Of a stretch of DNA of 64,000 nucleotides, positions 1-64,000 are shown one piece after another. This stretch comes from Solidesulfovibrio fructosivorans JJ] (lineage in GTDB: Bacteria; Desulfobacterota; Desulfovibrionia; Desulfovibrionales; Desulfovibrionaceae). Where the stretch lies: assembly GCF_000179555.1 (NCBI RefSeq), contig NZ_AECZ01000018.1, forward strand, positions 1 to 64,000, given 5' to 3'. The notes below the pieces were generated by a model that saw only the letters and a list, made by a program, of their open reading frames with translations, was not told where the DNA came from and searched no databases. The position numbers and the translations under genes were made by a program. Positions within the stretch are counted from its first letter, which is position 1. The number at the start of each line of letters is the position of its first letter.

Positions 1-433
1 GCGCCTCGATGCGGCCGAGGGCGGCCTTGAGGCCCCGCTCCTCGTCTTCCGTCACATCGACGAAGACCTCGGCGGCGTAACGCCGCACCAGCGGCACGAG
101 GTTTTGCACCAGCGCCTCGCCGGCCGGGGTCAGAAAAATGCGCTGGCTGCGGCGGTCCCGGCTGTCGCGGCGGCGCACGAGCAGCTTTTTCGCCTCCAGG
201 CGGTCCAGGATGCGGGTGATGGTGGTCTTGTCCTTGACCGAGCGTTCGCCCAGGCCGCACTGGGTCAGCCCCTGGGTCTCGAACAGGCGGTAGAGCACCA
301 CCCACTGCTCCGGGGTCACGTCGCAGCCGGCGGCCACAAACCGCCGCCGAAGCCCCATCTTGAGCCTGGCGGCGGCATGGCCGATGGCGTAGCCCACGGC
401 GTTGTCCATATCGAAATAAAACGCGTCATCCAT
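1..433 (-). CDS. MarR-family transcriptional regulator (3' end cut by window edge)
   Basis: A leftward gene with about 144 codons visible; its C-terminus lies outside the window. The protein shows the MarR winged-helix layout: an N-terminal helix, then TPEQW, a recognition-helix region (KDKTTITRILDRLE) and the basic wing RRDSRDRRSQ followed by IFLTPAG. MarR proteins are dimeric DNA-binding regulators, often repressors released by a small ligand. I chose the ATG at 431-433 because it gives MDDAFYFDMDNAVG with no longer in-frame start; the ribosome site is weak. It is divergent from the Nramp transporter at 574 and shares a 140-bp control region with it, so it may regulate that transporter (inference). 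The short inverted pair TCGT/ACGA near 453-464 is too small to call an operator. Confidence 0.85.
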   Translation of the reverse strand, partial: MDDAFYFDMDNAVGYAIGHAAARLKMGLRRRFVAAGCDVTPEQWVVLYRLFETQGLTQCGLGERSVKDKTTITRILDRLEAKKLLVRRRDSRDRRSQRIFLTPAGEALVQNLVPLVRRYAAEVFVDVTEDEERGLKAALGRIEA

Positions 434-573
434 GGCGGCGGTCCATAAAGTTGTCGTGCGGACGATATTCATAGCAACCATTCCCGTCAAGAAAAAGGCG
501 AACCCTTTCTTGCCCCGGCCGCACGGTTCTGACAGAGTGTGCCGTGGATTTTTTCCATGAAAGGAGCGGGCAA

Positions 574-1860
574 ATGCATCCGTTGCAGCGCTTGACCCGG
601 GCCATCGGCGACATGGCCCATTTCCGCGACCGGGTACGCCCGAGGCTCACCGCCCTCGAGATTTTCAAATACGTGGGCCCGGGGCTTCTCGTCACGGTCG
701 GCTTCATCGACCCGGGCAACTGGGCCTCCAACGTGGCCGCCGGCTCGGACTTCGGCTACCATCTGCTGTGGATGGTGACGCTGTCCACCATCATGCTCAT
801 CGTGCTCCAGCACAACGCCGCCCATCTCGGCATCGCGACGGGACTGTGCCTGTCCGAGGCGGCGGTCAAGCACATGCCGCGCCCGGTCGCGTTCTCGGCC
901 CTGGGCACGGCCGTGGCCGCCGCCGTGTCCACGGCCCTGGCCGAACTTTTGGGCGGGGCCATCGCGTTGCGCATGCTCTTCGGCCTGCCGCTGGCCCTCG
1001 GCACGCTGCTGACCCTCGTCGTCGTGCTGTGGATGCTTTTCTCCAAATCCTACCGCCACCTCGAACGCTACATCATCGGCTTCGTGTCGCTGATCGGGCT
1101 GTCGTTTATTTTCGAGTTGTCGCTCGTGCATCTCGACTGGGGCGCGGCGGTGACCGGCTGGCTGGCGCCCACCCTGCCGAACGGGTCCCTGCCCATCGTC
1201 ATGAGCGTGCTCGGCGCGGTGGTCATGCCCCACAACCTCTTTTTGCACTCGGAAGTCATCCAGAGCCGGCAGTGGAACCTGGACAAGCCGGAAATGATCC
1301 GCCGCCAGCTCAAATACGAGTACCTGGACACGCTTTTTTCCATGCTGGTCGGGTTTTGCATCAACAGCGCCATGATCCTGCTCGCGGCGGCGGTGTTTTT
1401 CACCCATGGCACTTCGGTCGGCGAACTGGAGCAGGCCCAGTCCCTGCTCAAGCCGCTTCTAGGCCCGTCGGCCGGGATCATCTTCGCCATAAGCCTGCTG
1501 CTGGCCGGCGTGGCCTCGTCGGTGACGGCCGGCATGGCCGGTGGCAGCATCTTCGCCGGCATCTTCGGCGAGCCCTACGACATCCGCGACAGCCACTCGC
1601 GCCTGGGCGTGGTCATCACCCTGGTCGGCGCGGCCGTGGCCATCCTGTTCGTGGGCGACCCGTTAAAGGGGCTCATCTGGTCCCAGATCGCCCTGTCCAT
1701 CCAGTTGCCCATCACCATCCTGCTGCAAATCGGCCTGACCTCGCGGCGTTCGGTCATGGGCGAATACGCCAACCGGCCCTTCACCAACGCCGTCCTGATC
1801 CTGGTGGCGGCGGTGGTCATCGCCCTCAACATCATGCTGCTCGTCGAGACCCTGGGCTGA
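574..1860 (+). CDS. mntH: Nramp-family divalent metal transporter (MntH-like)
   Basis: A 428-residue inner-membrane protein of the Nramp family, which imports Mn(II) or Fe(II) with protons. The two metal-binding signatures are intact: DPGNW in the first membrane helix (about residues 48-52) and MPHNLFLHS in helix 6. About eleven hydrophobic segments follow, the normal size for bacterial MntH. I prefer the ATG at 574 over the GTG at 544 because AAGGAG at 561-566 sits seven bases upstream of it. Expression may be under the divergent MarR gene. Substrate (Mn versus Fe) cannot be settled from sequence. Confidence 0.93.
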   Translation: MHPLQRLTRAIGDMAHFRDRVRPRLTALEIFKYVGPGLLVTVGFIDPGNWASNVAAGSDFGYHLLWMVTLSTIMLIVLQHNAAHLGIATGLCLSEAAVKHMPRPVAFSALGTAVAAAVSTALAELLGGAIALRMLFGLPLALGTLLTLVVVLWMLFSKSYRHLERYIIGFVSLIGLSFIFELSLVHLDWGAAVTGWLAPTLPNGSLPIVMSVLGAVVMPHNLFLHSEVIQSRQWNLDKPEMIRRQLKYEYLDTLFSMLVGFCINSAMILLAAAVFFTHGTSVGELEQAQSLLKPLLGPSAGIIFAISLLLAGVASSVTAGMAGGSIFAGIFGEPYDIRDSHSRLGVVITLVGAAVAILFVGDPLKGLIWSQIALSIQLPITILLQIGLTSRRSVMGEYANRPFTNAVLILVAAVVIALNIMLLVETLG

Positions 1861-1896
1861 TCCCATCCCCCGCCATGAGGCGGCCCGCCAATACAA

Positions 1897-1945
1897 AACG
1901 CCGCCGTCCGGACACGTCTGGCGTATCCGGGCGGCGGCGCTTTCC
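1897..1945. terminator. Bidirectional intrinsic terminator between convergent genes
   Basis: A 14-base stem (1899-1912 with 1926-1939, one mismatch) starting CGCCGCCGTCCGGA lies between the 3' ends of the Nramp gene and the leftward small secreted protein. On the minus strand the stem runs straight into TTTT, so it best serves the leftward gene; on the plus strand the following tract is only CTTTCCCC. Confidence 0.7.
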
Positions 1946-1966
1946 CCTCGCAAAAAGCGACAGCCG

Positions 1967-2227
1967 TTACTTCTTGGCTTTCTTGGCCTTCTTGTGGCTC
2001 TTTTTGACCTTGACCGGGGCGGCCTTGTCCGGGCCGGGATAGTTGACGACCATGCCGCCGAGCTTCATGCACTCATTGACCGAGGCCGTCATCGCGGTCT
2101 GACCGCCCACGTTGCACTCCCACTTGGGAGCGGCGGCCTTCTTGTGGACCTTGCCCTTTTTGGCGAAAGCCGGAGCGGCGGACAGAGCCAGGGTAAGCGC
2201 GGCAGCCAAAACAATGATCTTTTTCAT
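1967..2227 (-). CDS. Small secreted lysine-rich protein of unknown function
   Basis: An 86-residue protein with a clear Sec signal peptide (MKKIIVLAAALTL..., predicted cut after APAFA at about residue 22). The mature part of about 64 residues has a Lys-rich start (KKGKVHKK), a central segment with two cysteines (C38 and C53) and a very basic tail (KVKKSHKKAKKAKK). The cysteines could form a disulfide in the periplasm. AGGAGG lies just upstream of the ATG, and a terminator follows. I do not recognise a family. The basic tails suggest binding to anionic cell-envelope polymers or nucleic acid, which is inference only. Confidence 0.75.
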   Translation of the reverse strand: MKKIIVLAAALTLALSAAPAFAKKGKVHKKAAAPKWECNVGGQTAMTASVNECMKLGGMVVNYPGPDKAAPVKVKKSHKKAKKAKK

Positions 2228-2940
2228 GGGGACCCTCCTCGAACGGATCTTTTTTCACGTAACTATAACGGCCCGTGTGGGAGTGCAAGCAAGGCGGCGC
2301 GCTTTGGCAAACACCATCCGCCGTTTCCGGAAAAAGCGGCCCCAAGAAGACGCACGGTACGCAAGCAGCATAAAGGCGCATCGCCTTTTACAGAAAAAAT
2401 ACCGCGAGAAATCCAAACAACCTTTGCGACAACCCCAAACAACAATCAGGCTTGACGCAAAATATCGCAGAGGACATACGGAGACAGATGCAATCTTCGC
2501 CGTTCACCCCGAAACTTCTACGCCCTTTTTCCGTTCCCGCCCAAAATACTGTGGCGGCGGATCGAAATAAAGGGCGGCATTGCCGCAATCGAAAGGATCA
2601 TGGAAAAAAATCGCGGTTCGCGGGGCAAAAATGCCGCCGCCTCTGGTCCAATCGCGCGCTGGAGCCACGCCGGCCCCTTGCCCTTCGCCTAAAAATCCGT
2701 AAACGAAGCGGGCCGCGTCGGCGAAATGACTTTCAAGCCAGTGGTCCGTCGTGGACGCGCTCCGCCAAGCGCGCCCGCGGCGCCGTTGCCTGTCGGAATG
2801 TCGCCCGAACGTCACGGTCACGCCCCCGCAAAACACCGCATCTGTCGTTTTCGTGGCGGTGCGGCGCGGTTTTTTATAAGAAGTCGTAAAATTACGGCGG
2901 GGTCTGCCCGCCTCCATCCACCCCAACCAAGGAATGCGCC
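2228..2940. other. Long intergenic region, AT-richer middle, no convincing gene
   Basis: About 700 bp separate the small secreted gene from upp. Short ORFs exist on both strands but lack ribosome sites and recognisable sequence. The stretch near 2380-2620 is visibly more AT-rich than its surroundings. A possible leftward promoter for the small secreted gene is GTGCAA/ACTATA (2283-2288 and 2262-2267 on the plus strand, only 15 bp apart). Just before upp there is CGTAAAATTACG (2884-2895) and a hairpin with stem GGCGGG/CCCGCC (2896-2912), which could influence upp expression. Confidence 0.4.
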
Positions 2941-3567
2941 ATGCCCGTCACCGTCGTCGATCATCCCCTGGTGCGCCACAAACTTGGGCTGCTGCGGGAA
3001 AACGGCATCAGCACCAAGGATTTCCGCGACTTGGCCGGAGAAATCGCCAGACTCCTCACCTACGAGGCCACCAAGTCCCTGCCCACCGAAAAAGTCACCA
3101 TCAACGGCTGGGCCGGCCCGGTCGAGGTGGACCGCATCGCCGGCAAGAAAATCACCGTGGTGCCCGTGCTGCGGGCCGGCGTCGGCATGATGGACGGGGT
3201 GCTCGACATGATCCCCGGGGCCAAGGTCAGCGTGGTCGGCATGTACCGCAACGAGGACACCCTGGAGCCCGTGCGCTACTACGTCAAACTGGCCAAGAAG
3301 ATCCACAAGCGCCGGGCCATGATCCTCGACCCCATGCTGGCCACCGGCGGCACGCTCATCGCCACCATCAACCTGCTCAAGGAAGCCGGCTGCCGCAGCA
3401 TCCTGGGCCTGTTTCTGGTCTGCGCCCCGGAGGGCCTGGCCAAACTCGAACGCGAGCACCCGGACGTGGCCGTCTACACCGCCGCCATCGACGAGCGCCT
3501 AAACGAAAACGGCTACATCCTGCCCGGCCTCGGCGACGCCGGGGACAAGATCTTCGGCACCAAATAA
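2941..3567 (+). CDS. upp: Uracil phosphoribosyltransferase
   Basis: Cytosolic pyrimidine-salvage enzyme that makes UMP from uracil and PRPP. The 208-residue length is exactly typical. The PRPP-binding loop is visible as [12 protein letters not shown] (about residues 123-134), with the upstream [10 protein letters not shown] motif and the C-terminal uracil-binding region [13 protein letters not shown]. The start is supported by AAGGAA at 2929-2934. The next gene, 31 bp downstream, is a uracil permease, so the pair forms a uracil uptake and trapping operon. Confidence 0.97.
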
Positions 3568-3598
3568 CGGTCCCGCACGCAACCAAAAGGAGAAGGCA

Positions 3599-4870
3599 AT
3601 GGCCCCGATTCGGGTGGGTAGTGATTACAACTTGCGGGCCCGGGACATTCCCGTGGGCGCGCAGATGCTGTTCGTGGCCTTTGGCGCGCTGGTGCTGGTG
3701 CCGCTTTTGACCGGCCTCGACCCCAATGTGGCCCTTTTTTGCGCCGGCGTCGGCACGCTCATCTACCAGGTCCTGACCAAGGGCCGCATCCCCATCTTCC
3801 TGGGCTCCTCCTTCGCCTTCATCGCGCCCATCATGTTTTGCGTCAAAACCTACGGCGTGCCGGCGACGCTCGGGGCGCTCGCCGCCGTGGGCACGGTCTA
3901 CGCCGTGGCGGCGGTGCTCATCCGCCTGCGCGGCGTGGGCATCCTGTCGCGCCTTCTGCCGACCATCGTCACCGGCCCGGTCATCATGGTCATCGGACTG
4001 ATCCTGGCCCCGGTCGGCGTCAACATGGCCATGGGCAAAACCGGCGACGGCGCGGCCATGCTCGTGCCCGAGCCGACCGCCATGACCGTGTCCTTCTTCT
4101 CCCTGGCCGTCACCGTCCTCGTGGCCATCTACGGCCGGGGGCTGGCGCGGCTGGTACCGATTTTGTGCGGCATCGCCGCCGGCTACGCGCTGAGCCTCTT
4201 CCTCGGGCTGGTGGACTTCACCCCGGTCGTCAAAGCCCCCTGGTTCGCCCTGCCCCACTTCGTCAGCCCGGCCTTCAGCCTCGACGCCATGGTCATCATC
4301 GTTCCCGTGGCCATCGCCCCCATCATCGAACACTTCGGCGGCATCCTGGCCATCGGCCAGGTGACGGGCCGCAACTACCTGGAAAACCCGGGCGTGCACC
4401 GTTCGCTCATGGGCGACGGCGTGGCCACGGCCCTGGCCGGGTTTCTCGGCGGGCCGCCGCTGACCACCTACGCCGAGGTCACCGGGGCCGTGGCCCTGAC
4501 CAAGATCTACAACCCGGCGCTTATGACCTGGGCCGCCCTGACCGCCATCTGCCTGGCCTTTGTCGGCAAGCTCGGCGCGCTGCTCCAGACCATCCCCACC
4601 CCGGTCATGGGCGGCATCATGCTGCTTTTGTTCGGCACCATCATGGTGGTCGGGCTCAACTCCCTGGTGCGCGAGGGCGCCGATCTGATGGAGCCCCGCA
4701 ACATGGTCATCGTGGCGCTCATCATCGTGCTCGGCATGGGCAAGATGACCTTTTCGCTCGGCGGCATGCGCCTGGAAGGCATCGGCCTGGCCGGCGTCGC
4801 CGGCGTGCTGCTCAATTTCGCGCTGCCCCATCCCAAGCGCCGGGAGGCCCAAAGCCGGGACGAGGCCTGA
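3599..4870 (+). CDS. uraA: Uracil/xanthine permease, NCS2 family (UraA-like)
   Basis: A 423-residue inner-membrane nucleobase:proton symporter. Diagnostic NCS2 features are the PIFLGSSFAFIAP segment, IIEHFGGILAIGQVTGRN with its substrate-contacting glutamate and glutamine, and GFLGGPPLTTYAE. Membrane helices fill almost the whole length; the C-terminus is a short basic tail. AAAAGGAG at 3587-3594 supports the ATG. It is co-directional with upp and separated by 31 bp, so uracil is the likely substrate, although the NCS2 family also contains xanthine carriers. Confidence 0.93.
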   Translation: MAPIRVGSDYNLRARDIPVGAQMLFVAFGALVLVPLLTGLDPNVALFCAGVGTLIYQVLTKGRIPIFLGSSFAFIAPIMFCVKTYGVPATLGALAAVGTVYAVAAVLIRLRGVGILSRLLPTIVTGPVIMVIGLILAPVGVNMAMGKTGDGAAMLVPEPTAMTVSFFSLAVTVLVAIYGRGLARLVPILCGIAAGYALSLFLGLVDFTPVVKAPWFALPHFVSPAFSLDAMVIIVPVAIAPIIEHFGGILAIGQVTGRNYLENPGVHRSLMGDGVATALAGFLGGPPLTTYAEVTGAVALTKIYNPALMTWAALTAICLAFVGKLGALLQTIPTPVMGGIMLLLFGTIMVVGLNSLVREGADLMEPRNMVIVALIIVLGMGKMTFSLGGMRLEGIGLAGVAGVLLNFALPHPKRREAQSRDEA

Positions 4871-4922
4871 CCGGCCCTGGCACGGCGGATGCAATACATA
4901 CGGGCAATCGGAGGTTACCCGT

Positions 4923-5024
4923 ATGTTCATCGATAAGATTATCCTTGCCGCGACCGTGGTTGCCTGCTGTATGGCCCTTTCCTGGCTGGCCGACGCGTTC
5001 ATGAATAACAAACACGCCGATTAA
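4923..5024 (+). CDS. 33-residue single-span membrane micro-protein (hypothetical)
   Basis: A short ORF, MFIDKIILAATVV... ending NNKHAD, placed 52 bp after uraA. GGAGG at 4910-4914 sits eight bases before the ATG, a good ribosome site. The peptide has one hydrophobic stretch of about 19 residues (IILAATVVACCMALSWLA), two adjacent cysteines and a polar tail, as expected of a small inner-membrane protein. Downstream is a 10-bp hairpin. It may be the last gene of the upp–uraA transcript. No family is recognised. Confidence 0.55.
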   Translation: MFIDKIILAATVVACCMALSWLADAFMNNKHAD

Positions 5025-5518
5025 CGGATTTATACGCTCCCTCCCCCCGCCGTGACCGGACGGACAGGACCCCCGTCCGGTCGCGGCCACCCGGCCCCGC
5101 CCCCCGTTCCTGTTGCCGCAATCCGCCGGCCGCCACCGCGCCGTGGCGGCGCGTGCGCCCCTTCCCCGGTTTCTTCCGATCCGCCCGGAGCCTCCCGCTT
5201 CGAAGGCAGGACTGGCCCCGGTATTGCAATTCTCTAGCGAAAAAGTTTCCCGCGGCCCGCCGCCGAAACGGCAACGCCCCGGGCAACGCCCAGGGCCGGC
5301 GGCGACAAGACGTCGCTCCAGCGTATAACCGACAAGCATCCAAAACGATTTTCTCCGGCCCGCAAGGCCCGGAAGCGGAAGGCGCAAAGAAGTGGGGCAA
5401 AAGCGGCAACGCTCGCGGCGGCGCAAGCGCGCATGACAGATTAAAAAAGTGAAACGCCGGGCCGGCCCGCCCGGCGAAAACGGCCGACAGCCCGGCATCG
5501 TCCCCAGGGAGTGAGCAC
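5025..5518. other. GC-rich intergenic region with a strong hairpin
   Basis: No gene is visible in this 494-bp gap. A perfect 10-bp inverted repeat, GACCGGACGG (5054-5063) with CCGTCCGGTC (5073-5082), forms a hairpin 30 bp after the micro-ORF. It lacks a T tract, so it may be a 3' end stabiliser or a factor-dependent stop. The rest must hold the promoter of the polysaccharide locus, but I see no clear -35/-10 pair. Confidence 0.45.
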
Positions 5519-7201
5519 ATGTCGCAAGCGGAAGTATTTCCTCGAGAAAACCCGGACAGACGCTTTTTGCCGGACATCCCCTCCAAGAGCGCTTCCCGGC
5601 GAAACGCCGACGCCCGCTATTTCTCCGAGGGAAAGGTCGACGTCTACTCCAGCAACGGCAAATACCGCTACTGTTCGGGCCGTATCGTCAACCTGTCCAA
5701 AAGCGGCATGCTCATCGAGCCCGACCGCAAGCTGCGCGTGGGCGACAAGGTGGTGCTGCGCTTTTTCCTGGCCGCCGGCACCATGCCCGAAGGCTACGAA
5801 TCGTTCGTCAGGCTGCCGGCCCGGGTGGTGCGACTCGACGCCTCCACGGGAAACGCCGCCTTCGCCTTCGAAAAAAGCATCACCGAGTACCTGCACCGCC
5901 GCCGCTGGCGCTACTTCGAAGCCGCCTCCCTGCTCGGCATCATGCTCACTCTGATCGGGGTGTGGTTCATCAAAAAGGAAAGTATCTTCTACTTCTGGTT
6001 CGACGTGCCGATTTTCCTCTACGGCCTGTGCGCGCTTTTCTATCTGCTCTCCAGGTTCTTCTTCGCCGCCTTGTACCGGCCCTATCCCGTGGACCCGCAG
6101 TTCACCCCCTCGGTCACCATCGTCGTGCCCTGCTTCAACGAGGAGGAGTGGATCGAAAAGACCGTGCGCGGCTGCCTCAACCAGCAGTATCCCGAGGAGC
6201 ATTTGCAGCTGATCGTGGTCGACGACGGCAGCTCCGACAACACCCTGGCCGTGCTGAAAGAGGTCCGGGCCAAGATCTACGACGAGGTCGGCGAACGCTT
6301 CCTCATCCACGCCTTTCCCAAAAACCGGGGCAAGCGCCACGCCATGGCCGCCGGCGCGCGCATGGCCACCGGCGACGTGGTGGTCTTCGTCGACTCCGAC
6401 AGCTTCCTGCAGCCCCTGTCCATCCTGAACGTGGTCCAGCCCCTCAAGGACCCCAAGGTCGGGGCCTCCACCGGCCGCTGCGAAGTGGAAAACAAGTGGA
6501 CCAACCTGCTGACCAAGATGCAGGCCGTGCGCTACTTCGTGGGCTTTCGCATCTTCAAGGCCGCCGAGAGCATCTTCGACACCGTCACCTGCCTGTCCGG
6601 CCCCCTGGCCTGCTACCGCCGCGACGTGCTCATGCGGCACCTCGACGCCTGGGAGCACCAGACCTACCTCGGCCAACCAGCCACCTTCGGCGACGACCGC
6701 AGCCTCACCAATTTCGTGCTCACCGGCCATTACGCCGTCTACCAGCACTCGGCCGTGACCCACACCATCGTGCCCTCCACCTACGGCAAGTTCTACACCC
6801 AGCAGATGCGCTGGAAACGCTCCTGGCTGCGCGAGAGCCTCAAGGCCTGCCTGTTCATGTGGCGCAAGGAGCCGTTCATGGCCATCTCCTTCTACCTGGG
6901 CCTGCTGTTGCCGGTGCTGGCCCCGTTCGTGGTGCTGCGGGCCTTCGTGTTCATGCCGGCCGCCTACGGCATATGGCCGATCATGTACATCGCCGGGGTC
7001 TTCTTCATGAGCATGCTCATGTGCACCTCGTACCTTTTCCTCAAGCGCTCGAATCTGTGGCTTTACGGCGTGCCGTTCTGCTTTTTCTACCTCACGGTGC
7101 TCTTGTGGCAGATCCTGTGGGCGTTGCTCACCTTCTGGCAATCGAACTGGGGCACCCGGCCATCCAGCCATGACACCCATGAAGCGGGGCCGACAGCATG
7201 A
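5519..7201 (+). CDS. PilZ-domain-fused family 2 glycosyltransferase (exopolysaccharide synthase)
   Basis: A 560-residue membrane synthase. Residues about 25-120 form a PilZ domain with RRNADAR and NLSKSG, the (D/N)xSxxG signature for c-di-GMP; the arginine pair is spaced one residue wider than the usual RxxxR. Two membrane helices follow (about 138-185). A processive GT2 domain comes next, with DDGSSD at 235-240, the metal-binding DSD at 292-294, the catalytic GDDR, and the QQMRW product-binding motif at 428-432. Four or so membrane helices end the protein. This is the domain plan of PgaC/cellulose/hyaluronan-type synthases, which polymerise and export in one step, but PilZ is N-terminal rather than C-terminal as in BcsA. 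The stop overlaps the next start (ATGA), so translation is coupled. Confidence 0.88.
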   Translation: MSQAEVFPRENPDRRFLPDIPSKSASRRNADARYFSEGKVDVYSSNGKYRYCSGRIVNLSKSGMLIEPDRKLRVGDKVVLRFFLAAGTMPEGYESFVRLPARVVRLDASTGNAAFAFEKSITEYLHRRRWRYFEAASLLGIMLTLIGVWFIKKESIFYFWFDVPIFLYGLCALFYLLSRFFFAALYRPYPVDPQFTPSVTIVVPCFNEEEWIEKTVRGCLNQQYPEEHLQLIVVDDGSSDNTLAVLKEVRAKIYDEVGERFLIHAFPKNRGKRHAMAAGARMATGDVVVFVDSDSFLQPLSILNVVQPLKDPKVGASTGRCEVENKWTNLLTKMQAVRYFVGFRIFKAAESIFDTVTCLSGPLACYRRDVLMRHLDAWEHQTYLGQPATFGDDRSLTNFVLTGHYAVYQHSAVTHTIVPSTYGKFYTQQMRWKRSWLRESLKACLFMWRKEPFMAISFYLGLLLPVLAPFVVLRAFVFMPAAYGIWPIMYIAGVFFMSMLMCTSYLFLKRSNLWLYGVPFCFFYLTVLLWQILWALLTFWQSNWGTRPSSHDTHEAGPTA

Positions 7202-9168
7202 AAAAATTCCTGCGCTACCTCTTCCAGTACGCCATTTTGGCCGTGGCCGGTTTTTTCGTCTATCAGACGGCGTTCAAACGGGAAGCCCCGCCGGCCTTCC
7301 ACCGCGACCAATGGACCCAGCGCGAGGGCTTCATGGCCATCTCCTACGGGGGCTTGAGCCTCGATGAGGGGCCCGGAACGCTCACCAGCAAAAACCGGCT
7401 GCGCGAGCAGCTTTCCGCCCTGGCCGCCGCCGGCTACCGCACCATCACCACAAAGGACGTGAAGAATTTCTACGACGCCAATGGTCCGCTGCCCGACAAG
7501 GCCCTCTACCTGATGTTCGAGGGCGGCCGCAAAGACAGCGTCCTTTTCAGCCAGCCCATCCTGGTCCACACGGGATATAACGCCTCGCTCTACCTCTACG
7601 GCGACAGGCTCACGGGCTGGAGCCGCTTTTTCGTGCGCTCGGACGAACTGCGCAAGGTGGCGGCCAACCCCTTCTGGGACGTGGGCTCCATGGGATTCCA
7701 TTCGAAGCTCATCAACGAAACGCCCAAGGGCGGCTACGCCTACTACCTGACAGCCCGCCTCGCGGCCGGGGACGGCAAACCCGAGGAGACGCCGGAAGGC
7801 TTCGACGCCCGGGTGGCCGCCGATTACAAGCGGGCCTACGCCTCCATCGCCGACGAGACGGGCAAGCCGCCGCTCGGCTATGTCTTCATGCCGGCCAACA
7901 CCCTCGGCGTGAGCCTGCCGCCGGCCATCGCCAAGCCCAATGACGCGGGCCTCGCCCGTTTCTTTCCGGTCGCCTTCACCCGGGTGGGCGAATCGTACAA
8001 TTCCCGGCAAGCCGATTCCCGCCGGTTGACCCGATTGCAGGTCGATCCGACCTGGAGCCCGGACCGCTTGCTGCTCGAGATCGAATCGCGCCTGCCCCAA
8101 AGCAGCTTTCTGGATTTTTCCAACTCGGTCCTGCACGGCCTGTGGCAGGTGGGCGCGGGCGCCATTACGGCGAACGGCCAGGCGCTGACGCTCGCCGCCC
8201 CCGCCGGCAAGGACGGCTTCGCCCTGCTGCGCGGCACCGAAGGGTTCGAAAACTTCCTGTGCCGGGTCAAGGTCGTTCCCGCCCGGGGCGGCGCGGCGCT
8301 CATCTACCTGCGCTACCGGGACAGCGGCTCCTACGTCCGCATCCAGGTCACCGCCGACCAGGTGATCGTGCGCGAAAAAAACGGCCATGCCTTAAACACC
8401 CTCGTCAACTACGTCCTGCCCGTGGACCAGACCGGCCCGGTGGCCCTCGACTGCTGCGTGAAAAACAACCGCCTGCTCATGCGCGTCGGCGGCAAGGAGA
8501 TAAGCCCCTACCCCATCCCCCTGACCGCCGGCACCGAGCGGGGCAGCTTCGCTCTGGGCGCGCTGGGCGATACGGGCGGGCACAAGGCCGCCTTCAGCGA
8601 TCTGCGCCTGACCGCTTTTCCGCCGCGCTGGCTTGCGGCCCCGGCCCTGGCCGACGCCTCCCTGGACAACCTGCGCACCCTGACCGCCATGGTGCTGCCG
8701 GCAAAGTCCCTGACCGACGACCCGGTGGCCAATGCCGCCGCCCTGGTGACCGTGGCCGCAAGCGGCGTGGTCCCGTTTCTGAACCTGTCCGAAACCGACC
8801 CGGCCAAGGTCGAAGCCATGGCCGACTCCGTGGCCTCGGCCCCGGCCTCGTTGATCATCGCCAAGCTGCTCGGCGGGTTCGTATTGTCCCTGGAGGATTT
8901 TCCGGATGACGCCGTGCTGGCGCGCCTGGAAAAGCGGCTGCGCAAAAAGGGCTTCGCCGTGGCTCTGCGCGTGACGCCCGCCTCCAAGAACCGCCTGCTC
9001 GCCGCCGAGAAGTTGCCGCGGCCGGACTGGCTGCTCTTCGACATGCCGCCGCTTTCCGACGCCGGGGACATGACCAGGCTCGCCAACCGCTTCGACAAAT
9101 CGCGGATGCTGTTTCGAACCCCCGGTCCGGATCCGGAAGGGGCCATCTATTACGACGTGAAGGGATAA
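7198..9168 (+). CDS. Membrane-anchored degenerate polysaccharide-deacetylase-like protein (PgaB-like position)
   Basis: A 656-residue protein with an N-terminal signal anchor (about residues 5-23). Residues about 45-250 resemble a NodB/PgaB deacetylase: LYLMFEGGRKDSV matches the place of the TFDDG motif, and VGSMGFHSK the place of the HxxxH motif, but the metal-binding aspartates and one histidine are missing. It is therefore probably a catalytically dead carbohydrate-binding domain. Residues about 300-465 look like a concanavalin/LamG-type beta-sandwich. The last 190 residues resemble a TIM-barrel fragment, as in the C-terminal hydrolase half of PgaB. It overlaps the synthase gene by 4 bp and precedes the porin gene by 4 bp. 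Likely role: periplasmic handling of the nascent polymer (inference). Confidence 0.7.
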   Translation: MKKFLRYLFQYAILAVAGFFVYQTAFKREAPPAFHRDQWTQREGFMAISYGGLSLDEGPGTLTSKNRLREQLSALAAAGYRTITTKDVKNFYDANGPLPDKALYLMFEGGRKDSVLFSQPILVHTGYNASLYLYGDRLTGWSRFFVRSDELRKVAANPFWDVGSMGFHSKLINETPKGGYAYYLTARLAAGDGKPEETPEGFDARVAADYKRAYASIADETGKPPLGYVFMPANTLGVSLPPAIAKPNDAGLARFFPVAFTRVGESYNSRQADSRRLTRLQVDPTWSPDRLLLEIESRLPQSSFLDFSNSVLHGLWQVGAGAITANGQALTLAAPAGKDGFALLRGTEGFENFLCRVKVVPARGGAALIYLRYRDSGSYVRIQVTADQVIVREKNGHALNTLVNYVLPVDQTGPVALDCCVKNNRLLMRVGGKEISPYPIPLTAGTERGSFALGALGDTGGHKAAFSDLRLTAFPPRWLAAPALADASLDNLRTLTAMVLPAKSLTDDPVANAAALVTVAASGVVPFLNLSETDPAKVEAMADSVASAPASLIIAKLLGGFVLSLEDFPDDAVLARLEKRLRKKGFAVALRVTPASKNRLLAAEKLPRPDWLLFDMPPLSDAGDMTRLANRFDKSRMLFRTPGPDPEGAIYYDVKG

Positions 9169-9172
9169 GGCC

Positions 9173-12100
9173 ATGCGTATCCGGTTTCTCCTCCTCCTGA
9201 CGCTGCTGCTCGCCGCCCCGACCCTGTCCCTGGCCGCCGACGCCTCGGTGGTGACGCTGCTGCAACAATCCCAGCAGGCCCAGGCCCGGGGACAACTCGA
9301 CCAGGCCTTGGAACTCGTGGAAAAGGCCTTGTCCCAGGATCCGGCCTATCCGCCCCTGTGGACCCAGAAAGCTTCCTTGCAGATCGCCAAGAAAGACTAC
9401 GCCGGCGCCGTCGACACCCTGGCCGTGGCCCGTAAGGTGGAACCGGACAACGTCGCCGCCAACACCCTGACGCTGACGGCGCTTTTGCGCCTGGACGAGC
9501 GCTCCGGGGGCAAGGACGGGGACCTGGTCCGCTATCTGGCCGGAGTCAGCGAAAAGATCAGCGGCGCGCTCATCCTCGACCTGCTGTCCAGGCCCGATGC
9601 CAAGGCCGACCTGACGCGGTTTCTCGCCGCCTGGAAACCGGCCGCGGACCAGGACAGGCTGGTGGCGCGCCTCGCCGCCGGCTATGCCGCCGGGGACGCG
9701 GCGGTGATGGACGAACTGGCCGAGGCCGACGACGCGGGGCCGCGAAAGGACGTCCTGGCCGCGCTCCAGTTTTACGCCGGGAAGCGGATGCTCGGGGAAA
9801 ACAACCTCGCCCTGGCCCAAACCCTGCTCGAAAAGGCCCTGGCCGGCGGCTACGACCAGGTGGCCGTTACCGGCGAACTCGGCTGGGTGTTCCTCAACCG
9901 GGGTGAACCGGCCAAGGCCGCCGACCTGTGGGAAAAGGACTGGCGCAACGCCCCGGATGTGGGCCGATGGGCCAGCTGGATCGCCGACGCCCGGCTGGCG
10001 GCCAAGGAGTACAAGAAAGCCAGCGGATTCCTGGCCACAAGCCTGCAGTTCGACCCCAAAAATCCCGTGCTCCAGGGCCGCTACATCATGGCCCTGCGCG
10101 CCTCGGACCAGGATGACGCCGCCGCCGCCTTCGAGGATAAGCTGCGAAACGGGCCCGACCAAGACGGGCTCCATTTCGGCCTGGCCCTGACCGCCTGGAA
10201 CAAGGGCGATTTTTCCGTCGCTTCTGGGCAGATGCGCCGGATCAAGAATCGCCGGCCCTTCCGCGGCCAGTTCATCGATCTGGCCGACGCCATGACCGCC
10301 ACCATCGGCAAGACCGGCGCCCCGGAAAAGACCGTCAAGGAGGTCGAGGCCTTGACCGAAGGGCTCGACACCCGCGCCTCCATCCTGCGCGACGTGGGCT
10401 GGCGGCTGTGGGCCGCCAAACGTCCCGACGCGGCCCTCGGCATCTGGAAAGTGGCCCTGAAGGAAGGGCTGCCCGCCGACGATCCGCTCCTGGCCCGGGT
10501 GGTGCCGCTGCTGCTCGAGATCGGCAAGCAGGACGCCGCCATGGCGCTGCTTGGGACCTATGCGCCCGAGGTTTCGCCCCTGGGCCTGGCCTGGACGCTC
10601 GGCGCGGTCAACCGCTGGGATCTGGTCGGCAACGTGCTCAAGGACAAGAACTACGGTCCGTACGGCGAGTTGCTCGCGGCCCTCGCCGCCCTGCGCAACG
10701 GCCAGGGGGACCTGGCCCTGCAAAAGCTGCACGCCCTGGCCGTCCTGCCGGCGGACGGGCTCGGCCAGGCGACCGTGACCGGGTTCAATGCCGACGGCAA
10801 GCTCGTGCGCGTGGCGCTCTCCCCCCAGCTTGCCGGCAAACTCTATCTGCGCATCGGCCGCGCCCTGGTCGACGCCCAGCTTGGGGACGGCTTTTTCTTC
10901 CTGACGCCCCCGGCCTGGGCAAAAAACCTGCCGCCAAAGGCCATGGGCGCGATTCTGGCCGACGCCGGCAAGGTGCTGTGGGACGTGGGCCGCATCGAGG
11001 AGGCCGCCACCTTCCTGGAAGCCGCTCTGGCCGACGATCCGGACCGGAACGAGGCCCGGCTCTACCTGGCCCTGGCCCGCAAGCGCCAGGGCCGCTCCGA
11101 CGACGCCGAGCGCCTCCTGGCCGAGGCCATCGCCAAGGCCTCGCCCTTCGACCGGGAATACGCCCTGGGCGAATTCGCCGCCCTCGACGGCAAGGAAAAC
11201 GAGGCCCTGGCCCATTTCCGCAAGGCCCTGACCCTGGCTCCCAACGACGACCGCATGCGCCAGCGCGTCATCTCCCTGCTCGTCGCCGGGAACGATTTCA
11301 CCACTGCCCGGGAGTATGCCGACTGGTACGAGGCCAGGCTGGCCAAGGACGACCGCGCCGTTTTCGGCACGGCGGCCGTGGTGCGCCTGGAGATGGGCGA
11401 TCCGGCCGGGTCAGAATCGCTGTATCGCGATCTGCTCGCCCGCGAGCCGAATGCCTCGGACTATCTGGCCGGCCTCGGCCGGGCGCTGAACCGTCAGACG
11501 CGCTACCAGGAAACCGTGGACGCCCTGGGCAAGGCCTACGCCGCCAAGAAGTCCCCGGTGCTCGGGGCCATCGTGTGCGAGGCGCTCATGGGCCTTGGCC
11601 GCTACGAAGACGTGGTGACCGAAGCGGCCCGGGGCCTTGCCGCCCATCCCAAGGACCGGGAGCTTCTGCGCTATGCCGCCGAGGCCACGGAATTCACCCG
11701 GGACCTGCCGGCCTGCGAGGACTACGCCCGCCGCGGCCTGGCCATCGACCCGGATTCCCTGAACCTGCAAAACCTGCTCGGCCGGGCGCTGCTCGACCAG
11801 GAGAAATTCCCCGAGGCCAAGGAACAGTTCGAGGCCATGCTGGCCAAGAACCCCGACCACCTCTCGTCGCTTCGCGGTCTTCTCAGCGTCTACCAGCTCA
11901 CCGGAAAGGAAGCCGAGGCCTACACGGTGGCCAAGAGGCTCCACGCCGCCGCGCCGGACGACGCCGCCGCCAGCATGAAGTTCGCCATCGCCGCCGCCGC
12001 CGACCACCGCTTTCGCCCGGCCTACCCCACGCTGGAAAAGCTGCGCGCGTTCGGCCCGGGCAGCGGCGTGTTGTGTCTCTATTACAGCGACGTGCGCGAC

Positions 12101-14047
12101 GCCGACGTTCCGGGCAAGGTGCGCCTGTCCCAGATGGCCGCGCACCTGCGCGCCCTGGCCGACCGGAAGGGCCGGTTCCTGAGCCTTGCGGAGCTGGCCG
12201 AGCGTCCGACGGGACAGGCCGCCCGCGAACACAAGGACACGGACACCGCGCCCCAGATGCTCCTTCTCGTCGACCGCACCGACGCGGCCGTGCTGGACAA
12301 GATCGACATCCTGCTGGCCGAGGTCGGCGGCAAGGCCGTGCTCGTGATCGGCGGAGAATCCCTGGTGCCCGGCACGCCCTACCTGCCGGACGCGGCCGAG
12401 GTGGCCAGGCTCGTTGGCACCGGCCGCTGGTCCCTGGCCCTGACCGACCACAATCCGCCCTATGTCACCGGCCCCGGCGGCTACGCCGTTCCGCTTTGGA
12501 GCGTGGGCGGCGCGGCCAGGGGCGTGACGGACAAGGCGGCCATGGAAGCGCGGCTGACCGAACGCCTGCATGCCCTGGACCCCTCCGGCAGGCTCCTCGG
12601 GCAAACGCGGCCCGTCTTCTTCTACCCCGGAGGCAACGCCCCGGACGAACTGCTCGTGGCCGATGCCGCCGCCCGCGACGCCTACACGGCCGTGGTCGAC
12701 CAGCACTTTCCCCGGGCCTTCAACCTCGCGCCCGAAGGCTTCTGGACGCCCATGGCCAATCCCCGGCTGACCGCCGCCAAGGCCGTCTCGCCGCGCCTCG
12801 ATGTGGCCGGCCTCGAAGACTACCTCAACCAGGCCGACCCCATGCACCAGGTTTCCCTGGAGCTGGCCAAGGTCTATTCCTGGCAGGAACAGCTCGGCCA
12901 GGCCGACAACTATTTCCAGGAAGCCAAGGACCTCAAGGCCAAGCCCGAGGATCTGGCCTACAACCACGCCGTCAACGCCTACTACGAGCACGACGACCCC
13001 GTGGCCGTGCGGCTGGCCGAAAAGGCCGTGGATTTAAGCCCCGATTCCGAGCGCGCCGCGACCCAGCTCTTCCGGGCCGAACTGCGCACCCGGCCGAGGG
13101 CCGAAGCTTCCATGGACACCTGGTGGGACAGCGACAACCGCCGCTACTGGTGGTACGGCCTGACCGGCGAGGTCCACCCCCGCGACGACCTCATGGTGTA
13201 CGTGCGCGCCGGCCGCATCGAATGGTCCATCGACAGCTACCAGCGCCACGGACAGATGATCAAAGCCGTCAGCAATACCCTCGACAACGGCTACCTCGAT
13301 CCCCAGGACGCCTACAACGTCTTCAACTCGCGCCATACCCAGTACCTCAACGGCGAGGACCTCACCCTGGGCGCGCGCTGGTTCTTCCATCCCGAATACT
13401 GGATCGAGGCCCAGGGCCAGCTCACCCAGACCGACGACGACGGCCCCGGCACGCTCCCGGGCGGCCAGATCACCCTCCACGGCCCCATCGCGCCCAAAGG
13501 CGCCAAGCTCGACGGCATCTGGGAGCTGCAAGGCGCCCACGAACGCATCGACACCGTGGAAGCCATCTACGCCCAGATCATGGCCAACCGCCTAAGCTGC
13601 ATCACCCATACCCGCATCCTCGACTTCTGGGACCTCTTCGTCAGCGGCCACGCCATCTCCCGCACCGACGGCAACAAGACCGGGTCAGTGGACGGCCGCC
13701 TGCTGCGCCGCCTGTTCGAATACCCGATGTTCTCCGTGGGCTACGCCTTCCAGTTCGCCAACAGCGACCGCAATCCCATCGAATACTGGGCGCCCCTCGA
13801 TCTGGCCACCCATCTGGCCTACGCCAGCTTCGGCTACTCCCCCACCCGCTGGTACAACCTCAACGGCAGCTTGGGCTACGGCCCCTCGCGCGACCGCGAC
13901 AACGACTGGCGCAACATCTGGCGCGTCAACGCCGGCATGGACATCACCATGAAAGAGCGGTTAAAGCTCTCACTCAAGTACTCCTACTTCAGCACCCCCA
14001 CCTATAACCTCAATGAAGCATGGGCCAGCATAAGCTATATATTCTAA
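9173..14047 (+). CDS. Giant TPR/outer-membrane porin with internal deacetylase-like module (PgaA-like exporter)
   Basis: A 1624-residue exported protein. After the signal peptide (cut near LSLAADA), tandem TPR motifs fill residues about 25-950. A segment at about 1025-1215 resembles a degenerate polysaccharide deacetylase (LLLVDRTDAAVLDKI, LTDHNPPYV, and VFFYPGGNAPDELL near 1149). Two more TPR units follow (about 1225-1300). From about 1313 (MDTWWDSDNRRYWWYG) the aromatic alternating pattern is that of an outer-membrane beta-barrel, ending with a C-terminal phenylalanine in SISYIF. TPR plus C-terminal barrel is the plan of PgaA, the poly-GlcNAc export porin of about 800 residues; this protein is twice that long. 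Its position behind the synthase fits outer-membrane export. The embedded deacetylase-like module is unusual. Confidence 0.8.
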   Translation: MRIRFLLLLTLLLAAPTLSLAADASVVTLLQQSQQAQARGQLDQALELVEKALSQDPAYPPLWTQKASLQIAKKDYAGAVDTLAVARKVEPDNVAANTLTLTALLRLDERSGGKDGDLVRYLAGVSEKISGALILDLLSRPDAKADLTRFLAAWKPAADQDRLVARLAAGYAAGDAAVMDELAEADDAGPRKDVLAALQFYAGKRMLGENNLALAQTLLEKALAGGYDQVAVTGELGWVFLNRGEPAKAADLWEKDWRNAPDVGRWASWIADARLAAKEYKKASGFLATSLQFDPKNPVLQGRYIMALRASDQDDAAAAFEDKLRNGPDQDGLHFGLALTAWNKGDFSVASGQMRRIKNRRPFRGQFIDLADAMTATIGKTGAPEKTVKEVEALTEGLDTRASILRDVGWRLWAAKRPDAALGIWKVALKEGLPADDPLLARVVPLLLEIGKQDAAMALLGTYAPEVSPLGLAWTLGAVNRWDLVGNVLKDKNYGPYGELLAALAALRNGQGDLALQKLHALAVLPADGLGQATVTGFNADGKLVRVALSPQLAGKLYLRIGRALVDAQLGDGFFFLTPPAWAKNLPPKAMGAILADAGKVLWDVGRIEEAATFLEAALADDPDRNEARLYLALARKRQGRSDDAERLLAEAIAKASPFDREYALGEFAALDGKENEALAHFRKALTLAPNDDRMRQRVISLLVAGNDFTTAREYADWYEARLAKDDRAVFGTAAVVRLEMGDPAGSESLYRDLLAREPNASDYLAGLGRALNRQTRYQETVDALGKAYAAKKSPVLGAIVCEALMGLGRYEDVVTEAARGLAAHPKDRELLRYAAEATEFTRDLPACEDYARRGLAIDPDSLNLQNLLGRALLDQEKFPEAKEQFEAMLAKNPDHLSSLRGLLSVYQLTGKEAEAYTVAKRLHAAAPDDAAASMKFAIAAAADHRFRPAYPTLEKLRAFGPGSGVLCLYYSDVRDADVPGKVRLSQMAAHLRALADRKGRFLSLAELAERPTGQAAREHKDTDTAPQMLLLVDRTDAAVLDKIDILLAEVGGKAVLVIGGESLVPGTPYLPDAAEVARLVGTGRWSLALTDHNPPYVTGPGGYAVPLWSVGGAARGVTDKAAMEARLTERLHALDPSGRLLGQTRPVFFYPGGNAPDELLVADAAARDAYTAVVDQHFPRAFNLAPEGFWTPMANPRLTAAKAVSPRLDVAGLEDYLNQADPMHQVSLELAKVYSWQEQLGQADNYFQEAKDLKAKPEDLAYNHAVNAYYEHDDPVAVRLAEKAVDLSPDSERAATQLFRAELRTRPRAEASMDTWWDSDNRRYWWYGLTGEVHPRDDLMVYVRAGRIEWSIDSYQRHGQMIKAVSNTLDNGYLDPQDAYNVFNSRHTQYLNGEDLTLGARWFFHPEYWIEAQGQLTQTDDDGPGTLPGGQITLHGPIAPKGAKLDGIWELQGAHERIDTVEAIYAQIMANRLSCITHTRILDFWDLFVSGHAISRTDGNKTGSVDGRLLRRLFEYPMFSVGYAFQFANSDRNPIEYWAPLDLATHLAYASFGYSPTRWYNLNGSLGYGPSRDRDNDWRNIWRVNAGMDITMKERLKLSLKYSYFSTPTYNLNEAWASISYIF

Positions 14048-15114
14048 GGGGAACTTCCTCCGAAAACCGGAGAGCCCTCCTTGCATCGGCCTTTTTTGCC
14101 GCGTTGGCCCTGGCCTTTGTCCTCCTGGCCGGACCAATCCGGCCGGCCATGGGGCAGGCCGGGCCAACCGACAGGCTCACGGCCTGGATCGCCTACTGGG
14201 ATCTGCCCCGGGGCATGGCCGAATGGCGGGCGCACCCCGGCCTTTTCGACACGGTGCGGGTGTTCGCCGCATCGTTTGACGACAAGGACCGGCCGTACCT
14301 GGCCCCGGAATGGGATGCCCTCTTTCACGGCGACGTGAGCCGCGCCTTCGGCCGCACCCCGGCCTTTTTGACCGTGGTCAACGACGTGGTCGCCGCGCCC
14401 TCGGGCAAAAACGCCAGGCTCAAGGACCCGGAGCTGGTCAAACGGCTGGTCTCCACCCCGGCCGCCCGCACGGCCCATATCGGCGCCCTGGTCGCCCTGG
14501 CCAAACGTTCCCGCTTTTCCGGCCTCGAAATCGATTACGAGAACATCGCCGCCGATGACTGGCCGGCCTTTCTGGACTTCGTCCGGGAGCTTTACCAGCG
14601 CACCAGCCGGGAAGGACTCGCCCTGTCCGTGCTGCTCCAGCCCCAGGCCCGCTACCTCGGCAAGCCGCTGCCCGTCGGCCCGCAATACCTGCTCATGGGC
14701 TACAACCTCTTCGGCTCCCATTCCGGCCCCGGTCCCAAGGCCACCCCGGCCTTCCTGGCCAACCAGGCAAGCGCGCTTCGCGCCATCGGGGCGCTTTCCG
14801 CCACGGGACTGGCGCTGTCCACCGGCGGCTTCGACTGGACCGAAGGCAAATCCGCCGTCCAACTCGACGAAACCGCCGCCGCGACCCTGGTGGCCCGCAA
14901 GAAAGTCCCCTCCACACGCTCCGCCCCCGACGGCTACCTCGTCAGCCAATACCGCGACGCCGAGGGCAAATCCCACGAAATCTGGCACGCCGACGCCCAA
15001 ACCCTGTCCACCCTGTGGCAGGCCGCCCGCACCGCTGGATTTTCCCGACTGGCCATCTGGCGTCTCGGCGGCAACGCCCCGGGACTGTTCGACTGGCTGC
15101 AAAGCTTGAAGTGA
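14020..15114 (+). CDS. Exported GH18-like glycoside hydrolase
   Basis: A 364-residue protein with an N-terminal hydrophobic signal (about residues 20-42, after a charged RRALLAS start). The barrel carries GLEIDYENI (about residue 170), matching the end of the GH18 DxxDxDxE motif with the catalytic glutamate present, and later YLLMGYN and AIWRLGG, corresponding to the conserved strand motifs of YaaH/chitinase-type barrels. A polysaccharide locus often carries its own hydrolase to trim or release polymer. The start overlaps the porin gene by 28 bp; I see no better in-frame start and only a weak ribosome site, so translation may be coupled. Substrate is unknown; N-acetylglucosamine polymers are the natural guess for this family. 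Confidence 0.75.
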   Translation: MGQHKLYILRGTSSENRRALLASAFFAALALAFVLLAGPIRPAMGQAGPTDRLTAWIAYWDLPRGMAEWRAHPGLFDTVRVFAASFDDKDRPYLAPEWDALFHGDVSRAFGRTPAFLTVVNDVVAAPSGKNARLKDPELVKRLVSTPAARTAHIGALVALAKRSRFSGLEIDYENIAADDWPAFLDFVRELYQRTSREGLALSVLLQPQARYLGKPLPVGPQYLLMGYNLFGSHSGPGPKATPAFLANQASALRAIGALSATGLALSTGGFDWTEGKSAVQLDETAAATLVARKKVPSTRSAPDGYLVSQYRDAEGKSHEIWHADAQTLSTLWQAARTAGFSRLAIWRLGGNAPGLFDWLQSLK

Positions 15115-15131
15115 AAAGAAGAGAAGAGAAT

Positions 15132-15205
15132 GCGAGAGGGGAAACCCTTTGAAAAGGGTAGTAGCCCCTCTCGCGCTCTCCCCTTCCTAAACTTTTCAAC
15201 AGGTT
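15132..15205 (-). repeat. Family A palindromic repeat, copy 1
   Basis: Hairpin GCGAGAGGGG (15132-15141) with CCCCTCTCGC (15165-15174), with an inner ACCCTTT/AAAGGGT stem. Read on the minus strand it begins with GTTGAAAAGTTTAGGAAGGG, the conserved flank of this family. It lies between the GH18-like and deacetylase genes. Confidence 0.8.
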
Positions 15206-15308
15206 ACGGGAGACAAAGCTTTTTTAAAAGGCTTTCTTCCGGCTTGTTTTTTGAAAAACAGCCCCTATAAATTAGTTTCAAGGATACCCAGAACCGGAGG
15301 ATATACCC

Positions 15309-16469
15309 ATGCGACCGCGCATTCCCGCCGCCCTTGGCGGCTTTTTCCTTATAGCGTCCATCCTGTTGGCCGCCTGCCCGCCCCAGGCCGCCGCCCAGGG
15401 CCTCACCAGCGCCACCAAGGGCGTGCCCCTGCCCGGCAAGGGCCCCCGAGCCTACCTCGCCATCGTCATCGACGACCTGCCCAACCTGGCCCTCTGGTCG
15501 AAACTCGCCAGCGACAGCGACGCCTACGGCATCAAAACCACCCTGGCCGTCAATACCGCCAAGGCCACGGCCGACGACTACGCCGTCATGGCCAAACACG
15601 TGGCCAACGGCCACGAGATCGCCGACCATACCCGCGACCACGTCCCCGTGGCCCCCGGCGACGTCATCCGGCTGCGCTACTACAACCCCGCAGCCAAATC
15701 CGCCTATGCCGCCGTCGACCCGGCCGCCGCCAAACTGCGCATCTTCGTCAACGACAAGCCCGAACCCGTGGCCGAATACGACCTGTCCGAAAACGGCCCC
15801 ACCCCCAACCTCAAAAAGCTCGTCGAAGCCCTCAACAATACCCGCGGCGTCGCCGCCGAACTCGGCGACACCTACTACGCCAATATCCACGCCGCCTTCC
15901 TGTCCAAAACCGACAAGCTAGACATCTTCTTCAAAAACGGCCTGGTGCCGCTCTACGTCGATATCGCCCAAAACGCCCGCTACGAGATGGAAAACGGGAA
16001 AAAGGACATCGAAACCGGACTCCCCGGCTACGCCTGCACCTCCATGGTCTACCCCTTCCTGGTCACCGACGCCGTCTCCCGCAAGATCACCAGCGAACTG
16101 GGCATGAACATCGGCCGCGTCGGCCCGGCCGGCAACGTCGCCCTGGGCTCCCCCGACGGCTACAACCTCTACCGCGTCTTCGCCGAGAAACCCCGCGACC
16201 TCTTCGGCACGAACCCCGCCAGCCCCGAATTCAAAACGAAGCTCGAAGCCTTTCTCAAAAAGCTCGACGAAGTGGGCGGCATCGGCTGCCTCTACTCCCA
16301 CGGCCCCGGCGAATTCACCAACGAACAATGGGAAACCCTGCTGCCCATGCTGGCCAAACACAAGGAAATCGCCTTCGTCACACTGCGCGACCTGGCCAAA
16401 TACGTCACCACCACCGCGACCCTCAAGGACGGCCGGTACTACCTGGCCCAAGGCGGCAGCGGGAAGTAA
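15309..16469 (+). CDS. Lipoprotein polysaccharide deacetylase (NodB/CE4-like)
   Basis: A 386-residue protein. The N-terminus ends in the lipobox LAAC (C23), so it is predicted to be a lipoprotein. Unlike the deacetylase-like protein at 7198, its active-site motifs are present: IVIDDLP near residue 52 (metal aspartate) and GHEIADHTRDH near residue 101 (HxxxH), plus the MVYPF motif near 245. CE4 enzymes remove N-acetyl groups from N-acetylglucosamine polymers. GGAGG at 15296-15300 supports the start. It is separated from the upstream genes by 194 bp containing a hairpin repeat, so it may be partly independent. It is probably the catalytic deacetylase of the exopolysaccharide system. Confidence 0.8.
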   Translation: MRPRIPAALGGFFLIASILLAACPPQAAAQGLTSATKGVPLPGKGPRAYLAIVIDDLPNLALWSKLASDSDAYGIKTTLAVNTAKATADDYAVMAKHVANGHEIADHTRDHVPVAPGDVIRLRYYNPAAKSAYAAVDPAAAKLRIFVNDKPEPVAEYDLSENGPTPNLKKLVEALNNTRGVAAELGDTYYANIHAAFLSKTDKLDIFFKNGLVPLYVDIAQNARYEMENGKKDIETGLPGYACTSMVYPFLVTDAVSRKITSELGMNIGRVGPAGNVALGSPDGYNLYRVFAEKPRDLFGTNPASPEFKTKLEAFLKKLDEVGGIGCLYSHGPGEFTNEQWETLLPMLAKHKEIAFVTLRDLAKYVTTTATLKDGRYYLAQGGSGK

Positions 16470-16477
16470 GGCGAAGA

Positions 16478-16716
16478 AGGCGGGGGCTCCGCCCCCGCAC
16501 CCCCGGCAGGGCGCTGCCCTGCACCCGCCGAGGGGCCACGGGCCCCCGGTCCCCCCTTCCGGTGTGCTTTGGCTGGGCGGAGGCTTTGCGGGTTGGCGAG
16601 AGGGCGAGAGTGGAGAAGATGGGGGCGGAATTTGTCGGGACGGTGCCGCCGCTTCGCGGCAGGCTCGTCCCAAGCAAATTCCGCCCCCACCACGCCGGTC
16701 GCCCCAAGGGGGCGAC
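16478..16716 (+). repeat. Composite palindromic repeat family B/C, copy 1
   Basis: Starts with hairpin GCGGGGGC/GCCCCCGC (16480-16498), which can also end the deacetylase transcript. A G/C-rich part containing GGCCACGGGCCCCCGG follows. Then comes a three-tier hairpin: GGGGGCGGAATTTG (16621-16634) with CAAATTCCGCCCCC (16675-16688), GGGACG with CGTCCC inside it, and GCCGC with GCGGC at the tip. It closes with GTCGCCCC/GGGGCGAC (16698-16716). The same order recurs at 36176. Confidence 0.85.
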
Positions 16717-16744
16717 ATTCAGAGAAAATGTCTTTTCTTGAAAT

Positions 16745-16983
16745 GCGGCGCTTCGCCGCTGGCGCGGTTGTTGCCGCAATCGTGTCCGGCGTCGAGGCGC
16801 TTTTGCGCCTCGTGTCGCCGGGCCGATTGCGGCAACAAACACACGGCGTCCCATCCGCCAAAGACACCACTCCACCAGCCTTTCCCACACCCCACCAGTC
16901 CAATCCGGTAAAAGGGGGTCCGGGGGACATCAAGTCCCCCGGCGGGGCCAGGGGCAGAGCCCCTGTCCTGTCCTGTCCTGTCC
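16745..16983. repeat. Cluster of hairpins and a TGTCC tandem repeat
   Basis: This region holds no gene. It contains GCGGCGCTTCGCCGC (16745-16759); a large interrupted palindrome with arms GTTGCCGCAATCG (16770-16782) and CGATTGCGGCAAC (16824-16836) around an inner CGAGGCGC/GCGCCTCG stem; a hairpin CCGGGGGAC/GTCCCCCGG (16920-16942); and four tandem copies of the pentamer TGTCC (about 16964-16983). These structures separate the convergent deacetylase and diguanylate cyclase genes and could terminate both. Confidence 0.75.
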
Positions 16984-17015
16984 AGCCCTGTCCCGCTCGC
17001 TCGCCCGCTCGCCCG

Positions 17016-18062
17016 CTACGGCCTGACGTAGACGCGAACCTGGTTGCGGCCGGAGGATTTGGCCAGATAAAGGGCTTTGTCGGCGGCGTCGACAAGGTGG
17101 GCCACGCCGCATCCGGGGCAATCCACGAGCAGTTCGGCCACGCCGATGCTGACGTTGATCTTGATGCCCGAGGCCAGGATCTGACCGTCGGGGTCCCGGA
17201 TGACGAAGTTGTAGCGTTCGATTTTGCGTCGGATGATTTCGGCCAGTTCCTCGGCCTCCTCCTTGCCGATATTGAAAAGCGTCACGGCGAATTCCTCGCC
17301 GCCGTAGCGGGCGGGGAAGATATCGCGATCTTCAAGCTGTTTCATTTCCTCGGCAAAGCCTTTGAGAATGGATCCGACCACGACCAGGGCCTGGTCGCCG
17401 ATGCGGTGGCCGTGCTGGTCGTTGAAGTTCTTGAAGTGGTCGATGTCGCACATGAAAAGGGCCAGCGGGCGTTGTTCGGCCTCGGCCCTGACCACGGCTT
17501 TTTCGATATGGGTGTCGAAGGCCCGGCGGTTATGGATGCCGGTGAGGGAATCGGTCAGGCTCATGGCCACCATTTTTTCGGCATCTTCCTCGATGAGGGT
17601 GGCCATTTCCTTGAATCCGCGACGGATGGTGCCGAGCATGCGTTCCACGTCGCCGCCGGATTCCACGGCTTCGATGGTGACTTTTTCGAGTTTTTGCACG
17701 CCGCCCTTATGCTTGAGCAGCGTGCCCTGGAATTCCTGGACCAGGGACGCGGTTTCCTGGAGCGTGCGGGTGAGGGCCAGATTCCAGGGGGCGCTCAGGA
17801 TGCGTTCGTTGGCCTTGATGATCTCCTGGAATTTCGCCTCGGAAAAATCCCGGGCCTTGAGCACTTCCATGCCAAGGGCCTGCAACTGCTCCTTTTGTTC
17901 GTTGTCCAGGAAGTCGTAGTTCTTGATGCTGCGCATATAGAGGATGAGCCCCCGCCATTTGGAATCCCGGGGCACGCCGACCCGGTCGAGCATGGCGCAA
18001 ACCGAGTCGGAACAAGCCTCGGGAGGGGGGACTCCCTTGAATTGACCGGGATCCTTGTTCAT
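17016..18062 (-). CDS. Diguanylate cyclase (GGDEF domain), soluble
   Basis: A 348-residue protein without membrane segments. The N-terminal ~165 residues are helical and charged with no family I recognise. The GGDEF domain follows, with the metal-binding DIDHFKNFND motif and the active-site RYGGEEF (about residues 250-256), so c-di-GMP synthesis should be intact. The inhibitory RxxD site expected a few residues before the active site is not present (LEDRDIFPARY instead), suggesting no classical product inhibition. I start at the ATG at 18060-18062 because GGAGGTGC precedes it; a longer frame extends upstream without a ribosome site. It is convergent to the PilZ-controlled polysaccharide locus and could supply its second messenger (inference). 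Confidence 0.88.
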   Translation of the reverse strand: MNKDPGQFKGVPPPEACSDSVCAMLDRVGVPRDSKWRGLILYMRSIKNYDFLDNEQKEQLQALGMEVLKARDFSEAKFQEIIKANERILSAPWNLALTRTLQETASLVQEFQGTLLKHKGGVQKLEKVTIEAVESGGDVERMLGTIRRGFKEMATLIEEDAEKMVAMSLTDSLTGIHNRRAFDTHIEKAVVRAEAEQRPLALFMCDIDHFKNFNDQHGHRIGDQALVVVGSILKGFAEEMKQLEDRDIFPARYGGEEFAVTLFNIGKEEAEELAEIIRRKIERYNFVIRDPDGQILASGIKINVSIGVAELLVDCPGCGVAHLVDAADKALYLAKSSGRNQVRVYVRP

Positions 18063-18253
18063 GGTGTGCGTTGCACCTCCGGCCGCCCTCGTGACTTCCA
18101 GGCGGCGCGATCCATCCTTTTGAACGGCTCTTCTATAGTACACACAAGCGTCGCCGTTCGGAAGGAAAATATTCGACAACCCTTGCCGGGTTGCCCCATC
18201 CCTGGCCCCATGGTAAACGCCAAGCGTCGCCATTTTAGCGTATCGGAGGCTCC

Positions 18254-18595
18254 ATGGATTTGATCGCCACCAAACACGGCCCGGTCACGCTGGTGTCCGG
18301 ACTGCCCAAAACTTTCGACTACACCGTGTGCCCGGATTTCCAGCGTTGTCTGGCCCCGCATATTGAGACGGCGCCCAGGACGCTGGTCATCGACCTTTCC
18401 GGCGTGGAGTTTCTGGACTCCAGCGCCATTGGCTCCCTTATCACGGTGCGCAACAGGCTGTTGCCCGAAGGCGGCAGCGTGGCGCTGTGCTCCATCGCCG
18501 ACGGCGTGGCCAAGGTGCTGCGCATTACCGACCTCGGCAAGGTGTTCGCCATTTTCGACGACGCCGACGCCGCGTTGGCCGCCCTGAACGCCTGA
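18254..18595 (+). CDS. STAS-domain anti-anti-sigma-factor-like protein
   Basis: A 113-residue single STAS domain. The signature VIDLSGVEFLDSSAIGSL contains the serine that partner kinases phosphorylate in SpoIIAA-type antagonists (DSSAIG, near residue 58). Such proteins free a sigma factor or regulate phosphatases by partner switching. GGAGG precedes the ATG. No anti-sigma kinase or phosphatase gene is adjacent, so its partner must be elsewhere. It is divergent from the diguanylate cyclase with a 191-bp shared upstream region. Confidence 0.87.
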   Translation: MDLIATKHGPVTLVSGLPKTFDYTVCPDFQRCLAPHIETAPRTLVIDLSGVEFLDSSAIGSLITVRNRLLPEGGSVALCSIADGVAKVLRITDLGKVFAIFDDADAALAALNA

Positions 18596-18704
18596 TCGCC
18601 GTTTTTCCCGTGAGGCCGATTCCCCGGGCGCGGCCGCGACGCTTTTCCGCCGTTTCGTCACGACGCCTGATGACAGGAGGCGGGACGCGGCGTATGATCC
18701 CGCA

Positions 18705-19877
18705 ATGACCGTTCCTGCCGACCAGCTCACCCTGCGCTTCGTCCACTCCATGGGAGAGGCCGAGCAGCTTGAATGGGACGCGTTGGCCGCGCCCCTGGAT
18801 ACGCCGTTTTTCGAGTGGGCCTGGCTCAAGCTCCTGGAGGATTCCGGCAGCGCCTCGCCGGCCAAGGGCTGGTATCCCAACCATCTGCTCGCCCATACCT
18901 CGGGCAAGCTGGTGGGAGCCGTTCCGCTCTACCTCAAATGGCACTCCGACGGGGAATTCGTTTTCGACCAGCTCTGGGGCGAAGCGGCCAGCCGGCTCGG
19001 CTTGCCCTATTATCCGCGTCTGGTCGGGGCCAGCCCGTTCACCCCGGCCACGGGGCTCAGGTTCCTCATGGACCCGCAGTGCAACCAGACGCGGTTGTCG
19101 CGGCGGCTTTTCGAGAGCATCGAGCAGTTTTGCCTGGGCAACGCCGTAAAGGGCGCGGCGTTTCTCTTCACCGAGCCGGATTTCGCCGCCGCGTCCGAGG
19201 ATTACGGCTTCACGGCCTGGCGGCACCAGGGCTATTTGTGGCGCAACCGTCAGTACGGCGGTTTCGACGACTTTCTGGCCACGCTCAACACCAACCGGCG
19301 CAAGGCGATCCGGCACGAGCGCCGGGCTCTGGCCGAGGCGGGCATCGAGGTGACGGTCGTCTCCGGCTCGGATATCCCGGACACGTTTTTCCCGATCATG
19401 CGCGAGCTCTACGACAAGACCAACGCCAAGTTCGGTCCCTGGGGCTGCCGCTACCTGACGCCGGAATTTTTCGAGGGACTGCCCGCCGCCTTCCGCCACC
19501 GTCTGGCCTTTGCCGCCGCCTTCAAGGCCGGCCGGCGCGATCCGGTGGCGCTGGCCCTGCTGGCGCACAAAAACGACCTGCTTTTCGGCCGCTACTGGGG
19601 CGCGTTCGAGGACATCCCCTTTCTCCATTTCGAGCTGTGCTACTACGCGCCCATCGCCTGGGGCATCGCCAACGGCATCACGCGCTACGACCCGGGCATG
19701 GGCGGCGCGCACAAGGCCCGGCGCGGCTTCGTCTCGGTCTCGAGCTACAGCAGCCACCGCTTCTTCGACCCGCGCATGGACATGATTTTCCGCACCCATA
19801 TCGACCGGGTCAACCAGCTGGAAAAACACTACATCGACGAGCTCAACGAACTGTTGCCCACCAAGCGCTCCGGCTAG
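18705..19877 (+). CDS. FemAB/GNAT-like acyltransferase (PF04339-type)
   Basis: A 390-residue cytosolic protein resembling the FemAB-like 'peptidogalycan biosynthesis/recognition' family with paired GNAT folds. Recognisable stretches are TPFFEWAWLKLLEDSG near the N-terminus, LNTNRRKAIRHERRA near the middle, and the C-terminal GITRYDPGMGGAHKARRGF. Related proteins transfer aminoacyl or acyl groups, but the substrate of this family is not established. It follows the STAS gene after 109 bp. The gene ends before a family A repeat at 20011. Confidence 0.8.
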   Translation: MTVPADQLTLRFVHSMGEAEQLEWDALAAPLDTPFFEWAWLKLLEDSGSASPAKGWYPNHLLAHTSGKLVGAVPLYLKWHSDGEFVFDQLWGEAASRLGLPYYPRLVGASPFTPATGLRFLMDPQCNQTRLSRRLFESIEQFCLGNAVKGAAFLFTEPDFAAASEDYGFTAWRHQGYLWRNRQYGGFDDFLATLNTNRRKAIRHERRALAEAGIEVTVVSGSDIPDTFFPIMRELYDKTNAKFGPWGCRYLTPEFFEGLPAAFRHRLAFAAAFKAGRRDPVALALLAHKNDLLFGRYWGAFEDIPFLHFELCYYAPIAWGIANGITRYDPGMGGAHKARRGFVSVSSYSSHRFFDPRMDMIFRTHIDRVNQLEKHYIDELNELLPTKRSG

Positions 19878-20010
19878 CGATAGCAGTGGTAAACAGGGGA
19901 AAAGCCTCCGGCGGCCAAAGGGCTCCCGCCCTTTGGAATCCCATGCGGAATGCGGCTTCTTCTCTTCATATCTCTCCCCAGCGTTACGCCCCGTCCCAAC
20001 CATCTCCCCT

Positions 20011-20076
20011 TATAAAAGTTTTTGAGGGTGGGGGTCCGGGGGAGGGAGTTTTTTTTCAAAAAAACCCCTCCCCCGG
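20011..20076 (+). repeat. Family A palindromic repeat, copy 2
   Basis: Flank TATAAAAGTTTTTGAGGG, then a hairpin with arms CCGGGGGAGGG... (from 20036) and ...CCCTCCCCCGG (to 20076) around T/A runs; one mismatch in the stem. It lies between the convergent FemAB-like and cyclic-nucleotide-binding genes and can act as a terminator for both. Confidence 0.85.
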
Positions 20077-20114
20077 AAGCTCTTCGCCCTTCCCCCCTTC
20101 TCCCCTGCCCCCTC

Positions 20115-20726
20115 TCAAAACCGCCTATCGAGCAGCTGGCGCAGGACGGCCTCGTCGTCGGTGGTGTCCAGACTCTCGAGTTCGCGCCGAAGGGCGGTGA
20201 TGACCTGGCGCTCGGCCGCGATGTGGGACCTGAGCTTCTCGCGTCGTTCCCGTATGGCGGTGAAAAGCTCGGCCTTGCGGGCATTGGCCGATCCCAGGCG
20301 CTGGGCCACGACCTCGGCCAGACGCCGGAAGATGCGGATGAGAAAATCCTCGCGCTCCGGGCTTTCCAGAAAATCCACGTAGCCCATGTCCACGACCAGG
20401 CAGTCGGTCGGGGCATCGGCCAGGACCGTGGCCGTGCGTCCCTTGCCGAGCACGAAGCTCATTTCCCCGATGACCGTGCCGGGTTCGGCCAGAACGGCGA
20501 CTTCCCGATTGTCGCGCAGCACGCGCGCGCGGCCTGAGAGAAGCAGGAAAAACGTCTTCTCGTAATTGCCCTGCTCCACCACGACCTCGCCCTGGCCAAA
20601 CTTACGCCGCCGCACCGCGCCGCTCGTCACAAGCCGGGCAAGGTCATCCTCCGAAAAATCGCTCCACAACGGCGATGACCGCATCAGGGCGATCAGCCGC
20701 GCCGTATCGGCGTCCTCACGCTGCAT
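20115..20726 (-). CDS. Cyclic-nucleotide-binding-domain protein
   Basis: A 203-residue protein with one cNMP-binding (CAP_ED) domain at about residues 15-130: FGQGEVVVEQGNYEKTFFLLLSGRARVL, then VIGEMSFVLGKGRTATVLA, which matches the GE...R(T/S)ATV phosphate-binding cassette. The C-terminal ~70 residues are helical and charged (RREKLRSHIAAERQ). I see no helix-turn-helix, so it may be a sensor or adaptor rather than a Crp-type regulator. The frame extends upstream for 73 codons, but the ATG at 20724-20726 has GAGAGGAA in front and begins just before the domain, so I use it. Confidence 0.82.
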   Translation of the reverse strand: MQREDADTARLIALMRSSPLWSDFSEDDLARLVTSGAVRRRKFGQGEVVVEQGNYEKTFFLLLSGRARVLRDNREVAVLAEPGTVIGEMSFVLGKGRTATVLADAPTDCLVVDMGYVDFLESPEREDFLIRIFRRLAEVVAQRLGSANARKAELFTAIRERREKLRSHIAAERQVITALRRELESLDTTDDEAVLRQLLDRRF

Positions 20727-20893
20727 CACGTTCCTCTCCGATGCCGGCCATGGCGCACGAATGCCTCCGCGTTGGTTCCGGCGGGCTTTCCGACGCTTCG
20801 CGGCCTGCCGGGCGAAGGATGATCGCATATCCGCCCTGGTCCTGAAAGTCCGCCCTGAGGAGGTGTTTTCACGACTCGCGCGGCCATCGCACA

Positions 20894-20928
20894 CAAGCAA
20901 GGGCGGCCCTGCGGACCGCCCTTGCTTG
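20894..20928 (-). terminator. Hairpin at the 3' end of the gamma-glutamyltransferase gene
   Basis: A perfect 13-bp stem, CAAGCAAGGGCGG (20894-20906) with CCGCCCTTGCTTG (20916-20928), 9-base loop, 14 bp past the stop codon of the leftward gene. There is no long T run after it on either strand. Confidence 0.65.
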
Positions 20929-20941
20929 CGTCCAGCCGAGG

Positions 20942-22648
20942 TCAATATCCCGCTGCCAATCCGTCGCCCCGAGGGTCGGTCGCGCCGTACAGCACGCCGG
21001 TTTTCCGGTCGATCAGGATCGCGCCGGCATGGCCCATGGTATCCGTGTAGGCATCCACGACCTTGACCGGATGGCCGCGCTGGCGCAGCTCTTCCGCGAC
21101 CGTCTCGCCCACCCGGCTTTCCAGCTTGAGATCGTTGGAAGACGCGCCCCAGGTGCGGCCATGAAGCCAGCGCGGGGCGTTTATGGCATCCTGGGGCATC
21201 ATGCCGAAATCCACGACCCGGGTCACGATGGCGGCCTGGGTTTGCGGCTGCCCTTCCCCGCCCATGGTGCCATAGACGAGGTAGGGCTTGCCGTCCTTGA
21301 GGAGCATGGCAGGGTTCAGCGTATGGAAGGTGCGCTTTCGCGGCTCGAGATGGTTGACGTGCTTGGGGTCCAGGGAGAAGAAACTGCCCCGGTTTTGCAG
21401 CAGCACCCCCGTATCGCCGGCCACGATGCCCGAACCGAAGTCGTGGTAGATGCTCTGGATCAGGGAAACGGCGTTGCCGTCCTTGTCGACCACGCCGAGC
21501 CAGACGGTGTCGCCCTTGGGATCGAGCGGCGTGACGTCCTTGGCCGCTTTTTTCAGGTCGATGCGCGCGGCCTGTTCCTTGCCGTGCTTAGCGGAAAGCA
21601 GGTAGTCCAGGGGAATGGGCGAGAAGTCCTGATCGGTCAGGTAGCGGTCGCGGTCGGCAAAGGCCTGCTTGGTCGCCTCCACGAGCAGATGGTAGTAGTC
21701 GGCCGAGCCTTCCCCGAGCTTTTGCACATCGAACTTGTTCATGATGTTGAGGATCTCAAGCGATGCCATGCCCTGGGTGTTCGGCGGGAAATTGCAGGCG
21801 ACGAGGTCCCTGTACGGCACATGGATCGGCTTGACCCAATCCGCCGTATGTCTGGCGAAATCCTCACGAGTCAACACGCCGCCGTTGGCGTGCAGATAGG
21901 CCACGATCCGGTCCGCGATGGGCCCTTTGTAAAAGGCGTCCGCCCCGTCCCTGGCAATGGTTTCCAGCGTCGCCGCCAGCTGGGGGAGCTTCATGACTTC
22001 GCCCGTGGCGTAGGCCTTGCCTCCGGCTTTCAGGTACATGCGGGCGAAATTGTCAAAACGCTGGAAGTCCCGGAATTCCTGGTCCTTGGGATCGACGTTG
22101 ATCGCCTCCCAGCGGGCCAGGCTGGGGCTCACGGGAAAGCCGTCCCGGGCGTAGCCGATGGCGGACTCGAGCAGGCGCGCCCAGGGCAGGTTGCCGCCCA
22201 TCGCGCCTTTCGCATAGCTGTAGGCGGCATCCCAACCGGAAACCACCCCGGGCACCGTGTTGGCGGCCAGGAATCCGCGCGCGGGAATCTTGGACAACCC
22301 CCTGGACGTATAAAAGGCGATGGTGGCTTTTTCCCCGGAGCGGCCGCTGGCGTTGAGCGCCCGCAATTCGCCTGTCTTGGCGTTGTAGACCAGCCAGAAG
22401 TTGTCGCCGCCGAGCGTGCACATCTGGGGATAGACCACGGCCAGGGTGGAGGCCACGGCTATCGCCGCATCGACCGCGTTGCCGCCGGCCCGCAGGATAT
22501 CCACGCCGGCCTGGGTCGCCAGATAATTGGGCGAAGTGACCATGCCCCGCATGGTCATGGGGTCGACCATCCGCGACGGCGTTTCGCTGTATTTGCCGGA
22601 TTGCGCCCAAAGCGCGCCAGGAGCCAGAACTAGCGCCATAGCAAGCAC
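20942..22648 (-). CDS. ggt: Gamma-glutamyltransferase (Ntn-hydrolase precursor)
   Basis: A 568-residue precursor. Family motifs are GMVTSPNYLATQAGVDIL and GGNAVDAAIA near the N-terminus, and GDTVWLGVVDKDGNAVSLIQS, where the threonine (about residue 381) is the expected self-processing nucleophile. The C-terminal small-subunit part has YGTMGGEGQPQ. The enzyme cleaves or transfers gamma-glutamyl groups from glutathione-like compounds, usually in the periplasm. A signal-peptide core (LAMALVLAPGALWAQ) is visible, but the only usable starts are GTG at 22646-22648 or ATG at 22637-22639, leaving no positively charged n-region: KRYPTG lies just upstream, behind an in-frame TAA at 22667-22669. Either a short atypical signal is used or the start has been damaged. 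Confidence 0.88.
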   Translation of the reverse strand: MLAMALVLAPGALWAQSGKYSETPSRMVDPMTMRGMVTSPNYLATQAGVDILRAGGNAVDAAIAVASTLAVVYPQMCTLGGDNFWLVYNAKTGELRALNASGRSGEKATIAFYTSRGLSKIPARGFLAANTVPGVVSGWDAAYSYAKGAMGGNLPWARLLESAIGYARDGFPVSPSLARWEAINVDPKDQEFRDFQRFDNFARMYLKAGGKAYATGEVMKLPQLAATLETIARDGADAFYKGPIADRIVAYLHANGGVLTREDFARHTADWVKPIHVPYRDLVACNFPPNTQGMASLEILNIMNKFDVQKLGEGSADYYHLLVEATKQAFADRDRYLTDQDFSPIPLDYLLSAKHGKEQAARIDLKKAAKDVTPLDPKGDTVWLGVVDKDGNAVSLIQSIYHDFGSGIVAGDTGVLLQNRGSFFSLDPKHVNHLEPRKRTFHTLNPAMLLKDGKPYLVYGTMGGEGQPQTQAAIVTRVVDFGMMPQDAINAPRWLHGRTWGASSNDLKLESRVGETVAEELRQRGHPVKVVDAYTDTMGHAGAILIDRKTGVLYGATDPRGDGLAAGY

Positions 22649-22818
22649 CCCTGTCGGGTACCGTTTTTATCGGGACCCGTTTTTCATTCGCGCCAACCGA
22701 ACCCGTCCATACGATCCCGTTGAAAAATGGGATATTCCCGACATAGTCAAGCAACATGCCCCGTATCGGAATACCTGGGCCTTCCCCGCAGCCTCGGCCC
22801 ACGGTCGCGCCGGAGCAT

Positions 22819-22850
22819 AAAAAAAGGGGAGGCCCCGTGTGGGGCCTCCC
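22819..22850 (-). terminator. Intrinsic terminator of the leftward qmo operon
   Basis: Perfect 10-bp stem GGGAGGCCCC (22827-22836) with GGGGCCTCCC (22841-22850), loop GTGT. On the minus strand the stem is followed by seven T (A run at 22819-22825), the standard rho-independent form. It lies 26 bp past the stop of the last gene. Confidence 0.92.
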
Positions 22851-22875
22851 TTTCCATACCGGCCGGGGCCGGATT

Positions 22876-23562
22876 CTACCACTTGTCGGTAGCGAAGGCG
22901 TCGGAGCCGAAACCGAAGTCGGAAGACGGCTCGCCGCCGACCTCCGGTTCGCCGGAACCGGAAGAGGCCTCGCCACCCGCGGCGGCGCCGCCGCCGGCCA
23001 CGGTGACCACACCGTGCTTTTTGACATCCTCGATCATTTTCAGCAGCTCGTCGACCTTGCCGATGTACTCGGTGACCTTGGCCTCGGAAGCCACGATGAC
23101 CTTCTCGCCCTCGTCCTTCATGGAGGCTTCGAGCTTGCCGGCCTTGTCTTCGGCGGCCTTGCAGCGGACTTCGACATCCTTCAGGATGGCGGTCTTCTCG
23201 GCCAGTTCCGCCTCGACCTTTTCGAGCTTGGCGGCCAGCTCTTCATTGGCCTTTTTCGTCTCGGTCAGCTTGGCGAAGATGGCGTTGACCTCGGCCACGA
23301 CATCCGGGGGCATGACGGAGACGGAGACGTTCTGGGCGCTGGAGGACAGCTCGCCGCTGCTCATACGCACCAGTTCGGGATGCTGTTCGTATATCCAGGC
23401 CTTGGCCAGGGCGGCGGCGAAGGGAGCGAGCTCCGCATCGATTTCCATGCCGGCCATGTAACCGACCATATCGGCCACGGCTTTCTTGTTGCCTTCCTTG
23501 TCGACGCCTTTGAGGTAAGACACGAACGCGTTCATCGGGAAGACCTTGCGCGCTTCAGCCAT
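22876..23562 (-). CDS. Conserved protein at the end of the qmo operon (DVU0851-like position)
   Basis: A 228-residue soluble protein. Residues about 1-75 are a compact helical region; about 85-180 form a long charged heptad-rich coiled coil (ANEELAAKLEKVEAELAEK); the tail is Gly/Ser/Glu-rich and acidic. There is no catalytic motif and no cysteine cluster. It starts 14 bp after qmoC with AAGGAGG in front. In D. vulgaris a hypothetical gene occupies the same place and is co-transcribed with qmoABC, as I recall; orthology here is by position and general character. A role as an assembly or bridging factor for the Qmo complex is inference. Confidence 0.75.
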   Translation of the reverse strand: MAEARKVFPMNAFVSYLKGVDKEGNKKAVADMVGYMAGMEIDAELAPFAAALAKAWIYEQHPELVRMSSGELSSSAQNVSVSVMPPDVVAEVNAIFAKLTETKKANEELAAKLEKVEAELAEKTAILKDVEVRCKAAEDKAGKLEASMKDEGEKVIVASEAKVTEYIGKVDELLKMIEDVKKHGVVTVAGGGAAAGGEASSGSGEPEVGGEPSSDFGFGSDAFATDKW

Positions 23563-23576
23563 GGTATCCTCCTTCA

Positions 23577-24776
23577 TTAGACCATGAAAATCTTTTCTTC
23601 TTCACGTTTGAGGGGAAGCCGCCCAGCCTGATGGGCGTAAACCAATGCCGTCGTTCTGTAGACCAAGTGCCCGAGCTTGGACCAGGGCAGGTAGGCAAAC
23701 AGCATGAAGACCGCGATGAGGTGCAGGTAATAGGTCGGGTAGGCCAGGGCGGCCACGCCGGCCAGACGGAACAGCTCCGAGCCGATGCCGGTCAGGGCCA
23801 CCGCCCAGATCACGCCGAGCAGATACCAGTCGTAGTACGACGAGGTGGCCTTGCCGGGATCGGTCGCCAGGCGGCGGCGGGTCAGCATGGTCAGGCCGTA
23901 AAGCAGCGCCAGGGCGCCGATGTTGGCCAGCAGCTTGACCGGGCTCCAAAGCGGCATGGGCGTATGCCCGATGGGCGCGATGAATTCCACGATCTTGCCG
24001 CCCCAGTGGGCCACGGCCACGATGCCGGTGACAATGGCCAGGGCCACGAAGCCGTAGAACAGCGACAAATGGCCCTTGTACCGCTCGGTGTTATCGTTAC
24101 CGCACTCGTTCCACTTCACGTGGGTGGCGATCTCGTCCAAAACGACGGCCTTGATCGATTCGATGATGGTCGGCTTTTTGGTCGGCGCCCCGATATGCAG
24201 GGTGGTGGGGATGGTTTTATCGAAACTCTTCCACAACTTGGTCACACCCTTATAAAAGGTGAAGACCACGAACAGGGCGACCAGACCGAAGATGGGGTCG
24301 ATCGTAAAATCGCCGGGGAAGAGTTTTCCGTAGACGATTTCACCCTTGGGCAGGCTCCAGCCGGTGCTCAGCAGCCAAATGAACAGGTACAGCACGGCCG
24401 GGATGGCGATGAGCTTCGGCAGATGTTTGGCCGAACTCATCCATTTGCCGATGGCTTTCGGCTCGACCAGATCCCTGTAGGTGAGGTTGCGGATGGCGGC
24501 GATCAGATCGCCCGGCCGGGCCCCGCGGGGGCACAGCTCGGAACAGGTCTGGCAGTTGTGGCACAGCCAGATGTCGATGTCGCCCTCGAAACGGTCCTTG
24601 AGACCCCATTGGGCCCAGACCATCTCCTTGCGGGGGAAGGGATTCTCGGGCGGGGCCAAGGGACAGGCCACGCTGCAGGTGGCGCACTGGTAGCACTTCT
24701 TGCAGGCATCGCCGCCAGCCGCCTGCAGGTCTTTGACGAACTGCAGATCGGGTTTGATACGCTCGGCGTATGACAT
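23577..24776 (-). CDS. qmoC: Quinone-interacting membrane oxidoreductase subunit C
   Basis: A 399-residue protein. Residues about 25-90 are an HdrC-like ferredoxin region with two [4Fe-4S] motifs, CKKCYQCATCSVACP and CHNCQTCSELCP. The rest is a cytochrome-b-like membrane domain with about six helices, which in this family binds heme b and exchanges electrons with the menaquinone pool. AGGAGG lies nine bases before the ATG. It is the membrane anchor of the QmoABC complex that delivers electrons towards APS reductase. Confidence 0.95.
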   Translation of the reverse strand: MSYAERIKPDLQFVKDLQAAGGDACKKCYQCATCSVACPLAPPENPFPRKEMVWAQWGLKDRFEGDIDIWLCHNCQTCSELCPRGARPGDLIAAIRNLTYRDLVEPKAIGKWMSSAKHLPKLIAIPAVLYLFIWLLSTGWSLPKGEIVYGKLFPGDFTIDPIFGLVALFVVFTFYKGVTKLWKSFDKTIPTTLHIGAPTKKPTIIESIKAVVLDEIATHVKWNECGNDNTERYKGHLSLFYGFVALAIVTGIVAVAHWGGKIVEFIAPIGHTPMPLWSPVKLLANIGALALLYGLTMLTRRRLATDPGKATSSYYDWYLLGVIWAVALTGIGSELFRLAGVAALAYPTYYLHLIAVFMLFAYLPWSKLGHLVYRTTALVYAHQAGRLPLKREEEKIFMV

Positions 24777-24788
24777 GGACCCTTCCTC

Positions 24789-27092
24789 CTAATAGCCTTT
24801 GAACGGGTTCGGACCGATCTTGAGGACCATATTCATGAACTGGTCGATCATCTCGGGGATCTTGTCGTATTCGTCAATGGCCACCTGATACTGCTCGACG
24901 CGCTCGGGTTCGACGCCAAGGCGCTTGAGGGACTCGGCGATGTTCTCCTTGCGGCGGTTGCAGATCTCGGACCCCTTGACGAAGTGACACTGGTAGTCGT
25001 CGCCGTATTTGCAGCCGAGCAGCATGACGCCGTCGACGCCCTTGCTCATGGCGTCGGCCACCCAGATGGCGTTGACCGAACCCAGGCAGCGCACCGGGAT
25101 GATGCGCACGTAGGGGCTCCATTTCTTGCCGCGAAGGGCCGCCATGTCGAGCGCCGGGTAGGCGTCGTTCTCGCAGGCCAGGATGAACACGCGCGGGCCG
25201 CCCTCTTCGATCTTGGGCGGAATCTCGCACTCGCGGATCATGGAGCCGATCATGTCGATGTTGTAGTTGTCGAAGGAGATGACGCGCTCGGGGCAGGCGC
25301 CCATGCAGGTGCCGCAGCGGCGGCAGCGCGTGGGGTTGGGCTTCGGCGTGCCTTTCTCGTCGTCGTCCAGGGCGCCGAACGGGCATTCCTCGGTGCAGCG
25401 CTTGCACTGGGTGCAGCGCACGAAGTTGAACACCGGGTAGGACAGGTCGCCCGAGCGGGGATGCACGGCCACGCCGTGGCCGGCGGACTCGATGCACTGG
25501 ATGGCCTTGAGCGCCGCGCCGGCCGCGTCTTCCCTGGCCTGGGCCATGGTCATGGGCTGGCGCACGCAACCGGCGGCGTAGATGCCGGTGCGCCGGGTCT
25601 CGTACGGGAAGCAGATGTAGTTGGAATCCGCGAACCCGTCGAAGAGCTCCAGGTCGGGGAAGGCCGGGCCCTGCCGGTAGACCAGGTTGATGGTCGGATC
25701 GAGGGCCGTGGCCGGCACCATGCCCGTGGGCAGGACGACCAGGTCGGCGGCCAGGGTGATCTCGCCGCCAAGGAGCGTGTCCTTGGCCGAAACGACGAGG
25801 TTCGCCCCTTCCTCGGTCACGCCGGTCACCGTGCCCTTGGTGAGCATGATGCCGGGGTTGTCCTGGGCGGCGCGGTAGTAGCGCTCGTTGATGCCGGGGA
25901 CCATCATGGAGTCGTAGACGATCATGGCCACGGCGTCGGGGAGCTTTTCCCGGACGTAGTTGGCCTGCTTGAGCGCCACGAGGCTCGTGAGCTCGGAGGC
26001 GTAGACGAGGTGCTTGGGCGTCTTGATCGGCTCGAAGACCGCGACGGCCTCTTCCTCCTCGCCCGCCTTCTTGTCGGCGGGCTTGGCCTCCTCGGCCGGG
26101 GCGTCCTCGACCGGAGCGGCGGCGGCCATGGCGTCGTCGAGCAGCTTTTTCACGTCCACGACGAAGGCCACCGAAGTCGGCGCCTTGCCGTCGGAAGGCC
26201 GCTTGATCTCGCCGGCCTTGACCATGGCCTCGAACTCGGCCGAGGTCACGACGTTTTTGAGCGTGCCGTAGCCGAAAGGAGCCAGGGCGTCGCCCGCCAT
26301 GGGCGACCAGCCCGCGGCCAGGACCACGGCGCCGACGGGAAGCGTTTCTTCCTTGCCGCCGGAGGCCAGGGTGGCCGTGTACATGGCCGGCGCGCCAGCG
26401 AGTTCCTTCAGCGTGGTGGAAAGGCGCACCGAAATCTTCGGGCTGCCGTTCACCTTGGCGATAAGCGTCTCGATGCCGGTGTCCGTGGCCTCGAGATACG
26501 GGTAGTTCATGGGGAAGGTCTTGTAGAGCCCGGCCGCCTTGCCGCCGAGCTTGCCTTCCTTTTCGACCACCACCACTTCCGCGCCGGCGGCGGCGGCGGA
26601 CAGGGCGGCGTTCAGGCCAGCGAAACCGCCGCCGAGGACCAGCACGGTCTTGGTGGTCTCGGGCAGTTCCGGATGGGGCCGGTTCATTTTCTGGAGCTTC
26701 ACCACGCCCATGCGCAGGTAGTCATGGACGATGGAGGCGAGCTCCTCGGGCACGGGCCCGCCGGCGACCGGAGCGGAGCCGTCGGGGTTCTTGTAGGACA
26801 GCACCACGAATTCGCGCAGGTTGACGCGCTCGACGAGGACCTTGTCCCCGAAGGCGAACACGTCCCAGTCCACGCGGGGCGAGGTGCCGCAAATAAGCAC
26901 CGCGTCGATCTCGCCGCCGTCGACGTCGGCCTTGATCATGGCCACGCCGCTCTCGCTCGACAGCCGCTTGTGGGATTTGACGATGGGGCAGGCCCCGCCG
27001 CATTTTTCCTTGACAAACGCGACCAACTCCTCGGCGTTAAGAAGCGGGGCGACGCTAGCTTCGTCGATATACACACCGATTTTTTCGGCCAT
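24789..27092 (-). CDS. qmoB: Quinone-interacting membrane oxidoreductase subunit B
   Basis: A 767-residue cytoplasmic flavo-iron-sulfur protein related to HdrA. An FAD-binding TVLVLGGGFAGLNAALSAAAAGA motif lies near residue 148. Two ferredoxin [4Fe-4S] motifs are CTQCKRCTEECP and CRRCGTCMGACP (about 560-600). The C-terminus resembles the MvhD/FrhD delta subunit (ILACENDAYPALD, IPVRCLGS, MLLGCKYGDDYQC), which is typical of QmoB. A low-complexity Ala/Glu/Lys stretch near 320-340 looks like a linker insert. The gap to qmoA is 5 bp and to qmoC 12 bp, so all three are translated from one message. Confidence 0.95.
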   Translation of the reverse strand: MAEKIGVYIDEASVAPLLNAEELVAFVKEKCGGACPIVKSHKRLSSESGVAMIKADVDGGEIDAVLICGTSPRVDWDVFAFGDKVLVERVNLREFVVLSYKNPDGSAPVAGGPVPEELASIVHDYLRMGVVKLQKMNRPHPELPETTKTVLVLGGGFAGLNAALSAAAAGAEVVVVEKEGKLGGKAAGLYKTFPMNYPYLEATDTGIETLIAKVNGSPKISVRLSTTLKELAGAPAMYTATLASGGKEETLPVGAVVLAAGWSPMAGDALAPFGYGTLKNVVTSAEFEAMVKAGEIKRPSDGKAPTSVAFVVDVKKLLDDAMAAAAPVEDAPAEEAKPADKKAGEEEEAVAVFEPIKTPKHLVYASELTSLVALKQANYVREKLPDAVAMIVYDSMMVPGINERYYRAAQDNPGIMLTKGTVTGVTEEGANLVVSAKDTLLGGEITLAADLVVLPTGMVPATALDPTINLVYRQGPAFPDLELFDGFADSNYICFPYETRRTGIYAAGCVRQPMTMAQAREDAAGAALKAIQCIESAGHGVAVHPRSGDLSYPVFNFVRCTQCKRCTEECPFGALDDDEKGTPKPNPTRCRRCGTCMGACPERVISFDNYNIDMIGSMIRECEIPPKIEEGGPRVFILACENDAYPALDMAALRGKKWSPYVRIIPVRCLGSVNAIWVADAMSKGVDGVMLLGCKYGDDYQCHFVKGSEICNRRKENIAESLKRLGVEPERVEQYQVAIDEYDKIPEMIDQFMNMVLKIGPNPFKGY

Positions 27093-27097
27093 CGCCG

Positions 27098-28339
27098 CTA
27101 CCTCCCTCTCACCAGAGCAATTGCTTTCATGGCCGCGCCGGTCGCGGACTGGGCCGACTTCATGACGTCAAGCGGCGTGGCGGCGCATCCGGCGGCGAAT
27201 ATGCCCTTTTCCTCGCCGCCCATGATAAAGCCCATCTCGTCGACGGGCACGTCCACCGGCAGGCGCTCGCCGGCGATGCTCGGCTGCATGCCCGTGGCCA
27301 GCACCACCAGTTCGAAACGGTTGTCGGACTTGATACCGGAGACGGCGTCTTCGACGGTGAGGATCACGTCGCCCGTGCCGGCGTCCTCGGCCACGGCGGC
27401 AACCTTGCCCTTGACGGCATTGATACGGTCATCGGCCAGGATGCGCTTGGCGAAGTTGTCGTAACGGCCCGGGGTGCGCAGATCGATGTAGTAGATGGTG
27501 ACGCGGGCGTCGGGGAAGGCTTCGCGCACGTAGGCCGCCTGCTTGAGCGAAGCCATGCAGCAGATGTACGAGCAGTAGTTGAGGTGGTTTTCGTCGCGCG
27601 AACCGGCGCACTGGACGAAGGCCACGGAGCGCGGGGCCTTGCCGTCCGAGGGGCGCACGATCTTGCCGTGGGTCGGTCCGCTCGGGGCAGCCAGGCGTTC
27701 CAGCTGCATGTTGGTGACGCAGTTGGCGATCTCGCCCGCGCCGAGGTTGGTGAGCCGGGTCACGTCGTAGGGCTTCCAACCGGTGGCGTAGACGATGGAG
27801 CCGACCTTGAGCACGATTTCCTTGGGGGCGTCGTCGAGGTTCACGACGTCCGCGCCGGACAGGGTCTCCAGGTCTTCCTTGGTGCAACGTTCCTTTTCCA
27901 GGACGTAGCGGTTGGGGAAGGCGAAGGGGACATCCATGTACAGGGCCTTGCGCTGGCCAAGCCCGAATTCGAAGTCGCTTTTGACGTCCTTGGAGAGCTT
28001 TGCCACCGTCTCGGAAAGATCGACGCTGCCGGGCTCGACGTAGCGAGGCTTGATGGACACGGTGACTTCGTAATCGCCGGCGGTTCCGGAGACCTTGGTC
28101 ACTTCGGCCAGGGTGAAGAATTTGACGTTCTTATTGTTCTTAATGCGCTGGAACTGAATTTCCAGGCCGCAGGACGGGGGGCACAGCTTGGGGAAATATT
28201 TGTTGAGCTGCATCACCCGGCCGCCGAGAAAGGGATTTTTCTCGACGATGTAGACTTCGTGGCCGACTTCCGCGGCTTCGAGCGCGGCGGTGATGCCGCT
28301 GAAGCCGCCGCCGACGACCAGTATCGCGTTGCTTCCCAT
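27098..28339 (-). CDS. qmoA: Quinone-interacting membrane oxidoreductase subunit A
   Basis: A 413-residue HdrA-like flavoprotein. The N-terminal FAD motif is ILVVGGGFSGITAALEAAE, and CSYICCMASLKQA carries a cysteine cluster seen in HdrA-like subunits. It is the cytoplasmic partner of QmoB in passing electrons from the quinone pool to APS reductase. A longer frame runs 44 codons upstream, but the ATG at 28337-28339 has GGGAGG immediately before it and begins right at the flavin-binding strand, so it is the true start. The 156-bp gap to aprA contains the apr terminator, so qmo may also have its own promoter there. Confidence 0.95.
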   Translation of the reverse strand: MGSNAILVVGGGFSGITAALEAAEVGHEVYIVEKNPFLGGRVMQLNKYFPKLCPPSCGLEIQFQRIKNNKNVKFFTLAEVTKVSGTAGDYEVTVSIKPRYVEPGSVDLSETVAKLSKDVKSDFEFGLGQRKALYMDVPFAFPNRYVLEKERCTKEDLETLSGADVVNLDDAPKEIVLKVGSIVYATGWKPYDVTRLTNLGAGEIANCVTNMQLERLAAPSGPTHGKIVRPSDGKAPRSVAFVQCAGSRDENHLNYCSYICCMASLKQAAYVREAFPDARVTIYYIDLRTPGRYDNFAKRILADDRINAVKGKVAAVAEDAGTGDVILTVEDAVSGIKSDNRFELVVLATGMQPSIAGERLPVDVPVDEMGFIMGGEEKGIFAAGCAATPLDVMKSAQSATGAAMKAIALVRGR

Positions 28340-28450
28340 CGCAACCTCCCGGCAATGGTTAAGGCCAGCAAGAAAACGGCCTGATCCGCGAGGATAGACC
28401 GCCCCGCCGCAGGCGCTTGAGTACGGTCCATCCGCCCGGGTAAGACCGTT

Positions 28451-28484
28451 AAAAAGCGGCCGCGGGCTCAACGCCCGCGGCCGC
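28451..28484 (-). terminator. Intrinsic terminator after aprA
   Basis: Perfect 12-bp stem GCGGCCGCGGGC (28456-28467) with GCCCGCGGCCGC (28473-28484), loop TCAAC, followed on the minus strand by TTTTT (A run 28451-28455). It sits 11 bp beyond the aprA stop and separates aprBA from qmoABC, probably allowing partial read-through. Confidence 0.92.
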
Positions 28485-28495
28485 CCTGGTCATTC

Positions 28496-30487
28496 CTACT
28501 CGGGAATGATCTGGTAGTAGTTCTTCTTGAAGACCTTGGTTTCCTTGGTGGCCGGATCGTACTTGGAGTTGACGAAGCACTTCCATTTGCTGTCGTCCAG
28601 GCCCAGGAAGTCGCCGCGATAGTAGAAGCCCGGGTAACGGGTCTCTTCGCGGAACATGATGTGGGTCATGTGCAGGCGCACCGTCCACAGGCGGTGATAC
28701 TGCTCCCAGCAACGCATAAGCTCGTGCAGGTCGCGGGCGGCCAGCTTCTTGCTGTCCTCTTCGAGGTACTGCAGCAGCTGGAAGCCGGTGTCGAGCAGGG
28801 ACTTGGAGGTGGTGTACATGGTCATGCAACCTCCGCCGTACTCGTCCGTGCACTTCACCAGGCGCATCATGAAGTTATGCGGGCTGATGTAGTTGGGGTT
28901 GACGATCGGGTCGGTGGAAGCGCCGACGCCGGCCTTGAAGGTTTCCCAGGGCTGGTAGATCTCTTTGGCGAGATCGGCGCCCTTTTCAGCCAGGGTGGGC
29001 TTGAAGTCCTTGTGGTCGACGACCCAGCGCACCATCTGCTTGCCGGCGATGCGGCCCTCGGCGTGGGAGCCGGAGGAGAACTTGTGGCCGGAAGCGCCGA
29101 CGCCGTCAGCGCAGGTGAACAGACCGTTGACCGTGGTCATGCGGTTGTAGACCTTGCCGTTGTCGGCCTTGACTTTGTACTCGTCGGGCACCCAGGCTTC
29201 GTCCGGGCCGGAGACCCAGATGCCGCAGCAGCCGGAGTGGGAACCGAGCAGGTACGGCTCGGTCGGCATGATCTCGGAACCCTTCTTCTCGGGCTCGATG
29301 TCCTGACAGGCCCACAGGTTGGCCTGGCCGACGCACATGTCGAGGAAGTCTTCCCAGGCTTCGCTCTCGAGGTGCTTCTGCTGCTCGGCGTTCAGGTTGG
29401 CGAAGGTGCTCTGCAGGGCGGTCTTGGTGTCCATGTAGATGGGACCGCGGCCTTCGCGCATTTCGCGGAGCATCATGTGGTTACGCAGGCAGGTCGGGAT
29501 GATGTTGCCCTTGGCGTAACCGCGATCCTCGTAAGGCTTCAGCATGGCCTTGTTGGTCGCGCAGTAGTCCTCGCCCTTGGCGTTGGTGGCCTTGGCCTTA
29601 AACAGCAGGAACCAGGCGCCGACCGGGCCGTAACCGTCCTTGAAGCGGGCGGGGACGAACCGGTTTTCCATCATGGTCATCTCGGCGCCGACCTGGGCGC
29701 ACATGGTGTAGGTGGAACCAGCGTTCCAGACCGGGTACCAGGCGCGGCCCATGCCCTCACCGGTGGAGCGGGGACGGTACACGTTGACCGCGCCGCCGCA
29801 GGCCACCAGGATGGCGTTGGCCTTGAAGACATACACTTTGTTTTCGCGGGTGGAGAAACCGACCGCACCGGCGATGCGGTTGGGCTCCTTGGCGTCCAGG
29901 AGCAGCTTCACGATGAAGACGCGCTCCATGTAGCGATCCTGGCCCAGGGCGTTTTTGGCGGCCTCGGCCACGATGCACTTGTAGGACTCGCCGTTGATCA
30001 TGATCTGCCAGCGGCCGGAGCGGACGGGCTTGGCGCCGGTGCGCAGGGACACGCCCTTGGCCTTGGACTGGGCGCCGTCCAGGTTATGGCCGTCGGCATC
30101 CTTGGTCCAGCAGGGCAGGCCCCACTCTTCGAACAGGTGGACGGAGTCGTCGACGTGACGGCCGACGTCGAAGATCAGGTCTTCGCGCACGAGGCCCATG
30201 AGGTCGGTGCGGACCATCTTGACGTAGTCGTCGGCAACGTTCTCGCCTATGTAGGTGTTGATGGCGGACAGGCCCTGGGCAACGGCGCCGGAGCGCTCGA
30301 GAGCGGCCTTGTCGAGCAGCATGATGCTGATCCCGCCGATCTTGTCAGCCCAGCGGCAGGCTTCGAAGGCGGCGCCGCAGCAGCCCATGCCGCCGCCGAC
30401 CATCAGGATGTCAACGTCTTTTTCAATCAGTTCCGGCTCGGCGAGGGCAACGCCTTTGGGCTCGTCCTTCACGGGAATCGTCGGCAT
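28496..30487 (-). CDS. aprA: Adenylylsulfate (APS) reductase alpha subunit
   Basis: A 663-residue flavoprotein, the standard AprA length. It reduces APS to sulfite and AMP in the cytoplasm, the committed step of dissimilatory sulfate reduction. Visible signatures are the FAD-binding DILMVGGGMGCCGAAFEA near the N-terminus, NTYIGENVADDYVKMVRTDLMG, and the substrate-side ENRFVPARFKDGYGPVGAWFLLF. It belongs to the fumarate reductase/succinate dehydrogenase flavoprotein fold. GGAGG precedes the ATG. It lies 50 bp after aprB in one transcript, and qmoABC follows. Confidence 0.98.
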   Translation of the reverse strand: MPTIPVKDEPKGVALAEPELIEKDVDILMVGGGMGCCGAAFEACRWADKIGGISIMLLDKAALERSGAVAQGLSAINTYIGENVADDYVKMVRTDLMGLVREDLIFDVGRHVDDSVHLFEEWGLPCWTKDADGHNLDGAQSKAKGVSLRTGAKPVRSGRWQIMINGESYKCIVAEAAKNALGQDRYMERVFIVKLLLDAKEPNRIAGAVGFSTRENKVYVFKANAILVACGGAVNVYRPRSTGEGMGRAWYPVWNAGSTYTMCAQVGAEMTMMENRFVPARFKDGYGPVGAWFLLFKAKATNAKGEDYCATNKAMLKPYEDRGYAKGNIIPTCLRNHMMLREMREGRGPIYMDTKTALQSTFANLNAEQQKHLESEAWEDFLDMCVGQANLWACQDIEPEKKGSEIMPTEPYLLGSHSGCCGIWVSGPDEAWVPDEYKVKADNGKVYNRMTTVNGLFTCADGVGASGHKFSSGSHAEGRIAGKQMVRWVVDHKDFKPTLAEKGADLAKEIYQPWETFKAGVGASTDPIVNPNYISPHNFMMRLVKCTDEYGGGCMTMYTTSKSLLDTGFQLLQYLEEDSKKLAARDLHELMRCWEQYHRLWTVRLHMTHIMFREETRYPGFYYRGDFLGLDDSKWKCFVNSKYDPATKETKVFKKNYYQIIPE

Positions 30488-30537
30488 AATATGGTTCCTC
30501 CGTAGGTGGATGGATAACTAGCGAGGTTGGTTCCGGA

Positions 30538-31029
30538 CTATTGGCAGAAGCCGTCGAGCCAGCACTGGACGGTGTCCATGCCGGTGACGTCGAACTTCTT
30601 GCCCAGGGCTTCCTTCGGAGCGGCCAGGGCGGTCTCGGTGAACAGCAGCTCGCTGTCCAGGTCGGCGCCTTCGGGCTTGCCCTCGTAGGGCTTGATGGAA
30701 CCTTCAGGGGTGGTGCGGATGGGGAACTTGAACCGCTTGATGTTGCCGTTACGGAATTTCACCGTCCACATGATGGAGTCGGCCGAACGCATGGGGATCG
30801 AGGTGCCGCCCATGGGAGCGAAGTCGGCGTACGGACGGGCGGAGATTGCGCCCTGGGGGCAGATCTTCACGCAGGAGTAGCATTCCCAGCAAGCGGACGG
30901 CTCCTGGTTGAAGGCGCGCATTTCCTGAGGATCCAGAATCATCAGGTCATTGGGGCAAATGTACATGCACGCGGTCTTCTCACCGCCTTTGCATCCGTCA
31001 CACTTGCTCGGATCCACAAAGGTAGGCAT
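30538..31029 (-). CDS. aprB: Adenylylsulfate (APS) reductase beta subunit
   Basis: A 163-residue ferredoxin-like subunit. Two [4Fe-4S] clusters are encoded by CDGCKGGEKTACMYICP, with the long insertion typical of AprB, and CWECYSCVKICPQGA. The tail (residues about 70-163) wraps around AprA in known structures. Electrons arriving from Qmo pass through these clusters to the AprA flavin. GGAGG lies six bases before the ATG. It is the first gene of the leftward operon, and the 5' leader from the promoter I propose at 31307-31334 would be about 270 nt long. Confidence 0.98.
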   Translation of the reverse strand: MPTFVDPSKCDGCKGGEKTACMYICPNDLMILDPQEMRAFNQEPSACWECYSCVKICPQGAISARPYADFAPMGGTSIPMRSADSIMWTVKFRNGNIKRFKFPIRTTPEGSIKPYEGKPEGADLDSELLFTETALAAPKEALGKKFDVTGMDTVQCWLDGFCQ

Positions 31030-31297
31030 AGTTAGTCCTCCAAACGTTTAGTTGTTGTACACCCAGCGCCCAAATACATTGAGAGCTACACGCCGTTGCG
31101 CGACAGGACATCCGCGAGCCGGACCGGCCACGCCGCTTTCGCGTCGCCGCATCCCGGCCTGCCCTCGCGCCGGCGTCGCTTGGTGCCGACACCGAGAACA
31201 AGTCGCCAGGGTCCTTGGAGCGAAAAAACGCCCCGCCCGCACGGTCTGGCGGGCAATTCCCCGGTATCGCTACCGTTTTGACCTGCCAGCGGATAGC

Positions 31298-31334
31298 TTG
31301 TGCACGATTTAACAAGCGGAGCAAGGCACGTCAA
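31298..31334 (-). promoter_or_regulatory. apr promoter with overlapping Rex-type operator
   Basis: On the minus strand TTGACG (31329-31334) is followed after 16 bp by TTAAAT (31307-31312), a plausible sigma-70 pair. Overlapping the -10 is TTGTTAAATCGTGCACAA (31298-31315), which matches the Rex consensus TTGTGAAnnnnTTCACAA at 12 of 14 defined positions. Rex is an NADH/NAD+-responsive repressor known to control sulfate-reduction genes in Desulfovibrio. Direct view for the motif; function is inferred. Confidence 0.6.
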
Positions 31335-31600
31335 GGGGAAAGTTCTTTTTTTCACGTCCACCCCCGGTGCCGTGCACTCCTCCCCTCTCGGCGCGAAACC
31401 GCAAGAGGAATAACGGCACCTCGGAAAGCCTGGAGGCAACCGCTTCACTATCAGGCCGACCCGCCTCCCGCAAGACCTTTTCCCCGTTTCAGCCGGCTTC
31501 TCGCACAACCCCTTGACGCATGTTACTTTTTAGACACACCCCCTTTTCCCCCTGGAAAAGGGGGATTTTCCTCCCCGCGCCGCACCCCCGGAAAAAACGC
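31335..31600. other. Divergent intergenic region between apr and aromatic operons
   Basis: No gene is visible. An 11-bp stem CCCCCTTTTCC (31539-31549) with GGAAAAGGGGG (31554-31564), followed by ATTTTCC on the plus strand, resembles a terminator with no gene upstream of it on that strand. It may insulate the aromatic promoter or end an unseen short RNA. Confidence 0.35.
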
Positions 31601-31630
31601 TTGACAACTTCCAGCGGCCCCGCGTAGCTC
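31601..31630 (+). promoter_or_regulatory. Putative promoter of the aromatic/trp operon
   Basis: A perfect -35 TTGACA (31601-31606) is followed after 18 bp by a weak -10 TAGCTC (31625-31630). Transcription would begin near 31637, only a base or two before the leader ATG at 31639, so the leader would be translated from a leaderless message. That agrees with the lack of a ribosome site in front of it. Confidence 0.5.
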
Positions 31631-31638
31631 TCTTGGCC

Positions 31639-31728
31639 ATGCAATCCCTCACCAACCTGACCGCCGGTTTTTATTTTTGGTTCTGGTTTAGCCACGCCCG
31701 TGGTCAGGGAGGGGTGCGGTCGAACTAA
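31639..31728 (+). CDS. Aromatic leader peptide (attenuation peptide, 29 residues)
   Basis: A 29-codon ORF whose middle reads FYFWFWF (codons 11-17, 31669-31689): four Phe, one Tyr and two Trp codons in a row. It is followed 23 bp later by an intrinsic terminator and then by the first gene of the aromatic/trp operon. This is the standard layout of a ribosome-mediated attenuator: scarcity of charged tRNA for any of the three amino acids would stall the ribosome on these codons. Classical leaders sense one or two amino acids; this one would sense all three products of the operon, which contains pheA, tyrA and the trp genes. No Shine-Dalgarno is visible. Confidence 0.85.
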
Positions 31729-31784
31729 CGAAACCGCAACGAGCCACTCCAGGGCCGCGGGCATCACGCCGGCGGCCCTTTTTT
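31692..31784 (+). terminator. Attenuator: alternative stems and intrinsic terminator before the aromatic operon
   Basis: The terminator is GGGCCGC (31752-31758) with GCGGCCC (31772-31778), an inner GGC/GCC pair, then six T (31779-31784). Upstream, GCGGTC (31716-31721) can pair with GGCCGC of the terminator arm (31753-31758, one G-U), giving a possible antiterminator. CACGCCC (31693-31699) can pair with GGGGTG (31711-31716) with one bulge, which would compete for that antiterminator. A stem TGCGGT/ACCGCA (31715-31738) is also possible. The order 1:2, 2:3, 3:4 matches trp-type attenuation; the fold has not been computed. Confidence 0.75.
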
Positions 31785-31838
31785 GTTTCCTGTCGTCGGC
31801 GTTCCCCCCTCGGGAGGCCAAACCGCAAGGAGACCATC

Positions 31839-32636
31839 ATGCTGCTGGGTAAAGCCGTCCGCCTCGAACGCATTTTCAATCGCAACACGCACCGCGCCAT
31901 CATCGTCCCCATGGACCACGGCGTCACCGTCGGCCCCATCTCCGGGCTCATCGACATGCGCGACGCCGTCAACCAGGTGGCCGAGGGCGGCGCCAACGCC
32001 GTGCTCATGCACAAGGGCCTGCCCCGCTGCTCCCATCGCGGCCGGGGTCGCGACGTGGGGCTGATCATCCACCTGTCCGCCTCCACCTCGCTTTCCCCCT
32101 TCCCCAACGCCAAGGCCCTGGTGGCCACGGTCGAGGACGCCATCAAGCTCGGCGCGGACGGCGTGTCGCTGCACATCAACCTCGGCGACGAGACCGAGCG
32201 CGACATGCTCGGGCATCTCGGCGAAGCCACCTCCCGCGCCGCCGAATGGGGCATGCCGGTTCTGGCCATGGTCTACGCCCGCGGCCCCAAGGTGAAAAAC
32301 GAGTACGACCCCGAGGTGGTGGCCCACTGCGCCCGGGTCGGCACCGAACTCGGCGCGGACGTGGTCAAGGTCCCCTACACCGGCGACATCAAATCCTTCA
32401 CCCGCGTCACCGACGCCTGCTGCATCCCGGTGGTCATCGCCGGCGGCCCCAAGATGGACAACGACCGCGACCTGCTCCAGATGGCCCACGACTCCATCCA
32501 GGCCGGCGGCTCCGGACTGTCCATCGGCCGCAACATCTTCCAGCACAAGCAGCCGGCCCGCATCGTCCAGGCGCTTCACGGCATCGTGCACCTCGACTGG
32601 GAAGTCGATCAGGCCCTCGAACTGCTCAAGGACTAA
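31839..32636 (+). CDS. 2-amino-3,7-dideoxy-D-threo-hept-6-ulosonate (ADH) synthase, AroA'-type
   Basis: A 265-residue class I aldolase-family enzyme (DeoC/FbaB fold). In the alternative early shikimate route it makes ADH, replacing DAHP synthase. Key features are [11 protein letters not shown] near residue 23 and VVKVPYTGD near 170, where the lysine is the expected Schiff-base residue, followed by VVIAGGPK and SIGRNIFQH for phosphate binding. It is placed directly before dehydroquinate synthase II, which makes this assignment far better than fructose-bisphosphate aldolase. AAGGAG precedes the ATG. It is the first structural gene after the aromatic attenuator. Confidence 0.92.
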
Positions 32637-32638
32637 TC

Positions 32639-33613
32639 ATGACCAAGGAAATCTGGCTCAAAGCCATCCCGTTCGACAAAACGCTCGTCACCCTCGGCCT
32701 CGAATCCGGCGTGGACGGGTTCGTGGCCGAGGCGGCGGACGCCGAAAAGATCCTGGCGCTCGGGCGCACCAGGGTCATGACGCCCGAGGAGATGGACCTG
32801 ATCCCCATCGACTGCAAGGACGACGAAGGCACGGCCGTCGAGGCGCTCAGGGCCTGCCGGCCGGTCTTTCTGGCCAAAGGCTGGGAGATCATCCCGGTGG
32901 AGAACATCCTGGCCTGCACCGAAGGGCTCGGGCTCGAGTGCGAGAGCCTGGATCGGGCCAGACTCGCGGCCGGGGTGCTGGAACGCGGCGCGGACAAGCT
33001 CTTGATCGCCCCCGAGGCCATCTGCGACCTGAAGACCATCGTCAACGAACTGAAGCTTTCCCAGGGCACCATGGAGCTTTCGCCGGCCACCATCACCAAG
33101 ATCGAACACGCCGGCCTCGGGCACCGGGTCTGCGTGGACACGACCAGCATCCTCAAAACCGGCGAAGGCATGCTCGTCGGCAACTCCTCGGCGTTCACCT
33201 TCCTGGTCAACGCCGAAACCGAGTCCAACCCCTACGTGGCGGCGCGGCCCTTTCGCATAAACGCCGGCGCGGTCCATGCCTACTGCCAGATGCCCGGGGA
33301 CAAGACCCGCTACCTGGAGGAGCTGGCCGCCGGCTCGGAAGTGCTGGTCGTCTCCCACGCCGGGGCCACCAAGACGGCGGTGGTCGGCCGGATCAAGACC
33401 GAGATCCGCCCCATGCTGCTCATCACGGCGGAAGCGGACGGCAAGGAAGGCAAGGTGTTTATGCAAAACGCCGAGACCATCCGGCTGGTGACGCCCGAGG
33501 GCAGGCCCGTCAGCGTCGTGAACCTGAAGGAAGGCGATGCGGTGCTCGTGCGCACCGACGTGGCCGGCCGCCATTTCGGCATGCGCATCGCCGAAGACAT
33601 CAAGGAAGGTTAG
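32639..33613 (+). CDS. 3-dehydroquinate synthase II (AroB'-type)
   Basis: A 324-residue enzyme of the archaeal-type DHQ synthase family, unrelated to classical AroB. It oxidatively deaminates and cyclises ADH to 3-dehydroquinate. Diagnostic stretches are ATITKIEHAGLGHRVCVDTTS, GMLVGNSSAFTFLVNAETESNPYVAARPFRINAGAVHAY and LEELAAGSEVLVVSHAG. The start ATG is 2 bp past the stop of the ADH synthase gene, with AAGGA at 32628-32632 inside that gene, indicating translational coupling. A longer upstream frame exists but only through the preceding gene. Confidence 0.94.
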   Translation: MTKEIWLKAIPFDKTLVTLGLESGVDGFVAEAADAEKILALGRTRVMTPEEMDLIPIDCKDDEGTAVEALRACRPVFLAKGWEIIPVENILACTEGLGLECESLDRARLAAGVLERGADKLLIAPEAICDLKTIVNELKLSQGTMELSPATITKIEHAGLGHRVCVDTTSILKTGEGMLVGNSSAFTFLVNAETESNPYVAARPFRINAGAVHAYCQMPGDKTRYLEELAAGSEVLVVSHAGATKTAVVGRIKTEIRPMLLITAEADGKEGKVFMQNAETIRLVTPEGRPVSVVNLKEGDAVLVRTDVAGRHFGMRIAEDIKEG

Positions 33614-33614
33614 G

Positions 33615-34772
33615 ATGGCCCCCGAGACGCCAGAAAACGCCGCCAGCGCTCAGGGGACCCTGGAAGAGGCCCTGCTCGAACTGCGAAACGGCATCGACGC
33701 CGTGGACGGGCAGATACTCACCCTGCTCAACAAGCGGGCGGGCCTGAGCCTCGAGGTCGGACGCAGGAAGGCCGGCCGCCAGAGCGCCGTGTTCAAGCCT
33801 TTCCGCGAGCAGGAAGTGATGGAAAGGCTGGCCGCGAAAAACCCCGGCCCCCTGCCCGTGCCCCACCTGCTCGCCATCTACCGGGAGATCCTCTCCTCCT
33901 CGCGCCGGCTCCAGCGCCCCGAGCGCGTGGCCTACCTCGGCCCAGAAGGCACCTTCTCCCACTTCGCGGCCATGGCCGCCCTGGGCCATTCCCCGGACTT
34001 CCTGCCCCAGACCACCATCGGCGACGTCTTCGAAGCGGTCGCCGACAGACGGGCGGACCTCGGCGTCGTGCCGCTCGAAAACTCGCTGCAAGGCACCGTC
34101 GGCCAAAGCCTCGACCACTTCCAGCGCCACGAGGTCTTCATCCAGGCCGAGATCTCCTGCCGCGTGAGCCACGCCCTGCTCTCAACGGCCGGCGACATCG
34201 AGCGGATCGAGACCGTCTACTCCCATCCCCAGCCCCTGGCCCAGTGCGCCGCCTGGCTCAAGACGCATCTGCCGGGGGCGCGGATCATCCCCACCGACTC
34301 CACGGCGGCCGCCGCCCTGCGCCTGGCCGGGGAACCGACCGCCGCCTCCATCGGGCACGTCAGGCTCGCCGCCATGCACGGGCTCAACATCCTGGCCAGT
34401 CCCATCGAGGACATGCCGGACAACTGGACCCGCTTTTTCATCATCGGCCCCGAGGACACCAAGCAGCAGACCAGGGACAAGACCTCGGTCCTTTTCACCG
34501 TGCCCAACAAGCCCGGATCGCTCTACCAGGTGCTCTCGCATCTGGCCGGCGAGGGCATCAACCTGACCAAACTCGAATCGCGGCCCATACGCGGCGAAAA
34601 ATGGCAGTACGTCTTTTTCGCCGACCTCCAGTGCGACCTCACCCGGGAAGAGTACAAAAAACTCCTGGCCACGCTGCGGGAACAGACGCTGAGCCTGCGC
34701 ATTCTCGGCTGTTACCCGGTCGGCAGGCAGGTGAACCTCGCCGACGGCGACATGGAACAGACCGGAGATTAA
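33615..34772 (+). CDS. pheA: Bifunctional chorismate mutase / prephenate dehydratase
   Basis: A 385-residue P-protein. Residues about 18-100 are an AroQ chorismate mutase helix bundle (LRNGIDAVDGQILTLLNKRAGL). Residues about 110-285 are prephenate dehydratase, with YLGPEGTFSHFAA, VPLENSLQGTVGQ and the catalytic TRF in NWTRFFIIG. Residues about 295-375 are a regulatory ACT domain with the ESRP phenylalanine-binding motif (KLESRPIRGEKW). It converts chorismate to phenylpyruvate with feedback by Phe. It starts one base after the DHQ synthase II stop. Confidence 0.96.
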   Translation: MAPETPENAASAQGTLEEALLELRNGIDAVDGQILTLLNKRAGLSLEVGRRKAGRQSAVFKPFREQEVMERLAAKNPGPLPVPHLLAIYREILSSSRRLQRPERVAYLGPEGTFSHFAAMAALGHSPDFLPQTTIGDVFEAVADRRADLGVVPLENSLQGTVGQSLDHFQRHEVFIQAEISCRVSHALLSTAGDIERIETVYSHPQPLAQCAAWLKTHLPGARIIPTDSTAAAALRLAGEPTAASIGHVRLAAMHGLNILASPIEDMPDNWTRFFIIGPEDTKQQTRDKTSVLFTVPNKPGSLYQVLSHLAGEGINLTKLESRPIRGEKWQYVFFADLQCDLTREEYKKLLATLREQTLSLRILGCYPVGRQVNLADGDMEQTGD

Positions 34773-34779
34773 GGTATAC

Positions 34780-34807
34780 GGGGGTGGGAAACCGCTATCC
34801 CGCCCCC
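34780..34807 (+). other. Hairpin in the pheA–aroA gap
   Basis: GGGGGTGGGA (34780-34789) pairs with TCCCGCCCCC (34798-34807), 10 bp with one G-U, loop of 8. No T tract follows. It may tune read-through or message stability within the operon. Confidence 0.5.
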
Positions 34808-34838
34808 GGGCTTTAACCCCAAGAAGAAAGGATACGAC

Positions 34839-36158
34839 ATGCCAACCGTCGCCGCGCCACCCTCGAAGTCCGTCTCGCACCGGGCCGTCATCGCCGCCAG
34901 CCTCGCCGCCGGCACAAGCCGCGTCAGCGGCCTGCTCGACAGCCAGGACATCACCCGTACCCGGGACTGCATGGCCGCCATGGGCGCGGACTTTCATCCG
35001 CAGTCCGACGGCTCGGTCATCGTCTCCGGCACCGCCGGCCATCCCCAAGGCGGCGACGTCGAACACGACGAGCCGCAAATCCTCGACGTGGGCGAATCCG
35101 GCACCACCTGCCGCCTGCTCACCGCCGTGGCCGCCGCCGGCCGGGGCGTCTTCGAGATCCGCGGCGAGGGCCGCATGCACGACCGCCCCATCGGCGAGCT
35201 GGTCAACGCCCTGCTGCCGCTCGGCGTCGAAATCCTCTACCTCGAGAAGTCCGGCTGCCCGCCCCTGCACATGGCCTCAAACGGCCTCTCGGGCGGCACC
35301 GCCTCCATCAGCCTGGAGGACAGCTCCCAATACCTTTCCGGCCTGCTGCTGGCCGCGCCCCTGGCCGCCGCGCCGCTGACCGTCGAAATCACCGGCAACA
35401 AAACCGTGTCCTGGCCCTACGTCGCCATCACCCTGTCCACCCTGGCCGACTTCAGCGTGCCCTTCGCCGTGGAGACCCGCGACGGCGACGCCTGGGAACG
35501 CGTCGACTGGCGCACGCTCACCGACGTCATCCCCGGACAGGTGCGCTTCGCCATGCGCCCCGCCCTCTACAAGCCACGCGACTATGCCGTGGAAGGCGAC
35601 TGGTCGAGCGCGTCCTACTTCCTGGCCGCCGGCGCCGTGGGCAAGGCCCCGGTCACCGTCACCGGCCTGCGCCCGGACTCGCTCCAGGGCGACCGCGCCA
35701 TCTGCGACATCCTCGCCCGCATGGGCGCGCGCATCGAGGCGGGACCCGACGGCATCACCGTGCTGCCAGGCAGCCTCACCGGCCAGGACCTCGACATGGG
35801 CCGCTGCCCGGACCTCGTTCCGACCGTGGCCACGGCCGCCTGCTTCGCCAAGGGAGAAACGACCATCCGAAACGTCGCCCACCTGCGCCTCAAGGAGTCC
35901 GACCGCATCGAAGCCGTGGCCGAAAACTGCACCCAGGCCGGCGCGGTCGTCACCACCACCCCCGACGGCATGCGCATCAAGCCCCGGCCGCTGCCCACAG
36001 GGGAACGCGTCGAATTTTCCGCCTTCGGCGACCATAGGCTGGCCATGTCCGCCGCCATCTTCGAAATGGCCGGCATCGAGGTGGCCCTGGACAACCCCGC
36101 CTGCGTGGCCAAGTCGTTCCCGACGTTCTGGGAGAAATGGCGCACGTTACGGCCGTAG
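34839..36158 (+). CDS. aroA: 3-phosphoshikimate 1-carboxyvinyltransferase (EPSP synthase)
   Basis: A 439-residue two-domain inside-out barrel that joins shikimate 3-phosphate and phosphoenolpyruvate. Motifs: PSKSVSHRA at the N-terminus (substrate lysine and serine), DVGESGTTCRLL, GEGRMHDRPIGEL, and HLRLKESDRIEAVAEN in the C-terminal domain, with FGDHRLAMSAA. AAAGGA precedes the ATG at 34839. The Pro-Ser-Lys-Ser motif begins at residue 8, as in most family members, supporting this start. It is followed by a 270-bp repeat-rich spacer before tyrA. Confidence 0.96.
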   Translation: MPTVAAPPSKSVSHRAVIAASLAAGTSRVSGLLDSQDITRTRDCMAAMGADFHPQSDGSVIVSGTAGHPQGGDVEHDEPQILDVGESGTTCRLLTAVAAAGRGVFEIRGEGRMHDRPIGELVNALLPLGVEILYLEKSGCPPLHMASNGLSGGTASISLEDSSQYLSGLLLAAPLAAAPLTVEITGNKTVSWPYVAITLSTLADFSVPFAVETRDGDAWERVDWRTLTDVIPGQVRFAMRPALYKPRDYAVEGDWSSASYFLAAGAVGKAPVTVTGLRPDSLQGDRAICDILARMGARIEAGPDGITVLPGSLTGQDLDMGRCPDLVPTVATAACFAKGETTIRNVAHLRLKESDRIEAVAENCTQAGAVVTTTPDGMRIKPRPLPTGERVEFSAFGDHRLAMSAAIFEMAGIEVALDNPACVAKSFPTFWEKWRTLRP

Positions 36159-36175
36159 GGAGCGCTGGGGCGCAT

Positions 36176-36406
36176 GCCTCCGGCGGCCAGGAGGGGCGTT
36201 GCCCCTCCTGGAACCTCCCCACCGGGAGGCCACGGGCCCCCCGGACCCCCCGATTCGGCTCTGGTCGGGCGGAAGGCCTGGCTGGCTGGCGGTCAGGCGG
36301 AGGGAGAAGATGGGGGCGGAATTTGTCGGGACGGTGCATGCCGCTTCGCGGCAAGCTCGTCCCAAGCAAATTCCGCCCCCACCACGCCGTCGCCCCTGCG
36401 GGGCGA
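36176..36406 (+). repeat. Composite palindromic repeat family B/C, copy 2
   Basis: Same order as the copy at 16478: a G/C-rich part with GGCCACGGGCCCCCCGG, then GGGGGCGGAATTTG (36312-36325) with CAAATTCCGCCCCC (36367-36380), a GCCGC/GCGGC tip, and GTCGCCCC with GGGGCGA (36389-36406). It fills the aroA–tyrA gap inside the operon. Confidence 0.85.
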
Positions 36407-36428
36407 AAGTGAAGCATAAAAGGTTGTT

Positions 36429-37331
36429 ATGTCGAATATGAACAAAGATACGAACACCCCCACCCCGCCAAGAGTTTTTGGGGAGGGTGGGGGTCCGGGG
36501 GAGGGGACCCCTTTTTGCAAAAAGGGGTCCCCTCCCCCGGAGTCTTCCCTCCTCTCCATCGGCTCCCTCGCCCTGGTCGGGGCGCGGGGGGGGATGGGGA
36601 AGCTGATTGTCGGGAGGTGCCGGGAAGCCGGACTTACGGTTCGGGAGCTGGACCGGCCGCTGACGGACGAGAAGATCGCGGAGGGCGTTGCGGGCGCGGA
36701 CATGGTGCTGGTGTCCGTGCCGGTCTACGCCACGGGCGAAGTGGCCGAAAAGGTCGCCGCGCGCATGGGGGGCAGGCAGATTCTGGCCGACGTGGGTTCG
36801 GTCAAGACGCAGCCCATCAACGACATGGTCGCGCAGTATCATGGTCCGGTGGTCGGCACGCATCCGCTTTTCGGGCCGGCTCCGGGGCCTGACGACGCGC
36901 TCCGGGTGGCGGTCATGGACGGCCGGCCGGGGGAAGATGTCTGGGCCACGCGGGCGGTTGCCGACTGGTGCCGGCGCATCGGGTTTACGCCCTTCGCCTC
37001 GGACGCCGAGGAGCACGACCGGGCGGCGGCCTATGTGCAGGGGCTCAATTTCGTCACCACCCTGGCCTATCTGGCGGCCCAGGGGGCCGGCGGCGCGGTG
37101 CAAAAGTACCTGACGCCGTCGTTTACCCGACGCCTGGTCGCGGCCGAAAAACTCATCACCAAGGACGCGGGGCTTTTCACCGCGCTTTACGAAGCCAATC
37201 CGTACAGCCATGAGGCCGTGCGCAATTTTCGCAGCTTTCTCAACCTCGCCGCCGGCGGCGACGTGGACCTGCTCGTTCGCCGCGCCGAGGCGTGGTGGAC
37301 CGCCGAAACGGCAAAAAAGGACAATCCATGA
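36429..37331 (+). CDS. tyrA: Prephenate dehydrogenase with a palindromic repeat translated near its N-terminus
   Basis: A 300-residue frame. The enzyme proper begins at SLALVGARGGMGKLIV (about residue 46), a Rossmann motif. HPLFGP follows near 146, and EEHDRAAAYVQGLNF near 196 is the prephenate dehydrogenase signature. It makes 4-hydroxyphenylpyruvate for tyrosine. The first ~45 residues are unlike any dehydrogenase: codons about 14-38 are a family A repeat (36469-36540) read in frame as Pro/Gly-rich peptide. AAAAGG precedes the ATG at 36429, and no ATG, GTG or TTG lies in frame between the repeat and the domain, so the repeat must be translated unless an unusual start is used. The 3' end overlaps trpE by 4 bp. 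Confidence 0.85.
   Translation: MSNMNKDTNTPTPPRVFGEGGGPGEGTPFCKKGSPPPESSLLSIGSLALVGARGGMGKLIVGRCREAGLTVRELDRPLTDEKIAEGVAGADMVLVSVPVYATGEVAEKVAARMGGRQILADVGSVKTQPINDMVAQYHGPVVGTHPLFGPAPGPDDALRVAVMDGRPGEDVWATRAVADWCRRIGFTPFASDAEEHDRAAAYVQGLNFVTTLAYLAAQGAGGAVQKYLTPSFTRRLVAAEKLITKDAGLFTALYEANPYSHEAVRNFRSFLNLAAGGDVDLLVRRAEAWWTAETAKKDNP
36469..36540 (+). repeat. Family A palindromic repeat, copy 3 (inside the tyrA reading frame)
   Basis: Flank AGAGTTTTTGGGGAGGG, then a perfect 22-bp stem: arm from CCGGGGGAGGGGACCCC (36495-36516) and its complement ending CCCCTCCCCCGG (36519-36540), loop GC. Its 72 bases are a multiple of three and contain no stop in the tyrA frame. Confidence 0.9.
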
Positions 37332-38746
37332 GTGCGATTACGCTGAGGCAGGAAGGGACGTGGCTGCCGGCCGACGTGCAGACGCCCATAAGCCTTTTTC
37401 TCGGGCTTGTGGGGGAGAGGCCGGGCATACTGCTCGAAAGCGCCGAGGTGGACGGCCGGCTGGGCCGTTACAGCGTCATCGCCTGGGATTTCCGGCTGCG
37501 GCTGCGGCTCAAAGACGGCAAGCTCGACGTCAACGCCACGGACGACCGGCTGAAGGCCCTGGAGGGGTACAACGGCCAGGGCTTCCTGGAAGGCATGCGC
37601 GGCCTCATGGCCGACCTGCGCGTGCTGCCGCCGGAAGGCTTCAAGGACGTGCCGCCCATCACGCGGTCCCTGACCGGCTATTTCGGCTACGGCATCGCCG
37701 GCATTCTCGAGCCCAAGCTGGCCAAGGTCCTGCCGCCCGAGGAGGCGGAGTTCTGCCTGGTGCTGCCCGGCCGGGTGGTGCTGTTCGACCACGTCAAGCA
37801 CCGCTGCCTGCATCTTTCCCTGGACCCCGGCAAGAAGGCCCGCATCGACTATTCCAACATCTTCGCGCCCATGAACCGGCCGGTCATCGGCAAGGTGGTC
37901 AACCGCCCCGAAGCCGAAGGCTATATGGAGGCCGTGACCAAGTGCAAGGAGATGATCCGGGCCGGGGAGTGCATCCAGACGGTGCTTTCCACGCAGTTTT
38001 CCGCGCCGTTTTCCGGCGATCCCTTCGTGGTCTACCGTCGGCTGCGCCAGGTGAACCCCTCGCCGTACATGTTCTTCATGCGCCTGCCGCGGGTGACGCT
38101 ACTCGGCTCCTCGCCGGAGCTGCTCATCCGCTGCCGCGACGGCGAGCTGACCACCTGCCCCATCGCCGGGACCAGACCGCGCGGCAAGACGCCCGAGCAG
38201 GACGACAGGCTGGCCGAGGAGCTGATGGCCGACCCCAAGGAACGCGCCGAGCACGTCATGCTGGTGGACCTCGGCCGCAACGACCTGGGGCGCATGGCCG
38301 GACCGGGCACGGTCAAAGTCGAGAAGTTCATGGCCGTGGAACGCTTTTCCCACGTCATGCACATCGTGTCCTACGTGACGGCCAGGCTCAAGGACGGTCT
38401 CGACGCCCTGGACGTGCTCAAGTGCGCCTTTCCGGCCGGAACCCTTTCCGGCGCGCCCAAGGTGCGGGCCATGGAGATGATCGCCGAGCTGGAGCACAGC
38501 CTGCCGCGCGGGCCGTACGCCGGCTGCATCGGCTGGATCGGCCTGGACGAGGGACGCGTGAACCTGGACACGGGCATCACCATCCGCAGCATGTGGATAC
38601 GCGACGGCATGCTGACCTGGCAGGCCGGGGCCGGCATCGTTTTCGATTCCGATCCGGCCAAGGAATGGACGGAGTGCCAGAACAAGGCCCGGGTGATCAC
38701 CGAGGTGCTGGCGGCCAAGGAGGATGGCGATGTTTTTACTTATTGA
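37328..38746 (+). CDS. trpE: Anthranilate synthase component I
   Basis: A 472-residue chorismate-utilising enzyme. The N-terminal LLESAEVDGRLGRYS matches the LLES...S tryptophan feedback site, so product inhibition is likely intact. The C-terminal domain has FSAPFSGDPFVVYRRLR, GSSPELLI, IAGTRPRGKTPEQD, DLGRNDLGR and PAGTLSGAPKVRAMEMI. With TrpG it converts chorismate and glutamine to anthranilate. The start at 37328 overlaps the tyrA stop (ATGA) with AAAGGA upstream; the frame continues further up only within tyrA. The gene ends 17 bp inside trpG. Confidence 0.96.
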   Translation: MSAITLRQEGTWLPADVQTPISLFLGLVGERPGILLESAEVDGRLGRYSVIAWDFRLRLRLKDGKLDVNATDDRLKALEGYNGQGFLEGMRGLMADLRVLPPEGFKDVPPITRSLTGYFGYGIAGILEPKLAKVLPPEEAEFCLVLPGRVVLFDHVKHRCLHLSLDPGKKARIDYSNIFAPMNRPVIGKVVNRPEAEGYMEAVTKCKEMIRAGECIQTVLSTQFSAPFSGDPFVVYRRLRQVNPSPYMFFMRLPRVTLLGSSPELLIRCRDGELTTCPIAGTRPRGKTPEQDDRLAEELMADPKERAEHVMLVDLGRNDLGRMAGPGTVKVEKFMAVERFSHVMHIVSYVTARLKDGLDALDVLKCAFPAGTLSGAPKVRAMEMIAELEHSLPRGPYAGCIGWIGLDEGRVNLDTGITIRSMWIRDGMLTWQAGAGIVFDSDPAKEWTECQNKARVITEVLAAKEDGDVFTY

Positions 38747-39302
38747 TAACTTCGACTCGTTCACCTTCAACGTGGTCCAGGCTTTTCAGCAACTGGGCCG
38801 CGACCCGGTGGTCAAAAAGAACGACGACCCGGAAATCCTGGAGCTGGCCTCCTCCGGCAAGCTCGACATGGTCTGCATCTCGCCCGGACCCAGCAACCCG
38901 ACCAATGCCGGGTTGTGCTTGCAGTTTCTCGCGCAACTGCCAAAACAGACCCCTGTGTTCGGCGTTTGCCTGGGGCACCAGATCCTCGGGCACTTCGCCG
39001 GCGCGCCGGTCGTCGTGGCCGACCGCATCATGCACGGCAAGACGTCGGACGTGTACCACCGCGAAACGGGGCTGTTCGAAGGGCTGCCCAATCCCTTCGA
39101 GTGCTGCCGCTACCATTCGCTGGTGGTGCTCGCGGGCAAGGCTCCGGAGAAGCTGGAGATCACGGCCTGGACCGACCGAAACGAGGTGATGGGACTGCGG
39201 TATCGCGACCGGCCCTGGGTAGGGGTGCAGTTTCATCCGGAATCGGTGTTCACTCCCGACGGGATGAAGCTGATCGGGAACTTTCCGGACAAGATTCTAT
39301 AA
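38730..39302 (+). CDS. trpG: Anthranilate synthase component II (glutamine amidotransferase)
   Basis: A 190-residue class I amidotransferase that supplies ammonia to TrpE. The triad is visible: cysteine in GVCLGHQILG, histidine and glutamate in GVQFHPESVFT. The N-terminus MFLLIDNFDSFTFN is typical. There are two in-frame ATGs; I use 38730 because AAGGAGG (38717-38723) is six bases upstream of it and would touch the one at 38724. It overlaps trpE by 17 bp, so the two subunits are translationally coupled. Confidence 0.95.
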   Translation: MFLLIDNFDSFTFNVVQAFQQLGRDPVVKKNDDPEILELASSGKLDMVCISPGPSNPTNAGLCLQFLAQLPKQTPVFGVCLGHQILGHFAGAPVVVADRIMHGKTSDVYHRETGLFEGLPNPFECCRYHSLVVLAGKAPEKLEITAWTDRNEVMGLRYRDRPWVGVQFHPESVFTPDGMKLIGNFPDKIL

Positions 39303-39314
39303 GGACGCTTGCTT

Positions 39315-39704
39315 GTGAACACCGTCTCCGTTCTGCTCGACAAAGCCAAGGACAGCCTGCACGCCGCGCGTCTGCTCGCCGCCGAGGGGCTCTTCGACTG
39401 CGCCATGAGCCGGACCTATTTCAGCATGCACTACGTGGCCGAAGCGTTTTTGCTGACCGTCAGGCTCGACGTGAACGACCCGCGCGACGTCATCGACGCC
39501 TTCGGCCAGCGCTTCGCCTACTCGAGCGAACTGCCGCCCATCTTCCACCGCTGGCTGGTCGAGGCCGAGCACCTGCGCAACCGCGCCGATTTCGAAACCA
39601 ACCTCTGCCTGACCCCCGACGCCGTCGCCGAACAGCTCGATCGGGCCAGGGCGTTCTTCAACATGGCCCGCGAGGAAATGGAACCGTCCCTCGCCTCGCG
39701 CTAA
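39315..39704 (+). CDS. HEPN-domain protein (UPF0332-like) inside the trp operon
   Basis: A 129-residue all-helical protein: VNTVSVLLDKAKDSLHAARLL, then CAMSRTYFSMHYVAEAFLL, which fits the HEPN signature RxxYxxxH/F of the UPF0332 group and also the R(x4-6)H ribonuclease motif, and later LRNRADFETN. HEPN proteins are often RNases or the toxin half of HEPN/MNT toxin–antitoxin pairs. No nucleotidyltransferase antitoxin gene is adjacent. It sits between trpG (12 bp) and trpD (27 bp), in the same direction and base composition, so it is co-transcribed. The start is GTG at 39315 (AAGGA at 39301-39305) or TTG at 39309. Role in tryptophan synthesis is unknown. Confidence 0.75.
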   Translation: MNTVSVLLDKAKDSLHAARLLAAEGLFDCAMSRTYFSMHYVAEAFLLTVRLDVNDPRDVIDAFGQRFAYSSELPPIFHRWLVEAEHLRNRADFETNLCLTPDAVAEQLDRARAFFNMAREEMEPSLASR

Positions 39705-39731
39705 CCGCCCACGCGCCAAAGGAGCCTCATC

Positions 39732-40742
39732 ATGGAAAAACATGTCGAATGCCTGGAACTTCTCGCCATCGGCAAGGACCTGCCCAAGGATCTGGCCACC
39801 TACGCCTTCCGGGCCATGTACACCGGCGAGATGCCGGCCTCGTGCGTGGGCGCGTTCCTGATGGGGCTCAAGACCAAGGGCGAATCCGCCGTGGAGATCG
39901 CGGCCGGCGTCACCACGGCCCTGGAAGAGGCGCGCATCGTCGGGGGGCTCACCGGAGCGCGCATCGACACCTGCGGCACCGGCGGCGACAACACATGTTC
40001 GTTTAACTGCTCCACCGCCGTGGCGCTCTACCTCGCCGCCCTGGGCCACAAGGTGGTCAAGCACGGCAACCGCGCCGTCTCCAGCTCCTGCGGCAGCGCC
40101 GACGCCGTGGAATCCCTGGGATTCACCCTGGTGGTCGAACCCGAACTGGTGGCGGCCGAGCTCGACAAGCACAACTTCGTCTTTCTCTTCGCCCCCAACT
40201 ACCACCCGGCCTTCAAGCGCATCGGCCCCATCCGCAAGGAACTCGGCGTGCGCTCGCTGTTCAATCTCATGGGCCCCCTGCTCAACCCCGCCCGCCCCAC
40301 CCACCAGCTCCTCGGCGTGCCCACCTCCCGCCACGTGCGGCTCATGGGCGAAGTGCTGGCCCTGACCGGCCTGTCCTGCGGCGCGGTGGTCCACGGGGCC
40401 GGCGGCTTCGACGAGCTGACGCCCTTCGGCCCGGCCGACGTGTGCTGGCTGCGCGACGGCTGGATCAAAAGCGACCGCATCGACCCGGCCGATTTCGGCA
40501 TCCCGCCCCACAAGCCGTCCGACGTGGTCGTCTCCGGCCGCGACGAGGCCGTGGCCGTCCTGCGCGAGATCCTGGCCGGCAAGGGCAACGCGGCCATGCG
40601 CGACATGGTGGCGCTTAACCTCGGCTGCTCCCTGCACCTACTCGAGGATGGCCTTTCCCTCAAACAGGGCGTGGACAAGGCCCGCGACGCCGTCGCTTCC
40701 GGCATCGCCGCCAGGTTCTTCGAGGATGTGCTCCATGCTTGA
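39732..40742 (+). CDS. trpD: Anthranilate phosphoribosyltransferase
   Basis: A 336-residue enzyme that joins anthranilate to PRPP. The glycine-rich PRPP motif is DTCGTGGDNTCSFNCSTAVA (about residues 78-97), then VKHGNRAVSSSCGSADAVESLG, and later FNLMGPLLNPARPTHQLLGV. Length and motifs are standard. AAAGGAG lies eight bases before the ATG. The 3' end overlaps trpC by 8 bp. Confidence 0.96.
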   Translation: MEKHVECLELLAIGKDLPKDLATYAFRAMYTGEMPASCVGAFLMGLKTKGESAVEIAAGVTTALEEARIVGGLTGARIDTCGTGGDNTCSFNCSTAVALYLAALGHKVVKHGNRAVSSSCGSADAVESLGFTLVVEPELVAAELDKHNFVFLFAPNYHPAFKRIGPIRKELGVRSLFNLMGPLLNPARPTHQLLGVPTSRHVRLMGEVLALTGLSCGAVVHGAGGFDELTPFGPADVCWLRDGWIKSDRIDPADFGIPPHKPSDVVVSGRDEAVAVLREILAGKGNAAMRDMVALNLGCSLHLLEDGLSLKQGVDKARDAVASGIAARFFEDVLHA

Positions 40743-41505
40743 GAAGTTCCGGGCCGCCCAGGCCACGGCCATAAAACGCCTCAAGGACCTCGAGGCGGCC
40801 CAGCGCCTGCCCGCGCCCTATGACGGCAAACGGCCGCCCTTTTCCGACGCCTTGCTCGCCGCCGGCCCCGTCGCCGTCATCGCCGAGTACAAACGGGCCT
40901 CGCCGTCGGCGGGCGACATCAACCTGGGGCTCGCCCCGGGCGAAGTCGCGGCCATGTACGCCGCCTCCGGGGCCGCCGCCATCTCGGTCCTGACCGAGGA
41001 GACGTACTTCAAGGGCTCCGTCGATTATCTGGAACCCATCAGCGCCGCCGGGCTCCCCATGCTGCGCAAGGACTTCCTGCTCCACCCGCTCCAGGTGGTG
41101 GAGACCGCCGCCACCAAGGCCTCGGCCCTGCTTTTGATCGTGCGCATGCTGACCGACGCGGAGCTGGCCGAGATGCTGCGCCTGACCTACGACGCCGGCC
41201 TCGAGGCCGTGGTCGAGGTCTTCGACGAGGCCGACCTGGCCCGGGCCGAGTCCGCCGGGGCGCACATCATCCAGGTCAACAGCCGCGACCTGAACACGCT
41301 GACGACCGACCTGGCCGTGGCCCGGCGCATGGCCGCCCTGAAACGTCCGGGACGCATCTGGATCGCCGCCAGCGGCATCGCCAGCCGCGCCGACGTGCTC
41401 GCCATGGCCGCCATCGGCTACAACGCCGTGCTCGTCGGCACCTCCATCATGAGCGAACCCGATCCCGGCCAGGCCCTGGCCCGGCTCACCGGAAAGGCGG
41501 ACTGA
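40735..41505 (+). CDS. trpC: Indole-3-glycerol-phosphate synthase
   Basis: A 256-residue (beta/alpha)8 barrel. Catalytic motifs: IAEYKRASPSAGDI (lysine and serine near residue 53), ISVLTEETYFKGS, LRKDFLLHP with the catalytic lysine, and QVNSRDLNTL. It closes the ring of the carboxyphenylamino intermediate. The ATG at 40735 lies within the last codons of trpD with GAGGATG upstream; a longer frame exists only through trpD. Confidence 0.96.
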   Translation: MLEKFRAAQATAIKRLKDLEAAQRLPAPYDGKRPPFSDALLAAGPVAVIAEYKRASPSAGDINLGLAPGEVAAMYAASGAAAISVLTEETYFKGSVDYLEPISAAGLPMLRKDFLLHPLQVVETAATKASALLLIVRMLTDAELAEMLRLTYDAGLEAVVEVFDEADLARAESAGAHIIQVNSRDLNTLTTDLAVARRMAALKRPGRIWIAASGIASRADVLAMAAIGYNAVLVGTSIMSEPDPGQALARLTGKAD

Positions 41506-41506
41506 C

Positions 41507-42133
41507 ATGGCCGACATCCTTGTCAAAATCTGCGGCATGACCCGCCCCGAGGACGTCCTCGGCTGCGCCGAGGCCGGAGCCGACCTGCTCGGATTCATCT
41601 TCGCCGCCAAAAGCCCGCGTTGCCTGACGGCCGCGCAGGCCGCCGCCCTGCCCCGCACCAGGGCAAAGCGCGTCGGCGTGTTCGTCGAACAGACCCTCGA
41701 CGAGGTCCTGCGCATCATGGACCAAGCCGAACTCGACTTCGCCCAGCTCCACGGCGGGCAGGACGAAGCGTTCTGCCGCGCCATAGGCCCGGAGCGCGTC
41801 ATCCGCGCCTTCTGGCCGAAAAGACACCCGGACACGGCCGCCCTCGTCGCCGCCATGGAACCCTTCGCGGGCGCGATTCGCTACGCGCTCCTCGACGCCG
41901 GCACCTCCGGCGGCGGCCACGGCGTGTCCCTCGACTTCGCCTCCCTGGCCCAATTTTCCCCGCCCATGCCCTGGCTCCTGGCCGGCGGCCTGGGACCCGA
42001 CAACATCACCGAGGCCCTGGCCCAAGCCAACCCCCACGGGCTGGACCTCAACTCCGGCGTGGAATCCTCCCCGGGGCTCAAGGACCTCGCAAAAGTCCGG
42101 AGGTCCCTTTGGTCCGTGAAAGGGAGAGGATAA
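41507..42133 (+). CDS. trpF: Phosphoribosylanthranilate isomerase
   Basis: A 208-residue TIM barrel with the N-terminal active-site motif KICGMTRPED (catalytic cysteine), LGFIFAAKSPR, LDFAQLHGGQ, LLDAGTSGGGHG (catalytic aspartate) and LAGGLGPDNITEAL, ending GLDLNSGVESSPGLKD. It starts one base after trpC. After trpF the operon is interrupted by a 230-bp repeat-filled spacer. Confidence 0.96.
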   Translation: MADILVKICGMTRPEDVLGCAEAGADLLGFIFAAKSPRCLTAAQAAALPRTRAKRVGVFVEQTLDEVLRIMDQAELDFAQLHGGQDEAFCRAIGPERVIRAFWPKRHPDTAALVAAMEPFAGAIRYALLDAGTSGGGHGVSLDFASLAQFSPPMPWLLAGGLGPDNITEALAQANPHGLDLNSGVESSPGLKDLAKVRRSLWSVKGRG

Positions 42134-42245
42134 GAACCGGGGCTCTGCCCCGGACCCCGCCGGGGGGCCATGGGCCCCCCGGTCCCCCCTTCCCGCCGGC
42201 TGGCGCTTTTCCTGGCGGCATGCCGCCAGGAAAAGCGCCAGCCGG
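42134..42245 (+). repeat. Family C repeat fragment and perfect 50-nt palindrome in the trpF–trpB gap
   Basis: A C-type G/C-rich part (GGGGCTCTGCCCC near 42140, then GGGGGGCCATGGGCCCCCCGG) is followed by an uninterrupted palindrome at 42196-42245. Each 25-base arm begins CCGGCTGGCGCTTTTCC and is an exact complement of the other with no loop. In RNA this gives a very stable hairpin inside the operon. Confidence 0.9.
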
Positions 42246-42290
42246 GAATAAGGGATGACCAGAGGAACCGCGTACACCTGCGGAGTCCGT

Positions 42291-42346
42291 TAAAAGTTTT
42301 TGAAGGGGGTCCAGGGGGAAACTTTTTAAAAAAAGTTTCCCCCTGG
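42291..42346 (+). repeat. Family A palindromic repeat, copy 4 (before trpB)
   Basis: Flank TAAAAGTTTTTGAAGGGGG, then a perfect 17-bp stem CCAGGGGGAAACTTTTT (42311-42327) with AAAAAGTTTCCCCCTGG (42330-42346). It ends five bases before the trpB ribosome site GGAGG (42352-42356). Confidence 0.9.
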
Positions 42347-42363
42347 CCGCCGGAGGCATAACA

Positions 42364-43548
42364 ATGCGTAAAGCGTACTTTGGAGACTTCGGGGGACAGT
42401 TTGTCCCCGAACTGCTCATGCCGCCGCTTCTGGAGCTGGAAGAGGCCATGAAGACCATCGTGCCGAGCGAGAAGTTCCAGAAGGAACTGAACGCGCTGCT
42501 GACTGATTATGTGGGCCGGCCCTCGCCGCTGTACCGCTGCCCCAACCTGTCCAAGGAGCTGGGGTTCGATCTGTGGCTCAAAAGGGAAGACCTGAACCAT
42601 ACCGGCGCGCACAAGATCAACAACACCATGGGCCAGGGGCTGCTGACGAAATACATGGGCAAGCAGGTGCTTCTGGCCGAGACCGGGGCCGGCCAGCACG
42701 GCGTGGCCACGGCCACGGCCGCCGCCATGTTGGGCCTTGGCTGCATCGTCTACATGGGAGCCGAGGACGTTTCCCGCCAGTCCCACAACGTCAAACGGAT
42801 GAAGCTCCTTGGCGCGGAGGTCGTGCCCATCGAATCCGGCACCAAGACCCTCAAGGACGCCATCAACGCGGCGCTACGCTACTGGATCGCCGAGCAGCGC
42901 ACCACGCACTACTGTTTCGGCACGGCGGCCGGGCCCCATCCCTTTCCCACGCTGGTGCGCGACTTCCAGGCCGTGATTTCCAAGGAAGCCCGGGCCCAGT
43001 GTCTGGAGAAGATGGGCCGACTGCCGGACTACGTGGTCGCCTGCGTGGGCGGCGGTTCCAACGCCATCGGCATGTTCCACCACTTCGAACCGGACGCGTC
43101 GGTCAAGCTCATCGGCGTGGAAGCCGCCGGCACGGGCGAACCGGGCTGCTATAACTCCGCGCCCATAAACCTCGGCACGCCGGGGGTGCTCCACGGCATG
43201 CACTCCATGCTCCTGCAAACCAAGGAAGGGCAGATCCAGCCTTCCCATTCCGTGTCCGCCGGCCTGGACTATCCCGGCGTCGGGCCCGAGCACGCCCATC
43301 TGGCCGCCACAGGCCGGGTGCACTACGGCATGGCCGTGGATGCCGAGGCGCTCAAGGCCTTCGAGGTCCTGTGCCACCGGGAGGGCATCATCCCGGCCCT
43401 TGAAAGCTCCCATGCCGTGGGCTGGGTGCTGACCCACGCCGCAGAGATTCCGAAAGGGTCGCAGGTGGTGGTGTGTCTGTCCGGCCGGGGCGACAAGGAC
43501 CTCGGCATCATCGAAGCCTGCGAAAAAAAGGCGGGAGGCCGCGCATGA
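42364..43548 (+). CDS. trpB: Tryptophan synthase beta subunit (TrpB1 type)
   Basis: A 394-residue PLP enzyme that condenses indole with serine. The PLP lysine lies in HTGAHKINN (near residue 85), with [11 protein letters not shown] and the phosphate-binding [10 protein letters not shown]. The N-terminus [15 protein letters not shown] is the classical TrpB1 start that contacts TrpA. GGAGG is seven bases before the ATG, right behind a hairpin repeat, so initiation may depend on how that hairpin folds. The stop overlaps the trpA start (ATGA). Confidence 0.97.
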
Positions 43549-44315
43549 GCCAGTCCATTCTCACCACACGCATCATGGAGGCGCTGGCGGCCGGCCGCAA
43601 GGCGCTCATTCCGTTTCTGCCCGGAGGCTTTCCGGACAAGGAACGCTTTTTCGACGAACTCGACGCGCTGGATGCCGGCGGCGCGGATATCATCGAGATC
43701 GGCGTGCCCTTTTCCGACCCCGTGGCCGACGGCCCGGTGGTGGAAAAAGCCTCCCTCGATTGCCTTTTAAACGGCACCTGCCTGTCCTGGCTGCTCCACG
43801 AGCTCGAACGCCGCAAGGGCCGCTACAAGGCCGGCCTCGTGCTCATGGGCTACTACAATCCCTTTCTCCAGTACGGCCTGGAGAATCTTGCCGAGGATGC
43901 GGCGGCGGCCGGGGTGTCGGGCTTCATCGTCCCGGACCTGCCCCTGGAGGAAGCCGGCCCCATGGCCGAGACCCTGGGGAAACACGACCTGGACCTGATC
44001 CCGCTGGTCGGGCTCAACACCTCCGAGGAGCGCCTCGCCGCCTACGCGGCCCATGCCCGGGGATTCGTCTACTTCGTCTCCGTGCTCGGCACCACGGGCA
44101 TGCGCGAGACGCTGCCGGCCGAAATCGCCGAGCACCTCGCCTCGGTGCGCCGCATCTTCGACGTGCCCGTGGCCCTCGGGTTCGGCATCAAATCCCCGGA
44201 ACAGCTCATCCCCTTCGGCGACAGCATCGACGCCGTGGTCTTCGGCTCGGCGCTGATCGCCCACATCGAGACCGGCGGCACGGCCGCCGAATTCATGCAG
44301 CGCTGGCGCAGCTGA
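43545..44315 (+). CDS. trpA: Tryptophan synthase alpha subunit
   Basis: A 256-residue TIM barrel that splits indole-glycerol phosphate. Catalytic glutamate and aspartate are in [46 protein letters not shown] and [10 protein letters not shown] follow, with GSAL near the phosphate site. The start at 43545 has GGGAGG upstream and overlaps the trpB stop. It is the last gene of the aromatic operon; a strong hairpin follows. Confidence 0.97.
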
Positions 44316-44332
44316 CCGCGAATGATACGGGC

Positions 44333-44357
44333 GGCCGGTCTCCCGGGGAGACCGGCC
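44333..44357 (+). terminator. Hairpin after trpA, probable operon end
   Basis: Perfect 11-bp stem GGCCGGTCTCC (44333-44343) with GGAGACCGGCC (44347-44357), three-base loop, 18 bp past the trpA stop. A second palindromic stretch around CCCGGCCGGG follows to 44390. There is no T tract. Confidence 0.55.
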
Positions 44358-44417
44358 CAAGGTCCCCGGCCGGTATGCGACCCGGCCGGGCGGCCGAATC
44401 CGTCGCGGGAAGCCGCC

Positions 44418-45029
44418 ATGCACCTTCAAAACTACACCGCCTATCTCACCGCCCTGACCGCCAGTATGCTCACCCCCGGCCCGGCCATGTTGCAGGCGCT
44501 GACCCTCGGCGTGCGCCACGGCTGCCGGCCCGTCGTTTTCGTGGCCCTGGGCAACGTCTGCGCGACGCTCGTCCAGATCGTCGTCACCCTGTACGGGCTT
44601 TCGCTGCTCGGGCGCGAGCCGTGGCTGCTTCGCGCGGCAAGCCTTGCCGGCGCGGTCTACATCGCCTGGCTGGGGTTCGTCCTGTGGCGGACCGGGGCCA
44701 GACGCATCGCCCCGGACGCCGCCGGCGACCGGCCGCCGCTTGTTTCCCTCGCCCTGCAAGGCGCGGGCGTGGCCGCGGTCAACCCCAAGGCCTGGGGTTT
44801 TCTCGGCGCGCTCATGCCGCCCTTTGCCGCCGCCGGAATGCCGGCCGTGCCCGACATCGCGCTTCTGGCCGCGCCCATCTGCCTGCTCGCCTTCGGCGGC
44901 ATGCTGGCCTATGCCCGGTTCGGGGCCTTCCTGGCCACGGCGCTGGCCTCGCCGCGCGCGGCAAGGCGCTTTTTCCGCACCGTGGCCGCGACGCTTTGGG
45001 CCTGCGCCGGCTACTTCGCTTTCGGATAA
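44418..45029 (+). CDS. LysE/RhtB-family amino-acid exporter
   Basis: A 203-residue inner-membrane protein with about six helices. The family signature TPGPAMLQALTLGVRHG lies near residue 18, with GAVYIAWLGFVLWRTG in the middle and the VNPKAWGF motif. LysE/RhtB proteins export amino acids such as lysine, threonine or homoserine. It follows trpA by 100 bp in the same direction, so export of an aromatic amino acid is possible but unproven. The ATG at 44418 has only a weak GGGAAG upstream. Confidence 0.88.
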   Translation: MHLQNYTAYLTALTASMLTPGPAMLQALTLGVRHGCRPVVFVALGNVCATLVQIVVTLYGLSLLGREPWLLRAASLAGAVYIAWLGFVLWRTGARRIAPDAAGDRPPLVSLALQGAGVAAVNPKAWGFLGALMPPFAAAGMPAVPDIALLAAPICLLAFGGMLAYARFGAFLATALASPRAARRFFRTVAATLWACAGYFAFG

Positions 45030-45084
45030 GGCTGGTTCCCGCCCAGGGATTGGGCTATAGCGGGGAAAACGCCAAGGATGTCCC

Positions 45085-46182
45085 ATGCCCCAATGCGCCA
45101 AGGTGCTTTTCGTCGACGACGATCAGGCCGTGCTCGACGGCGTGCGGCGGGGGCTTTGCCGCGCCTACGACGTGGCCACGGCCCTGGGGCCTCTGGAAGG
45201 GCTGCGGGTCCTTAGCGAGAACGGCCCCTTCGCCGTGGTCGTCTCGGATCTGCGCATGCCGGGCATGGACGGGGTGACCTTCCTGCGAAAAGCCAAGGAG
45301 ATCGCCCCGGAGGCCGTCCCCATCATGCTCACCGGCCACGGCGACCTGACCACGGCCATGGCCGCGGTCAACGAAGGCCATATCTTCCGCTTTCTGACCA
45401 AACCCTGCCCGACCCCCAACCTGTCGCGCGCCCTGGACGCGGCCCTTGCCCATTACCGGCTGGCGGCCACGGAAAAGGAACTCCTGCGGGTGACCCTGGA
45501 AAACGCCCGGCTCAAAGAGGATGTGGAACGCATCATGCGCCACGACCTCAAAACGCCGCTGTCCGCCATCATCAGCCTGCCCCAGGTCCTCCGCATGGCC
45601 GACAACCTCGACGACGAGCAGCGCGACATGCTCGCCCTCATCGAGGAGTCCGGCTACCTGATCCTGTCCATGGTCAACCTGTCCACGGCGCTCTACAAGA
45701 TGGAACGGGACCAGTACGCGCTCGAGCCGACGGACGTGAACCTGGTCCCCATCATCGAAAAAAATTTCGGCTTCTTCGCCGACACGGCCCAAAACCGCGA
45801 CCTGACCCTCGCCCTGACCGCGGACGGCGCGCCGATCCCGCCGGGGGGCGGCTTCACGGTGCGCGGGGAGGAGCTTTTATGCTTCTCCATGCTGGCCAAC
45901 CTCATCACCAACGCGGTGGAGGCCTCGCCGAGGGGCGGCACGGTGTCCGTGGACCTCGGCCGCGAAGGCGGCATGGCCCGCATCGCCATCGCCAACGCCG
46001 GCCCGGTGCCCGAGTGCGTGCGCGACTGCTTTTTCGACAAGTACGCCACCGCCGGAAAGCCCAAGGGCACGGGGCTCGGCACCTACTCGGCCAAGCGCAT
46101 CGCCATGGCCCACGGCGGCGACATCGCCATGGAAACCGACGGCGCGGGCACGCGCGTCACGGTGCGCCTCCCGGTCGCCTGA
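45085..46182 (+). CDS. Response-regulator/histidine-kinase hybrid (REC–HisKA–HATPase)
   Basis: A 365-residue soluble protein. An N-terminal receiver (residues about 5-120; VLFVDDDQAVLDG, phospho-acceptor in VSDLRMPGMDG, lysine in FLTKPCP) is followed by a short coiled linker, then a kinase with the phospho-histidine box MRHDLKTPLSAI (about residue 152) and an ATPase domain with ANLITNAVEAS and GTGLGTYSAKRIA. Input therefore arrives by phosphorylation of the receiver rather than by a sensory domain. AAGGAT precedes the ATG. Its 3' end overlaps a convergent CheY-like gene by 26 bp. Confidence 0.9.
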   Translation: MPQCAKVLFVDDDQAVLDGVRRGLCRAYDVATALGPLEGLRVLSENGPFAVVVSDLRMPGMDGVTFLRKAKEIAPEAVPIMLTGHGDLTTAMAAVNEGHIFRFLTKPCPTPNLSRALDAALAHYRLAATEKELLRVTLENARLKEDVERIMRHDLKTPLSAIISLPQVLRMADNLDDEQRDMLALIEESGYLILSMVNLSTALYKMERDQYALEPTDVNLVPIIEKNFGFFADTAQNRDLTLALTADGAPIPPGGGFTVRGEELLCFSMLANLITNAVEASPRGGTVSVDLGREGGMARIAIANAGPVPECVRDCFFDKYATAGKPKGTGLGTYSAKRIAMAHGGDIAMETDGAGTRVTVRLPVA

Positions 46183-46570
46183 CATTGGGCGAGCCCCAGG
46201 CTTCCCGGATCTTGCGCGCCAGCACGTCCGGGGAAAACGGCTTGACCACGTAATTGGTCACCCCGGCGCCGATGGCCGTCATGACGTGTTCCTCGTTGGC
46301 TTCGGCCGTGATCATGACCACGGGCACCTTGGCGAAACGCTCGCTTTTGCGGATGCGCTCAAGGAGCGTGAGCCCCGACATGCGCGGCATGTTCCAGTCG
46401 AGCAGCACGAGGTCCACCGGATCGCGGTTGATGATCTCCCAGGCCATTTCCCCGTCCTCGGCGTAATTGAGGTTCTTGAAGCCGAGCTGGCGCAGGATGT
46501 AGGCGATGGTCTTGCGCATGGGCTGCTGATCGTCGACAATGAGGATGGCGATGGCGGAAGGGATGTCCAC
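46157..46570 (-). CDS. CheY-like single-domain response regulator
   Basis: A 137-residue receiver with the acidic pair in ILIVDDQQPMRK, the phospho-acceptor in LVLLDWNMPRMSG, the threonine in VVMITAEA and the lysine in YVVKPFS. It has no output domain, so it acts by protein contact, as CheY does. I start at GTG 46568-46570 with GGAG upstream; a longer frame has no ribosome site. It lies 82 bp after phoU on the same strand and is convergent with the hybrid kinase. Confidence 0.87.
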   Translation of the reverse strand: MDIPSAIAILIVDDQQPMRKTIAYILRQLGFKNLNYAEDGEMAWEIINRDPVDLVLLDWNMPRMSGLTLLERIRKSERFAKVPVVMITAEANEEHVMTAIGAGVTNYVVKPFSPDVLARKIREAWGSPNVRRPGGAP

Positions 46571-46652
46571 GAGGCGGCTCCTTCGGGCGCGCACGCGCCA
46601 CGGTGCCCCCATTCTAGGACAAAGCCGCCGCAAAAACCAAGGGGAAGAAAGG

Positions 46653-47309
46653 CTAGTCGCAACGGTGGCGGCTGCACGCGCCCTCGCGGATAAAAACCAC
46701 CGATTCCGCGATGTTGGTGCACTGGTCGCACACGCGCTTGAGCCCGTGGGCGATGAAGCACAGCTGCACGGCCCGCTCCACCGGCCGGGCCACGTCGCGC
46801 ATGTACTGCGTCATTTCCTTGAGGATGGCCACGTTGAGGTCCAGGATCTCCTCGGATTCCTCGCACAGCCGGCGGGAGACGTCCAGGTCGAGTTCGGAGA
46901 AGCACACGGCCGTGCGGGCCAGAAATTCCCGCGTGGCCTCGGCCAGTTCCTCCAGCCGCACGGGGGGGGCGATGGGCTCCTGGCCGGCCAGCAGCAGCCC
47001 GCGCTTGGCGAGGCCCACGGCCTGGTCGCCGATGCGTTCCGCGTCGCCGACGATGCGCATGCAGGCGACGATGTAGCGCAAGTCCCTGGCCACGGGCTGG
47101 TGCAGGGCGAGCAGGCGCAGGATTTCCGCGTCCAAGGAGCACTCCCGGGCGTCGATGGCCGCGTCGCCCTCGATGACGGCCCGGGCCGGTTCGGGGTCGC
47201 GGTCGAACACCGCATGCAGGGCCTTTTCAACGGCGGCCTGGGCCATGTGGAAAATCGTAAGCGTATCTGTCTTCAACTTCTCCAGATCTGCCTCGATAAT
47301 CCGTTCCAC
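46653..47309 (-). CDS. phoU: PhoU-family phosphate signalling protein
   Basis: A 218-residue helical protein made of two PhoU repeats, each with an acidic metal-binding motif: ARDLRYIVACMRIVGDAERIGD in the first half and ARPVERAVQLCFIAHGLKRVCDQCTNIAE in the second. PhoU links the Pst phosphate transporter with the PhoR kinase. Neither pst nor phoBR genes are in this window. The start is GTG with GGGAGG six bases upstream. The tail carries a Cys/His-containing CSRHRCD. Confidence 0.88.
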   Translation of the reverse strand: MERIIEADLEKLKTDTLTIFHMAQAAVEKALHAVFDRDPEPARAVIEGDAAIDARECSLDAEILRLLALHQPVARDLRYIVACMRIVGDAERIGDQAVGLAKRGLLLAGQEPIAPPVRLEELAEATREFLARTAVCFSELDLDVSRRLCEESEEILDLNVAILKEMTQYMRDVARPVERAVQLCFIAHGLKRVCDQCTNIAESVVFIREGACSRHRCD

Positions 47310-47556
47310 GACATCCCTCCCGGATCTGCCTCGTCGAGAATGCGAGCCGAAAGCGTATACCGCCGCAACAAGACTGGCAAGAGCTTCGCCGAATTGTCAC
47401 AGAACACGGCCGTTTTTCGCGCTCGGGGCGAAGGATACCCGCAGGGTACTTGCCGTCTTTTTGGTTACCTCTTGTTTTTTTGTCCGTACCGGCCGAAATT
47501 CACGCCGAGGCCTTTCTTCGAAAACCCCGCCCGACCGCGTTGCAAAGGATACCCGC

Positions 47557-48945
47557 ATGACGTCCCCGAAAGCCGGCTCCCCGGCCATGGTCCTTGTCAC
47601 TGTCTGCATCGCCCAGTTCATGGCCCCGTTCATGCTCACGGCCGTGGGCGTGGCCCTGCCTTCCCTCGGCCGCGACCTCGGCGCCACGGCCATGCAGCTC
47701 GGGCTCATCGAACAGCTCTACGTCGTGTCCCTGGCCATGGGCATGCTCGCCTTCGGGCGCTGGGGCGACATCATCGGCCAGCGCCGGGTGCTTTTGCCGG
47801 GCCTGGCCCTGTTCACCGCCCTGACCTGCTCCCTGGGATTTACCGAATCCGTGCACATGATCATGTTCCAGCGCTTTTTCCAGGGACTCGGGGCCTGCAT
47901 GGTGCTGTCCGGGTCCCTGGCCCTGGTGGCGGCGGCCTATCCGCCGGAGATGCGCGGCCGCAAGATCGGCATCGTCTCGGCCTGCACCTACGCCGGGCTG
48001 TCGCTTGGCCCGGTGCTCGGCGGCTACGTCACCGGCCACTTCGGCTGGCGCTACGTGTTCCTCATGCCCGTGCCCATCGGACTGGCCGCCACGGGCATGT
48101 GCCTTTTCGGCATGAAGGAAGCGCCGAAAAACGCCTTTGGCGAGCGTATGGACTGGCGCGGCGGCATCTTCTACGCCGTCAGCGTGGCATTTCTCATGCT
48201 CGGCGCGGCCCATGCCAAGGAAATCCCCCTCGGCCCGGCCATGATCGCGGTCGGCGTGCTGGGGCTGGCCGTGTTCCTACGCCTGCAAGCCCACACCAAA
48301 AGCGCGCTGCTCGACATCAATCTCCTGACCAGAAACCGCTTTTTCACGCTGAGCTGCCTGGCCGCCCTCGGCAACTACGCCGCCACCTTCGGCATCACCT
48401 TCATGATGAGCCTGTACCTGCAGTACGCCAAGGGCCTGCCGCCGCGCCTGGCCGGGCTGGTGCTGCTGTCCCAGCCGGTGCTCCAGGTGATCGCCTCGCC
48501 CGTCGCCGGCCGGCTGACCGAGCGTTTCGCCGCGGCGACGCTTGCCACCGTGGGCATGCTGGTCAGTTCCGCCGGCCTGCTGGTCGCGGCCGCGACCATC
48601 GGCATGGACACGCCGCTGTGGCTGCTCATCACGGAACTGGCGGTCATCGGCGCGGGCTTCGGCATCTTCATCACCCCCAACTCCACGGCCATCATGGGCA
48701 GCGTGCAAAAGCGCCAGTTCGGGCTGGCCTCGGGCATGATCGCCGCCATGCGCACTTTCGGCATGGCCGTGTCCATGACCAGCGTGACGCTCATCTTCTC
48801 GCTGCTCATGGGCGACGCCATCATCACCGCCGACACGCTGCCGGCCTTTCTGTCCAGCATGCGGGTGGGGCTGGTCGCCTTTGCCGTGTTCTCGTGCCTG
48901 GGGGTGATCCTGTCGTTTTGGCGGGGGAAAAAGAGCCTGCGCTAG
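47557..48945 (+). CDS. MFS transporter, DHA2-type (14-helix drug efflux family)
   Basis: A 462-residue inner-membrane protein with about 14 helices. RWGDIIGQRRVLLPG between helices 2 and 3 matches motif A, and GPVLGGYVTGHFGWRYVFLM in helix 5 is the drug:proton antiporter motif C with its following loop. Substrate unknown. The ATG at 47557 has AAAGGA upstream; the open frame continues far upstream with no coding character. No fusion-protein gene is adjacent. Confidence 0.88.
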   Translation: MTSPKAGSPAMVLVTVCIAQFMAPFMLTAVGVALPSLGRDLGATAMQLGLIEQLYVVSLAMGMLAFGRWGDIIGQRRVLLPGLALFTALTCSLGFTESVHMIMFQRFFQGLGACMVLSGSLALVAAAYPPEMRGRKIGIVSACTYAGLSLGPVLGGYVTGHFGWRYVFLMPVPIGLAATGMCLFGMKEAPKNAFGERMDWRGGIFYAVSVAFLMLGAAHAKEIPLGPAMIAVGVLGLAVFLRLQAHTKSALLDINLLTRNRFFTLSCLAALGNYAATFGITFMMSLYLQYAKGLPPRLAGLVLLSQPVLQVIASPVAGRLTERFAAATLATVGMLVSSAGLLVAAATIGMDTPLWLLITELAVIGAGFGIFITPNSTAIMGSVQKRQFGLASGMIAAMRTFGMAVSMTSVTLIFSLLMGDAIITADTLPAFLSSMRVGLVAFAVFSCLGVILSFWRGKKSLR

Positions 48946-49168
48946 CGGCCGCCCCGCCACTGCCCGCAAGGGCGGAGAGGGGAGCGGCCCCCCGGGCCGG
49001 GGCCGTTGACAAGGCCGCCGTCCCCGGGCATTTGTACGCTTGAGGTCTCTTCCGATATCCAAGCGAATTCCGTAACTATGTTGTCGGCCGGGAAGCTTCG
49101 GAAACAACCGTTTCATCCTGTACTGCCCGAGGGCGTCCTTGCTGTCTTCAGGGCGATGCCGAGGAACC

Positions 49169-51685
49169 ATGCGGCCAGCAGAGCCGGACGCCCATACGAC
49201 GAAATCCAGCGCGTCGATCCTCTGGCCGGGGGTCCTGCTGTCTCTCGCCCTGAGTCTCGGCTGCGCCGTCGGGTTGTACGCCCTGCGCCTTGGCGAGCTG
49301 CGTGAAGTGCACAAGGACCTGGCCCGCCTGTCCCTCGTCCTGGCGGGCCAAACCGGGTTGGCCTTTCAGGAAATCGACTTCGTCCTGACGGATACGCGAA
49401 CGCTCCTGACGCCCGAACGGCTGGCCTCGCCGCCGACGGACGAGGCCCTGCACCGGCTGCTGCACGACCGCTTCCGCGGCCTGCTGCAGGGGCAGGCGCT
49501 GCTGCTGTTCGGTGCGGACGGCACGATGCTCGCCCACTCGCGCGTCTTTCCCACTCCCCCTGTCCACGTCGGAGACCGGGACTATTTCCGCGCCCAAAAG
49601 CACGCCACAACGGATGCCCTGTTCATTTCCGCGCCGCTGCGAAACCGGGTCAACCACAACTGGATGATCAGCCTTTCCCGGCGTCTGACCACCCCGGACG
49701 GCGGTTTCGCCGGCGTCCTCATGGCCGCCGTGGAAATGCGGTACTTCACGCGTCTCTACCATGCCCTCGAATTGCCGCCCAGCGCCCGCATCGCCTTGCA
49801 ACGGGCCGACGGCACCCTGCTTGCCACCTATCCCTTCGACGACACCCTGCTCGGCCGCGTCGAACCGCCCTGTCGCGACGGTTCCGGACGCATCAGCGCC
49901 GGCAGCCCCGTTCCCGGCCTGCCCATGTCGGTATGCCTGTCGCTGCCCCTGTCCACGGTACTGCGGCGATGGCACGGGCTGGCCTGGATGATCGGCCTGG
50001 GGACCCTGGCGGCGGTGGTCGGCATCGGCGTCCTGACCGGGGCGCTGGCCATCCGGGTCCGTCGCGACCGGCTGGCGGCGAAGCGGCAGCAACGCCGGCT
50101 CGAAGAGCTGGTCGCCCTGCGCACGGCCGACCTCCAGCAATTGCTGGCATTCAACGAAACCATCCTGGAGACATCCCCGGTCGGCATCGGGGTCTATCAC
50201 CAAGACGGGCAGTGCATCTCGGTCAACGACAGCTTCTGCCGGATTATCGGCGGCGACAAGGAAGCCCTCCAGAGCCTCAACTTCCGCCATCTGGACTCCT
50301 GGCGGGAGGCCGGGATGCTGGATCACGCCGTCGCGACCCTCGAAACCGGCGCGCCATCGCACCTGGAATGCCGGACGGTCACGTCGTTTCACAAGGACAT
50401 CTGGATCGAATGCCACTTCGTCCGGTTCGTGCGCGACGGAATCGACCATCTGCTGTTGCTGCTCGCCGACATCACGGAGCGCAAGCAGGTCGAGGCCGCG
50501 CTGCGCAATGCCAAGCGCGTGGCCGAAACCGCCAATGTCGCCAAGTCGGAATTCCTGGCCAACATGAGCCATGAGATCCGCACGCCCTTAAACGGCGTCC
50601 TGGGCATGCTCCAGCTGATGCGCACGACCTCCCTCGACGCGGAGCAGCGCGAATACCTCGCAGCCGCCATCCTCTCCACCCAGCGCCTGACGGGCCTGCT
50701 TTCCGACATCCTCGACCTTTCCCGGATCGAGGCGGGCAAGCTGACGCTCCAGGAAGCGGATTTCAAGGTGGCCGACCTCAAGGCCTCCATCCTGGAAGTG
50801 TTTTCCCTGGTGGCCAGAAACAAGGGCCTGCGCCTGGAGTTTTCCACCGACGCCGCCATGCCGGCGCGACTGGCCGGCGACGAGACGCGCATCCGGCAGA
50901 TCCTGTTCAATCTGGTCGGCAACGCCCTGAAGTTCACCACGACGGGCGGCGTCGACGTTGCGGCCTTCGCCCTGCCGCCCCGCGCCGACGGACGGCTGCC
51001 CGTGGTCTTTTCCGTGCGGGATACGGGCGTCGGCATCCCCGACGCGCGGCTGGCGGACATCGTCGAACCCTTTGTCCAGGGACTGGGCGCGCCCTATGCC
51101 CCGCGGGAGGGCGCCGGGCTCGGGCTTTCCATCGTGCGCCGGCTGGTGCGGATGATGGGCGGCGAACTGGCCATCGACAACCGGGAAGGCGGCGGCACGA
51201 CGATCTATTGCGCCCTGCCCTTGCGCGCGGCGCAAAAGGACGCGCCGGACGAAACGCCGCCGGCCCGCGCGGCAGCGGACTCCACGGATCGTTTCCGGAT
51301 ACTGCTGGCTGAGGATGAGGCCATAAACCGCCTTGCCGCCCAAAAGATGCTGGAAAAGGCAGGCTATGCGGTGACGCCGGCCGGAAGCGGGGAGGAAATC
51401 CTGCGGCTCTTGGCCGAACGACCTTTCGACTGCATCCTGATGGACATCCGCATGCCCGGAAAAAACGGCCTGGAAGTCACCCGGGAGATCCGGCATTCCC
51501 CCCGGCTCGGCCCCATGGCCGCCATCCCCATCATCGCGGTGACCGCCTACGCCATGAGCGGCGACCGGGAGAAATTCCTGGCCGCGGGCATGGACGGCTA
51601 CGTCTCCAAGCCCATCGACATCGCCCATCTCATGGAGGAGCTCAAGCGAATCATGTCCGACCGGAAGAGGCCGGAGGGGAACTGA
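49169..51685 (+). CDS. Membrane hybrid sensor histidine kinase (Cache–PAS–HisKA–HATPase–REC)
   Basis: An 838-residue protein. The first helix at about residues 20-40 and the second at about 265-290 enclose a periplasmic PDC/dCache-like sensor ([24 protein letters not shown]). A PAS domain (about 325-440, [20 protein letters not shown]) follows, then the phospho-histidine box [17 protein letters not shown] (about 465), an ATPase domain ([22 protein letters not shown]) and a C-terminal receiver ([31 protein letters not shown]). It senses an external small molecule and relays phosphate. No partner gene is adjacent. GAGGAA precedes the ATG. Confidence 0.9.
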
Positions 51686-51768
51686 CGCCGCCCCCGGCAC
51701 AGGGCCCCGCCGCAAGCGGGAACCCTGCACGGGCGGACGCCGGACCATCCCGAGACGGCCCGGGGGGG

Positions 51769-53196
51769 CTACTTGTAGTAGATCTTGATCTCGTTGGTGC
51801 CGGGCATATCGTTGCCGGGCGTGGGACGGCCGGCGGTGATCACCACCGGATCGCCGGGCTTGATGTCCGGACAGTTCTGCACGAAGGCCTCCACCCGGGC
51901 CATGTGGTCGCCGCTGGTCGCCTCCAGCAGGCGCGGGTGCACCCCCCAGGCGAAATTGAGAAAATGCATCACCCGGGAATCCGGCGTCACGCCGTAGATG
52001 GACTGGCGCGGCCGGCGGCTCGAAGTCAGGCGGACGTTGGTGCCGCTGACCGAATGGCAGACGATGGCGTCGGCCTCCATGTTGTCCGCGATCAGGCAGG
52101 CCGAATAGGCCACGAACTTGCCGGGATTTTTCTCCCGCTTCGGCGCGTAGGGCGAAGGGATGCGCTCCAGGTAGTATTTGAGGGCGTTGTCCGAAATCTG
52201 GCGCATCACCTTGACCGTTTCCACCACATGGTCGCCCACGGCCGTCTCTTCCGAGAGCATCACGCAATCGGCCCCGTCCAGGATGGCGTTGGCCACGTCC
52301 GTGGACTCGGCCCGGGTCGGGATGGGATTTTTGACCATGGAAAGGAGCATCTGGGTGGCCACGATGACCGGCCGCTGGGCATGGCGGCAGGCCCGGATGA
52401 TCTTTTTCTGCAGGATCGGCAGTTCCGGGATGGGGCATTCGAGGCCGAGGTCGCCGCGCGCCACCATGACCGCGTCGGTGAGCTTCAAAATCGCGTCCAG
52501 GTTTTCCACCGCGTTCTGGCGCTCGAGCTTGGACACCACAGGCACCCATACGCCGTGCTTTTTTATCTCCTCCTTGGTCATGGCCACATCTTCGGCGTTT
52601 TGCACGAAGGAGATGGCCAGCGCGTCGACGCCCACGTCGATGCCCTCGTGGAGGTCCTTGACGTCCTTGGCGGTCAGGGCCGGCAAGGCGTGGTGCTTGC
52701 CCGGAAAGGCGATGCCCTTGTTGGAGGAGAGAAGTCCGGCGTTTTGCGCCTCCATGGCGTAGAGCCGGTCGGCCTTGACCTCCCGGGTGACGCGGAACTG
52801 GAGCAGCCCGTCGCTCAGGTTGACCGGCATGCCGACCCGCAGGCCGGCGAGCAATTCGGGCATGTCGAGGGAGACGAACACCCGGTCGTCATGGGCCGGA
52901 TCGGGCCGTTCGTCGGGAAGTCCGAGCAGCAGGCTTTCGCCCTTGTTGACGCTTCGCGGCGAATCCGCCACCTCGCCGATGCGGGTCTTGGGGCCGCACA
53001 GGTCGCCGAGGGCTGTCAGCGGGATGCCGAATTCGCTTTCCAGGCTACGGATATTTTTGATGATCGGTTCGAAATAGGCGGCATCGGCATGAGAGAAGTT
53101 GAGACGGAAAATGCGGACCCCGTGACGTACCATCTCGCGCATGGTGTCGAGCGCGATGGACGCGGGGCCGAGCGTGGCCACGATCTTGGTATGCAT
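51769..53196 (-). CDS. pyk: Pyruvate kinase
   Basis: A 475-residue glycolytic enzyme making pyruvate and ATP from phosphoenolpyruvate. Visible motifs: KIVATLGPAS and FRLNFSHA at the N-terminus, LCGPKTRIGE, FVQNAEDV, VSKLERQNAVENLD (catalytic lysine region, with Ser-Lys-Leu-Glu where most enzymes have Ala-Lys-Ile-Glu), MVARGDLGLE and IVATQMLLSM, then SEETAVG where Ser-Gly-Glu-Thr-Ala is usual. The C-terminal regulatory domain is present. GGAGG precedes the ATG. The small sequence departures mark a divergent bacterial subgroup but should not abolish activity. Confidence 0.94.
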   Translation of the reverse strand: MHTKIVATLGPASIALDTMREMVRHGVRIFRLNFSHADAAYFEPIIKNIRSLESEFGIPLTALGDLCGPKTRIGEVADSPRSVNKGESLLLGLPDERPDPAHDDRVFVSLDMPELLAGLRVGMPVNLSDGLLQFRVTREVKADRLYAMEAQNAGLLSSNKGIAFPGKHHALPALTAKDVKDLHEGIDVGVDALAISFVQNAEDVAMTKEEIKKHGVWVPVVSKLERQNAVENLDAILKLTDAVMVARGDLGLECPIPELPILQKKIIRACRHAQRPVIVATQMLLSMVKNPIPTRAESTDVANAILDGADCVMLSEETAVGDHVVETVKVMRQISDNALKYYLERIPSPYAPKREKNPGKFVAYSACLIADNMEADAIVCHSVSGTNVRLTSSRRPRQSIYGVTPDSRVMHFLNFAWGVHPRLLEATSGDHMARVEAFVQNCPDIKPGDPVVITAGRPTPGNDMPGTNEIKIYYK

Positions 53197-53377
53197 GCTT
53201 GCCTCCAGGCATGTCCGGCCCGCCTCCCCCCGCGATAGACGGGAAAAAGCGGATGCATGCCGGACGGGTTTGGGATAAGACTACCCCCGGCTGGTTGCCG
53301 TTTCACGACGTATCCTTATCTACTGGGAATGGTTGTCAAGGACAAGGCCGAAGCCACGTTCAAGGAGGGAAGCCCCC

Positions 53378-53692
53378 ATGGGCAGCGACGCGCAAAAAAA
53401 GGAAAGCCCCTGCGGCTGCAATAACGCTCACTCGGACCGGGAATCCTGTTTTCCGCCCGTGTCCTTCATCACCTTCGTCCTGTCCCTGGCCCAGTCGGCC
53501 ATGGTGCTCATGGGCGAAGCCCCGGACCCGGACACCGGCGAATACATGCAGAACCTCCCCCAGGCCAAGCACACCATCGACATCCTGGCCATGCTCGCCT
53601 GCAAGACGCGCGGCAACCTCACCGGCGAGGAGCACAAGGTGCTCGACAACATCCTGTGCGAACTGCGCATGGCCTTCGTGAAAAAACAGTAA
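53378..53692 (+). CDS. DUF1844-family protein
   Basis: A 104-residue protein. After a Cys-containing N-terminus (CGCNN) it has the DUF1844 pattern: FITFVLSLAQSAMVLMGEAP, then AKHTIDILAMLACKTRGNLT and LDNILCELRMAFV. The family is widespread but uncharacterised. AAGGAGGG precedes the ATG. The argC start is 17 bp downstream, so the two are probably one transcript. Confidence 0.85.
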   Translation: MGSDAQKKESPCGCNNAHSDRESCFPPVSFITFVLSLAQSAMVLMGEAPDPDTGEYMQNLPQAKHTIDILAMLACKTRGNLTGEEHKVLDNILCELRMAFVKKQ

Positions 53693-53709
53693 ACGCCCCG
53701 GGAGACCCC

Positions 53710-54762
53710 ATGGAAACGATTCCCGTCGGCCTGGTCGGCGTCACCGGCTACACCGGCATGGAACTGGCCCGCATTCTGGCCGTGCACCCCATCCTGCGGC
53801 TTACCCGGGCCACGTCCCGGGCCGAAGCCGGCAAGCCGCTTCGTTCCCTGTATCCCTTTCTCCAGGGATTTCGCGCCGGGGACGTGGGCATAACCGAGCC
53901 GGACGCCGCCGATCTGGCCGCGTCGTGCAAGCTGGTCTTTCTGGCCGTCCCCCACGGCGCGGCCATGGACTACGCCGCCGAACTGCTCACCGCGGGGTTG
54001 TCCGTGGTGGACCTCTCGGCCGATTTCCGCCTGGCCGACGCCGACGTCTACGCCTCCTGGTACGGTCTGGCCCACCGCCATCCGGACCTCTTGCCGGACG
54101 CGGTCTACGGCCTGCCGGAACTCTACGCGCCGCGCATCAAGAAGGCCAAACTCGTGGCCAATCCGGGCTGCTACCCCACGTCCGTCATCCTGGGGCTGGC
54201 CCCGGCCCTTTCCGCCGGCCTGATAGAAACCGACGGCATCGTGGCCGACAGCAAATCCGGCGCGTCCGGAGCCGGGCGCAAGGCCGCCGTGGGCACGCTT
54301 TTTTGCGAGGTCCACGACAGCTTCCGGGCCTACAACCTGGGCAAGCACCGCCACACCCCGGAAATCGAGCAGGAACTGGGAAAGCTCGCCGGCGCGGACA
54401 TCACCGTGTCCTTCAATCCGCACCTGCTCCCCATCGACCGGGGCATCCTCTCCACCATCTACACGCGGCTGGTTACGCCCGCCACGCTGGAGGAGATCCA
54501 CGCCCGCTACGACAACTTCTACGCCGACAAGCCCTGGGTGCGCGTGCTGCCCCTGGGGAAACTGCCGGAAACGCGCTACGTGCGCGGCACCATGTTTTGC
54601 GACATCGGCCTCGTGCTCGACCCCCGCACCAACCGCCTGATCGTGGTCTCGGCCATCGACAACCTGTGCCGGGGCGCCTCCGGCCAGGCCGTGGCCTGCG
54701 CCAACCTGATGTCCGGCCTGCCTTCCGACGCCGGCCTGCACTTCGCGCCGATGATGCCGTAG
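53710..54762 (+). CDS. argC: N-acetyl-gamma-glutamyl-phosphate reductase
   Basis: A 350-residue NADPH-dependent enzyme of arginine synthesis. The Rossmann motif is GVTGYTGMELARIL at the N-terminus, the catalytic cysteine is in VANPGCYPTSVILGL (near residue 154), and a histidine lies in HTPEIEQEL and PHLLPIDRGILSTIY. Length and motifs are standard for the long ArgC form. GGGAG precedes the ATG. No other arg gene is in the window. Confidence 0.96.
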   Translation: METIPVGLVGVTGYTGMELARILAVHPILRLTRATSRAEAGKPLRSLYPFLQGFRAGDVGITEPDAADLAASCKLVFLAVPHGAAMDYAAELLTAGLSVVDLSADFRLADADVYASWYGLAHRHPDLLPDAVYGLPELYAPRIKKAKLVANPGCYPTSVILGLAPALSAGLIETDGIVADSKSGASGAGRKAAVGTLFCEVHDSFRAYNLGKHRHTPEIEQELGKLAGADITVSFNPHLLPIDRGILSTIYTRLVTPATLEEIHARYDNFYADKPWVRVLPLGKLPETRYVRGTMFCDIGLVLDPRTNRLIVVSAIDNLCRGASGQAVACANLMSGLPSDAGLHFAPMMP

Positions 54763-54792
54763 AGGGACTGGGGGAGAGAAAGGCGAAAGGAT

Positions 54793-54861
54793 GCGGGGAG
54801 GGGACCCCTTTTTGAAAAAAGGGGTCCCCTCCCCGCGCCCCTCCCTCCCGAAAAACTTTTA
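54793..54861 (-). repeat. Family A palindromic repeat, copy 5
   Basis: Perfect 21-bp stem, arm GCGGGGAGGGGACCCCTTTT(T) at 54793-54813 and complement at 54816-54836, loop GA. The conserved flank (TAAAAGTTTTTCGGGAGGG on the minus strand) lies at 54843-54861. It follows argC and can end its transcript. Confidence 0.9.
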
Positions 54862-54936
54862 CAGGGGGCGAAAAGGGTCAGGGAGCGGGCGCCCCGGGGC
54901 ACGGCGGCACGCCCTGATTATGGCATGCGTTACCAG

Positions 54937-55018
54937 GGCCGGCGGCGGGCTGTGGCGGAGGCGAAGGCGTATTCTTCGAATATGCGCCGCGCGCGTCCGC
55001 CACAGCCCGCCGCCGGCC
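54937..55018 (+). promoter_or_regulatory. 23-bp perfect inverted repeat in the leader of the Nif11-like gene
   Basis: Arm 54937-54959 (starting GGCCGGCGGCGGGCTG) is exactly complementary to arm 54996-55018. The 36-base spacer can fold further through TATTC/GAATA. The structure ends 26 bases before the Nif11-like ATG and just ahead of its ribosome site. It has neither a T tract nor the family A flank, so it is distinct from the dispersed repeats. Confidence 0.8.
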
Positions 55019-55044
55019 AGCCAACGGAAAACAAGGAAACCATA

Positions 55045-55290
55045 ATGACGCTCGACAATGTCCGCCGGCTGTTTGCCTGCTACAAGACCGACAAGGAGCT
55101 TCGGGCCAAGCTCTACAAGGCCGAGGGCCGAGAGGGCCGCGAAGCCGTGCTGCGCGAAGCCGGCCTGTATTTTACCGACGCCGAATTCGCGGAAATGGAC
55201 GGCGTGCTCCACGTCAAATGCCAGACCCATGACGAGGCCGAGGAATTTTTCGCGTTCCGCAACTGGTGGAACATGCTGCAAGGCTCATAA
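55045..55290 (+). CDS. Nif11-domain-like small protein
   Basis: An 81-residue protein. MTLDNVRRLFACYKTDKELRAKL followed by REAVLREAGLYFTDAEFAEM resembles the Nif11 domain, first noted in nitrogen-fixing bacteria and used as the leader region of some ribosomal peptide precursors. There is no Gly-Gly cleavage site and no Cys/Ser-rich core, so a peptide natural product is unlikely; the tail (FFAFRNWWNMLQGS) is aromatic. AAGGAA precedes the ATG. It lies under a large inverted repeat and 19 bp before the DUF1847 gene, so the two are probably co-expressed. The domain call is moderate. Confidence 0.6.
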   Translation: MTLDNVRRLFACYKTDKELRAKLYKAEGREGREAVLREAGLYFTDAEFAEMDGVLHVKCQTHDEAEEFFAFRNWWNMLQGS

Positions 55291-55309
55291 CGACAAGGAG
55301 ACGATCCCC

Positions 55310-56002
55310 ATGGCCGATGCCCCCCTGCCCCAATGCGCGCTGTGTCCCTACGACTGGTCCGAAAGGTACTGCCGCACGGGCAAGGGCAAAGCGCCCAAGG
55401 ACTGCCCCTCGATCAAGATGCGTGGGCTGATCGAGCCGGCCGTGGCGAAAACCACCTCCGCCGCCTGCGGCGTCTTCGCCAAGGAGGCCTCGCTTCAGGA
55501 AGCCACCTGCTACGGCGGCCGCGAGGAAGGCTACGGCGCGGTCAAGCCGCTCAAGCCCCGCATCGTCGAGATCGTGGAATTCGCCCGCCGCATGGGCTAT
55601 ACACGCCTGGGACTGGTCTTCTGCATCGGCCTGCGCAAGGAAGCCGCCGTGGTCCACGAAATCCTGGCCGTAAACGGCTTCGAGGTGGCCTCCGTCTCCT
55701 GCAAGGTCGGCGGCGTGTCCAAGGAAGCGCTCGGCATCACCCCGGCAGAGCAGGTCGATCCCGGTGCGGCCCACGAGACCATGTGCAACCCGGTGCTCCA
55801 GGCCATGGTGGTCAACGAGGCCCACACCGACTTCAACGTGCTGCTCGGGCTGTGCGTCGGCCACGATTCGCTTTTCTTCAAGCACGCCGAGGCCATGGGC
55901 ACGGTGCTGGCCGTCAAGGACCGGCTTCTCGGCCACAATCCCATCGCCGCCATCAACCAGTACGACAGCTACTACCGCTACCTCAAAAAGCCGTTGCCCT
56001 GA
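55310..56002 (+). CDS. DUF1847-family putative metal-binding protein
   Basis: A 230-residue soluble protein with an N-terminal cysteine cluster C9, C12, C21, C32 (CALCPYDW...YC...DCPS), likely a metal or Fe-S site. The rest looks like an alpha/beta fold with repeated motifs IVEIVEFARRMGYTRLGLVFCIGLRKEA and FNVLLGLCVGHDSLFF. The family is conserved in anaerobes but has no assigned function. CAAGGAG lies upstream of the ATG. It is the second gene after the Nif11-like protein. Confidence 0.8.
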   Translation: MADAPLPQCALCPYDWSERYCRTGKGKAPKDCPSIKMRGLIEPAVAKTTSAACGVFAKEASLQEATCYGGREEGYGAVKPLKPRIVEIVEFARRMGYTRLGLVFCIGLRKEAAVVHEILAVNGFEVASVSCKVGGVSKEALGITPAEQVDPGAAHETMCNPVLQAMVVNEAHTDFNVLLGLCVGHDSLFFKHAEAMGTVLAVKDRLLGHNPIAAINQYDSYYRYLKKPLP

Positions 56003-56048
56003 TCCGCGTCCCTCGATTTCTTCCCGGTGATGGTTTCCCCGCAGGGTG

Positions 56049-56102
56049 TTAGGTTACTTTTTGGTGCGTGGTTGACAAAAAGAGCCTAATGTCCACTATA
56101 CA
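56049..56102 (+). promoter_or_regulatory. Putative promoter and operator of the efflux operon
   Basis: TTGACA (56072-56077) with TATACA (56097-56102), 19 bp apart. An imperfect inverted repeat of TTAGG...CTTTTT (from 56049) and AAAAAGAGCCTAA (to 56089) flanks and overlaps the -35, a plausible repressor site. No regulator gene is adjacent. Confidence 0.45.
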
Positions 56103-56191
56103 CCCTGTCTCCTGTCCTTTGGAGACTGGGAAGGGCCGTCCCCACGTCATACTTCCCAAGGACGCACAACCGGCCCGGAGCCTTTACCATT

Positions 56192-57298
56192 ATGTCCGCA
56201 TCGCCTTCCGGCCAGGAGGACGCCGCCGCGCGTCCCGATATGGCCGTCTCTGAACCGTCCGCGCCCGCCGGCCGCCCCCGCAAGAGGCGCCCGCGCCTTG
56301 TCGTGCTCATCGTCTTTCTCCTGTGCTGCGGCGTGGGGGGAGCGCTCTATTGGCGTCATGCCCGCCACTTCGAATCCACGGACGACGCCTTCGTCGCCGG
56401 CCATGTGACCAGCGTCGCGCCCCGCGTGCCCGGCCGGGTCAAAGAGGTGCTCGTCACCGACAACCAGCAGGTGCGCCAGGGCGACGTGCTGTTGCGCATC
56501 GATCCGGTCAATTACCAGACGCGCCTGGAAGCCGCCCAGGCGGCCCTGGACACGGCCAAACGCAACCTGGAGGAAGCGGTTTCCCAGGAAGGCGCCGCCT
56601 TGGCCACGGCCGATGCGGCCGAGGCCCAGGTGGCCTCGGCCAAGGCCACGGCCGACAATGCGGTCAAGGAACGCGTCCGCTACGACAAGCTGCTTAGCGA
56701 GCGCGTGGTGTCCCAGGAGTCCAAGGACAATGCCGACACCACGGCCCGCACCGCCGTGGCCGCCCTGGATGTCGCCCGCAAAAAGCACATAGCCGACGTG
56801 GCCCAGGTCGCCCTGGCCGCCGCCGCCATCGAGACGGCCCGCTCCAAGGTGAACGAGGCCCAGGCCGATCGGGATCAGGCCGACCTTGATCTGACCCACA
56901 CCGTGGTGCACGCCCGGGTTTCCGGCCGCGTGACCAACAAGGCCGTGGAGCCCGGGGATTACCTGCAGGCCGGCCAGGCCGTCATGAGCCTGGTCCAGCC
57001 CGACGTCTGGGTGGTGGCCAATTTCAAGGAAACGCAACTCACCCACATGCGGCCGGGCCAGCCGGTGTCGATGGTCGTGGACGCCTTTCCCGACAAGGAA
57101 CTGCGGGGACGCGTGGACAGCATCCAGCGCGGCACCGGCGCGGCGTTCAGTCTTTTGCCCCCGGAAAACGCCACCGGCAACTACGTCAAGGTGGTGCAGC
57201 GCGTGCCCGTCAAGATCGTCTTTGACGGCATACGCCCCGAAACCCTGTCCCGCCTCGCGCCGGGCATGTCCGTCGAACCCACGGTGCGCGTGCGCTAA
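56192..57298 (+). CDS. emrA: EmrA/HlyD-type membrane fusion protein
   Basis: A 368-residue periplasmic adaptor. One membrane anchor (about residues 35-53) follows a basic cytosolic stretch (RPRKRRPR). The barrel-sandwich motif FVAGHVTSVAPRVPGRVKEVLV is split from its partner VHARVSGRVTNKAVEPGDYLQAGQ by a long alpha-hairpin (about 110-210, Ala/Lys-rich coiled coil). It links the inner-membrane transporter encoded next to an outer-membrane channel; no TolC gene is nearby. GGAG is about 11 bases before the ATG. The gap to emrB is 13 bp. Confidence 0.92.
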   Translation: MSASPSGQEDAAARPDMAVSEPSAPAGRPRKRRPRLVVLIVFLLCCGVGGALYWRHARHFESTDDAFVAGHVTSVAPRVPGRVKEVLVTDNQQVRQGDVLLRIDPVNYQTRLEAAQAALDTAKRNLEEAVSQEGAALATADAAEAQVASAKATADNAVKERVRYDKLLSERVVSQESKDNADTTARTAVAALDVARKKHIADVAQVALAAAAIETARSKVNEAQADRDQADLDLTHTVVHARVSGRVTNKAVEPGDYLQAGQAVMSLVQPDVWVVANFKETQLTHMRPGQPVSMVVDAFPDKELRGRVDSIQRGTGAAFSLLPPENATGNYVKVVQRVPVKIVFDGIRPETLSRLAPGMSVEPTVRVR

Positions 57299-57311
57299 GG
57301 CAGGGCCCAAT

Positions 57312-58895
57312 ATGGCTGCATCTTCCGCGCCGGCCGCCCCCTGGACGCCGCTTGCCAATCCCTGGCTGATCGCCGCGGCGGTCATGCTGGCCACCTTCAT
57401 GGAGGTCCTCGACACCTCCGTGGCCAACGTGGCCCTGCCCCACATGGCCGGGAGCCTGGCCGCCACCCAGGACGAATCGACCTGGGTGCTGACGAGCTAT
57501 CTCGTCAGCAACGCCATCGTGCTGCCCATGACCGGCTGGCTTGCCACCACCTTCGGCCGCAAGCGCTTCCTGCTCGTGTGCGTCACGGGCTTCACCCTGG
57601 CCTCGGCGGCCTGCGGCACGGCCCCGACCATGGCGCTGCTGGTGCTGGCCCGGGTGCTCCAGGGCGCGGCCGGCGGCGCGCTCCAGCCGTTGTCCCAGGC
57701 CATCCTCATGGAGAGCTTTCCGCCGCACAAGCGCGGCATGGCCATGGCCGTCTTCGGCATGGGCGTGGTGGTGGCCCCCATCATCGGGCCACTTTTAGGC
57801 GGCTGGATCACGGACAACATGTCCTGGCGCTGGATCTTTTTCATCAACCTGCCGGTGGGGATCGCCGCCCTGCTCATGTGCCAGACGTTCCTGGAGGACC
57901 CGCCGTATCTGCTGGAGGCCAAGTCCCGCCGGGCCGGCAAGATCGATTACGTGGGCTTCCTTTTCATGGTGGCCTGGCTGTCCACGCTCCAGATCGTGCT
58001 CGACCGGGGCCAGGAGGTGGACTGGTTCGCCGCCGTGTGGATCCGCTGGTTTTCCGGGGTGAGCCTCGCCTCCATGCTGGCTTTCATCTGGTGGGAGCTG
58101 CGCACCGCCCATCCGCTGGTCGACCTGCGCGTGCTGCGCGACCGCGATTTCGCCGCCTGCACCGCCATGATCGCCGTGGTCGGCGTGGTGCTCTACAGCG
58201 CCATCACCCTGCTGCCGCTTTTCATGCAAAACCTCATGGGCTACTCCGCCTTCGACAGCGGCATGGCCCTCAGTCCCCGGGGCATCGGGGCCATCATCGC
58301 CATGATCTTCGTGGGCCGGATCATCGGCAAGGTGGACAACCGGGTGCTCATCGGCGGCGGCTTCGTGCTCATGGCCTATTCGTCGTACCGGTTCGCGGAG
58401 ATCAACCTCGACATCTCGATCGCGGCCATCATCTGGCCGAGCGTGCTGCTCGGGCTGTCCATGGCCTTGGTCTTCGTGCCCCTGACCACCCAGGCCATGT
58501 CCAACCTGGCCAACGAACAGATGGGCAACGCGGCCGGCATCTTCAACCTCATGCGCAATATCGGGGGCAGCGTCGGCATCGCGGCGCTGATCGCCGTGGT
58601 GGACCGGGGAGCCCAGGCGCACCAGATGCTTCTTGGCGGCCATCTCCGGGCCGACAGCCCGCGCTTCCAGGCCTACCTGCAAGCCTTGCAGACCTACCTC
58701 GCGCGCCACGCCGACGCGGTGACGGCCAAGCTCAAGGCCATGGGCCTCGCCTACGACCTGCTCGTGCAACAGGCCACCCTGCTCGCCTACATGGACAGCT
58801 TCCGGGTGATGGCCTACCTGTGCCTGCTGTGCATTCCGGGAGTGCTGCTCCTGCGCCGCTCGCGCAAAGGCGCCAAGCCGGTCATGGGGCATTGA
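57312..58895 (+). CDS. emrB: EmrB-type MFS drug efflux transporter (DHA2)
   Basis: A 527-residue transporter with about 14 helices. FMEVLDTSVANVALPHMAG in helix 1 is the DHA2 motif with its membrane aspartate, GWLATTFGRKRFLLVCV matches motif A, and GPLLGGWITDNMSWRWIFFINLPVG is motif C with the EmrB-type loop. Together with EmrA it would pump hydrophobic toxicants across both membranes. Start at 57312 just after emrA. Two inverted family A hairpins follow its stop. Confidence 0.93.
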   Translation: MAASSAPAAPWTPLANPWLIAAAVMLATFMEVLDTSVANVALPHMAGSLAATQDESTWVLTSYLVSNAIVLPMTGWLATTFGRKRFLLVCVTGFTLASAACGTAPTMALLVLARVLQGAAGGALQPLSQAILMESFPPHKRGMAMAVFGMGVVVAPIIGPLLGGWITDNMSWRWIFFINLPVGIAALLMCQTFLEDPPYLLEAKSRRAGKIDYVGFLFMVAWLSTLQIVLDRGQEVDWFAAVWIRWFSGVSLASMLAFIWWELRTAHPLVDLRVLRDRDFAACTAMIAVVGVVLYSAITLLPLFMQNLMGYSAFDSGMALSPRGIGAIIAMIFVGRIIGKVDNRVLIGGGFVLMAYSSYRFAEINLDISIAAIIWPSVLLGLSMALVFVPLTTQAMSNLANEQMGNAAGIFNLMRNIGGSVGIAALIAVVDRGAQAHQMLLGGHLRADSPRFQAYLQALQTYLARHADAVTAKLKAMGLAYDLLVQQATLLAYMDSFRVMAYLCLLCIPGVLLLRRSRKGAKPVMGH

Positions 58896-58900
58896 AAGAG

Positions 58901-58963
58901 CCGGGGGGAAACTTTGTCTTACGAAAAGTTTCCCCCCAACCCCTCCTTCCAAAGACTTTTACC
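58901..58963 (-). repeat. Family A palindromic repeat, copy 6
   Basis: Stem GGGGGGAAACTTT (58903-58915) with AAAGTTTCCCCCC (58925-58937), loop of nine; the conserved flank (GGTAAAAGTCTTTGGAAGG on the minus strand) ends at 58963. It begins six bases after the emrB stop. Confidence 0.88.
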
Positions 58964-58997
58964 GGTTACGGTATACTTGCGCTACTCATCTGTAATT

Positions 58998-59065
58998 GTT
59001 GAAAGTTTTTTGGAGGGGAGAGCGCGAGAGGGGGACCTTTTTTTCAAAAAAGGTCCCCCTCTCGC
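58998..59065 (+). repeat. Family A palindromic repeat, copy 7
   Basis: Flank GTTGAAAGTTTTTTGGAGGG, then a 20-base self-complementary stem with arms starting GCGAGAGGGGGACC (59024-59043) and ending GGTCCCCCTCTCGC (59046-59065). It is opposite in orientation to copy 6, 35 bp away, between convergent emrB and paaK. Confidence 0.9.
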
Positions 59066-59091
59066 ATCTTCTTCTTTTCCCCTCTTCTCCT

Positions 59092-60387
59092 CTAATCTAT
59101 CCCATTCCTGTCGTCGTGGACGCGCTTGGTCTTGCCGCAGCTGCGGGGCAGGCTGCCGGGGGCGAGGATTTCCACCCAGATGCGCACGAACAGGTGCTTG
59201 CGCAACGAGGTGGAGATGGCTTCGGACAGATTCTGGTCCAGGTCGCTCCCGGCCGAGGGTTTGCGCTCGACCTTGAGCACCATCTGGTCGCGGCCGTCGC
59301 GGCGGATGAGTCGGATCTGGAACTCGCTGTCCACGTCCTTGAAATCTTCCAGGACGCTGGCGATCTGGCCGGGGTAGATGTTGACCCCGCGAAAGACGAA
59401 CATGTCGTCGGAACGGCCGAGAATGCGGTCGTGGCGCGGCAGGGACAGGCCGCAGGGACAGGGCTCGGGCAAAAGGCGCGTCAGGTCCCGGGTGCGGTAG
59501 CGAATCAGCGGCGCGGCCTCCTTGCAAAGGCTCGTCACCACCATCTCGCCCACCTCGCCGGGAGCGACGGGCCGCAGGGTGTTGGGATCGAGCACTTCCA
59601 GGATGAACTTGTCGGCCCAGTAGTGGATGCCGTCGTGGGCGGAGCATTCGAGCCCAGCGCCCGGGCCGTACAGCTCGGTCATGCCGGTGATGTCGAAGCT
59701 CTCCTCGAGGCCCAGCCACTTTTCGAACCGGCGGCGCATCTTGTCGGTGTGCGTCTCGGCCCCGAAAATGACTTTCTTGAGCTTGAGCCGCTTTTTCATG
59801 TCGCGCTTTTGCACTTCCTCGGCCATGAGCAGGGCCATGGAAGCCGTGGAGCACAGGCAGGTCGTGCCCATGTCCTCGAGAAGCTGCAGATGGATTTCCA
59901 TATTGCCCGGCCCGACCGGCAGGGCCATGGCCCCGAACCGCTCGCAGCCGAGCTGGAAGCCCGCGCCGGCCGTCCACAGGCCGTAGCCCACGGCGATCTG
60001 CACCCGGTCGAGGGTGGTCAGCCCGGCCAGCTCGTAGCAGCGGGCGAACATGTCCTTCCAGGTGTCGATGTCGCCCTGGGTGTAGGCCAGGATCTTGCGT
60101 TTGCCGGTGGTGCCGGAAGAGGCGTGGATGCGCACGACCTGCTCCTCGGGCACGCAGAGAAGCGGCAGGGGATAGCCCTGGCGCAGGTCCTCGACCGTGG
60201 TCACGGGCAGACTGGTCAGGTCGTCCAGGGTCAGTTCCCGGCCGGGCTCATAGCCGCCCCCGGAGAGCCGCTCCCGGTAGACGGGGCTGCCGTCGAAGGC
60301 GTGACGGCAGGTCCAGTTGAGGCCTTTGGTCTGGATATCGGTCAGGGCTTCGGGAGAAAGTTCGGGAATAAAGCGATAACGGCTCAT
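59092..60387 (-). CDS. paaK: Phenylacetate-CoA ligase family protein (PaaK-like)
   Basis: A 431-residue AMP-forming acyl-CoA ligase. The nucleotide-binding loop is HASSGTTGKRK (near residue 93). YGLWTAGAGF, FGAETHTDKMRRR, ITGMTELYGPG and the hinge region GRSDDMFVFRGVNIYP follow, all typical of PaaK. It activates phenylacetate or another aryl acid to its CoA thioester. In sulfate reducers such enzymes often serve indolepyruvate or phenylpyruvate products, an inference here. The start ATG at 60385-60387 has GGAG nine bases upstream; a much longer frame has no family similarity. It follows the EamA transporter by 35 bp. Confidence 0.92.
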   Translation of the reverse strand: MSRYRFIPELSPEALTDIQTKGLNWTCRHAFDGSPVYRERLSGGGYEPGRELTLDDLTSLPVTTVEDLRQGYPLPLLCVPEEQVVRIHASSGTTGKRKILAYTQGDIDTWKDMFARCYELAGLTTLDRVQIAVGYGLWTAGAGFQLGCERFGAMALPVGPGNMEIHLQLLEDMGTTCLCSTASMALLMAEEVQKRDMKKRLKLKKVIFGAETHTDKMRRRFEKWLGLEESFDITGMTELYGPGAGLECSAHDGIHYWADKFILEVLDPNTLRPVAPGEVGEMVVTSLCKEAAPLIRYRTRDLTRLLPEPCPCGLSLPRHDRILGRSDDMFVFRGVNIYPGQIASVLEDFKDVDSEFQIRLIRRDGRDQMVLKVERKPSAGSDLDQNLSEAISTSLRKHLFVRIWVEILAPGSLPRSCGKTKRVHDDRNGID

Positions 60388-60422
60388 GCGGGGGCTCCAG
60401 AAAACAAGATCGGTCGGCCCTA

Positions 60423-61289
60423 TTATCCGAAAACCGCAATAAAGAAAACGCCCGCGACCATCAAAAGAGCGCCCGGCAGACGATGGGCCAGATCGGGTTC
60501 GCGCAGGACAAACGCGCCGAGGAGCACGCCAAAAACGATGCTCAAGCGCTTGACCGCGATGACGTAGGACACCTGGGTGAGCGGCAGGGCCTGCATCTGA
60601 CAAAAAAGTCCCACCGCCTCGAGGAACCCAGCTGTCAAAAGCGCCCACGGCGCGCGGGCGAGCTGGCGGCGGATATGCGGCACCCCGGCGGCGACGCCCG
60701 GGAAAAGGGCCAACGCCGTGGCCGTATAGACCGCCGCGCCCCAGACCGGCGGCGAGGAAGCGGTGAGCCCCAGCTTGTCCACATTGGCCCCCACACTCCA
60801 GATGAGCGCCACCAGAAGCATCAGCCGGGAGCCCTTGTTGACGAGAAGCGCCCGCACCGGCCCGAGCAGACCGTGACGGCTCTCGCGCAAATTAAGGACA
60901 TACGCGCCAGAGACCACGAGCAGGATGCCGCCCACGCCGGCCGGCTCGGGAAATTCGCCCACGGTCACGGGCGAGGTGAAAAGGAGAAACAGCGGCGTGA
61001 AGGCCAGCATGGGGAGCGTCAGGGACAGATCGCCCGCGGCCAGGGCCCGGCCGTAGAGCCAGTAGGTCACGCCGCCAAGCGTCCCGCCGACAAGCAGCAG
61101 CGGCCAGAAGCTGTCGCCGATGACCGGCCCGGGGGATGCGGCGGCGAACGACCACAAAAAGACCGATGCCGCCACGCAATAGGCGAACATGACCAGGGCG
61201 GGGTCGATGCCGCCGAGCGCCCGCTTGAGAAAGGTGTCCTTGACCGCCTGGGTCAGGGCCGTGACGCAGGCCAGGAAAAACCAGATCAT
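60423..61289 (-). CDS. EamA/DMT-superfamily transporter
   Basis: A 288-residue inner-membrane protein with about ten helices in two EamA repeats (FFLACVTALTQAVKDTFLKRAL at the N-terminus; second repeat from about residue 155). The C-terminal VKRLSIVFGVLLGAFVLRE is the family signature. Such carriers move metabolites and amino acids; substrate unknown. It is upstream of paaK on the same strand, so it could handle an aryl acid or its precursor (inference). Confidence 0.87.
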   Translation of the reverse strand: MIWFFLACVTALTQAVKDTFLKRALGGIDPALVMFAYCVAASVFLWSFAAASPGPVIGDSFWPLLLVGGTLGGVTYWLYGRALAAGDLSLTLPMLAFTPLFLLFTSPVTVGEFPEPAGVGGILLVVSGAYVLNLRESRHGLLGPVRALLVNKGSRLMLLVALIWSVGANVDKLGLTASSPPVWGAAVYTATALALFPGVAAGVPHIRRQLARAPWALLTAGFLEAVGLFCQMQALPLTQVSYVIAVKRLSIVFGVLLGAFVLREPDLAHRLPGALLMVAGVFFIAVFG

Positions 61290-61458
61290 GGGCCGCCGTT
61301 TCCGTTTCGTGTCGGCCGGGTTGGCCGCCGCCGGACCTTACAGTCCCAGGCGTACGGCGGCAAGCGGCCCCTCGCCGGGACGTGACGCGCGCCGCCGGGC
61401 CGTGCTACGTCTCCCCGGCCCGGGCGTCGCTATCGGGACATCGCAGCAAGGAGCGCGC

Positions 61459-61944
61459 ATGGAACTCGGTCACGTCTTCCCCATGGCCGCAGGCGCCGTC
61501 AAGACGGGGTGGCTGACGGCCCTTTTCGGGGGCATGCTGGTGTTGTGGGTGGGCCTGTTTTTCTTCCTGACCTACATGATAAACGGCGCGGCCCGGGCGG
61601 AAATAGCCCTTCGCGGCGACAAGCTGGTGGTGCGCGGCGGACTCTACGGCCGCGACATCCCGCTTGCCGCCGTAAACGCCGGGGAGGCCAAGCGGGTGGA
61701 CCTCGGCCGGAAGGGTCCCAAAAGCCTCAAATGGCGCCGCAACGGCGTGGGCCTGCCCGGTCTTTCGGCCGGCTGGTTCCGCCTGGACGACGGCGAAAAT
61801 GCGCTGGTCTTCGTCACGGACAAGGCCCGGGCCGTCTACGTGCCCACGACCCTCGGCTACGGCGTGGTGGTGAGCCCCGGCGATCCCGATCGGTTTCTGG
61901 AGGAGCTGCGCCGGGCGGCCGCTCCTGGCGTGGCCGCGCCGTAG
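61459..61944 (+). CDS. Membrane protein with bacterial PH-like domain
   Basis: A 161-residue protein. One hydrophobic helix (about residues 18-42, GMLVLWVGLFFFLTYM) is followed by a beta-rich domain, INGAARAEIALRGDKLVVRGGLYGRDIPLAAV, then WFRLDDGENALVFVTDKARAVYVPT, resembling bacterial PH-like (bPH) domains. AAGGAG at 61448-61453 supports the ATG; the frame runs further up without coding character. Function unknown. Confidence 0.7.
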   Translation: MELGHVFPMAAGAVKTGWLTALFGGMLVLWVGLFFFLTYMINGAARAEIALRGDKLVVRGGLYGRDIPLAAVNAGEAKRVDLGRKGPKSLKWRRNGVGLPGLSAGWFRLDDGENALVFVTDKARAVYVPTTLGYGVVVSPGDPDRFLEELRRAAAPGVAAP

Positions 61945-62221
61945 ATTTTCATGACACGCGCCGGCGGCGCAGCCCGGCCGACGACAAACGGCCGGAACCT
62001 TTCGGTCCCGGCCGCCGTCGTGGGGTTTGAGGGTTGTGGAGGTTTTGTGGGATGCGCTCTATGGACAGCCCCGGGGACAGTCGGGGCTTCCTTTTTTCGG
62101 GCCGCCCGCCGAGCCAAAGCCGGCGGCGATCGCCTCCGTCTGTCGGGATATCCCGGTCGACGTGGGTTCATCTCTAATCAAGTTGAAAATAATAATCAAG
62201 ATCAAAATCATCACGACACCC
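61945..62221. other. Intergenic region between convergent genes
   Basis: No gene is seen. A hairpin GGCCGGAACC/GGTCCCGGCC (about 61991-62014, one mismatch) is a possible end for the PH-domain transcript. The segment 62165-62230 is AT-rich and leads into the terminator at 62222. Confidence 0.5.
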
Positions 62222-62259
62222 AAAAAAAACCGCGACGCCGGAACGACCCGACGCCGCGG
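62222..62259 (-). terminator. Intrinsic terminator of the leftward metal-accessory operon
   Basis: On the minus strand a 12-bp stem (plus-strand arms 62230-62241 and 62248-62259, two G-U pairs) is followed directly by eight T (A run 62222-62229). It lies 25 bp past the stop of the gene at 62284. Confidence 0.9.
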
Positions 62260-62283
62260 CAATCAAGAGGGGGCGGGAGAAAA

Positions 62284-62781
62284 TCAGGTTCGAACAGCCC
62301 CTTTCCGGCCGGCCCGGCGACGCAGCAGCGCCGCGACGAGGGCCACATTGCCCAGCACACTGAGGCCCAGGGCAATTTCCCGCCAACCGGGACCGATCGC
62401 CCCGCTCCCAGCCTGGACTACCGGCGGCGCGGGCTTGGCGGACGCGGCCTGCGCCGCAACCGTGACCATATGCACGGCCCGGTGCCCCTGGCCATCGGAA
62501 GCGGCCACGCTCCAGACCCCAGGCCCGGACGGGACAAAGGCGAAGCGACCCCGGGCATCGGCATGGGCGCTTTGATAAAGCGTCCCCTCCTTTCCCGGGG
62601 CCGTCACCTTGACCTGGGCGAAGGCCATGGGTTCCCCGTCGGCGTAGAGGAATTCCATGGCCCTGGCCGCGCCCGGGTCCATTTCCCGCGAGCCGACGCC
62701 GTGCGCGGAAACGATGACGGGGTGCCCGACCATCACCGCCCACACGGCGACCGCCGCGAAAAGAGAACCGATCTTGCGCAT
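62284..62781 (-). CDS. NikL/CbiL-like periplasmic protein with C-terminal membrane anchor
   Basis: A 165-residue protein with a signal peptide (MRKIGSLFAAVAVWAVMV..., ending SAHG), a small beta-sandwich and a C-terminal membrane helix (GLSVLGNVALVAALLRRRAGRK). The stretch AMEFLYADGEPMAFAQVKV and GRFAFVPSGPGVWSVAASDGQGH matches the carboxypeptidase-regulatory-like fold seen in NikL/CbiL-type auxiliary proteins of nickel and cobalt ECF transporters. It starts 2 bp after the DUF4198 gene. The transporter core genes are not in this window. Assignment is by pattern and context. Confidence 0.6.
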   Translation of the reverse strand: MRKIGSLFAAVAVWAVMVGHPVIVSAHGVGSREMDPGAARAMEFLYADGEPMAFAQVKVTAPGKEGTLYQSAHADARGRFAFVPSGPGVWSVAASDGQGHRAVHMVTVAAQAASAKPAPPVVQAGSGAIGPGWREIALGLSVLGNVALVAALLRRRAGRKGAVRT

Positions 62782-62783
62782 CG

Positions 62784-63551
62784 TTACCGCACGCAAAACG
62801 TCAGCGTGGAGCGCAAGGCTTCCCGGTCGATGGTCTTGTCCGCCGACGGGCCCTTCATCTCGGTGCGCACCATCCACAGCCCCGGATGCGTGATCCGCAC
62901 CTTGGCCACGCCGTCATCGCCGGTTTCGGTGTAATAGGCGTAACTGTTGGGATTTTTTGTGAAACCATCATACGTCGCCAGCACCACGGCCGGCGTGGGC
63001 TTGCCGTCCAAAAGCACCTTCACGTCCATGTCCTGGCCGACCTTCACCTTGGCCGGATCGGTCAGCGGCACAAGCTCCAGCTTCTGCCCGACCACGGCGT
63101 CGAAACCGGCGTCGCTGCCGCCGACAGACACAATGGCCTTGGCGAACTTTTCATAGCTGTTGCTCTTGGTCGCTCCGGGCAGATCCTTTTTCGTGCCCTT
63201 CTTCATGCCCTCGGGCGTCAGGCTCCAGACCTGCGGCAGCCGGTGCACCAAAATCAGCCCCGCCCCCGGCTTGGCGAACGTCGCCTGCCCGTTGAACACA
63301 AAGGTCTTCGCATCCGGGGTCAGCTTCACTTCCACAGGCTTGCCGTCGGTCACGGCAAACGCCTTGACGTCCGCCGGCGTCTCCAGCTCCTCGCTGACAA
63401 TGAAGACATGGGCGGAATGCACGCCAAACGGCACGGCCTTGCCCACCGTCGCCGCGCACGTTCCCGGCTTGATGGCGATCTCGTGCGCCACCGCCGGACA
63501 CGCCGCGCCCATTCCCAGCACCAACCCCAGGACCAACAGCAGCTTTCTCAC
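62784..63551 (-). CDS. DUF4198-family periplasmic protein (NikK-like)
   Basis: A 255-residue secreted protein: signal peptide MRKLLLVLGLVLGMGAACPAVA, with HEI at the mature N-terminus. Beta-rich halves follow (VPFGVHSAHVFIVSEELE; GQDMDVKVLLDGKPTPAVVLATYDGF; ITHPGLWMVRTEMKG), the DUF4198 pattern. DUF4198 proteins are associated with nickel/cobalt uptake systems, and an exposed N-terminal histidine suits metal binding. The start is GTG at 63549-63551 with a distant GAGG. It forms a two-gene operon with the NikL-like gene and is divergent from cobH. Confidence 0.75.
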   Translation of the reverse strand: MRKLLLVLGLVLGMGAACPAVAHEIAIKPGTCAATVGKAVPFGVHSAHVFIVSEELETPADVKAFAVTDGKPVEVKLTPDAKTFVFNGQATFAKPGAGLILVHRLPQVWSLTPEGMKKGTKKDLPGATKSNSYEKFAKAIVSVGGSDAGFDAVVGQKLELVPLTDPAKVKVGQDMDVKVLLDGKPTPAVVLATYDGFTKNPNSYAYYTETGDDGVAKVRITHPGLWMVRTEMKGPSADKTIDREALRSTLTFCVR

Positions 63552-63703
63552 GGCACAGAGATCCTCTTATGTATGTAATTAAACTTCATTATCAATATTT
63601 GTTACTAATCTATTATTCGTGCTACCGTCAACCCCACAAGTTCCCTTTCCACCCCTTGGCCCCTCCCCGAAACACAGGTACCTATCCCGCCAAGAGGTGC
63701 ACC
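63552..63703. promoter_or_regulatory. AT-rich divergent control region (metal accessory genes / cobH)
   Basis: The part at 63570-63620 is strikingly AT-rich for this genome. On the minus strand ATTGATAATGAAGTT resembles half of a Fur-type box, and TTGATA could serve as a -35 for the DUF4198 gene. No full metal-regulator palindrome and no cobalamin riboswitch core is evident. Confidence 0.35.
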
Positions 63704-64000
63704 ATGCCCGAGATTCCCGAAATCCAGCCCGTCACCGCCCCGGACGCCATCGAAGCGCGCTCGCTGGCCATCATCGACGCCGAAACCCCCGAACCGCGTC
63801 CCTTCGCCGGCCACCAGTGGACCATCGTGCGCCGGCTCATCCACACCACCGCCGACTTCGAAATGCTCGACCTCGTGCGCTTCTCCCCGGACGCCGTCCA
63901 GGCGGGACTCACCGCCCTGGCCGGCGGCGCGACCATCGTCACCGACACCGAAATGGCCCGCTGCGCCATCCCGACCAGACGCCTCACCCCGCTTCACTGC
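63704..64000 (+). CDS. cobH: Precorrin-8X methylmutase (3' end cut by window edge)
   Basis: The first 99 codons of CobH/CbiC, which moves a methyl group from C11 to C12 to form hydrogenobyrinate or cobyrinate. TIVRRLIHTTADFEMLDLVRFSPDA contains the catalytic histidine in RLIHTT, and ALAGGATIVTDTEMARCAI is the next conserved stretch. AGAGGTG precedes the ATG. In an anaerobe the CbiC (cobalt-early) name may fit better. The divergent NikK/NikL-like genes suggest a shared cobalt theme. Confidence 0.92.
   Translation, partial: MPEIPEIQPVTAPDAIEARSLAIIDAETPEPRPFAGHQWTIVRRLIHTTADFEMLDLVRFSPDAVQAGLTALAGGATIVTDTEMARCAIPTRRLTPLHC

Follow-up and report, generated by a model that had tools for sequence, protein, structure and literature searches.

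The window analysed here, a stretch of 64,000 nucleotides from a Solidesulfovibrio-like genome, carries a 12-gene aromatic operon in the order ADH synthase-DHQ synthase II-pheA-aroA-tyrA-trpEGDCFBA. This gene content confirmed the preliminary description, which had placed an operon with pheA, tyrA and the whole trp pathway downstream of a leader. The leader and an intrinsic terminator (31751-31779, between the leader ORF and the first gene) precede the operon, whose first structural gene runs from 31839. The features are as follows.

31601-31630, forward strand: sigma-70-type promoter, with -35 TTGACA at 31601-31606, an 18-nt spacer and TAGCTC at 31625-31630
31639-31728, forward strand: leader peptide ORF of 29 codons, ATG at 31639, stop TAA at 31726-31728
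31642-31668, forward strand: segment 1, pairing with 31695-31717 (protector hairpin 1:2)
31669-31689, forward strand: regulatory codons 11-17, Phe-Tyr-Phe-Trp-Phe-Trp-Phe, a run kept aromatic in relatives
31696-31705, forward strand: segment 2, GCCCGTGGTC, leader codons 20-23, antiterminator strand
31753-31762, forward strand: segment 3, GGCCGCGGGC, partner of segment 2 (antiterminator) or of segment 4 (terminator)
31768-31784, forward strand: segment 4, terminator strand 31768-31779 and six T at 31779-31784
31839-32636, forward strand: 2-amino-3,7-dideoxy-D-threo-hept-6-ulosonate (ADH) synthase, first regulated gene (TIGR01949, 1.4e-119)
32630-33613, forward strand: 3-dehydroquinate (DHQ) synthase II, start approximate (NF002628, 2e-171)
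33537-34772, forward strand: pheA, chorismate mutase/prephenate dehydratase, real start probably downstream of 33537
34839-36158, forward strand: aroA, 3-phosphoshikimate 1-carboxyvinyltransferase
36429-37331, forward strand: tyrA, prephenate dehydrogenase
37292-39302, forward strand: trpE and trpG
39732-42133, forward strand: trpD, trpC and trpF
42364-44315, forward strand: trpB and trpA

A LysE-type translocator (44322-45029) adjoins the 3' side of trpA and is possibly an amino acid exporter of the same operon.

The aromatic run of the leader comprises four Phe codons, two Trp codons and one Tyr codon. Among the 785 small ATG ORFs of at least 10 aa in the window, this leader was the only one with at least seven consecutive F/Y/W residues, and no such ORF arose across 30 simulated (first-order Markov) windows. 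The 29-codon leader and its FYFWFWF run were thus confirmed in the sequence and found to be unique among the small ORFs of the window. The end of TAGCTC lies eight bases from the leader ATG, and transcription is expected to start at about 31637-31639. In a comparison of the promoters of 90 relatives, the distance from the last -10 base to the leader ATG was 6-9 nt in 70, and 70 leaders had an exact TTGACA. Shine-Dalgarno-like 4-mers were found upstream of 27 of 92 leaders vs 83 of 92 ADH synthase genes. Because the promoter-AUG spacing is conserved, the leader mRNA is predicted to begin within 0-2 bases of the AUG and is probably leaderless, which supports the earlier suggestion that the message starts almost at its AUG. 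The same start has been reported for trpL of S. meliloti, where the 5' end of the RNA is the leader AUG, but that leader reads only Trp and controls trpE(G) (PMC7298713).

To compare the locus more widely, relatives of its ADH synthase were gathered from named genomes and from 119 family genomes, giving 100 regions of up to ~13 kb. Leaders were found at the same place across Desulfovibrionales and Desulfobacterales. An aromatic-rich leader ORF lay upstream of most ADH synthase genes, roughly 160-300 bases away and ~400 bases away in Nitratidesulfovibrio. The N-terminal leader residues varied and the aromatic run was retained among the relatives compared. The preliminary description had proposed to ask whether the run outlasts drift in the remainder of the leader, and the answer spoke strongly for its reading. 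The leader lay ~400 bases upstream of the ADH synthase match in L169, L172 and L181 (genus g38) and in L069, L076 and L079 (Nitratidesulfovibrio or related); the ADH synthase frame was longer (~360 aa) in some of these loci, and the real start may be further upstream. Two tandem ADH synthase genes head the fused operon, with one FYW leader, in L134, L140, L143, L146, L148, L150 and L185; at L185 the contig ends close by and no leader was seen. The RNA model used in the searches (R1) is not family-specific, since outside the class it also finds trpE and leuA leaders and some unrelated sites, and matches outside the class were not counted as evidence of common descent. One such match, in another Desulfobacterota family (L331), was a Leu-rich leader, LLTLLPGLALLRLL, before a leuA-like gene. 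Weak R1 matches at other sites of the window's genome, at E 1e-4 or worse, were treated as chance.

Next, we considered the RNA structures. In the fold of 31637-31800, a check put forward in the preliminary description, hairpins 1:2 and 3:4 were predicted to form together at -66.3 kcal/mol, moderately better than shuffles (z -2.46). Hairpin 1:2, formed by segments 1 and 2, was stronger than shuffles in most leaders, with z < -2 in 50% and z -4.6 in the window. Both alternative structures were then tested for covariation on an alignment of 66 distinct leaders. The antiterminator, segment 2 with segment 3, was paired in 95.2% of cells vs at most ~44% in slid controls and showed double-sided changes in 6 of 10 pairs; shuffles, which ignore relatedness, did as well in 0 of 500 cases on four of five measures and in 1 of 500 on the fifth. 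The terminator, segment 3 with segment 4, was paired in 98.5% of cells, with 9 of 11 pairs changed on both sides and none of 500 equally uncorrected shuffles as good. Column pair 20:104 alternates between C:G, U:A and A:U, with double changes in 28 sequences. As the terminator has its mismatch at column 104, the covariation of the antiterminator has support independent of the terminator. Where the peptide changes from ARG or ACG to ASG, the base of the terminator arm that pairs there changes in step. Covariation thus supports the mutually exclusive stems as predicted structures, and the terminator with six T upstream of the operon, read correctly from the sequence at the outset, also covaries. 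The alternatives in the original stem arrangement are supported, but the antiterminator is best redefined as 31696-31705 paired with 31753-31762. No Rfam 15 covariance model matched at its gathering score, and the best window hit was to a model for an unrelated sRNA (E 0.24). The leader ORF explains the conservation; a T-box or TRAP-type attenuator would have a T-box sequence or repeated (G/U)AG sites in its place.

The codon content of the leaders was then set against the genes that follow. In the fused operons that include trp genes, each of the 52 leaders carried F, Y and W, whereas W occurred in 2 of 26 leaders of stand-alone ADH synthase paralogues (Fisher p 4e-18). Related sequences inflate this and the other statistics given here, with fewer contrasts at the genus level; one of the two W-bearing stand-alone leaders (L207) is on a short contig end. 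The stand-alone leaders were Phe-only (such as FFFFFFF), Tyr-rich (such as YAYYYYY) or mixed Phe/Tyr, and most Phe-only leaders were without Tyr. The second ADH synthase of the window's own genome, L199 (G000:C7:132279-144500, C7:132979), stands alone behind a Tyr-rich leader, TRTFFAGSYYYY. The window switch belongs to a family whose members differ in specificity, and this Tyr-rich one lies at another site of its genome, an aspect absent from the preliminary description. In the genus of the window the stand-alone copy reads Tyr and the fused run has one Tyr codon, and in genomes with a Phe-reading stand-alone copy the fused leader tends to have fewer Phe codons (FFTYWYYW, NFWRWYWY). Where ADH synthase is directly followed by PheA, in loci named Desulfobacterales or Desulfobacteraceae, the leaders were Phe-rich, for example AFFFSFFGFF, and were picked up by the RNA model with E-values from 1e-11 to 1e-17. 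In separated trp operons most trpE genes had their own WWW or WW leader, of which the model recognises only some; many of the leaders of such operons in L336-L350 had three consecutive Trp codons.

In genomes at least 88% complete where trpD was not found, six ADH-operon leaders had no Trp codon in the aromatic run, vs a Trp codon in 14 of 19 where trpD was present (p 0.003). There were exceptions: G006, G019, G035, G078 and G084 have trpD and no Trp codon in the run, and genus g40 keeps one Trp codon with its trp genes elsewhere. Genus g40, whose genomes carry only one ADH synthase, supplying Trp synthesis as well, is a counterexample to a simple rule limiting Trp codons to operons with trp genes, and the rule was rejected. 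Finally, in the Pseudodesulfovibrio-like genus g5, a sodium:solute symporter, a candidate Phe importer, lies behind a Phe leader, NRFSFFFFFSFRFF. The symporter (PF00474) behind a Phe-only leader and the same attenuator was seen in L255 (756-2363) and also in L237, L238, L251-L254, L261, L264 and L266. The claim that the window leader is tuned to all three end products is thus supported by the contrast between the fused F/Y/W leaders and the single-product paralogues.

We therefore consider the element to be a ribosome-mediated transcription attenuator with a leader peptide tuned to three amino acids, with a probability of roughly 0.86. The leader, the alternative structures, the promoter spacing and the codon-gene match come from comparison of sequences; for the transcription start, the stalling and the response to each amino acid we infer the following. 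Transcription would begin on or beside the leader AUG, with ribosome loading at the 5' end of the RNA. When Phe-, Tyr- or Trp-tRNA is scarce, the ribosome would wait in codons 11-17 and cover or open segment 1, leaving segment 2 free to pair with segment 3; the terminator would then not form and the entire aromatic operon would be transcribed. When all three tRNAs are plentiful, the ribosome would pass through segment 2, the 3:4 terminator would form and transcription would stop at the T-run. Without translation, hairpin 1:2 would also favour termination. The switch would in this way behave as an OR gate with three tRNA charge states as its inputs. If the ribosome footprint is of standard size, a stall at codons 11-16 would leave segment 2 essentially free and a stall at codon 17 would cover part of it. 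A ribosome at the stop codon would cover ~31710-31738 and not segment 2 itself, and termination with plentiful amino acids would therefore have to use timing, a steric block or the 1:2 hairpin.

Such an attenuator might work and respond effectively to no more than two of the three amino acids (Phe and Trp, say), with the lone Tyr codon merely carried along, and we regard this as unlikely, at a level that still deserves weight. The Phe-Tyr-Phe leader AroR of C. glutamicum, like the window leader, precedes a first-step aromatic enzyme and, as described, has Phe and Tyr codons only; Phe, but not Tyr, elicits a response from it (PMC11802643), so a codon may stand in a leader whose switch does not sense the amino acid concerned, although aroR-aroF controls DAHP synthase and not ADH synthase with a full operon. 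The single Tyr among four Phe and two Trp codons, and the separate Tyr-rich ADH synthase leader in the same genome, point the same way. However, Tyr is present in every one of the 52 fused leaders and absent from most Phe-only leaders, so it is no automatic companion of Phe.

Far less probable is an action of the leader peptide itself, by arresting the ribosome or by working in trans, with codon identity secondary. Nascent leader peptides can stall ribosomes, as TnaC does. The leaderless trpL of S. meliloti encodes a peptide (peTrpL) with functions in trans (PMC7298713), but in the Desulfobacterota leaders the aromatic identity (F, Y, W, FY or FYW) varies according to the genes that follow, and the residues after the run vary (ARG, ACG, ASG) as RNA pairing and not the peptide requires. 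That the ORF and hairpins arose by chance, in intergenic DNA that is GC-rich and ends in an ordinary terminator, is barely credible, for although GC-rich DNA folds readily and the z-score of the whole region is modest, the leader is kept in the great majority of relatives, both structures covary and the simulated windows gave no match.

The attenuator with a three-amino-acid leader shares its alternative 1:2, 2:3 and 3:4 hairpins with trpL and pheL of E. coli and Salmonella. In enterobacteria a single leader, that of ilvGMEDA, reads Ile, Val and Leu, the products of a shared pathway, and the preliminary statement that known leaders sense one or two amino acids was thus too narrow. The ilvGMEDA leader, however, reads branched-chain and not aromatic amino acids, and we know of no paralogous leaders of this type re-tuned to single products. 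In E. coli, the first-step isozymes AroF, AroG and AroH are under different aromatic end products via TyrR and TrpR. These are repressor proteins, whereas the window-type isozymes apparently use leader peptides. In relatives, Phe-only, Tyr-rich, Phe/Tyr or Trp leaders would each act on the isozyme, branch or transporter that matches their codons. We think it fairly probable, with less assurance than for the window itself, that Desulfobacterota have a family of mostly leaderless attenuators that serves as an editable codon code: an FYW OR gate on the fused operon, with others tuned to Phe, Tyr, Phe/Tyr or Trp on ADH synthase isozymes, ADH synthase-pheA, trp operons and the symporter, as a leader-peptide counterpart of the AroF/AroG/AroH repressor scheme.

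Among described systems, trpL and pheL (PMC11802643) likewise have a cognate-codon leader peptide and a terminator before a biosynthetic gene, but each reads one amino acid, whereas the window leader has codons for three, a fused operon and a start without a Shine-Dalgarno sequence. The ilvGMEDA operon is listed as attenuated (PMC1183508). In D. vulgaris, an attenuator of the aroA'-aroB'-pheA-aroF-tyrA-trp supraoperon, the same operon in a relative, was predicted computationally in 2005 from a prediction database (PMC1173090, Table 7); that paper gives no leader peptide or codon content, and the word 'leader' does not occur in it. In a survey of Rfam motifs with ten Desulfovibrionales among its genomes, the only attenuator models were those for His, Leu, Thr and Trp (PMC3766115). 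No paper describing a Desulfovibrio attenuator or leader peptide, or DVU0460, was found in a search that most subscription papers lay outside. The trivalent aromatic leader and the specialised paralogues appear undescribed in the literature searched; attenuation itself is of a known kind, and trivalence is known for branched-chain amino acids.

The family offers a naturally replicated test of codon-function matching in attenuators, with one RNA architecture in many genera and the codons swapped according to the genes. The match between codons and genes allows substrate predictions, as for the symporter behind a Phe leader. These results suggest how sulfate reducers may regulate their archaeal-type aromatic pathway (ADH synthase/DHQ synthase II), and the switch would be a compact three-input sensor of aromatic tRNA charging.
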